Assembly (NCBI GenBank): GCA_016866215.1
Contig: VGNE01000042.1
Coordinates: forward strand, 1-32,948
Length of the DNA stretch: 32,948 nucleotides
Reading direction: 5' to 3'
Origin: Chloroflexota bacterium
GTDB lineage: Bacteria; Chloroflexota; Anaerolineae; Anaerolineales; Villigracilaceae
In this document: positions 1 to 32,948 of the stretch, piece by piece
Layout of the letters: each line of letters starts with the position of its first letter
How positions within the stretch are numbered: position 1 is the stretch's first letter
Made by a program: the position numbers and the translations under genes
Notes under the pieces: generated by a model
What the model saw: only the letters and a program-made list of their open reading frames with translations
What the model was told of the DNA's origin: nothing
Databases searched by the model: none

Positions 1-123
1 CGGCGCGATAAAAGTCTCTTCCGTTTGGGACTCGATTGGCTAAAGTACGCATTGAAGCATTCGCTAGACTTTCAACCCGTCTTCCTTTTTAGCCTGCCAG
101 AGGTACCAACTCATGTACGGTAG
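1..123 (+). CDS. C-terminal tail of a truncated gene, possibly an IS4-like transposase
   Basis: The frame is open from the first base to a TAG at 121-123 and gives about 40 residues. The tail is rich in aromatic and basic residues (SLFRLGLDWLK is its most recognisable stretch). It gives me a weak impression of the C-terminal end of IS4-type transposases, but there is no catalytic residue in view, so this is a guess. The gene starts outside the window. Its stop lies in the same frame as, and just before, the next ORF, which seems to lack a proper 5' end. That would fit a mobile element having cut into the downstream gene. Confidence 0.3.
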   Translation, partial: RRDKSLFRLGLDWLKYALKHSLDFQPVFLFSLPEVPTHVR

Positions 124-156
124 AGAAAAATTGATATCAATTCAACATCGGATATT

Positions 157-879
157 TTGGCGTGTATGGATGTAAAAATAGTGACATGGAAATGCCTGAT
201 TTCCCCGAGTACCTGTATCGGCAGGGAAGCACTAAAAAACCTTATTAATGGTGGGGCACTCATCTATGGAGCACACGGCAGCAATGTAGGAGAAGGTATC
301 GTAGGCCATCCCGGGGATACGGAAGCCTTGCGCATGTTCGTGGCGGGATCGGGCTCCGCCGATACCTGGACCCTGACCCATTTCGACTGGAAGCGGCATC
401 ACGAAGGATATGCCGCTGTGGGGGATCCGATCCCTGTCGAGGAGGAAATTGCAAACGGTCTGGAGTTCTATGCAGGTAGTCACCCGATTCTGTATGTCTC
501 CGAGTACAAACATGCCATGTATCCAACGGCAAATGCCTGCGAAGATTATCCATTTAACGTGGATTTGTTGGGAGGAGCATCATGTAATGTCAATCCTGAA
601 GATTGCGCCAATTCAAAAGCGGGCAGGCTGGAGGTCGGTTTGCCTTATATTTCCCCGGACTATAACGTGGGGGAACTGACGGATCAGTTGATGGACGAAC
701 TACCGGGCTATCCGGGCGAGTATGCCTGGCATGGCATCTCCTTCGAGGATCTCGCTGACGGGAAAGAAATGTTCTGTGGGAGCCTTCCCCCTCGTGGGGA
801 CACGCTTAAGGATGAACCCTGTGCCGGGTCCATGGCTAACATGTGGTTCAACGAGGTCACGAGTCCATATGACCGTTAA
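157..879 (+). CDS. Hypothetical protein, probably N-terminally truncated
   Basis: About 240 residues from a TTG at 157; an ATG at 166 is an alternative. Neither start has a Shine-Dalgarno sequence, and the frame is open back to a stop at 121, so the true 5' end is uncertain or lost. There is no signal peptide. Around residues 74-88 is a W-H-H-E-G cluster, and around 110-128 a VSEYKHAMYP...C stretch. Such His/Glu/Tyr patterns recall Vps62/NPP1-like beta-sandwich proteins, but I cannot assign a family. Several cysteines in the second half suggest a secreted ancestor with disulfides. The gene ends 12 nt before the first zinc-ribbon gene and may be cotranscribed with it. It is either a small unknown protein or the remnant of a larger exported one. 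Confidence 0.5.
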   Translation: MACMDVKIVTWKCLISPSTCIGREALKNLINGGALIYGAHGSNVGEGIVGHPGDTEALRMFVAGSGSADTWTLTHFDWKRHHEGYAAVGDPIPVEEEIANGLEFYAGSHPILYVSEYKHAMYPTANACEDYPFNVDLLGGASCNVNPEDCANSKAGRLEVGLPYISPDYNVGELTDQLMDELPGYPGEYAWHGISFEDLADGKEMFCGSLPPRGDTLKDEPCAGSMANMWFNEVTSPYDR

Positions 880-891
880 TCGGGAGGCGGT

Positions 892-1713
892 ATGAAATGT
901 AAAAATTGCGGTTTTGAGAACAGATCAAGCGTGAAATTTTGCGAGGAGTGCGGGCAGGCGTTGGACAAACCTGCGCGAATTGAGTCTGCGGTTAAACATG
1001 AAGGAATGACCTGCCCCTCTTGCGGGCGCGCCAACCGTCCTGACGTGAAATTCTGCGAGGAATGCGGGCAGGCATTGGACAAACCTGTGCGAGTTGCGTC
1101 TGCGGCTAAGCGTGAAAGCATAGCCTGCCCGTCTTGCGGGCATGCCAATCGCCCCGGGGTGCAATTTTGCGAGGAATGTGGTTCGGTACTTGCCCCCAAA
1201 CAACGGGCAATTTCAGCAAAGAGAGGACAAACGCAAGGCGTGAATCCAATGGCAAATGTGGTTTGCCCCGCCTGCGGACACGGCAACCGCGCAGGCGTGC
1301 AGTTCTGCGAGGAATGTGGCGCCGTATTGACGGGCTCCAGAATGCGCCGCCTGGGGGCAGGTCTGATTTCCTTGAGGCGTAATCCAAAAAAGTTCGCCCT
1401 CGGCGCGCTCGCCTTCGCAATGGCTGTTCTTCTGATCGGTTTCGGAATGGACCGATTGCGATACCCCGTGACCAAAGGCGAAGCCAGGGACATGGCTGGC
1501 GCGATCATTGCGGCTTATTACCCCGAACTGGCGGATGTCGCGCCACGGGTGCAGGAAATTCAAGGAGGCGACGGGGAGCCGTTGCTGTCCTACTCCTATA
1601 CCAAAACTGTCACAGCCCAGACGGAGGACGGAAGCGCATTGCAATTCACCGTGGGAGCGGTCGTGACCGTGGATCGAAAAACAGGGGATGTGGAAGTCAT
1701 CACGATACGATGA
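892..1713 (+). CDS. Membrane protein with four tandem zinc ribbons
   Basis: 273 residues; GGGAGG at 882-887 supports the ATG at 892. Four zinc ribbons of the form CxxC-x10-CxxC lie at C3/C6-C17/C20, C41/C44-C55/C58, C79/C82-C93/C96 and C125/C128-C139/C142. One transmembrane helix follows at about 168-186, then a roughly 85-residue C-terminal domain ending in a beta-rich stretch (FTVGAVVTVDRKTGDVEVI). The predicted topology is ribbons inside and the tail outside. The family resembles DZR-type zinc-ribbon membrane proteins of Chloroflexota; no reaction is known. It heads the array of single-ribbon paralogues, from which it differs by ribbon duplication and a short tail. The function is unknown; a scaffold or metal-dependent anchor is possible. 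Confidence 0.85.
   Translation: MKCKNCGFENRSSVKFCEECGQALDKPARIESAVKHEGMTCPSCGRANRPDVKFCEECGQALDKPVRVASAAKRESIACPSCGHANRPGVQFCEECGSVLAPKQRAISAKRGQTQGVNPMANVVCPACGHGNRAGVQFCEECGAVLTGSRMRRLGAGLISLRRNPKKFALGALAFAMAVLLIGFGMDRLRYPVTKGEARDMAGAIIAAYYPELADVAPRVQEIQGGDGEPLLSYSYTKTVTAQTEDGSALQFTVGAVVTVDRKTGDVEVITIR
898..1320 (+). repeat. Internal tandem repeat encoding four zinc ribbons
   Basis: The first three ribbons are spaced 38 codons (114 bp) apart and the fourth 46 codons from the third. Units 1 and 2 remain strongly similar at DNA level, for example around TGCGGGCAGGCNTTGGACAA near 949 and 1063. This points to recent in-frame duplication rather than convergence. Confidence 0.75.
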
Positions 1714-1765
1714 AAATGACGCGCAGTTTCTTTGCCAGAGTAGAGACCCTGAGAGGAGAACAAAA

Positions 1766-2653
1766 ATGATCTGCCCAAATTGCGAAAATAAAATTCCCGA
1801 TAAAGCCAAAGTCTGCGGATATTGCGGGCATCGGCTGAAGGCGGGCGCGCCGGTTCAAGGAACGATTTCACAGCCAGTCTCTTCCCAACGCGGGATGCCG
1901 GTCTGGGCATGGGGCTTGATCGGGGGGTTGGTTGTATTTTTGGGCATTGCCATCTTTACCGTCGCAAACTTGAGGCGGGAAAATGCGCAAGAGCCCCCTC
2001 CACCCACAACTCTTCCTCCCGCGATCATCCCGACACAGGTGCCTCTCAGGCCGACTGCAACTCCAATCCTCCCGACGCCGACGCCGGAATTATTTAAGGT
2101 ATTTTGGGCATTCGACGATGATATTAGTGAAACCGAGTTTTATGAGTGGGAAAGCGAAGCCTGTTCGTTCAACTTTAATAGCGGTGAATATCACATCGTT
2201 GTTAAAGCGGCTAATTTGCAGTGTTTACCAACAACGGATTTTACTCTTGGAGGAGATGGTTACAGTTACGTTGAGACAAAGGCGAGAATAGTCGAAGAAA
2301 TCGCGTACTGGCAGTATGGTCTAATATTCGGCTTTAATGATATGGACAATTATTATGGCTTTAAAATAGACAGCGATAGAGAATATCGCTTAGAGAGGGA
2401 AATCAACGGAGAGCGTGAGACGCTTATTGACTGGACCCAATCAGGGTATGTGAACTCTGGAAATGCCACCAATGATTTGTATGTTTGGTTTACTGATACC
2501 CAGATAGAGCTATATATCAACGGCCATCGCGTTGACAGCTACTCTGATGATGACAGGATGCCAGCTGGTGGAGTGGGAGTAATCGTGGGGGCATACGAAT
2601 CGCTCAATGTACATGTCGCGTTCGATTTTTTTTCGGCAGGGGAAGGGCCCTGA
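1766..2653 (+). CDS. Zinc-ribbon, single-TM protein with LamG-like ectodomain
   Basis: 295 residues. I chose the ATG at 1766 because GAGAGGAG lies at 1751-1758 and the product then starts MICPNC like its paralogues; a longer in-frame start at 1688 lacks support. Residues 3-20 form a CxxC-x10-CxxC ribbon. A membrane helix covers about 44-69 (GMPVWAWGLIGG onward), followed by a Pro/Thr-rich linker (70-110). The C-terminal 180 residues are a concanavalin/LamG-like or DUF1080-like sandwich, with LIDWTQSGYVNSG and IELYINGHRV as typical strands. The expected orientation is N-in, C-out, displaying a possible glycan-binding domain. The segment 1836-2044 is identical to 4382-4590. Binding specificity is unknown. 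Confidence 0.85.
   Translation: MICPNCENKIPDKAKVCGYCGHRLKAGAPVQGTISQPVSSQRGMPVWAWGLIGGLVVFLGIAIFTVANLRRENAQEPPPPTTLPPAIIPTQVPLRPTATPILPTPTPELFKVFWAFDDDISETEFYEWESEACSFNFNSGEYHIVVKAANLQCLPTTDFTLGGDGYSYVETKARIVEEIAYWQYGLIFGFNDMDNYYGFKIDSDREYRLEREINGERETLIDWTQSGYVNSGNATNDLYVWFTDTQIELYINGHRVDSYSDDDRMPAGGVGVIVGAYESLNVHVAFDFFSAGEGP
1836..2044 (+). repeat. Perfect 209-bp direct repeat, copy 1
   Basis: Identical base for base to 4382-4590. It covers the end of the ribbon, the whole membrane helix and the proline-rich linker up to ATCATCCCGACACAGGTGCCT... where the two genes part abruptly. The flanking ribbon codons differ at several bases, so the identity is confined to this block. Confidence 0.95.
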
Positions 2654-2720
2654 GGCGGGCATGTGTTTAAAGCGGAGTGTCAAAACAAAGATAGGAATCA
2701 CACAGTAAAGGAAACCCATC

Positions 2721-4265
2721 ATGAAATGCCCCAATTGTTCCAATGAAGTCCCCGATAAAGCCAAAGTATGCGGATATTGCGGGCATAGGCTGAAGGCGGG
2801 TGCGCCTGAGACCGAGCCGAAGAAGACCAGAGAGCCTGTTACTACCACAGGCGCAGCGCCGGGCTGGAGGTGGGGAATCATTGCAGGCGTAGGCGCAATT
2901 TTTTGCCTTGTTATCCTTGCGGGCGCGGGTTACTGGCTGCTGAAGTTCAGGGTACCGGCGGCCAATGAGCCTCCTGCTCCAAGCTTCGCGCCAACGCTGC
3001 CTTTGCCTCCCGCGGCTGTCCAATCAACGCAACAAACGAATTGCAACGAAGCCCGGTTTATTTCCGATTTGAACGTCCCTGACGGCACCACCATGACGCC
3101 GGGCCAGACTTTCACCAAATCCTGGCGAATTAAAAACGTTGGGACCTGCACCTGGACGACGGATTACCTTATTGTTTTCTCGGGCGGCGACCGAATAACA
3201 GGAGCGGACAGTCAGGCCCTGCCGGGCAACGTCGCGCCAGGGCAAGAAGTGGATCTATCCGTTAATTTGGTCGCGCCTGAAGCCGAGGGAAATTATATTG
3301 GGGAATATGCGCTACAGGATGCCAATGGGGGAAAATTCATCGGCTTTACTGTGAATATAAGCGTCCAAGCCGCACCGACGAGACAGATCGCATACGTTGC
3401 CGAGCTGGACGGCAAGAGGGCAATTTATACTGTGAACCTGAACGGCAGTGATATACGATTGTTGGCAGAAGATGGGGACGATCCCGATTGGTCGTCGGAT
3501 GGAAGAAAGGTCGCGTTTGTATCCTACCGTGACGGAGGGCATATCTATGTCATGGATGCAGATGGCAATAACCAGACGCGGCTTACGAATAATTCCAGTT
3601 ACGATATTTGTCCGGCTTGGTCGCCGGATGGTCAACAAATCGCATTTGTGTCAGGCCGCAATGGCAATTATGAGATATACATCGTCAACGCGGATGGCAG
3701 CGGCGAGAGACGCATCACCAACAACCCTGGCAACGATGATTGTCCCCTCTGGTCGCCGGATGGAGAACAGCTCTTATTTGTCTCTGACCGCGATGGTAAT
3801 TATGAGATCTATGTTGCGAACGTCAACGGGAGCGGTGACATGCGATTAACCAAAGATCCTAAAAGCGACGGATCGCCCGACTGGTCGCCAGATGGACGGA
3901 AAATCGTTTTTGCATCCGACCGCGATGGAAATAATGAAATCTATACGATGAATGTAGATGGCACGGCTGTGACCCGGTTGACGAATAACACCGGTTCCAA
4001 TTTTTACCCTCGATGGACGCCGGATGGTCAGAGGATTGTGTTTGTATCAGATGGTGTTTATGTAATGAATGCGGATGGCAGTAACCGGATGCACTATTAC
4101 ACTGGCGGTGTCCCAAAGTGGTCGCCGGACGGGGACTATATTGCATTTGTTGATAATCATATCGGTGAACTGAACCTATATGATCTCTACGCGGCGAATT
4201 CCGATGGAAGTAATCAGGTGCTTTTGGTGGAAAATGTCTCCTACCAATTTGATTGGTCGCCATAA
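2721..4265 (+). CDS. Zinc-ribbon, single-TM protein with FW domain and PD40 beta-propeller
   Basis: 514 residues; AAAGGA at 2707-2712 precedes the ATG. The ribbon is at C3/C6-C17/C20 and the membrane helix at about 51-73. After a Pro-rich linker comes an FW-type (NBR1-like Ig) domain at about 108-212, with the hallmark SWRIKNVGTCTWT. The rest is a TolB/PD40 propeller with repeated WSPDG-type corners (WSSDGRK, WSPDGQQ, WSPDGEQ, WSPDGRK, WTPDGQR, WSPDGDY). The protein stops at FDWSP, which suggests the last blade is closed by velcro pairing. Blades are about 41 residues each and also similar in DNA. It is probably an extracytoplasmic binding scaffold; no catalytic site is visible. It lies 67 nt after the previous paralogue. 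Confidence 0.88.
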   Translation: MKCPNCSNEVPDKAKVCGYCGHRLKAGAPETEPKKTREPVTTTGAAPGWRWGIIAGVGAIFCLVILAGAGYWLLKFRVPAANEPPAPSFAPTLPLPPAAVQSTQQTNCNEARFISDLNVPDGTTMTPGQTFTKSWRIKNVGTCTWTTDYLIVFSGGDRITGADSQALPGNVAPGQEVDLSVNLVAPEAEGNYIGEYALQDANGGKFIGFTVNISVQAAPTRQIAYVAELDGKRAIYTVNLNGSDIRLLAEDGDDPDWSSDGRKVAFVSYRDGGHIYVMDADGNNQTRLTNNSSYDICPAWSPDGQQIAFVSGRNGNYEIYIVNADGSGERRITNNPGNDDCPLWSPDGEQLLFVSDRDGNYEIYVANVNGSGDMRLTKDPKSDGSPDWSPDGRKIVFASDRDGNNEIYTMNVDGTAVTRLTNNTGSNFYPRWTPDGQRIVFVSDGVYVMNADGSNRMHYYTGGVPKWSPDGDYIAFVDNHIGELNLYDLYAANSDGSNQVLLVENVSYQFDWSP

Positions 4266-4311
4266 ATCAATGCGGTGAAATAGCAGTATCCGATATTCAA
4301 GGAGTCAAATC

Positions 4312-5553
4312 ATGAACTGCCCGAATTGCGAAAACAAAATCCCGGATAAAGCCAAAGTATGCGGATATTGCGGATATCGGTTGAAGGCGGGCGCGCCGGT
4401 TCAAGGAACGATTTCACAGCCAGTCTCTTCCCAACGCGGGATGCCGGTCTGGGCATGGGGCTTGATCGGGGGGTTGGTTGTATTTTTGGGCATTGCCATC
4501 TTTACCGTCGCAAACTTGAGGCGGGAAAATGCGCAAGAGCCCCCTCCACCCACAACTCTTCCTCCCGCGATCATCCCGACACAGGTGCCTTCGCTTACGC
4601 CATTATCCCCAACAAATACTCAAGAAACAGACACGCAGACCCAGTATCAGAGCGTCTTTACTCTCGAAGACGACGATTGGATAAACTGGAGCGCAGGAAA
4701 AATTATCGAGCCCTATCTATTGCTTATGACAAGTGACGGCGAGATGTATATCTTTGATCTGGAAAGCCTGGATCAGGGAGGGCACGCAATTATTAACACA
4801 TCGCAAGCGGTCAACGAACTAAATTTCGGCGATTATCAAGGTATGATCGCCACAAAAGGCTATCTATATCTATTTGGACGTCATGGGCTGATGACGCTAG
4901 ATGTAGGCGATCCGCTAAGACCGAGAATCCTGAATCAGGAAAAAACGGGGTGGATAAGTAATATGACATCGGCAGGGAATCTGCTAATCGGCGTTGGGCA
5001 TGGCTCAATTTATTTTTATTCTTTGAATAATCCGACATCCCCAAAACTGATCGAGGTTTATTCGGCTGATGACGAAAAAGAGTATTTTTGGTCCGTGGCT
5101 GTATCCCAAAATGTGCTCTATACTGGCAGTTGGTGGGAGGACAATAATCCCGAACGCGACATGCTCGGGATTTTCGATATCACCGATCCCAACAGCCCAA
5201 TCGAAATTGGCAGCCAATGGATTGAAGAGACTCCCTATCATCTGATCGTGAAAAACGATCTGCTTATTGCTTGCGGAGATCTGCCAATTACGCTATGGGA
5301 TATTTCCGACCCACGTCACCCTGAAAAACTGGATAAAACTTATGACTATTCTGGACGCCTCTGTTTTTTTGATGACAACCGGATATTGCTGGGCTATGGA
5401 AACGCGCTGCGCCTGACTGGTCAGTCTCTTGATTATTTTGCGATACCTGATGTAGACACCGGCTCCGGTTCGCCGTTTTTCGGCGACGCATCCGAAAATT
5501 GGGCGGTCTTGCCTGGGGATGGGAAGGCTGAAATCATGCGTCGTTTACCCTAA
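4312..5553 (+). CDS. Zinc-ribbon, single-TM protein with LVIVD-like propeller
   Basis: 413 residues; AAGGAG at 4299-4304 precedes the ATG. The ribbon (C3/C6-C17/C20), membrane helix (about 44-69) and linker are nearly identical to those of the 1766 gene, including the 209-bp perfect repeat. After residue ~95 the sequence is unrelated: about 300 residues of LVIVD-type repeats with corners such as TLDVGDPLRPRIL, IFDITDPNSPIEI and LWDISDPRHPEKL. This predicts an extracytoplasmic beta-propeller. No enzymatic motif is visible. The gene looks like a chimera of a shared anchor and a foreign ectodomain. Confidence 0.86.
   Translation: MNCPNCENKIPDKAKVCGYCGYRLKAGAPVQGTISQPVSSQRGMPVWAWGLIGGLVVFLGIAIFTVANLRRENAQEPPPPTTLPPAIIPTQVPSLTPLSPTNTQETDTQTQYQSVFTLEDDDWINWSAGKIIEPYLLLMTSDGEMYIFDLESLDQGGHAIINTSQAVNELNFGDYQGMIATKGYLYLFGRHGLMTLDVGDPLRPRILNQEKTGWISNMTSAGNLLIGVGHGSIYFYSLNNPTSPKLIEVYSADDEKEYFWSVAVSQNVLYTGSWWEDNNPERDMLGIFDITDPNSPIEIGSQWIEETPYHLIVKNDLLIACGDLPITLWDISDPRHPEKLDKTYDYSGRLCFFDDNRILLGYGNALRLTGQSLDYFAIPDVDTGSGSPFFGDASENWAVLPGDGKAEIMRRLP
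4382..4590 (+). repeat. Perfect 209-bp direct repeat, copy 2
   Basis: Second copy of the block at 1836-2044. It encodes the same anchor helix and linker in frame. The downstream boundary falls at the start of the ectodomain, where copy 1 continues CTCAGG and copy 2 TCGCTT. Confidence 0.95.
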
Positions 5554-5570
5554 CAAGGAAGGACATGATT

Positions 5571-6488
5571 ATGCAATGCACCAACTGCGGGAATGAAATC
5601 CCCGATAAAGCCAAAGTCTGCGGTCACTGCGGGCATCGGCTAAAAGCAGATCCAGGGATCCCTGCTCAATCAACGGTGGTAAAACAAGGCATACCAAACT
5701 GGGCTTGGGGATTGGGAGGTGCCCTGGTTACATTAATCGCTGGAATCATCCTCGTGTGGGCGGGTTCGTCTAGCGAAAACCGTTCGGCAATTATACAAAA
5801 CCAGCCCGATTTTACAGCGATGTCTTCTTCGACTCAGATACCCACAATAGCAAGCCGCGCATCCATTCAAAGCTGCGAGAATAGATTTCTATATCGGCCG
5901 TTTATTGGAAAGTTCTCATTGTTGAACGTCTTCGACCACGAATATCCCACACAAGAACGGAATAAATCCATTGTGACTTGGCGGGGGGAAAGAAGCGCAA
6001 ATATAGGATATGATGGCCATCCAGGTATTGATTGGGAAATGCCCGAAGGAACTCCTTTGCTTTCCGCAGCGGAGGGATGGATTAGGTTTGCTGGAGAGGA
6101 AGTTGAGCCTGAATGCCTTGGAAGTCCTCCATGCCCGGCAGGAAATGTCCCTTGCAAGACTGTGGTGAAACGAGTTATTGTAGACACCCGCTCCCACGGA
6201 AAAGATGGCGCCTGGGAGGGATATTTGATAGCCTATTACCATCTGAGCCAAATTGATGTGGCGGAAGACCAAAAAGTTCAAGTGGGACAGCAAATCGGTT
6301 TATCAGGACAGACCGGTTGCGCCTCATCACCACATCTCCATTTTCAAGTCTTGTGGTCTGATGCAAATGGGAACTGGAGCGCCGTTGATCCGTTTGGATG
6401 GAGTGGCAGCGTTGACATACCTTTGGATCCATGGGCGTCAAACCCATCCGGAGCAGTAAGTTGTTATCTTTGGCTGGATGAGCCTTAG
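5571..6488 (+). CDS. Zinc-ribbon, single-TM M23 (LytM-type) metallopeptidase
   Basis: 305 residues. The ATG at 5571 is preferred over the ATG at 5565 because AAGGAAGG (5555-5562) is 8 nt away and the product then begins MQCTNC like its paralogues. The ribbon is at C3/C6-C17/C20 and the helix at about 44-64 (NWAWGLGGALV onward). The C-terminal half is an M23 peptidase: zinc ligands H150 and D154 in GHPGIDW, H224 in YYHLS, and H255/H257 in HLHF, all present, so it should be active. M23 enzymes usually cut peptidoglycan cross-bridges or other glycyl bonds outside the cell. Two cysteine-bearing inserts (about 182-195) may form a disulfide. It lies 17 nt after the LVIVD-like gene. Confidence 0.9.
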   Translation: MQCTNCGNEIPDKAKVCGHCGHRLKADPGIPAQSTVVKQGIPNWAWGLGGALVTLIAGIILVWAGSSSENRSAIIQNQPDFTAMSSSTQIPTIASRASIQSCENRFLYRPFIGKFSLLNVFDHEYPTQERNKSIVTWRGERSANIGYDGHPGIDWEMPEGTPLLSAAEGWIRFAGEEVEPECLGSPPCPAGNVPCKTVVKRVIVDTRSHGKDGAWEGYLIAYYHLSQIDVAEDQKVQVGQQIGLSGQTGCASSPHLHFQVLWSDANGNWSAVDPFGWSGSVDIPLDPWASNPSGAVSCYLWLDEP

Positions 6489-6542
6489 GAATTGCGTCGT
6501 GCGATTCCACGCGACGCCCAGCCAATTATCAAGGAGAAAACC

Positions 6543-7457
6543 ATGGTCTGCCCAAATTGTGAAAACAAGATTCCCGATAAAGCCAAAGTGTGCGGATACT
6601 GCGGTTATAAATTCAAACACGCTGGAGTGACCCAACCCCGAAATACGCCTGCGACTCGCAGTATCCTAGGCTGGGCCTGGGGCTTGGGAGGCGCATTGAT
6701 CGTAGTGATTATTGGAGCAATCCTGTTGTTTCCGGAATTATCGCTTACACCTTCCGCGGAGGAGGCGCCAGCCCTGCCAGCGGCGCAACCAGAACCGACA
6801 ACGATAAGTTTTCCCCCGCCCACATCCATCCCTCCGACAGAATCGCCAACGACACCCACGACCGACACATCATCCGACATAAAGGTACTGATCGCGGATC
6901 ATTTTGACGATCCGACCAGCGGTTGGACCACAGGCAGCGATAAAAACCACGACGGCAATTATTATGACGGAGGGTATCGTCTTTCCGTATTCGGCACTGA
7001 TTCGTGGCATTACATACAATATTTACAAGGCGATTCCCGGGGTAACTTCAATGATTTCACCTTGGAATTTGACCTGTCTTCAACATCAAACAGCGGTTTT
7101 GGCGGGATTGTTTTCCGCCGTTCGGCCCCGTATAATTTTTACGTATTCGAAGTTTCGCCGAACGGCTCTTTCGCCCTGCACCGGGCAGATCAAGCAAGTA
7201 GAGAAACATGGAAAATATTGATCGATTGGACGTCTTCGAGACTCATCGCTAGGGGACAGACGCCGAATGTTCTCAAAGTATCCGTTTCTGGAGAAACGAT
7301 TTCCCTTTATGTCAACGGTCAGTTTCTAACATCCGCGCAGGATGGGACGTATGACAGCGGGTGGATCGGACTCTTTGCCGCGCGAACCCCGGATGACTAC
7401 AGGAACGGAATCACAGCGGGTTATTTCTTCGACAACGTAAGAATGACTTATCCTTGA
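6543..7457 (+). CDS. Zinc-ribbon, single-TM protein with second LamG-like ectodomain
   Basis: 304 residues; AAGGAG at 6531-6536 precedes the ATG at 6543, and the product starts MVCPNC. The ribbon is at C3/C6-C17/C20, the membrane helix at about 40-62 (LGWAWGLGGAL onward), then a long Pro/Thr-rich linker (about 68-112). The ectodomain is a LamG/DUF1080-like sandwich, homologous to that of the 1766 gene (shared LIDWTSS, LYVNGQ and final GYFFDNV-type strand) but diverged. It is probably the last gene of the array; no clear terminator follows. Confidence 0.86.
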   Translation: MVCPNCENKIPDKAKVCGYCGYKFKHAGVTQPRNTPATRSILGWAWGLGGALIVVIIGAILLFPELSLTPSAEEAPALPAAQPEPTTISFPPPTSIPPTESPTTPTTDTSSDIKVLIADHFDDPTSGWTTGSDKNHDGNYYDGGYRLSVFGTDSWHYIQYLQGDSRGNFNDFTLEFDLSSTSNSGFGGIVFRRSAPYNFYVFEVSPNGSFALHRADQASRETWKILIDWTSSRLIARGQTPNVLKVSVSGETISLYVNGQFLTSAQDGTYDSGWIGLFAARTPDDYRNGITAGYFFDNVRMTYP

Positions 7458-7600
7458 TTCACGTTCGAGATTTGATCTCTTACGATAATGTTGCGGGCAG
7501 TGAGAACCTGCCCATAAAATTACCGGGTCAAACCCGCATCACCCTCACCGATACCGGCTCACTGATCTCCTCCAACTCCAACGTCCGAAAACAGCATCGG

Positions 7601-7849
7601 TCATATTCTAGCGGATATGCCAGCCCTCTTGAGGTCTCGGTAATTCCACAGCACCTGCCAGATGCGCAGCGCGGCTTCGATTTGGATCTTGAACGACATT
7701 TTGGATTTGCCAAATTTGCGGTCGGCAAAATAGGTGGGTGACTCGCCGATTCTGAATTCGAGACAGTGGGTCAGGTAGATCATTTCGACGAGGAAGATGT
7801 ATCCGCTGGAATGGATGCGTTCGAAGGGAATCTGTTTCAGGGTCTCCGC
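7601..7849 (-). pseudogene. C-terminal fragment of a polyprenol-phosphate mannosyltransferase-like glycosyltransferase
   Basis: About 82 codons remain. They match the end of Dpm1/GT2 family enzymes: RETLKQIPFERI, SSGYIFLVEM, then ESPTYFADRKFGKSKMS and the closing LWNYRDLKR. The nucleotide-binding and DxD part of the enzyme (about two thirds of a usual ~240 residues) is missing. The fragment joins in a different frame onto a nucleotidyltransferase head at about 7842-7852, so it is not expressed as an enzyme. Confidence 0.72.
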
Positions 7850-7967
7850 GCGCCTGTGAGCCGAACATGATGACCTTAACGGGCTGTCCCAACTCTTTGG
7901 TCAGCCGTTCACGGACCTCTCTTGCAAGTCTGAGCGCACGCACTCGCGGGCGGAATTTCCTGTTCAT
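7842..7967 (-). pseudogene. N-terminal fragment of a minimal nucleotidyltransferase
   Basis: From an ATG at 7967 the frame gives about 42 residues ending in VKVIMFGSQARGD, the beta-strand and GS motif of MNT/KNTase-fold proteins. The DxD residues that should follow are lost where the sequence switches to a glycosyltransferase tail in another frame. A TATAAT lies 6 nt upstream of the ATG (7974-7979 on this strand), so the fragment kept its promoter, apparently leaderless. No HEPN partner is present. Confidence 0.65.
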
Positions 7968-8033
7968 ACGTTTATTATAATCCTACTTACCCGCTTTACT
8001 TTTTTGTTGTTCTTATTAACTCGCCTTACGCAA

Positions 8034-8103
8034 TGTCATTCTGAGCGTAGTGAAGAATCTCTGAGATTATTGTAGAGACCCTTCGCTGTCGCTCAGGGTG
8101 ACA
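8034..8103. repeat. Dispersed imperfect inverted repeat (MITE- or REP-like)
   Basis: The left arm TGTCAttCTGAGCG..GAAG..TCTCT pairs with the right arm AGAGA..CTTC..CGCTCAGggTGACA to form a long hairpin. The preceding CTTACGCAATGTCATTCT and the 22-nt block at 8074-8095 recur near the right edge of the window (32641-32658 and 32731-32752). It lies at the 3' end of lexA and carries no gene. Confidence 0.75.
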
Positions 8104-8116
8104 TGAATGTGAGTTA

Positions 8117-8797
8117 TTAATTGTACCGTTCCACTTTACGGATGACCATTACCACTTTGCCTTTGATCTCCAGGGCTTCGGTCTTTTTGAGCATGATCGG
8201 CTTCATGGTTGGGTTTGCAGGTTGCAGACGGTAACCGTCCTTTTCCTTGTAATAATATTTAAGAGTGGTTTCATTGCGGTCTGATAGCCAGACAGCCACC
8301 ATTTCGCCATTGCGCGCATCCTCTGTCGGTTTGAGGATGATGATGTCGCCGTCATTGATCATGGCGTCTATCATGGAGTCCCCCTGAACTTGCAGGGCGA
8401 ACAACTCTTTGCCTTTTTCTTTTCCTGGCATGAGTGAACTTGCGATCTCTACAGAGTCTTCGGGAGTGAAGGAGCCGAAATCTGCATTTGCGGGAACGGG
8501 GATGGGTTCGCCTGCCTGGATGACTCCTAGTATAGGCACGCGGAACATGTCACCGAGGGGGGTATTACCGGTCAGGCGCATCCCGCGAGAAATCTTGCGA
8601 TCGCGTTCGATGTGACCGGTTTTCTCAAGCTGATCGAGATAATAATTTACAACCGATGTGGATGAAATATTACAATGCTCGCCTATTTCGCGGATTGAAG
8701 GGGGGTGTTTATGTTCGCGTTGATAGGATGCAATAAAATCCAGAATTCTCTGGTGGCGTTCGCCTAACCCTTTGCTCTTTCGGACCATCATCATCAT
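8117..8797 (-). CDS. lexA: LexA, SOS repressor and autoprotease
   Basis: 226 residues; the first of four consecutive ATG codons is used because AGGAGG (8804-8809) lies 6 nt upstream. The winged-helix DNA-binding domain occupies about 10-75 (PSIREIGEHCNISSTSVV is the helix-turn-helix). The S24 protease domain follows: cleavage site A95-G96 in IQAGEPIP, nucleophile S141 in QGDSMID, general base K180 in TTLKYY. All residues needed for RecA-stimulated self-cleavage are present. LexA represses DNA-damage genes, and its own promoter holds a LexA box (8866-8879). It is monocistronic here. Confidence 0.96.
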   Translation of the reverse strand: MMMMVRKSKGLGERHQRILDFIASYQREHKHPPSIREIGEHCNISSTSVVNYYLDQLEKTGHIERDRKISRGMRLTGNTPLGDMFRVPILGVIQAGEPIPVPANADFGSFTPEDSVEIASSLMPGKEKGKELFALQVQGDSMIDAMINDGDIIILKPTEDARNGEMVAVWLSDRNETTLKYYYKEKDGYRLQPANPTMKPIMLKKTEALEIKGKVVMVIRKVERYN

Positions 8798-8857
8798 TTT
8801 ATGCCTCCTGCCAGATACCTGGCACAGCCGAGCATTCTTCGCTCATTTGTGCTACAA

Positions 8858-8886
8858 ATAATACTCGAACGTCTGTTCTGTGTCAA
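8858..8886 (-). promoter_or_regulatory. lexA promoter
   Basis: On the minus strand TTGACA (8886-8881), a 17-nt spacer and TATTAT (8863-8858) make a near-consensus sigma-70 type promoter. It lies about 60 nt upstream of the lexA start. Confidence 0.88.
8866..8879. promoter_or_regulatory. LexA box
   Basis: CGAACGTCTGTTCT contains GAAC-N4-GTTC, the Gram-positive/Chloroflexota type SOS box. It sits wholly within the spacer of the lexA promoter, so bound LexA would block RNA polymerase. Autoregulation is inferred from position. Confidence 0.85.
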
Positions 8887-8913
8887 GGATTTGATGATGT
8901 CAGAATCTGGGCA

Positions 8914-9900
8914 CTAGACCCAGGTGCGGCGGCGCATCCAGAAGAACATAAAGACCGGGGTCAGCAGCATCAGGCCCAGGGTCCCATAAAAGATCGTTGG
9001 TAGAGTCCAACTTGCGTAAGGGGGATTCGCCGCGAAGAAATTCATCCCAAAGAAGCCGGTCACAAAAGTCAAAGGCATGAAGAGGGTGGTGATGATGGTC
9101 AGGGTCTTCATAACTTCGTTCATGCGGTTGTTGATGACGGAAAGATAAGTGTCCAGCGCACCGCCCACGAGATCGCGCAGACTTTCGTTCACCTCATGCA
9201 GGCGCACGAGATGGTCGTAAATATCACGGAAGAAGATGCGGTCTTTGCGATCAATGACCTGGTAATCGTCACGCGCCATTTTGTTGAGCACTTCACGTTG
9301 GGGAAGCAGGATGCGGCGCATGGCAAGCAGAACCCGTTTGAGTGTGAATAGTCTTGCAAGTGTTTGTGAGCTGGGACGGTCAAAAAGCTGGTCTTCTATA
9401 ATATCTATTTCCTCATCTATTTTTTCGATGACCGGCATGTAGTTCATCACGATTTCATCAATGATCTTGTAAAGCAAATGATCTGCGCCGTCCTGCGCGT
9501 AGCGTGGATCGCGCTGGCTTGTACCCCATGTTTCATCTATGGATGTTATGGGATTGTCATGATGCGTGATGACGTAATTGCGTCCGAGGAAGATATCCAA
9601 TTCATCGATTTCTGTGTCCCAGGATTCAGTGTCTTTTACCAGGCGCATGTAATTTAAAACAATATAAAGATAATCGCCCCAATCATCTATTTTGGGTGCG
9701 TGAGTCTCCTGTAATGCATCATCTATGGCAAGATGGTGGAACCCGAAACTTTGCAAAATGGGCAGCGCTGTTTCAGGCGGTTCTGACATAAAGTCAACCC
9801 ATAACATGCCGCGCTTGTCACGCAGAAGGCGGGAGAACTCTGAAGGGGGAATATCGGAGCGGACAGGCCTACCGGGTGTGTAAAAGAGCGTGCGCATCAT
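8914..9900 (-). CDS. corA: CorA-family magnesium/divalent-cation channel
   Basis: 328 residues; GGAGG at 9907-9911 precedes the ATG at 9900. It has a long acidic and helical cytosolic part (about 1-265) and two C-terminal membrane helices. The signature GMN at 285-287 (FFGMNF) sits at the end of the first helix. The second helix ends in basic residues (MRRRTWV), as usual for CorA pentamers with both termini inside. It imports Mg2+ (or Co2+/Ni2+) down the membrane potential. The usual MPE-type loop after GMN is replaced by AANPP, so selectivity may differ. It lies 117 nt from the lexA start. Confidence 0.94.
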   Translation of the reverse strand: MMRTLFYTPGRPVRSDIPPSEFSRLLRDKRGMLWVDFMSEPPETALPILQSFGFHHLAIDDALQETHAPKIDDWGDYLYIVLNYMRLVKDTESWDTEIDELDIFLGRNYVITHHDNPITSIDETWGTSQRDPRYAQDGADHLLYKIIDEIVMNYMPVIEKIDEEIDIIEDQLFDRPSSQTLARLFTLKRVLLAMRRILLPQREVLNKMARDDYQVIDRKDRIFFRDIYDHLVRLHEVNESLRDLVGGALDTYLSVINNRMNEVMKTLTIITTLFMPLTFVTGFFGMNFFAANPPYASWTLPTIFYGTLGLMLLTPVFMFFWMRRRTWV

Positions 9901-9990
9901 GATTAACCTCCAAAAAATGTGGATACTTTACTATTTTCAAGGATAAATTCAATTATATTTAAGTAAATATTGAGATTATTGATTTCCTAC

Positions 9991-10018
9991 TTGACAAAAT
10001 TAAAAAAAAGCCTATAAT
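9991..10018 (+). promoter_or_regulatory. Strong promoter of the 10100-14261 operon
   Basis: TTGACA (9991-9996), a 16-nt A-rich spacer and a perfect TATAAT (10013-10018). It points to the 80-aa gene at 10100, leaving an untranslated leader of about 75 nt. Confidence 0.88.
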
Positions 10019-10099
10019 TTCATTAGAAACGTAGAGAAAATATTGAGTTTTCGGTTTTGGCAACTTGTTTTCCTTTTGATTTACAAATGGAGAATTACC

Positions 10100-10342
10100 A
10101 TGAACAATTTTCAGACTGAAGATTTACTGGAACTGGCTAAAGAGAGAAACCATAAAGATGTGGATTCTCAATTAGCCTGGAAAACCATGCAAGGTACCTC
10201 TTTTAATCGGTATCGCTGGCTGGCTGCCCTTGGAGCCTGGATGGTTGCAAAAGGTGAAAAACTGCAGGCTCGTTATACTGCAACTTTGCAAACCAACCAG
10301 TTGGGGTATTCACAAGGCAAAGCCAAAAAAGCTAGAGCGTAG
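10100..10342 (+). CDS. Small hypothetical protein, first gene of operon
   Basis: 80 residues. The ATG at 10100 is chosen because TGGAGA (10088-10093) precedes it; a TTG at 10043 would add 19 hydrophobic residues but has no ribosome site. The protein is helical and basic towards the end (GKAKKARA). In the middle is an amphipathic or weakly membrane-active stretch (RYRWLAALGAWMVAKGEKL). No family is recognised. Its place directly behind the strong promoter suggests an abundant product. It might be a small regulator or membrane-associated peptide; this is speculation. Confidence 0.75.
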   Translation: MNNFQTEDLLELAKERNHKDVDSQLAWKTMQGTSFNRYRWLAALGAWMVAKGEKLQARYTATLQTNQLGYSQGKAKKARA

Positions 10343-10397
10343 GATATTTTACAAAATATAACCCATTAAGTTGCCACCTCATAGGAGAAATGAAACC

Positions 10398-10781
10398 ATG
10401 CGACCAGCACCCACCATCTGCCCGATCTGCCAATCTGAATTGGAAGTTACTCGATTACACTGCTCCTCTTGTGATACTTCCATTGAAGGTCATTTTGCAA
10501 TGGGACAGTTTTCAAATTTGACTCCCGAACAATTGGAATTCGTTTTCACCTTCGTGCGCTGCGAAGGCAAGATCAATCGCATGGAGCAGGAGGTTGGGTT
10601 GTCGTATCCAACCATTCGCAATCGGTTACATGAGGTCATCCGCGCCTTGGGCTATGAACCTGGCAAGGATGAATCTCCGGAAATTGACGCTGACAAAAGA
10701 AGCAGTGCCATTGCTGACCTTGAAGCCGGCAGGATCACTGCGGATCAAGCCATGCGCATTTTGCGCGGTGAAGAGGAGTAA
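10398..10781 (+). CDS. DUF2089-like zinc-ribbon/HTH regulator
   Basis: 127 residues; AGGAG at 10383-10387 precedes the ATG at 10398. An N-terminal zinc ribbon (C8/C11-C22/C25), a conserved acidic-aromatic core (LTPEQLEFVFTFVRCEGKI) and a helix-turn-helix (about 57-85, SYPTIRNRLHEVI) are the DUF2089 pattern. The C-terminus (about 101-124, AIADLEAGRITADQAMRIL) is the same helical motif found in three later gene products of this operon. DUF2089 proteins are presumed transcription factors, so this is likely the operon's own regulator. It ends 3 nt before the next gene. Confidence 0.88.
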   Translation: MRPAPTICPICQSELEVTRLHCSSCDTSIEGHFAMGQFSNLTPEQLEFVFTFVRCEGKINRMEQEVGLSYPTIRNRLHEVIRALGYEPGKDESPEIDADKRSSAIADLEAGRITADQAMRILRGEEE

Positions 10782-10784
10782 ACC

Positions 10785-11885
10785 ATGTCCAAAACTATTT
10801 CTGCAGGGCCTGCACCAAAGATAATAATTGAATCGATCGGCGGCGATCTCAGCCTGGTCGGCTGGGAGGGGGATGACATCCTCCTAAAAGCCGATGATGA
10901 TGTAATGCATGTCAGCCAGGATGGCGACCAGGTCAATCTCTCCTGTGATGACGATCTTTCCTTGCGAGTGCCCCAAGCCGCTTCCATCCTTATCAATAAA
11001 ATTGGCGGGGATGCATCCATTCGAGGCGTGATGGGCGGCATTGAACTGAAAGAGATCGGGGGTGACCTTTCGATCCGTGATGTGGATTCTGTCTCGATTG
11101 ATACGGTTCATGCCGACTTTAGCCTGCGAGGCGCGAAGGGGCATTTGTCCATCAAAAGCGCCAACAGCGACGTATCCATCCGTGATGTGGATGGAAATGT
11201 AAGCCTCGATACGGTGGCCAATGACCTTGCTTTGCGTGATGTTCGTGGAAATGTCAACGCGAATGTAGCCGAGGATGTGGTCATGTATTTGAATCCACAG
11301 GCTGGTAACGTGTATTCGGTCACGGCAGGTGACGATATTCTACTGGTCATGCCTCCGAAGGCCAATGCCAAACTGACACTCAATGCAGATCAAATTGATG
11401 TCGATTGGAAAGGGGTTGAGAAAGATGAAGATGCCGCCAGTCGTGTGATTACCCTCGGGGATGGTTCAGCCACAATGGCTTTGAATGCGGGAGGTGACAT
11501 CCGTGTCAGCAATAAAGCGGATGCCGGTGAATCCGCTGAGGACTTTGGTAACTTCGCAGGCATTGGCCTGGATTGGTCAGGTTTTGGCGAGCGGATTTCA
11601 CGTCATGTAACAGAAGCAACCCAACGCGCCCAGCGTAAAGTGGAGGAAGCGGCGCGCCGTATTGAAAATAAGACTCGTGAGGCAGAACGACGCTCCCGCC
11701 GCGGCAGAGGTGGTTTGGAAATTGGTCCTTGGAATTGGGACTTCTCACCAAAAGGTGTACCAATGCCGCCCAAGCCTCAAGCATCTGACCAAGAGCGCAT
11801 GGTGATCCTTAAGATGTTACAGGAGAAGAAGATCACCTCAGAAGAGGCTGAAAAATTATTGACAGCCCTGGAAGGAGGTTCGTAA
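10785..11885 (+). CDS. DUF4097-like beta-helix protein with C-terminal SHOCT-like helix
   Basis: 366 residues; GAGGAG at 10774-10779 supports the start. Residues ~10-215 are short repeating beta strands (GGDLSIRDVD, ADFSLRGAKG, SDVSIRDVDG, NDLALRDVRG) of the DUF4097/DUF4098 adhesin-like solenoid. There is then an Arg/Glu-rich coiled-coil segment (about 280-305) and a terminal helix pair (about 339-362, MVILKMLQEKKITSEEAEKLL). No signal peptide or TM is visible, so it is probably cytosolic. Similar architecture in Firmicutes (YvlB/LiaX) belongs to envelope-stress responses. It overlaps the next start by 1 nt (TAATG). Confidence 0.85.
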   Translation: MSKTISAGPAPKIIIESIGGDLSLVGWEGDDILLKADDDVMHVSQDGDQVNLSCDDDLSLRVPQAASILINKIGGDASIRGVMGGIELKEIGGDLSIRDVDSVSIDTVHADFSLRGAKGHLSIKSANSDVSIRDVDGNVSLDTVANDLALRDVRGNVNANVAEDVVMYLNPQAGNVYSVTAGDDILLVMPPKANAKLTLNADQIDVDWKGVEKDEDAASRVITLGDGSATMALNAGGDIRVSNKADAGESAEDFGNFAGIGLDWSGFGERISRHVTEATQRAQRKVEEAARRIENKTREAERRSRRGRGGLEIGPWNWDFSPKGVPMPPKPQASDQERMVILKMLQEKKITSEEAEKLLTALEGGS

Positions 11886-12535
11886 TGTCATCTCAAGAAC
11901 GCAGGAAAATTTTACAGATGGTTGCGGATGGAAAGATCAGCGCAGAGGAAGCCGCGACGTTGATGCGAGCATTGGGAGATTCTGCAGAGGAGGAGATAGA
12001 AGTCATCAAAGCAAGCACAGCTCCCTACGGGGGACCAACCGCGGGTGGACGCGAAGCGAGAAGCGATGCTCCAGAGTTTGAGGAAGTCCGCAAACGCGCA
12101 CTGCGATTCGCCATGATCCCGCTTTGGGTCGGAGTCATCTTCACGGTGTTGAGCGCATGGGCTATGTTTTCCATCCAACACGCGCAGCGTGCGGGCTTGA
12201 ACTTCTGGTTTTTTTGTATGGCCATGCCGTTTGTGTTGGGTATTTTGCTGATCGCGATGGGAGCGGGGAGCAGGTCTGCGCGTTGGTTGTACGTGAACGT
12301 GGATCGCTCACACCAAAATGAGTGGCCGAGAAATATTACGATTGCTCTGCCTCTTCCGCTTGGATGGGTAAGCTGGTTTTTGAAAAATTTTGGCTCGCAC
12401 ATCGAAGGCTTAAAACGAACAACAGTGGATGAAGTAGTTATGGCGATCTCAATGGCGAAATCCATCACAGAACCGTTGATCATTAATGTGAATGATAGCG
12501 ATGACGGTGAGCGTGTGCAGGTATTTATTGGATAA
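11885..12535 (+). CDS. Two-TM protein with N-terminal SHOCT-like helix
   Basis: 216 residues; AAGGAGG at 11872-11878 and the TAATG overlap point to coupled translation. The N-terminal helix pair (about 5-30, RRKILQMVADGKISAEEAATLM) matches the C-terminus of the previous protein. Two membrane helices lie at about 74-96 and 105-127. The cytosolic C-terminal domain ends NVNDSDDGERVQVFIG and is homologous to the end of the 13875 gene product. The function is unknown; a membrane anchor or sensor partner of the DUF4097-like protein is plausible. Confidence 0.82.
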   Translation: MSSQERRKILQMVADGKISAEEAATLMRALGDSAEEEIEVIKASTAPYGGPTAGGREARSDAPEFEEVRKRALRFAMIPLWVGVIFTVLSAWAMFSIQHAQRAGLNFWFFCMAMPFVLGILLIAMGAGSRSARWLYVNVDRSHQNEWPRNITIALPLPLGWVSWFLKNFGSHIEGLKRTTVDEVVMAISMAKSITEPLIINVNDSDDGERVQVFIG

Positions 12536-12537
12536 AA

Positions 12538-13815
12538 ATGGAAACGATTAAAAAGAAACCCTTACTAAGCGGATTGTTGATCCTGTTTTTGACGGCGATG
12601 ATCTTCGCCAACATCGGCGGCGGTATGTATGAATCTTTGATGCCGCTTTACCTCAAGGACTTAAACGCTTCGATTACCCAGATTGGTTTATTTTTTACCC
12701 TGGCGCAGATCGTGCCATTGCTTTTGCAAATTTTGGGCGGCTGGGTTTCTGATACGTTGGGCAGGCTGCGTGCGATTGCAATCGGAAGCGTATTTGGTGT
12801 GATCGGTTTTATTCCTCTCATTCTGGCGGATACGTGGCAGTGGCTTTTGCTGGCCGTGGCAATTGGGGCAGTGGCGCGAGCGCTGGTTGGACCTAGCTTT
12901 GATGCGTTCATTGCGGAACATTCAAGCGAGGAGAATCGCGGCAAGGTCTTTGGAATCTCACAGGCAATCTTTTTGATTATTTCTGTAGTGGGACCTCCGC
13001 TGGGCGGCTGGCTGGCTGGGACATACGGCTTTAAGTTGATGCTGTTGGTGGCTGGCATTTTTTACTTTATTGCGATGCTGATGCGTTTAAGCATGGCGCG
13101 TGAGGCGGCAAAAAGCGTGTCTGCGAAGACGGATAAACTTACGTTCGATGGTTTGAAAATCAACCTGCGCGCCATGGTCGCCCTGGTTTTTTCAGGCGGG
13201 CTGATCACCTGGATGTTGATCACAGACGGCTTGCGAGACACTTCCTTTCAGTTGTCCGGGAATCTTTTTCCTGTATATATGCAGGAGATCGGCGGGCTTT
13301 CTCTGCAACAGATCGGCTGGGTCATGTCGTTTTTTGGCTTAGCCATGATGTTGACTACCATCCCCGGCGGCTGGCTCTCGGACAAGGCCGGCGAGCGGGT
13401 GGGGATTGCAGCTGGAATGATCTTATTGTCCAGTGCTTTGTTCGTTCTGGTCAATATCCCTGCAGGTATCAAGTGGATGTATTATTTGGGTTGGGGCATT
13501 GCGGGCATGGGCGCGGGTATTTCTACTCCTGCCTATCAATCTCTCATTAGCAAGGCTGTGCCTCAGAAAAATCGCGGCATGGCATTTGGCTTGTTCAGCA
13601 CCAGTTTGGGGATCATCTCACTGCCTGCCCCGTGGATCGGCGCGCAGATGTGGGAGCGCGTCAGCCCGACATTTCCATTTACAGTGACTGCGGTGGTTTT
13701 ATTACTGTCAGTCATCCCTATATGGCTGAAATTCAAACTTCCCAAAGCTGAAACCCAAGGGACGGAAGAGTCAGCGGATGAGGGTGTATCTGTTGTTGCA
13801 GGCTATATTAAATAG
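12538..13815 (+). CDS. MFS transporter (12 TM)
   Basis: 425 residues with about 12 membrane helices. Two MFS motif-A copies are clear: GGWVSDTLGRLRAIAIG in the N half and GGWLSDKAGERVGIAAG in the C half. The start lies 2 nt after the previous stop with no Shine-Dalgarno of its own, so translation is probably coupled. It resembles drug/proton antiporters of the DHA group; the substrate is unknown. Its place between two proteins sharing the operon's helix motif suggests efflux linked to an envelope signal. Confidence 0.9.
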   Translation: METIKKKPLLSGLLILFLTAMIFANIGGGMYESLMPLYLKDLNASITQIGLFFTLAQIVPLLLQILGGWVSDTLGRLRAIAIGSVFGVIGFIPLILADTWQWLLLAVAIGAVARALVGPSFDAFIAEHSSEENRGKVFGISQAIFLIISVVGPPLGGWLAGTYGFKLMLLVAGIFYFIAMLMRLSMAREAAKSVSAKTDKLTFDGLKINLRAMVALVFSGGLITWMLITDGLRDTSFQLSGNLFPVYMQEIGGLSLQQIGWVMSFFGLAMMLTTIPGGWLSDKAGERVGIAAGMILLSSALFVLVNIPAGIKWMYYLGWGIAGMGAGISTPAYQSLISKAVPQKNRGMAFGLFSTSLGIISLPAPWIGAQMWERVSPTFPFTVTAVVLLLSVIPIWLKFKLPKAETQGTEESADEGVSVVAGYIK

Positions 13816-13820
13816 TTTCG

Positions 13821-13848
13821 TTCGTTTGGGATTTGCACTCCAAACGAA
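13821..13848 (+). other. Intercistronic hairpin
   Basis: TTCGTTTGG and CCAAACGAA form a perfect 9-bp stem with a 10-nt loop between the MFS gene and the 128-aa gene. No U-tract follows, so it is more likely an mRNA processing or stabilising element than a terminator. Confidence 0.55.
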
Positions 13849-13874
13849 TGGAAAATAGATAGGAGATGAAGAAC

Positions 13875-14261
13875 ATGGCAAACAGCGAAGAGAGAATGAA
13901 AATCCTGAAGTTGATCGAGGAGGGAAAGATCAGCGCCGACGAAGGGTCAAAGTTGCTGTCCGCATTAAGCGAAACGCGCCGCGGGATTCCCACACCGCCG
14001 CGTCCGCCTGGAGCGGGGGGTGGTGCGCGCTGGCTGCGTATCCGCGTGACGGATACTCGCACAGGCCGATCAAAGGCATCTGTTCAAATCCCGCTTGCGT
14101 TAGTAGACGCAGGCATGAAGATCGGCGCTCATTTTGCACCCGAAGTGCAGGGCGTGGATATGTCTAATGTAATGGAAGCTTTGCGTATGGGTGTAATGGG
14201 CAAAATTATCGACGTGGTTGACGAAGAAGACGGCGAACATGTTGAAATTTTTGTCGAATAG
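13875..14261 (+). CDS. Small cytosolic protein with N-terminal SHOCT-like helix
   Basis: 128 residues. ATG 13875 is preferred over ATG 13866 because AGGAG (13861-13865) abuts the latter. The N-terminus (about 5-31, ERMKILKLIEEGKISADEGSKL) is the operon's shared helix motif. After a Pro/Gly linker, a domain ends VVDEEDGEHVEIFVE, clearly homologous to the C-terminus of the 11885 protein but without its two membrane helices. It looks like the soluble paralogue of that membrane protein and may compete for the same partner. Confidence 0.82.
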   Translation: MANSEERMKILKLIEEGKISADEGSKLLSALSETRRGIPTPPRPPGAGGGARWLRIRVTDTRTGRSKASVQIPLALVDAGMKIGAHFAPEVQGVDMSNVMEALRMGVMGKIIDVVDEEDGEHVEIFVE

Positions 14262-14300
14262 TTTATCAAGAAAGGCGAGTGTGACATGACGTTCAACCTT

Positions 14301-14319
14301 TGTAAATTGTTGCAATAAC
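14301..14319. promoter_or_regulatory. Possible Nur-like operator
   Basis: TTGTAA-N4-TTGCAATAA resembles the perfect TTGCAA-N4-TTGCAA site in front of the Fur-family gene at 29669, with one mismatch in the core and the same spacing. It lies about 140 nt upstream of the promoter for the MFS gene at 14518. This may be chance. Confidence 0.3.
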
Positions 14320-14439
14320 CCGTTTTTTATTGATAACGGCGAATATTTGGTGCTGAAAGTGTGCCTCTTTTCAAACGCAGAAGGGATCGCCTGTGAATGA
14401 AAGTCAGGTTTTCAATCTGGTGTGTTTGACAACTTATGT

Positions 14440-14468
14440 TTGGCAATTGGGGAACCGTCTGTTATAAA
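14440..14468 (+). promoter_or_regulatory. Promoter of the MFS gene at 14518
   Basis: TTGGCA (14440-14445), 17-nt spacer and TATAAA (14463-14468), about 50 nt upstream of the start codon. TTGGCAAT is repeated at 14440 and 14470. Confidence 0.6.
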
Positions 14469-14517
14469 CTTGGCAATAGTTTATATGTGTTACGAGCACA
14501 AAATCGGAGAATAATAC

Positions 14518-15870
14518 ATGGAAAAAACTTCTATAAAACGCCCCACTGGTATGTTTGGTTTTACCATCGTCTGGCTCGGACAGATCATCTCCGTGCTTGC
14601 CAGCGCAATGAGTCAGTTCGGTCTCACGATTTTCATGTTCCAGAAAACAGAAAGCGCCACCGCGCTTGGCCTGATGCAGGTCTTCTTTATCACCCCCTTC
14701 CTGCTGATTTCCCCGGTTGCCGGCGTCATGGTGGATCGCCACAACCGCAAACTCATGATGATGGTCAGCGACATGGGGGCGGGCATCGCCACCATTGTGA
14801 TCCTCATTTTCCAATGGCTGGGCATCCTTGAGTTCTGGCATTTGTATTTTGCCTCCATCATCTACGGCCTCGGCATGGCGTTTCAGTGGCCTGCCTATTC
14901 CGCCGCCATTACCACCATGGTTCCAAAGGAACAATACGGCCGCGCCAATGGCATGATGTCATTGGTCGAAGCGGGGCCGCACGTGATTGCCCCCCTGCTC
15001 GCTGGCGCATTGCTTCCCATCATTGGCCTGACCGGCGTTCTGCTTTTTGATGTGGTCACGTTTTTGCTTGCCATCGGCGCGTTGATGATCGTCCATATCC
15101 CCCAGCCTCCGCGCACAGAGGAAGGCGAGCATGGGAAGGGCGGTATCTGGAAGGAAGCCGCCTACGGTTTCAAATACATCTTTGCCCGCCCGAGCCTGCT
15201 GGGCTTGCAATTGATCTTCTTTGTCGGCAACCTCTTCGCTGGCATCGGCTTCACCCTGCTTGCCCCGATGGTTCTCTCCCGCACCGGCAATGATAGTCTC
15301 ATGCTTGGTTCGGTACAGACGGCTGGCGCGGTCGGCGGGGTGGTGGGCGGTATTCTGATGAGCGCCTGGGGCGGTTTCAAACGCCGAGTGCATGGCGTTC
15401 TCCTCGGGTGGATGCTCTCCGGGCTTGGCATGTCAATTATCGGTTTGGCAGGAGGCTTGCCAATCTGGATCACAGGCGCAATCTTCACTTCCATCGTCGG
15501 GCCTTTGGTCAACGCCTCCAACCAGGCTATCTGGCAGTCCAAAGTCGCGCCGGATGTGCAGGGGCGCGTCTTCTCCGCGCGCCGTCTCATCGCCTGGTTT
15601 ACCAATCCGATCTCGCCGATCATCGCAGGCACCCTGGCAGACTTTGTCCTCGAGCCGCAAATGCGTGTGACCAGCACGCTCTCCGAAACATTCGGATGGC
15701 TGGTTGGCACAGGCCCTGGCGCGGGTATGGGCTTGATCATTTTCTTCTGCGGCTTTGGCGGCATTCTCGCTGGCCTCGCTGGATACTTCATCCCGGCCAT
15801 TCACAACGCGGAGGCCATCCTGCCCGACCACGATGCGCTTCCAAAAGCGGAAGCAGTTCCGACCCGATAA
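14518..15870 (+). CDS. MFS exporter (EntS-like / MFS_3 group)
   Basis: 450 residues; GGAGA at 14506-14510 precedes the ATG. There are about 12 membrane helices. The early motif AGVMVDRHNRKLMMMV and the loop AITTMVPKEQYGRANGMMS are characteristic of the MFS_3 group, which includes the enterobactin exporter EntS and macrolide pumps. The fold is complete. It is a single-gene unit with its own promoter and a strong terminator. The substrate is not known; siderophore or drug export are the usual roles. Confidence 0.9.
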   Translation: MEKTSIKRPTGMFGFTIVWLGQIISVLASAMSQFGLTIFMFQKTESATALGLMQVFFITPFLLISPVAGVMVDRHNRKLMMMVSDMGAGIATIVILIFQWLGILEFWHLYFASIIYGLGMAFQWPAYSAAITTMVPKEQYGRANGMMSLVEAGPHVIAPLLAGALLPIIGLTGVLLFDVVTFLLAIGALMIVHIPQPPRTEEGEHGKGGIWKEAAYGFKYIFARPSLLGLQLIFFVGNLFAGIGFTLLAPMVLSRTGNDSLMLGSVQTAGAVGGVVGGILMSAWGGFKRRVHGVLLGWMLSGLGMSIIGLAGGLPIWITGAIFTSIVGPLVNASNQAIWQSKVAPDVQGRVFSARRLIAWFTNPISPIIAGTLADFVLEPQMRVTSTLSETFGWLVGTGPGAGMGLIIFFCGFGGILAGLAGYFIPAIHNAEAILPDHDALPKAEAVPTR

Positions 15871-15883
15871 AATGATTTGACGT

Positions 15884-15918
15884 AAAAGCCGGGCGAATGT
15901 TGTCGCCCGGCTTTTTTT
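15884..15918 (+). terminator. Rho-independent terminator after MFS gene
   Basis: AAGCCGGGCGA and TCGCCCGGCTT form a GC-rich stem with a 6-nt loop (15897-15902), followed by seven T. An A-run on the other side could let it also end minus-strand transcription from plsY. Confidence 0.92.
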
Positions 15919-16012
15919 CTTCGCCTCTTTCGCTAACCGTAGGCCTGCGTGGTGTGCCTGAACATTTCCTGCCTGAAAAAGGAGGCGCTCCGTGTAAATG
16001 ACAGTATACACA

Positions 16013-16705
16013 TCACTGATTACTGGACTCTTTCCCCTCATGCCTCGCTCTCAACCAGCCGTTCAAGCTATATTTCACTACGCGTTCATTGCCTTCGAAT
16101 AATTTTTTCAAATTGGGGCGCAGCGCCAGGATGAGCAAGACCTCTGCGCCAACGCCATACCAGACGTCGCTCCAGGGCAACAGTCCCTGCGAGGCGCGGA
16201 CGGCGAAGATGATGATGGCGAATAAGGCCACGGCCATCGTAGTCACCGAAGCGATGCCAAGTGTGAAGAAGGTCAACATGCCGAGCGGCAGGATGATCAG
16301 GATGGAGGCAGGCCAAAGCCCCATGGCGCCGCCGACGGAGGGCGCTCCGCCCGCGCCGCCGCGCAAGCGAATGAATTTTCCATTTTCATCACGCTCGGGC
16401 AAAAAGATCGAATGGTTATGTCCAAGGATGGCGGCCAGCGGGGCAAGCACATGCACCCAGTGATGATCGGGGGTGAGCCATTGTGCAATCCATACGGCTC
16501 CCGCGCCTTTCAGTATATCCAGTATGGCGGTTGCGATTCCCGCCCAAAACCCTGCAGCGCGCATAGCGTTCGTTCCGCCCGTCCTGCCGCTTTCCACCTC
16601 GCGAATATCTTTTCCTGTTTTCAATTTAACGATCAACAATCCAAATGGGATCGAGCCAAATACATACGCCAAAAGGATAATCCCAAGGTTGATTACAGTT
16701 TGCAT
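16013..16705 (-). CDS. plsY: PlsY-like acyl-phosphate:glycerol-3-phosphate acyltransferase
   Basis: 230 residues; the ATG at 16705 follows GGAGGAG (16711-16717) with 5-nt spacing. Several membrane helices alternate with conserved loops. Motif 1 is GSIPFGLL. Motif 2 is SGRTGGTNAMR (usual SGNxGATN). Motif 3 is LRGGAGGAPSVGG, where most PlsY have FKGGKGVAT. PlsY makes lysophosphatidic acid from acyl-phosphate, the first membrane step of phospholipid synthesis. The changed lysine in motif 3 and a ~15-residue insert before it (PERDENGKFIR) are unusual, so activity is likely but not certain. The partner plsX is not in the window. Confidence 0.85.
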   Translation of the reverse strand: MQTVINLGIILLAYVFGSIPFGLLIVKLKTGKDIREVESGRTGGTNAMRAAGFWAGIATAILDILKGAGAVWIAQWLTPDHHWVHVLAPLAAILGHNHSIFLPERDENGKFIRLRGGAGGAPSVGGAMGLWPASILIILPLGMLTFFTLGIASVTTMAVALFAIIIFAVRASQGLLPWSDVWYGVGAEVLLILALRPNLKKLFEGNERVVKYSLNGWLRARHEGKESSNQ

Positions 16706-16836
16706 CAAAACTCCTCCGGTAGATTACGTCATTACAATTCCTGATGGCCGGGTCGGTCGAAACCAGCGCACCTGTTCGAGCCTTGTAATGATGAAGTGTA
16801 GTCATAAAAACACAGAAACTTTAAGATGGTTGCTTG

Positions 16837-17235
16837 TTATACGACCTGCAAAGGCACTTCAAGAAAACCGCCATTTTCGATCCAAAAGCCGCGGGCGCGC
16901 CACCTACTGTCCACGCGGGCGAGGATGATGTGGATAACTGCATAGGCGGCCTCCGCGATATCGGTGGGCGAAACAGTTTCAGGTCCGGTTGGATGCGAGT
17001 GAAAGATGGCGAGCAAATCCATTTGATTGGATTCGATCCATTCAAAGGCATGCAACTGCTCAATCGGATCCATCACGTATCGCAACGGACTTTGGGCCTG
17101 ATTCGTCACCTCTAGCACTGCTTCCACTTTTGAATCGCGCCCTGCCAAAAGTCCGCATGATTCCAGAGGCGCATGCGAATCAACATAGGCGATCATCTTT
17201 TGAAGTTGTTCTTTTGAAAGGCGAAGGGTTTGCAT
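16837..17235 (-). CDS. Stand-alone JAMM/MPN+ metallopeptidase
   Basis: 132 residues from an ATG at 17235, 2 nt after the stop of the upstream gene (TAGCAATG), so translation is likely coupled; no Shine-Dalgarno is present. The full JAMM active site is visible: E25 (ESCGLL), H79 and H81 (HSHP), S89 and D92 (VSPTDI). Prokaryotic single-domain JAMM proteins cut C-terminal extensions from ubiquitin-like sulfur carriers (ThiS/MoaD type), or other isopeptide bonds. No such carrier gene is nearby, so the substrate is unknown. The enzyme is probably cytosolic. Confidence 0.9.
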   Translation of the reverse strand: MQTLRLSKEQLQKMIAYVDSHAPLESCGLLAGRDSKVEAVLEVTNQAQSPLRYVMDPIEQLHAFEWIESNQMDLLAIFHSHPTGPETVSPTDIAEAAYAVIHIILARVDSRWRARGFWIENGGFLEVPLQVV

Positions 17236-17237
17236 TG

Positions 17238-18050
17238 CTATAACAAAAACACAGTAGTCCATGCCAGTCCCACGATGATAGCTGGAGCAACCATTGCGCG
17301 GCGCCAGGGAATATTTTCTGCAAGGTCGACAGATAACAACGTCAGCGCATAAAACGGGCCTGTGAGCGCGAGTCCGAATTGAATGGGGGTAAGAGGCCAG
17401 TAATGCAAACCTGCGCTGATCTGCGCGCAAATCAAGCCGATGCCGATTGCCCAGGGAAAATCCCAACGATCTGTGCCGTCAAGATGCAGGGTGCGAAGAC
17501 AGATCAATCCTGCAAACAGAAAGACCGCCGGAACCAACACGAACATGCGCGCGCCTGAAAACCGAAGCGAGGTGGCAAGGATGAGGAAGAGGGCATAAGC
17601 CAGCGCCGTGAGTCCCGCGCGTGCCAGCGCATAAGTCGGTGTGGATGGATCAACGGTGATATATTCCGCCATAAAAACAGCCACGAGCAAAACTGAGCCG
17701 AATGCAAATCCCACCCACCATAACCTGCCGTCTGGAAGGAGAGCCAGCAGCGCGCCGATCACATAAGTTGTGATCGTGGGGAGCATTAGATGCTCAAAGG
17801 TTGTTTTTTTCTCAAGTGTGGGATGGTTGCGGATCAGCCAGTCCATCCCTGCGGCTGTCAACGCTGCGGCGAGAAGGGTCATGAATGTGCCAAGTGTGAG
17901 CGGCAAGGCATAATAGAAACCGGGCAAGGAAAGGGTCAAAGTCAGGCGGGGGGATTGGATGAGTCTGGTCAGCGCAAAAGTCAGTAAAACAGACGCGATC
18001 AAAACACCAATACGATCTGCAGAAGGCAGGCTGGAACGGTTCGCTTGCAT
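17238..18050 (-). CDS. DUF5656-like polytopic membrane protein
   Basis: 270 residues with about eight hydrophobic helices and short loops (first at about 15-32). I recognise a likeness to the DUF5656 family of Chloroflexota but no functional motif. The ATG at 18050 is preferred over 18077 because a TACAAT box lies only 6 nt upstream (18062-18057), suggesting a leaderless message; there is no ribosome site. It is coupled to the JAMM peptidase behind it, and the two may work together, though how is unknown. Confidence 0.75.
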   Translation of the reverse strand: MQANRSSLPSADRIGVLIASVLLTFALTRLIQSPRLTLTLSLPGFYYALPLTLGTFMTLLAAALTAAGMDWLIRNHPTLEKKTTFEHLMLPTITTYVIGALLALLPDGRLWWVGFAFGSVLLVAVFMAEYITVDPSTPTYALARAGLTALAYALFLILATSLRFSGARMFVLVPAVFLFAGLICLRTLHLDGTDRWDFPWAIGIGLICAQISAGLHYWPLTPIQFGLALTGPFYALTLLSVDLAENIPWRRAMVAPAIIVGLAWTTVFLL

Positions 18051-18056
18051 GAAAAG

Positions 18057-18103
18057 ATTGTACCTGCGCGGGCGCATGAACGCAAGCAGGGGTATGGTAA
18101 AAT
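18057..18103. promoter_or_regulatory. Divergent leaderless promoters
   Basis: Minus strand: TACAAT at 18062-18057, 6 nt before the ATG of the 18050 gene, with a weak TTGCGT 17 nt further up (18085-18080). Plus strand: an extended -10, TGGTAAAAT, at 18095-18103, 9 nt before the ATG at 18113. Neither gene has a Shine-Dalgarno, so both messages probably start at or near the AUG. Confidence 0.6.
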
Positions 18104-18112
18104 CAAAACGTT

Positions 18113-19105
18113 ATGGAAGTTTCACGAATAGAAAATCTCCCACCGCCGCCAGGTATTATTAATTCCATCAAAGCAGGCTTTGACATAATCGCTTCTCACA
18201 TGACTGCGATTCTGATACCGCTCTTGTTAAACCTGTTCTTCTGGCTTGGTCCACGCCTGCGAATGGACACGCTCTTCAACTCGATCAAAAACGATGTGGT
18301 CATGATCTGGCAAAGAGGCGGGGTGCCAGCACAGGATATTCAAGGTTTTCTGGATTTGTACGAACGTACAATTCCACACATTAATCTGTTCTGGATCTTA
18401 CGGACGCTACCGATCGGGATTTCAAGCCTGCTCCTGCCTCAGGAGTCATCTGCCACCCCATTGGGTGTGCCCACCATTTTGCAGGTCAGTGGTTTAAGCC
18501 TGCCTGCCTGGATCTTCCTGCTCACATTGCTCGGCTGGATCGGCGGCGGACTTTACTTCCGCAGTGTGGCATGGATTGCAATTCCGGCCACAGACCAAAC
18601 TGGCATACGCTCTTCCAGCGCCATCTTGCAGACTATTCTTATTTCCATATTTTGCATACTGTTTTTGATCATGGTCGGTTTTCCGCTTTTCACAATACTG
18701 TTTTTGGTGCTTCAGTGGAACGCATTTCTTGCAAACTTATTCGTTTTGTTTCTCAGCCTGGCCTCCATGTGGTTGATCGTACCTATATTTTTTTGGCCGC
18801 ATGGGGTTTTCGTGAAGAAACAAAATGTCATCACATCCATCCTTAGCAGTATCCAACTGACCCGCTTTACACTTCCCACAAGCAGTATGTTCGTGCTGGC
18901 GTTTTTTCTGCTTTCCTTTGGTTTGAACTATTTGTGGAACATTCCCCCGGAAGATTCGTGGATGACCCTGATAGGCATTTTTGGTCATTCTTTTGTCACA
19001 ACGGCCTTACTGGCCGGCAGTTTCATTTATTATCGCGATATGAGCGTCTGGCTGCAAAGCGTGATCGAAAAATTGCGCCCGAACAATGCGGTCAAACAGG
19101 CTTAA
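18113..19105 (+). CDS. Unknown polytopic membrane protein
   Basis: 330 residues. About six membrane helices are visible (around 33-50, 120-145, 160-180, 190-230, 260-280, 285-310). A soluble loop between helices 1 and 2 (about 55-95) holds NDVVMIWQRGGVPAQDI. No family or motif is recognised. The start lacks a ribosome site but has an extended -10 nine nt upstream. It ends 121 nt before gyrB and could contribute transcription to it. Confidence 0.7.
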   Translation: MEVSRIENLPPPPGIINSIKAGFDIIASHMTAILIPLLLNLFFWLGPRLRMDTLFNSIKNDVVMIWQRGGVPAQDIQGFLDLYERTIPHINLFWILRTLPIGISSLLLPQESSATPLGVPTILQVSGLSLPAWIFLLTLLGWIGGGLYFRSVAWIAIPATDQTGIRSSSAILQTILISIFCILFLIMVGFPLFTILFLVLQWNAFLANLFVLFLSLASMWLIVPIFFWPHGVFVKKQNVITSILSSIQLTRFTLPTSSMFVLAFFLLSFGLNYLWNIPPEDSWMTLIGIFGHSFVTTALLAGSFIYYRDMSVWLQSVIEKLRPNNAVKQA

Positions 19106-19184
19106 CTGGATAGAATCAGGACTTACGCAAAACACTACGTAGAGGTACGTTCTCTAAAGGGCCGCTTGCAAAATCAGCGTTTGA

Positions 19185-21155
<1,971 letters not shown>

Positions 21156-21176
21156 TCAATAATTTTTTCGACCTTG

Positions 21177-21210
21177 AGAGATTACGGGATCCCGTAGTCT
21201 CTCTTTTTTT
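21177..21210 (+). terminator. Rho-independent terminator after gyrB
   Basis: AGAGATTACGGGA and TCCCGTAGTCTCT form a 13-bp stem (one G-T pair) with no unpaired loop beyond the GGATCC turn, then C and seven T. Confidence 0.9.
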
Positions 21211-21278
21211 GACCTTACTTCTTTGTCATGAAAGTACCATGCACCGATGGTGGGGTTGTAGTGTAAAATCCTGACATT

Positions 21279-24200
21279 ATGACCGCACAAAGCATACAGC
21301 CTGTCGCGCAGGTTGGCTTTCAACGCAGGACATCCTTGATCAGCCAGTTTCTTCAGTGGGTGGTCCTCGCGTATCAGGTCATTGCAGTGCTGATCTTTTT
21401 AGGCGGCTTGTTTCTGGCGAACCGCTGGCTGCAACAGCCTTTCATCGGCGCGTTTTACGAACACACGCTGGTTTTCAACGGCAGCGGACCAGATCAAACT
21501 GACCCTGCATGGGTTTTATCTAGCAAAGTTGAAGCCGGCGATCAGTTGATTGCGGTTAATAATATGCCTGTGCGCAGCTCGGCTGAAGTCCATGATATTT
21601 TGCAGGGACGTTTCCCCGGCGAGGAAATAACAGCAACAGTGCTTTTAACGAGCGGGGAAGAACGTACATTCGAGATTACTTTATATTCCTTTCCTTCCTC
21701 CAGCCGAACAGTATATTTTATTGTGCCTTCTCTTTTAGGTGCCATATTCCTGGCCGTCAGTTTATGGATCTTTGGTTTTCGCCGCAATGAGCCTGCCGGG
21801 CGCGCCTTTTCTTTATTTACATCCTCGCTTGCCATCATCACAGGCGTATATTTCAACCTGATCACTACGCACGAATTCACGGTCATTTGGACATTGGCGT
21901 GCGGGCTTGCTGGCGGAGCATTGATCAACCTCGCACTTGTTTTCCCTATTGAGCCTCGTGTTGTCTTCAATCGTCCCTACCTGCGCTGGGGCGGACTACT
22001 CGCCGGGCTGATTCTGGCCATATATTCCTTCACCACACTTTATGATTTTAGTCAGCCAACCGCCTACATCCACAGTTGGCAATCTATTTATGGTCTAATT
22101 GCAATTGGTATTTTATTTTACATCTGCATCAATCTTTATCATGCAGTTTATGCTCAATCTCCCGTGGTAAAGACCCAGGCACGCGCCATTCTGATCGGCA
22201 CGCTTTTTGCATTTGTTCCTGTCTTCATCTGGCTTGGAATTAGCTTCAACAAACCGGCCATTTTTTCGCCCTATTTGTTCCTGTCACTCGAGTTGTTTAC
22301 TGTGGTGATTGGCTATACCATTTTACGTTTTCGATTCCTCCGCACGGATGATATCGTCCGGCGCGGATTCATGTATGTCCTGCTTACCGTAGTTGTCATG
22401 CTCGGATATGCCTTGCTGGTTACAGGCGTGGGATTGCTCTTCAATAATTCCATGCCGGCAAACAATTCGTATCTGGTGGGAGCATATATCTTTTTTATCG
22501 CCATTTTGCTTGAGCCGTTGCGCTCGCGCTTGCAAAGTCTGGTGGATATGATCTTCTTCCGTGGTGAGCGGGCTTTTGTAGAACAATTGGAAGATTTTTC
22601 CCGCCGGCTCACCACTGCACTGGACCTCAACTCGCTGGGTGTAATCCTGCGGGAACAGATCGCCTCCACACTGACCCCGAGCCGGATCCATGTTTATACC
22701 TACGATTCACTTAACGACGTTTTCTCCGCCCTGCCCGGGTCTGACCACCGTGCCACAAGTGACATCCGTTTTAATGCCACTGGACCTTTTCCGCGTTTCT
22801 TTGAAACCGAACGATTGCCATTGTATTTGGATAATACTGCCGCCCTGCCAGAAGCCTTGCAATCCGAGCAATCACGCCTTGCATTGCTTGGCGCGCGTTT
22901 GTTTATTGTGTTACCCGGCAAGGAACGTTTAAATGGATGGTTGGCCTTAGGACCGCGATTATCCGGTCAACCATATGCGCCGCGTGATTTGAGATTCCTT
23001 GAAAACATCTGCGACCAGGCCTCCATTGCAATTGAACGGGTGCAAACTGTGGCGCATCTTGAGCGTCGAATTCTGGAAATGAATGCGCTTACCCGCGTCG
23101 CTCAAGGCGTGAACGTGACCCTGACCTTCGATGATGTTCTCGAACTAATTTTTGCCCAAACCGCTCAGATCATACCCACCTCGCATTTTCACATCACGCT
23201 GTATCACAAGGATGGTGACTATTACTACTACGGCTTTTGTGTTGAGAATAATGAACGAATTCAAGAACGTGAGAACCTGCCTTTTTCGATGAATACCGGG
23301 CTCGGCCCGGAGGTGATCCGCAAGAGTCGCCCGATTATTACACAGGATTACGTCCGTGAATGTCAGGCGCGCAATCATATCCCTGCATTGAAAAACACCT
23401 TTGCCTGGATGGGCGTGCCGCTTAATGCAGGCGCTGAAACCATCGGATCCTTGGCAGTGGGTAGCCGTGATGGCGCGATTACCTATACACACGGTCAGCT
23501 TGAACTTTTGCAGGCTATAGCAGATCAAACTGCCGGAGCCATCGTAAAAGCGCGCCTGTTGGAGGAGACGCAGCAGCGCGCTCGCCAGCTCTCCACCTTG
23601 AATGAGATTGCCCGTCAATTGACATCCACGCTTGAGTTGGGCCCCTTGTTGCAAAACATCCTCGAAAATGCTGTGGGGATCTTAAAATGTGAAGCGGGCA
23701 GTTTGGTTTTGGTGGATGACCAAACCGGCGAGCTTGTATTCAGAGTCACGGATGGACCGTTGCCTTCAAACCTGATCGGTCACCGTCTGCCGCCTGGTGC
23801 GGGTATAGTTGGGCGCGCTGTGGAAACACGCAGTCCGGTCATCGAAAACAAAGACCCGCCGCCCTTAAATAGATTCAAGGGTGTTGACCAACAGGCAGGG
23901 TTTGTCAGCCGTTCATTGATGGCTGTGCCTCTTCAAGTTAAAGACCAAGTCATTGGCGCGATTGAAGTGATCAACCCCAAAGATGGTCTTCCATTTGTAT
24001 ATGATGACCAGATCCTGCTGACCGCTTTTGTAGGCCAGGCCGCAGTTGCCATTGAAAATGCGCGTCTATATGCGCTCACAGACCAGAAACTGGCGGCCCG
24101 CGTGGAAGAACTCTCGGTCATGCAACGGATTGACCGTGAATTGAATGCCAGCCTTGAAATGGACCGCGCCATGCGCATCACATTGGATTGGGCATTAAGA

Positions 24201-25295
24201 CAATCCGGCGCTGAAGCGGGTTTGATCGGTATGCTGGAAGGGGAAAAACTGCGCGTCATGTCACATCAGGGGTTTGATAAGCAGATGGCAAATCTCCCGG
24301 ATGGAATGTTGAAAGTGAAACTGCCCGCCATGGCCCTCGCGGTGGAAACGGGGCAGCCGCAAAAAATGGCGTTTGTCGCAAAAAAAGATAAATTCCTTGT
24401 CAATTCACATGCTCAAATGGTAATTCCAATTCGTCGCGAAAAGGCTGTGATTGGTCTGCTCTATTTGGAAAGCAGGAACGATACGCAAGGGGATATCGAT
24501 TTCCTTACCCGCCTCACCGATCATGCCGCCATCGCCATTTCCAATGCGCAATTGTATGGCGAAGTTCAACGCGCCAACCTTGCCAAAAGCGACTTCGTCT
24601 CATTTGTCGCGCACGAATTAAAGAACCCAATGACCTCCATTAAAGGATATACAGAACTTCTGGCTGGCGGCGCAGTCGGGCAGATCAATGAAATGCAGAC
24701 CAATTTCCTGCAAACCATTAAATCCAATGTCGAACGCATGTCCACATTGGTGTCTGACCTTAACGATAATTCCAAGATCGAGGCTGGGCGTTTACTGCTT
24801 GAATATAAAGCCACTCAGGCCGCAGACATGGTGGAGGAAGTTGTCCGCACCATAAAGCGCCAGATCGAAGACAAAAAACAAACTCTCGAAATTGTCACCC
24901 CCCCAAATCTGCCTCGCATGTGGGCAGACCGGATCCGCGTGGGGCAGGTGCTCACGAATCTACTGAGCAACGCACACAAATACACCTCTGAAGGCGGCAT
25001 CCTTCAAGTGGGGGTGGAGGAAACTGCAAACCAATGGGATGCCGAAGGCGCTCCACGTGTCATCCACCTGTGGGTAAAGGATAACGGTATCGGCTTGAAG
25101 ATGGAAGATCAGCAAAAAATGTTCCAGAAGTTTTTCCGTTCTGATGACCCCAAAGCGCGTGAAGTGCCCGGAACAGGACTCGGTTTGAACATCACCAAGA
25201 GTCTGGTTGAAATGCAGGGCGGGCGTATCTGGTTTGAAAGTGAGTATCGTATCGGTACAATTTTCCATTTCACGATCCCGGTTGCCGAAGAGTAG
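21279..25295 (+). CDS. Multi-GAF hybrid-input sensor histidine kinase with PDZ and multi-TM region
   Basis: 1338 residues. Order: TM helix (about 24-44); PDZ-like extracytoplasmic domain (about 70-135, GDQLIAVNNMPV); about eight to nine membrane helices (about 140-425); then four GAF domains (about 432-595, 597-765, 768-938, 941-1100). The HisKA domain follows with phospho-acceptor H1112 in FVAHELKNP. The HATPase has an N box (NLLSNAHKYT, about 1230), G1 (VKDNGIGL) and G2 (GTGLGLNITKSLVEMQGG). There is no receiver domain and no response regulator in the window, so its target is unknown. The start has no ribosome site but a TAAAAT box 9 nt upstream (21264-21269). It is followed after 9 nt by the FIST protein. 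Confidence 0.92.
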   Translation: MTAQSIQPVAQVGFQRRTSLISQFLQWVVLAYQVIAVLIFLGGLFLANRWLQQPFIGAFYEHTLVFNGSGPDQTDPAWVLSSKVEAGDQLIAVNNMPVRSSAEVHDILQGRFPGEEITATVLLTSGEERTFEITLYSFPSSSRTVYFIVPSLLGAIFLAVSLWIFGFRRNEPAGRAFSLFTSSLAIITGVYFNLITTHEFTVIWTLACGLAGGALINLALVFPIEPRVVFNRPYLRWGGLLAGLILAIYSFTTLYDFSQPTAYIHSWQSIYGLIAIGILFYICINLYHAVYAQSPVVKTQARAILIGTLFAFVPVFIWLGISFNKPAIFSPYLFLSLELFTVVIGYTILRFRFLRTDDIVRRGFMYVLLTVVVMLGYALLVTGVGLLFNNSMPANNSYLVGAYIFFIAILLEPLRSRLQSLVDMIFFRGERAFVEQLEDFSRRLTTALDLNSLGVILREQIASTLTPSRIHVYTYDSLNDVFSALPGSDHRATSDIRFNATGPFPRFFETERLPLYLDNTAALPEALQSEQSRLALLGARLFIVLPGKERLNGWLALGPRLSGQPYAPRDLRFLENICDQASIAIERVQTVAHLERRILEMNALTRVAQGVNVTLTFDDVLELIFAQTAQIIPTSHFHITLYHKDGDYYYYGFCVENNERIQERENLPFSMNTGLGPEVIRKSRPIITQDYVRECQARNHIPALKNTFAWMGVPLNAGAETIGSLAVGSRDGAITYTHGQLELLQAIADQTAGAIVKARLLEETQQRARQLSTLNEIARQLTSTLELGPLLQNILENAVGILKCEAGSLVLVDDQTGELVFRVTDGPLPSNLIGHRLPPGAGIVGRAVETRSPVIENKDPPPLNRFKGVDQQAGFVSRSLMAVPLQVKDQVIGAIEVINPKDGLPFVYDDQILLTAFVGQAAVAIENARLYALTDQKLAARVEELSVMQRIDRELNASLEMDRAMRITLDWALRQSGAEAGLIGMLEGEKLRVMSHQGFDKQMANLPDGMLKVKLPAMALAVETGQPQKMAFVAKKDKFLVNSHAQMVIPIRREKAVIGLLYLESRNDTQGDIDFLTRLTDHAAIAISNAQLYGEVQRANLAKSDFVSFVAHELKNPMTSIKGYTELLAGGAVGQINEMQTNFLQTIKSNVERMSTLVSDLNDNSKIEAGRLLLEYKATQAADMVEEVVRTIKRQIEDKKQTLEIVTPPNLPRMWADRIRVGQVLTNLLSNAHKYTSEGGILQVGVEETANQWDAEGAPRVIHLWVKDNGIGLKMEDQQKMFQKFFRSDDPKAREVPGTGLGLNITKSLVEMQGGRIWFESEYRIGTIFHFTIPVAEE

Positions 25296-25304
25296 CGAGG
25301 CGAT

Positions 25305-26462
25305 ATGACATTGTTTGCATCCGTAGGCTCTACACAAGCGCTGGATGGCCGTGAAGCCGGTTTACAAGCCGCACATCAGGCCTTGAATCAGTTGGGTGCA
25401 AACACGCCGGGCTTTGCCGTGGTGATTGCCTCTCATCAATACCAACCTCGTGAAGTTTTAAGCGGAGTCTCCAGTTTGTTGGGAGATACACCCATGATCG
25501 GTTTTAGTTCCCCTGCTGGACTCACGCATAGCGGGCATCATCCACATTCTGTCGTGGTGGCTTTGCTCAGTGGTGATTTCCAGGTGGATACGCTCTGGTT
25601 ACCGGGCTATGCACAGTCTGGGCGTGAAACCGCCTTAAAGATCGAGGAATATGCCGCGGCGCGGACTGAGCGTCAATCCGTCCTTTTCTTTGCAGATGGA
25701 TTTAATGGCGATGCCGAGCAGTTTTGCGGCGCGATCTCCTCCGCATTAAATATCACTGGAGGGCTTTCCAGCGGGGATTTGCAGACCGGCAATACGTATC
25801 AAATGACTGGGAATAAAAGTGACGGCAGCGCATTGGTGGCAGCCTTTTTACGCGGCAACCTGAAAATGGGAGTGGGTTCCGATCATGGCTGGAATCCGGT
25901 AGGCAGTCAATTCAGAGTCACAGGTTCTCGCGGCTTCTCGTTGCGCACGCTGGATGAGCATCCTGCCTCCGAAACTTACGCCGCCCTTTTTGGGTATCCC
26001 GCCCGTGATTGGGCATTCCCTCCTTTGAACTATCTTGTGCGTTTATATCCCATCGGATTTGAGCAGGGCGATGAGATGATTGTGCGCGCCCCGATCCGCG
26101 TGGAAGCAGATGGCAGTTTTAGTATGAACGCCGCCATTCGGGAAGGCTTTGATGCCTATTTACTGGTTGGAAACCGCGCCGGCTGCGAGAACGCCGCCAG
26201 ACATGCCACACAGCAAGCCCTCTTGCAACTTGGTGATTCGAAACCCGCCTTCGCGCTTGTGCTTGTAGATATTGCCTGGCAAATGCTGTTGAAAGCCCAG
26301 CCCGGGGCAGAGATTGCCGCCGTACAGGAAATTCTGGGAGAAAATATTCCCATTGCTGGCGGTTATACATTAGGGCAGGTTGTCTCAAAAAATGGAGCAG
26401 CCCCAAAGTTCTTAAATCAACATATCGTGGTTGTCGCATTTGGGGAAACGAGCCAGAGCTAA
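25305..26462 (+). CDS. FIST domain sensor protein
   Basis: 385 residues; CGAGG at 25296-25300 precedes the ATG. It has an N-terminal FIST domain (about 30-215, with ITGGLSSGD and GSALVAAFLRGN) and a C-terminal FIST_C domain (about 225-370, ending IPIAGGYTLGQ). No membrane helix or output domain is present. FIST domains are thought to bind small ligands such as amino acids and usually occur beside or within signalling proteins. The 9-nt gap to the histidine kinase indicates one transcript, so it probably supplies a ligand input to that kinase. Confidence 0.92.
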   Translation: MTLFASVGSTQALDGREAGLQAAHQALNQLGANTPGFAVVIASHQYQPREVLSGVSSLLGDTPMIGFSSPAGLTHSGHHPHSVVVALLSGDFQVDTLWLPGYAQSGRETALKIEEYAAARTERQSVLFFADGFNGDAEQFCGAISSALNITGGLSSGDLQTGNTYQMTGNKSDGSALVAAFLRGNLKMGVGSDHGWNPVGSQFRVTGSRGFSLRTLDEHPASETYAALFGYPARDWAFPPLNYLVRLYPIGFEQGDEMIVRAPIRVEADGSFSMNAAIREGFDAYLLVGNRAGCENAARHATQQALLQLGDSKPAFALVLVDIAWQMLLKAQPGAEIAAVQEILGENIPIAGGYTLGQVVSKNGAAPKFLNQHIVVVAFGETSQS

Positions 26463-26482
26463 ATACATGATGATAAAAAAAT

Positions 26483-26517
26483 GAAGCCCGCCTCAACAGA
26501 GTCGGGCTTCGTTTTTT
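26483..26517. terminator. Bidirectional terminator between FIST gene and trpB2
   Basis: GAAGCCCG and CGGGCTTC form an 8-bp stem with a 12-nt loop. T-runs follow on both strands (GTTTTTT to the right; ATTTTTTTAT read on the minus strand), serving both convergent genes. Confidence 0.88.
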
Positions 26518-26535
26518 AATTTTGAGTGTGGATGA

Positions 26536-27909
26536 TCAAGCAGGCAGTGTTACTTGAGGAAGTTTTTTCATCGCTTCTTTCACCGCCTCGGCAGGATACT
26601 CATAATCTTCCAACTTCCCGCTAAGATAGGATTCATACGCGGCCATGTCAAAGTTGCCATTACCTGAAAGGTTAAACAAAATGATGCGCTTCTCGCCTTT
26701 GGCTTTTGCATCCAATGCCTCATCAATTGCCGCGCGGATAGCATGTGCGGACTCGGGCGCAGGCACAATCCCTTCTGCCTTTGCAAATTGCACAGCGCCT
26801 TCAAATGTCTCTTTTTGTTTGACAGCCACTGCATCAATGTAGCCTGCGTCTACCAACCCGCTAATGCTTGGAGCCATGCCGTGATATCGCAGGCCGCCTG
26901 CGTGAATGCCGGGCGGCATGAAGTCGTGACCTAAAGTGTGCATTTTTACAATGGGAGCCATCTTCGCTGTATCACCATAATCAAAGGTGTACACACCTTT
27001 GGTCAAAGTAGGTGTGGCGGTTGGTTCCACTCCAACGAGACGGATGCGTTTGCCGTTCTTTAAGTTTTCACGCAGGAATGGGTATGCAATGCCTGCGAAG
27101 TTCGAGCCGCCGCCCACACAGCCAATCACAACATCGGGATATTCATTCGCCAGGTCCATTTGCTTCAATGCTTCTTCGCCGATCACGGTCTGGTGTAACA
27201 ACACATGATTAAGCACCGAGCCTAAACTATATTTTTTCGCGCCGTTGGACGTGGCGGCGGCTTCGACCGCTTCCGAGATCGCAATGCCAAGCGAGCCTTG
27301 ATTATCCGGGTTTTCAGCCAATACTGAGCGACCATAGTTTGTCTGGTCTGTAGGGCTGGCATATACCTTCGCGCCATAAGTCTCCATCAGATTGCGGCGG
27401 TATGGTTTTTGATGGTATGAAACCTTCACCATATACACCTCAAGATCAAGCCCAAAGACATTACATGCAAAAGCCAGCGCAGAACCCCACTGACCCGCGC
27501 CGGTTTCTGTGGTCAATGCTTTTGTGCCAGCGATCTTGTTGTAATAGGCCTGTGCGATGGCGGTATTCGGTTTATGGCTGCCTGCGGGCGAAACGCCTTC
27601 ATTTTTGTAATATATATGCGCGGGTGTGCCGAGCGCTTTTTCCAATCTATGTGCGCGCATGAGTGGGGTTGGGCGGTACAACTTATAAACTTCTCGTACT
27701 TCTTCGGGGATCTCAATATATCTTTCTGAGCTGATCTCCTGCATGATCAACTCCATTGGAAAGAGCACGGATAAAAAGTCCGGGGTGACCGGTTCCATCG
27801 TGCCAGGATGCAGGACCGGGGTAGGCGGCACCGGGCTATCTGCATAAATGTTGTACCAGAACTTTGGCAGGTCGGTTTCGTTCAAAAGAAAGCGGGTTTG
27901 GCTGGACAT
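26536..27909 (-). CDS. trpB: TrpB2-type tryptophan synthase beta chain
   Basis: 457 residues; ATG 27909 is chosen because GGAGG lies just upstream, inside a possible longer TTG reading. This is the TrpB2 class, with its long N-terminal extension (about 1-75) and [12 protein letters not shown]. The PLP lysine is K113 in AGSHKPN; the phosphate loop GGGSN is in [13 protein letters not shown]. TrpB2 makes tryptophan from indole and serine (or phosphoserine), often without TrpA. It is the last gene behind a tryptophan T-box, so it is expressed when charged tRNA-Trp runs low. No other trp gene is nearby, so an indole-salvage role is plausible. Confidence 0.94.
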
Positions 27910-27929
27910 GGGTTCCTCCAAAAAATGAA

Positions 27930-28088
27930 TTATGGGATGAAACGCGGCGCGTAGTTTCGCGCAGCGTCTGTTTCATGGCTTTGCTCTTCGATCACCTGCG
28001 CGGCAGGCAATGAATTATCGGTGAGCGTTTCAATGGCACGTTCTTGCAGATTTGCTTCCAGCGGTTCGGGTTCAATCGGTTCGTCCAT
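27930..28088 (-). CDS. 52-aa unknown ORF in the T-box transcript
   Basis: ATG at 28088 preceded by AAAGGAG, an excellent ribosome site; stop TAA at 27930-27932, 20 nt before the trpB2 start. The product is acidic ([15 protein letters not shown] at the start, YAPRFIP at the end), has no tryptophan and no membrane segment. It is therefore not a classic leader peptide. It lies after the T-box terminator, so it is made together with TrpB2. I recognise no family; it may be a small partner of TrpB2 or a coupling ORF. Confidence 0.7.
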
Positions 28089-28132
28089 TTTTCTCCTTTT
28101 TTATTCCTCTCCCTTTTGGAAGAGGGTGGGGT

Positions 28133-28172
28133 AAAAAAATACAGCGTTCATCCCAAAAGGGACGAACGCTGT
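28133..28172 (-). terminator. T-box leader terminator
   Basis: On the minus strand a 14-bp stem (28172-28159 with 28154-28141, one G-T type mismatch) with a 4-nt loop is followed by seven T (28139-28133). It sits directly after the T-box sequence, as expected for attenuation. Confidence 0.92.
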
Positions 28173-28173
28173 T

Positions 28174-28465
28174 GCATCCGTGGTGCCACCCAACTTAGGC
28201 TGACCTAATGGCGATTAAGAAAAATTCCCGTTATGATGCAACGGGAAGCCAGCCTCACTCTTTCAAGCACGCCCTAAAGGGTTATGCTCTAGCTCTATAA
28301 CGGGAGCATTCCGACAAAAATTACTCAGGCGATTGCCCTTTCTTCTCTGTAGCTCGGAGGACCATTCTGCATTGTCGTTTCGGGCAGGTCTCTCACCGCA
28401 TTCTACCTGCTCTCTGAACCGTCGTGCAAGCGTACTCTTCCTCGTCAGTGCCTTGTTTATTTCGG
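28174..28465 (-). promoter_or_regulatory. Tryptophan T-box riboswitch
   Basis: The T-box core GGGTGGCACCACGGATGC lies at 28191-28174 on the minus strand. Its UGGC would pair with the tRNA end, which calls for a G discriminator base, as in tRNA-Trp. A long stem I is likely: GAGGA near 28444-28440 can pair with TCCTC near 28361-28357. The candidate specifier UGG (28364-28362) lies just before that strand, as in GAAUGGUCCUC. The leader senses uncharged tRNA-Trp and permits read-through into the 52-aa ORF and trpB2. The exact fold was not computed. Confidence 0.88.
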
Positions 28466-28468
28466 CTG

Positions 28469-28496
28469 ATTATATGCGGAACATACAAAATGTCAA
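28469..28496 (-). promoter_or_regulatory. Promoter of the T-box/trpB2 operon
   Basis: Minus strand TTGACA (28496-28491), 16-nt spacer, TATAAT (28474-28469): both hexamers perfect. Transcription would start near 28462. Confidence 0.9.
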
Positions 28497-28674
28497 TAGA
28501 AATGCCGCATTTGTTGTTCAATGACGATCTTATTTTTCGCGTGGACATTACACAGATCGTCAGTTTGGCAGAGGTCATTATACGGATAATAAAAAATGGC
28601 TGAAGATTCGAATGCTTGGGAGTACAATCAACTGACTGAATCCCCCACCGGTTTTTTTATTGAAAGGTCGAAGA

Positions 28675-29361
28675 ATGAATCCCAAAATATATATACCCGC
28701 CCTGGTTATTTTGACTCTCGCAAGCTGTTCCATTCCTGTGGACGCGCCTCCGCCTCCCACCGCCCTGCCGCCTGCTACTCCCTCGCCGGCCTTGATCGCA
28801 TCCCCAACATTTACTGCCATCCCGGTCCTGACGCAGACCCCCGTTCCTGCACCGACAAGCGCACCCTCTTTTTGTAACGACCCGCGTGGGACTGAACTGA
28901 TTACATCCCTGCGGAACGCCATTCAGACAAAGGACGGGGTCTTGCTTGCATCGCTTGTCTCGCCAGCCTCTGGAATGGACGTGCGTTATTACCGCGGCGG
29001 CAATGTGATCAATTACGATATCGAACATGCCAAATTTGTCTTTGAATCCTCTTATCAGGCAGACTGGGGCTTGTCTTTCGGCAGTGGTGCACCTATCCTG
29101 GGCGCATTCAAGGAAATCATCCTGCCATCACTGCAGCAAGTATTCATATCCAATGCTGTGATTGTTTGTAATCAACTCAAGGTTGGCGGTGCAACTTATC
29201 TCCCTGAATGGCCGTACCCCAATATGAACTATTATTCCGTGCATTTTCCCGGCACAGATCTATACAGCGGCTTGGACTGGCAGACTTGGGTAGTGGGGAT
29301 GTCACCTGTCGAAGGCAAACTTTACATCACTGCGCTTGCTCACTATGTCTGGGAACCATAA
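28675..29361 (+). CDS. Hypothetical lipoprotein
   Basis: 228 residues; AAAGG at 28664-28668 precedes the ATG at 28675. The signal peptide ends in a lipobox, LASC with C18, so it should be lipid-anchored outside the membrane. A Pro/Ala/Thr-rich linker (about 22-65) is followed by a domain of about 160 residues with two cysteines (CNDPRGTELI and IVCNQLKV). This kind of linker is common in Chloroflexota surface proteins. No function is recognised. It is a single-gene unit, divergent from the trpB2 operon. Confidence 0.8.
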   Translation: MNPKIYIPALVILTLASCSIPVDAPPPPTALPPATPSPALIASPTFTAIPVLTQTPVPAPTSAPSFCNDPRGTELITSLRNAIQTKDGVLLASLVSPASGMDVRYYRGGNVINYDIEHAKFVFESSYQADWGLSFGSGAPILGAFKEIILPSLQQVFISNAVIVCNQLKVGGATYLPEWPYPNMNYYSVHFPGTDLYSGLDWQTWVVGMSPVEGKLYITALAHYVWEP

Positions 29362-29437
29362 AAAATTTCGTCCTGAGCGGAGGGTTGAGCGTTCTTGTTC
29401 TCCCTGGCACCGCCCGCCAGGGCAGGTGTGCGAAGCC

Positions 29438-29500
29438 CGTAGTCGAAGGACAGAATTATCAAGAATAGTAATCTTCATATCAACCTGTCCTTCGACTACG
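29438..29500. repeat. Inverted repeat with perfect 16-nt arms
   Basis: CGTAGTCGAAGGACAG (29438-29453) and its exact reverse complement (29485-29500) flank a 31-nt AT-rich spacer. The surrounding CCTGAGCGG and GGGCAGGTG text resembles other dispersed Chloroflexota intergenic repeats. It lies between the lipoprotein and Fur-family genes. Confidence 0.75.
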
Positions 29501-29556
29501 CCACACTAGAGTAAGTGCGTGCGGCTCCGCTCTGGACGAGGATTAGCTTCATATCT

Positions 29557-29600
29557 TTCCTCTTTCTTCTTTCATAAAGATAGAAGAAAGAGGAATTTTT
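29557..29600 (+). terminator. Probable terminator upstream of the Fur-family gene
   Basis: TTCCTCTTTCTTCT (29557-29570) and AGAAGAAAGAGGAA (29582-29595) form a perfect 14-bp, AT-rich stem with an 11-nt loop, followed by five T. It would isolate the nickel operon from upstream transcription. Confidence 0.65.
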
Positions 29601-29638
29601 AAGGTAAGAAACCCTAAACCATGTTATTCTATATCGTG

Positions 29639-29660
29639 TTATTGCAAAAAGTTGCAATAA
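29639..29660. promoter_or_regulatory. Nur-like palindromic operator
   Basis: TTATTGCAA-AAAG-TTGCAATAA is a perfect 9-4-9 palindrome ending 8 nt before the Fur-family start and touching its ribosome site. It resembles the TTGCAA-N5-TTGCAA site of the nickel regulator Nur of Streptomyces, with one nt less in the spacer. It is the likely autoregulatory site of the operon. Confidence 0.78.
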
Positions 29661-29668
29661 GGAGACCT

Positions 29669-30094
29669 ATGACTTGTTCTGCTGATTACGCTCCCGAACT
29701 CCGCTCTCGCGGCTACCGCATGACGCCGCAAAGACTGGCGATTTTGCATGTTTTACACCATTCTGGAAAGCACCTTACACCCGCTCAAGTTTACCAAAAA
29801 GCATCCAGGGAATTGGACGGCCTGACTGAACCCACCGTCTACCGCACGCTGGAATTCCTCGCGGAGAATGGGCTGGCGCGTCCCGCTCACATGGGCAATG
29901 GACATCTTGCCTATGAAATTGCGCGTCATAAACACCATCATTTGAAATGTCGAAACTGTGGAAATGAAATGGAGGTGCAGCACTCTTTACTTGAAAAACT
30001 TTACCGTCAATTAGAGTCAGCCAGCGGCTATCAATTAACCGACAGCCACGTCACGTTTTTCGGTCTATGTCCCGATTGTCAAAGAGGAGAATAA
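29669..30094 (+). CDS. Fur-family metalloregulator, probably Nur-like
   Basis: 141 residues; the ATG at 29669 follows AAGGAG (29659-29664). The winged helix is at about 1-80 (MTPQRLAILHVL, TEPTVYRTLEFL). The dimerisation domain has the H-rich RHKHHHLKC (H87, H89-H91). A structural zinc site is formed by C94/C97 and C134/C137. It could be Fur, Zur, PerR or Nur. The perfect palindrome in front and the nickel/cobalt transporter behind (gap of 1 nt to cbiM) favour a nickel or cobalt sensor that represses its own operon when metal is plentiful. Confidence 0.9.
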   Translation: MTCSADYAPELRSRGYRMTPQRLAILHVLHHSGKHLTPAQVYQKASRELDGLTEPTVYRTLEFLAENGLARPAHMGNGHLAYEIARHKHHHLKCRNCGNEMEVQHSLLEKLYRQLESASGYQLTDSHVTFFGLCPDCQRGE

Positions 30095-30095
30095 C

Positions 30096-31031
30096 ATGCA
30101 CTTTTCACCTGTCCCTCTTCATATCCCCGACGGATTCCTTAGTATTATGGTGTCCATCATCTGTTGGGTGATCACGATCATCACCCTTGGCATTGCCATT
30201 TCCAAAACGAATAAAGCGCTTGGCGAAAAACAAGTGCCGCTCATGGGCGTGATGGCGGCCTTCATCTTTGCCGCTCAGATGATCAACTTTCCAGTTGCGG
30301 GCGGCACGTCCGGTCACTTGCTGGGCGGCGCGCTGGCCGCCATTGTGCTTGGCCCCTGGGCAGGGATGCTTGTCATGACTGCAGTTGTGGCTGTGCAAGG
30401 ACTGCTCTTCCAGGACGGCGGATTGCTCGTGATGGGAGCCAATATCCTAAACATGGGCTTGGTTACCGCTGCAATTGGTTATGGATTGTATCGCAGCGCC
30501 GCTGGTCGATCCAAGGTGGTCAAACTTTCTGTGGCTGGAGTTGCCGCGTGGTTGTCTGTCATGGCGGGCGCGTTGTTCACTGCCTTGCAACTTTGGTTGA
30601 GCGGAACTTCTCAATTGGGTATTGTCATCCCTGCCATGCTCGGTATCCACGCATTGATCGGATTGGGCGAAGCGTTCATCACTGTTGCGGCGTTATCCTT
30701 TATCTTGCAAGTCCGCCCCGACCTGCTTGGCGAAGGTTCCGAATCTGCCAAAGGCGGACGCGGCTGGATTTTGGCAGGCGGATTGATCGCGCTTGCTGTT
30801 GTATTGATCTCCCCTCTCGCCTCCGGCGACCCCGATGGCCTGGAACGTGTCGCGATTAACATGGGCTTCATTGACGCAGGTCTGGACGCATCATACCAAG
30901 TCATCCCTGATTACACCCTTCCATTTCTCGGCGAAACTGCGCTTTCCACCATTGTGGCTGGTGTGATCGGTATATTCGTCGTTGGCGCGGTCGTTGTATT
31001 AATCGGGCGCGGCATGAGGGCAAAAGCGTAA
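30096..31031 (+). CDS. cbiM: CbiM/NikM substrate-specificity subunit fused to PDGLE (CbiN/NikN) domain
   Basis: 311 residues; GAGGAG at 30084-30089 precedes the ATG. The family start HIPDGFLS is at about 9-16, behind a 7-residue extension that itself begins Met-His. About six membrane helices and GGTSGHLLGGALAAI follow. After a Gly-rich linker, residues ~225-311 are the PDGLE domain (SGDPDGLERVA, then a last helix). It is thus a CbiMN/NikMN fusion, the S-component that captures Ni2+ or Co2+ for the CbiQ/CbiO energy module. Confidence 0.93.
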   Translation: MHFSPVPLHIPDGFLSIMVSIICWVITIITLGIAISKTNKALGEKQVPLMGVMAAFIFAAQMINFPVAGGTSGHLLGGALAAIVLGPWAGMLVMTAVVAVQGLLFQDGGLLVMGANILNMGLVTAAIGYGLYRSAAGRSKVVKLSVAGVAAWLSVMAGALFTALQLWLSGTSQLGIVIPAMLGIHALIGLGEAFITVAALSFILQVRPDLLGEGSESAKGGRGWILAGGLIALAVVLISPLASGDPDGLERVAINMGFIDAGLDASYQVIPDYTLPFLGETALSTIVAGVIGIFVVGAVVVLIGRGMRAKA

Positions 31032-31053
31032 TATCGTCACACAATGGATTAAC

Positions 31054-31845
31054 ATGCACTTTGACGCATTCGACCGTTATCATGAAAAATCGAGTTTTCT
31101 TCACGGCCTTGACCCGCGTGTGAAGGTTCTCGTGACGGTTATTTACATCGTCTCAAATACCCTGCTGCCTGATGCCGCATGGTATTCCTTTGTTTCCGCC
31201 TGGATATTTTTGATCGCTGCAAATTTACTTTCGCAGTTGGGGATTGAATACACGTTCAAACGCTCCATTATTGCCCTGCCATTTGCGCTGGTCGCGATCA
31301 CAGTTTTATTTTCCATTCCCGGTAAGCCAATTTCCACTTTCCAGTTTTTGATGTGGGACTTGACCATCACAGACGCAGGACTTTTGCGATTCGTGAGTAT
31401 TTTGATCCGCTCATGGCTTTCGGTGCAAATGGCGATATTGCTTGTGGCGGTCACGCGTTTTCCAGATCTGATCCACGCGCTGGAACATTTGCGCGTACCT
31501 GCCATACTCACCACGATCATTGCCTTCCTCTATCGTTATCTATTTGTGCTGACGGATGAAGTCCTCCGTCTGATTCGGGCGAGGGAATCCCGTTCGGCGG
31601 CAGTGGCAGGTCAAAGGTCGGGCGGAGGCGTGGCGTGGCGTGCGAAAATAGCCGGCAATATGGCGGGTCAACTTTTTTTACGAAGTTATGAGCGTAGTGA
31701 GCGCATCTATAATGCCATGTTGTCTCGCGGTTATAGCGGCCATCTTTACACATTGAATCCGCATGAGATGAAGCAGCGAGATTATTTCGTGACTGCGTTT
31801 GCGATCGCGGCCATATCTATAGTTCAGCTTATTGGAAGGTTGTGA
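31054..31845 (+). CDS. cbiQ: CbiQ/EcfT transmembrane coupling protein
   Basis: 263 residues with about five membrane helices. Both EcfT coupling motifs are present: ARESRS (about 178) and ERSERIYNAMLSRGY (about 216-230), the latter an A-R-G type helix that docks into the ATPase. It starts 22 nt after cbiM with only a weak ribosome site and overlaps cbiO by 1 nt (TGATG). It transmits ATP-driven motion to the CbiM unit. Confidence 0.93.
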   Translation: MHFDAFDRYHEKSSFLHGLDPRVKVLVTVIYIVSNTLLPDAAWYSFVSAWIFLIAANLLSQLGIEYTFKRSIIALPFALVAITVLFSIPGKPISTFQFLMWDLTITDAGLLRFVSILIRSWLSVQMAILLVAVTRFPDLIHALEHLRVPAILTTIIAFLYRYLFVLTDEVLRLIRARESRSAAVAGQRSGGGVAWRAKIAGNMAGQLFLRSYERSERIYNAMLSRGYSGHLYTLNPHEMKQRDYFVTAFAIAAISIVQLIGRL

Positions 31846-32612
31846 TGCCAGTTACTCATGCTATAAAAAATTTTCAGACATTCGAATGTGACGGCGAGGT
31901 GTTGACTATCAAGGATTTGCATTTCTCTTATCCCGATGGTCGTGTTGCGCTGGATGGCATTTCGCTTAAGTTGTGCAATGGCGACAAGGTTGCGCTGGTG
32001 GGACCGAACGGCGCGGGCAAATCAACTTTAATACTGCACCTGAACGGGATTTTGGGCGGGCGCGGCGACCCTTCGACTACGCTCAAGGTGAATGGCATGG
32101 AGCTCACACGTGAAAATTTGCCCATTATCCGCGCAATGGTCGGACTCGTGTTCCAGAATCCAGACGACCAACTATTTTCTCCCACCGTCTTTGAGGATGT
32201 GGCCTTTGGTCCGCTTCACATGGGCTTGCCTGAAGATGAAGTGCGTGCCCGCGTGGATGTTGCCCTCGAAGCGGTGCGAATGTCTTCCTATAAAGACCGC
32301 CTCTCCCATCATTTAAGTGCAGGAGAGAAAAAACGCATTGCCATTGCAACTGTCTTATCCATGAACCCAAGTATCTTGATCCTGGACGAACCCTCCGCTG
32401 GACTCGATCCGCGCGCCCGACGGACATTAATTAATTTATTGCGCGAATTACCAAATACGATGTTGGTCTCCACACATGATATGGCGCTGGTGAAAGAACT
32501 CTTCCCACGCACGATCGTTATGGATGAAGGACGAGTTGTGGCAGATGGTTCGACGATGGAGATTTTGGACAATGAAAAATTGTTGACCGCGCATGGGTTG
32601 GAGAAACCGTAA
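31845..32612 (+). CDS. cbiO: CbiO/EcfA ATPase of the nickel/cobalt ECF transporter
   Basis: 255 residues. ATG 31845 overlaps the cbiQ stop; GGAAGG (31834-31839) is 5 nt upstream, and a GTG at 31842 is less well placed. Walker A is GPNGAGKST (53-61), Q loop VFQNPDDQLF, signature LSAGEKKR (a variant of LSGGQ), Walker B ILILDEPSAGLD, H switch STHD. There is a single ATPase gene, so a homodimer is expected. No clear terminator follows. Confidence 0.95.
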   Translation: MPVTHAIKNFQTFECDGEVLTIKDLHFSYPDGRVALDGISLKLCNGDKVALVGPNGAGKSTLILHLNGILGGRGDPSTTLKVNGMELTRENLPIIRAMVGLVFQNPDDQLFSPTVFEDVAFGPLHMGLPEDEVRARVDVALEAVRMSSYKDRLSHHLSAGEKKRIAIATVLSMNPSILILDEPSAGLDPRARRTLINLLRELPNTMLVSTHDMALVKELFPRTIVMDEGRVVADGSTMEILDNEKLLTAHGLEKP

Positions 32613-32635
32613 AAGCGCGATATTTAGCTTAATCA

Positions 32636-32790
32636 CTCACCTTACGCAATGTCATTCTCAGTATAGCCATAGCGGGTGAGCACCGTTATTCTATGCGAAA
32701 TGCCACTCTGTGTCATTAGTGGCTTATCTTAGAGACCCTTCGCTGTCGCTCACATCGTCCCGATGTCCTTCGGGAGGGTGAACATGCCTA
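32636..32790. repeat. Dispersed repeat, partial second copy
   Basis: CTTACGCAATGTCATTCT (32641-32658) and AGAGACCCTTCGCTGTCGCTCA... (32731-32752) match the arms of the repeat at 8034-8103, but with about 70 nt of other sequence between and no perfect hairpin. GCCACT (32702-32707) and AGTGGC (32718-32723) make a small inner stem. From 32790 to the right edge I see no convincing gene; open frames there are short and low in complexity. Confidence 0.6.
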
Positions 32791-32948
32791 TAGGTATTTT
32801 GTTGAGTAACGGAAACGTCCTTGACATAAAGCGCACGTTCCACGTTTTTGCCGCAAATTGGAAAAACGATAATCGTGGGTTGCCGTTGTATTGTGAGATA
32901 CTGAATGAAGTCTGTCTTCGCACACCAATTACCATTTACCAATTACTC

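Follow-up and report, generated by a model that had tools for sequence, protein, structure and literature searches.

The array described here lies in a window of 32,948 nucleotides (the whole stretch of DNA that was analysed) from a genome placed in or near Anaerolineales, and it raises the question of how two genes with unrelated ectodomains came to have an internal stretch of identical DNA. The array consists of five genes for zinc-ribbon-anchored proteins, A, N, B, M and L (Table 1). A and B carry, at the same codons of their ORFs, a direct repeat that is perfect at 209 of 209 bases, as the initial annotation had reported, and no copy besides these two was found when the genome (3.74 Mb, 128 contigs) was searched at the DNA level. 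Pfam recognised the ribbon of A as Zn_Ribbon_1 (8.4e-7), and its match to Laminin_G_3 (9.5e-4) is under the cut-off of that family. No tRNA was found in the window, and plasmid records gave no match.

Table 1. Positions of the array genes, their ribbon codons and the two repeat copies in the window
Feature	Position	Strand	Description
Z1	892..1713	+	Head of array; four zinc ribbons (DZR 9.6e-31, 4 stretches); TM-like stretch (by eye)
Gene A	1766..2653	+	Zinc ribbon (codons 1-24), TM, P/T linker, LamG-like ectodomain (weak)
Ribbon codons of A	1766..1835	+	Not part of the identical tract; differ from B at 9 positions
Repeat copy 1	1836..2044	+	Second base of A codon 24 to end of codon 93; TM and first half of linker
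Gene N	2721..4265	+	Ribbon, own TM/linker, N_BRCA1_IG domain, PD40 propeller (Pfam); between the two repeats
Gene B	4312..5553	+	Zinc ribbon, TM/linker same as A, unrelated ectodomain
Ribbon codons of B	4312..4381	+	Outside the identical tract
Repeat copy 2	4382..4590	+	In gene B
Gene M	5571..6488	+	Ribbon, TM, Peptidase_M23 ectodomain (Pfam)
Gene L	6543..7457	+	Ribbon, own TM/linker, LamG-like ectodomain (weak) matching that of A

The ribbon codons upstream of the repeat do differ, as had been noted before: all nine differences between A and B in their first 279 nt fall within the first 70 nt, a clustering with P = 2.6e-6 under random placement. Nine differences in 70 nt followed by none in 209 is the sharply bounded identity inside diverged paralogues by which ectopic gene conversion is recognised. 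The last difference is synonymous (CTG/TTG, first base of codon 24, position 1835), and the 5' break follows it, between ribbon and TM. The 3' break had been placed exactly at the end of the linker, but the identity ends after codon 93, about 15-19 codons earlier; the P/T/S/Q-rich linker, read from residue counts, ends near residue 108 of A and residue 112 of B. The repeat therefore comprises the TM and half of the linker, not the whole anchor. Homology flanks the tract on its 5' side, in the ribbon; on the 3' side the longest exact word common to the 90-nt stretches of A and B is 7 nt today. Inverted repeats around the tract differ between the copies, with one exact 9-nt pair on the A side (1748-1756/2042-2050) and a different 10-nt pair at 90% on the B side.

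Within the tract, all 66 degenerate codons are the same in A and B, compared with 21 expected from the codon usage of the window (log10 P = -34), and the 209-bp identity is not due to chance. Selection for an identical TM and linker, for example by the same membrane partner, would make recombination unnecessary, and residues W47, W49 and G50 of the TM motif are indeed invariant across the array. Such selection alone is rejected by the identical synonymous choices; moreover, a signal of RNA structure is absent and N, M and L do not have this TM, and we give this explanation next to no credence. The RNA fold of the tract is not unusual (z -0.48) and none of its 13-mers occurs elsewhere in the window, so that a constraint at the DNA level is not indicated. 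A DNA-level function of the tract was likewise rejected, because there was no fold signal and further copies were not found.

The ribbons of A and B differ at 9 of 72 nt (12%) compared with 12-23 of 72 (17-32%) in the nine other pairs of array genes, whereas TM/linker divergence is 0% in A and B and 49-62% of aligned bases in the others. The ribbon is the slowest-changing part in those nine pairs, and the pattern is reversed in A and B. A recent duplication of the whole anchor including the ribbon, after which one ribbon was overwritten or changed fast, is very unlikely to have produced this reversal, given the slow change of the other ribbons. Ribbon/anchor homology in the pairs other than A and B extends over 35-89 bp at 75-90% identity, and ribbons this alike might recombine and overwrite one another. 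However, no ribbon in the array copies another (every pair differs at 9-23 of 72 nt), the scenario requires a second event, and further anchor matches were found in the genome neither at E≤0.001 nor at 1e-8 (13 candidates scored per genome). The A and B ribbons have a codon in common at 14 of 21 sites with identical amino acids, which is not above the array-wide level (120 of 181), and thus A and B do not resemble a young duplicate of the whole anchor. Codon sharing was 239/370 within five arrays and 693/1364 between arrays, and the codon usage of the window supplied the expectation for every array. These figures are descriptive, since the gene pairs of one array are not mutually independent.

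An assembly artefact, in which two similar copies were collapsed to one consensus or falsely joined at the repeat, is an unlikely source of the identity. The genome is a draft, probably assembled from a metagenome, and a repeat of 209 bp is longer than the usual k-mers of short-read assembly. Nevertheless, it can be argued that with two direct copies on either side of a unique block, all pieces fit into a single linear path only in the order found, whereas any other order requires a free circle, and the flanking ribbons with their nine differences were kept separate. A few collapsed SNPs would soften the word perfect, but not the contrast with the TM/linkers of the other pairs.

The ectodomains of A and B had been described as unrelated, and blastp gave no match between them at E≤1. 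In contrast, the ectodomains of A and L match at 32-34% identity (E about 1e-10), A aligning with L across residues 1-273 at 33%. The ectodomain of A thus belongs to the family of L, but its TM/linker is that of B. Judged from these alignments, one anchor bears two ectodomain families and one ectodomain family sits on two anchors. The ectodomain of B is perhaps a beta-propeller. Its Pfam match to LVIVD (E 0.0096) is under the cut-off, and its single-sequence AlphaFold model is of low confidence (pLDDT 48.8), so that the Foldseek matches of the model, which include WD40, BamB and designed propellers at TM-scores of 0.2-0.33, are a hint only. The corresponding model of the A ectodomain has a pLDDT of 36.2.

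We consider it likely that a recent non-allelic recombination, involving two ribbon-anchor paralogues that had diverged before it, left the repeat as its scar, a judgement that covers two forms of the event. Recent gene conversion or ectodomain swapping had been proposed initially; recent recombination is upheld by the diverged ribbons, the identical TM/linker and the discordance between A and L, whereas the joint lies in mid-linker and is not shown to coincide with a functional boundary. For the first form, a gene-conversion-like patch between two pre-existing genes, the chances are about even. Strand exchange would have started in the ribbon/anchor homology common to the five genes, the TM/linker of one gene would have been copied into the other, and the exchange would have stopped within the P/T-rich linker, a region in which long homology between A and B is now absent. 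We lean weakly towards a transfer from B to A because the ribbon and ectodomain of A resemble those of L. Against a two-sided conversion speaks that homology on the 3' side would have to have been lost since, or never to have been needed.

The second form is a one-sided (homology-facilitated illegitimate) event or an import from another strain, which would make one of the two genes a new anchor-ectodomain fusion; we hold it to be possible, at clearly lower probability than the patch. The exchange would have been held in place by the copied ribbon/anchor end, and the linker would be where an ectodomain, foreign or displaced, was joined on. This is consistent with a 3' joint without clear homology, and passages of one study propose the mechanism for effector displacement in Vibrio, although they also put the frequency of one-sided events in three genera several orders of magnitude below that of homologous exchange (PMC5361080). 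The GC content of the A and B ectodomains (0.450 and 0.465) is somewhat under that of the N, M and L ectodomains (0.488-0.502), the window (0.504) and the tract (0.594). These differences are mild, however; GC is likewise low in the A and B ribbons (0.458 and 0.444), and the GC of the tract is probably raised by Pro, Gly and Ala codons. The joint today looks as though it had one homologous end and one end joined without homology, and later divergence or replacement could give the same look. Whichever form of recombination produced them, the direct copies, 2,546 bp apart, could by their geometry recombine again, deleting the stretch from the A ectodomain through N to the B ribbon and fusing the A ribbon to the B ectodomain, or alternatively duplicating the block.

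The absence of differences in 209 bp limits the divergence of the tract to at most 1.4% (95%). The nearest genome found, G231, differs at 339 of 4686 positions (7.2%) across lexA, corA, SHOCT1 and gyrB, and the probability of 66 of 66 identical codons at the age of that split is 1.3e-6. On these sequence distances, the tract became identical after the split from G231. In 12 relatives whose rplL-lexA interval was readable whole, array genes were found in none. Tract DNA was detected in 2 of 152 family genomes, its own and G019 (47 bp at 79%; 5 candidates scored per genome). A search with the whole array matched 93 of the 152, its own included (2 candidates scored per genome); among the matches listed, most are to the propeller part of N and the ribbons, and none outside its own genome covers the tract. 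A pattern scan of genome contigs matched 10 stretches, none from relatives, and a second scan gave 20 loci, by title of Lachnospiraceae, other Clostridia and Bacteroidetes type, matching mainly in the ribbon. LamG-type genes near gyrB in sister genomes look lipoprotein-like by eye, occupy another slot and were excluded from the array members. Narrow search terms in the open-access literature retrieved no paper about arrays of ribbon-anchored ectodomains for this bacterial group.

The suggestion that swapping diversifies the whole array is drawn from one perfect tract and a weaker parallel in the G122 array, which belongs to another family. There, ribbon/TM stretches of 34-162 bp match at 77-94% among three anchor genes, whose ectodomains gave no mutual blastp match at E≤1e-3. 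One of the three genes is cut by a contig end and the other two resemble, by eye, two kinds of type-I solute-binding protein, so that the term unrelated holds for blastp only. Among the selected arrays compared (G400, G122, G043, G144, G025 and G245), no pair has a long perfect tract over unrelated ectodomains. Clean cases of this arrangement number one. A tentative generalisation is that ribbon-anchor arrays in this order form a general surface-display platform, in which the ribbon/TM cassette, with its higher nucleotide likeness within than between arrays, would serve as a recombination handle for re-anchoring unrelated ectodomains, and in which arrays would be swapped as blocks at the variable rplL-lexA slot. 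If recombination between A and B is the correct reading, a single locus shows an uncultured bacterium re-anchoring unrelated surface domains, the membrane part being copied between neighbours while the tips differ. Codons 93/94 of A and B then mark a precise, testable joint, and annotation might handle ribbon/TM cassette and ectodomain as separately inherited.

Non-allelic recombination between paralogues is already well known as a process. Diversity-generating retroelements and invertase shufflons use repeats to diversify surface proteins; the copies here, by contrast, show neither mutagenesis nor inversion but are perfect direct repeats. A Pfam scan of 25 ORFs, a subset of those in the window, named no family of reverse transcriptases or recombinases, and a retroelement was rejected because of the missing reverse transcriptase and the perfect copies. 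In Rhs proteins, a constant 5' region is followed by unrelated 3' regions, and according to portions of one study, core and tip have been decoupled in evolution by recombination (PMC2935791). As in Rhs/CDI tip displacement, unrelated C-terminal domains follow a constant N-terminal region in the array; Pfam found neither an Rhs or CdiA domain nor a toxin domain in the six array proteins at E≤0.01. Unlike in Rhs, the identity is confined to an internal unit, upstream of which the divergence is older and downstream of which the sequences are unrelated. For displacement of Vibrio T6SS effectors, the homologous end is proposed to be a conserved stretch upstream, the other end joining without homology, as outlined in parts of the study cited above (PMC5361080). 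The proteins here are others, the second end falls among the codons of the P/T-rich linker, and a one-sided event is one candidate. Concerted evolution has been reported in prokaryotes (PMC6053082, in excerpt), and as in ectopic gene conversion of bacterial paralogues, the identity between A and B is recent and joins paralogues within one genome. The present case differs from those in that the genes carry unrelated ectodomains and have only an internal stretch in common.

Five consecutive genes, A, N, B, M and L, are built alike: a single N-terminal zinc ribbon is followed by a transmembrane (TM) segment carrying a W.WG motif, then by a P/T-rich linker and finally by a C-terminal ectodomain, TM and linker being assigned by eye. 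A and B carry a tract identical at 209 of 209 bases, with abrupt loss of identity at both ends. The 5' joint lies directly after the last A/B difference (codon 24, first base), just past the ribbon. From the start codon to the tract end, 9 of 279 nt differ, and none of these lies beyond nt 70 (P = 2.6e-6 if placed at random). The perfect repeat and the differing ribbon codons upstream described in the initial annotation are thus borne out, but its break exactly at the linker end is not: identity stops after codon 93 and, because the P/T/S/Q-rich linker extends until roughly residue 108 in A and residue 112 in B, the 3' joint is mid-linker. In the 90-nt stretches past the tract, the longest common exact word is at most 7 nt. 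An exact 9-nt inverted repeat flanks the anchor of A, one arm spanning the 3' joint; it was not reported around B, and we estimate it to be roughly at chance level.

Features of the array and its edges
Feature	Coordinates	Strand	Description
Gene Z1	892-1713		four ribbons; precedes the five array genes
Inverted repeat	1748-1756 / 2042-2050		exact, 9 nt
Gene A	1766-2653		ectodomain LamG-like, below cut-off
Tract copy 1	1836-2044		within ORF A, second base of codon 24 to end of codon 93
Gene N			ectodomain N_BRCA1_IG + PD40 propeller
Gene B	4312-5553		ectodomain LVIVD at E 0.0096 only; perhaps propeller
Tract copy 2	4382-4590		within ORF B, codon positions as in A
Gene M			ectodomain Peptidase_M23
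Gene L			ectodomain LamG-like, below cut-off
119-aa ORF	7608-7967	-	without Pfam match
Dispersed repeat	7990-8116		intergenic, beside lexA

Our data indicate that the tract reflects a real, recent and well-bounded copying of a module between paralogues. Ribbons differ at 12-32% of bases among the ten array pairs. In TM plus linker, nine of the pairs show differences at 49-62% of aligned bases; A and B show 0 of 204. A and B have 14 of 21 amino-acid-identical ribbon codons in common, no more than the array overall (120/181, summed), so that, by their ribbons, the two do not resemble a recently duplicated pair. Within the tract, by contrast, all 66 degenerate codons compared agree between A and B, against 21 predicted from codon usage alone. 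Since its RNA fold is unremarkable (z -0.48) and none of its 13-mers was found elsewhere in the window, nothing suggests nucleotide-level constraint. A DNA search of the source genome (128 contigs, 97% complete), of which contig C42 (32,948 bp) is the entire window, found only these two copies. Assembly collapse of two nearly identical copies may account for the perfect identity; misordering of blocks around the repeat could hardly arise, since two direct copies around one unique block allow, by reasoning, just one linear path using all pieces. With 0 of 209 differences, tract divergence is at most 1.4% (95%). G231, the closest relative by gyrB (97% aa) among 57 genomes of the genus searched, differs at 339 of 4686 bases over lexA, corA, SHOCT1 and gyrB, and has 1177 of 1445 codons in common at amino-acid-identical sites. 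Because 66 of 66 identical codons would be improbable at that divergence (P = 1.3e-6), the exchange or last homogenisation would postdate the G231 split, given like clocks.

The ectodomains of A and B, claimed to be unrelated, indeed gave no blastp match at E<=1, whereas a 91-aa match at 32% (E 1e-10) links those of A and L, and an A-L alignment spans residues 1-273 at 33%. Judged from these comparisons, one TM/linker bears two ectodomain families, and a single family sits on two TM/linkers, so that TM/linker and ectodomain have had separate histories in at least one of A, B and L.

Beyond the five genes, the source genome yielded no further anchor match (E<=0.001; separately at 1e-8). Tract DNA was found in at least 2 of 152 family genomes, its own and G019 (47 bp at 79%; five candidates scored per genome). 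Anchor-profile matches at E<=1e-8 occur in at least 17 of 400 genomes of the order, our own included (13 candidates scored per genome), and at least four (the source genome G000 as well as G400, G122 and G245) carry more than one on a single contig. Ribbon codons are shared more often within five arrays (239/370) than between them (693/1364), where the expectations from codon usage in the window are 0.43 and 0.42. In G122, from another family, identity between genes b and c is 93.5% in a 62-bp stretch of the ribbon and 94% in a 34-bp stretch of the TM. Genes a (truncated by the contig end) and b agree at 77% over ~160 bp, while the three ectodomains show no mutual blastp match at E<=1e-3. Distant kinship of the b and c ectodomains is possible because both resemble, by eye, type-I solute-binding proteins, of two kinds. 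G122 may hold an older instance of the same anchor sharing. At its locus L064 (G122:C58:1-8000), ectodomains of phosphonate, BMP and branched-chain amino-acid solute-binding types, by eye, sit on related anchors. None of the other arrays compared combines unrelated ectodomains with a long perfect tract, which counts against generality. Two G144 genes on different contigs, one truncated by the contig end, resemble each other in their anchors and in their ectodomains as well (89% over 411 nt), a case of plain duplication. In five other fetched loci (L057, L065, L066, L067 and L068) a Z1-like multi-ribbon gene adjoins a single-ribbon anchor gene, a recurring gene pair.

In the SHOCT1 neighbourhoods of 15 relatives, array genes were found in none (tblastn, E<=1e-4). 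The rplL-lexA interval was read whole in the 12 with both genes in the stretch; seven of these have an interval of 70-588 bp and the remaining five one of 6.7-7.1 kb. Of the other three relatives, the stretch ends ~4 kb past lexA in G124 and 92 bp past it in G411, and lexA was not found in the fetched stretch of G062. The 6.7-kb cluster of G231 recurs partly in the other four genomes with an interval of this size, chiefly its first 1.7 kb among the matches listed; by eye, the block encodes a vWA-like secreted protein along with two small, mutually similar ubiquitin-like proteins. In the source genome, rplL lies on a separate contig, C94; after it comes an open frame of 857 aa that reaches nearly to the contig end, and C42 starts within the accessory block. 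Because the relatives' intervals vary and C42 begins inside such a block, the array appears to occupy a variable rplL-lexA slot; synteny suggests that C94 adjoins C42. The region from contig start to lexA (1-8116) lies where relatives have a short interval or a different 6.7-7.1-kb block, and is possibly an exchange slot for accessory blocks. The 119-aa ORF, which by eye is reminiscent of the terminal part of a GT2 polyprenol-phosphate glycosyltransferase, is perhaps a gene remnant at the array edge. The repeat beside lexA has 27 matches in its own genome, itself included, and at least 47 in G231, where 40 of 65 candidates were scored; G028 has 2 and G124 has 3. It may be a REP/MITE-like element that has expanded in this species and that of G231.

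Conversion-like homologous exchange is the most likely mechanism. Exchange between neighbouring paralogues would initiate in ribbon/anchor homology, copy the TM/linker of one gene into the other as a conversion-like patch and resolve within the linker. The main rival is a one-sided event of homology-facilitated illegitimate recombination, in which a captured ectodomain would have been fused to a copied anchor; such recombination is a proposed cause of effector displacement in Vibrio (PMC5361080). Narrow literature searches returned nothing on this array type. Module copying between paralogues is a process of known kind, and core/tip decoupling is reported for Rhs (PMC2935791).
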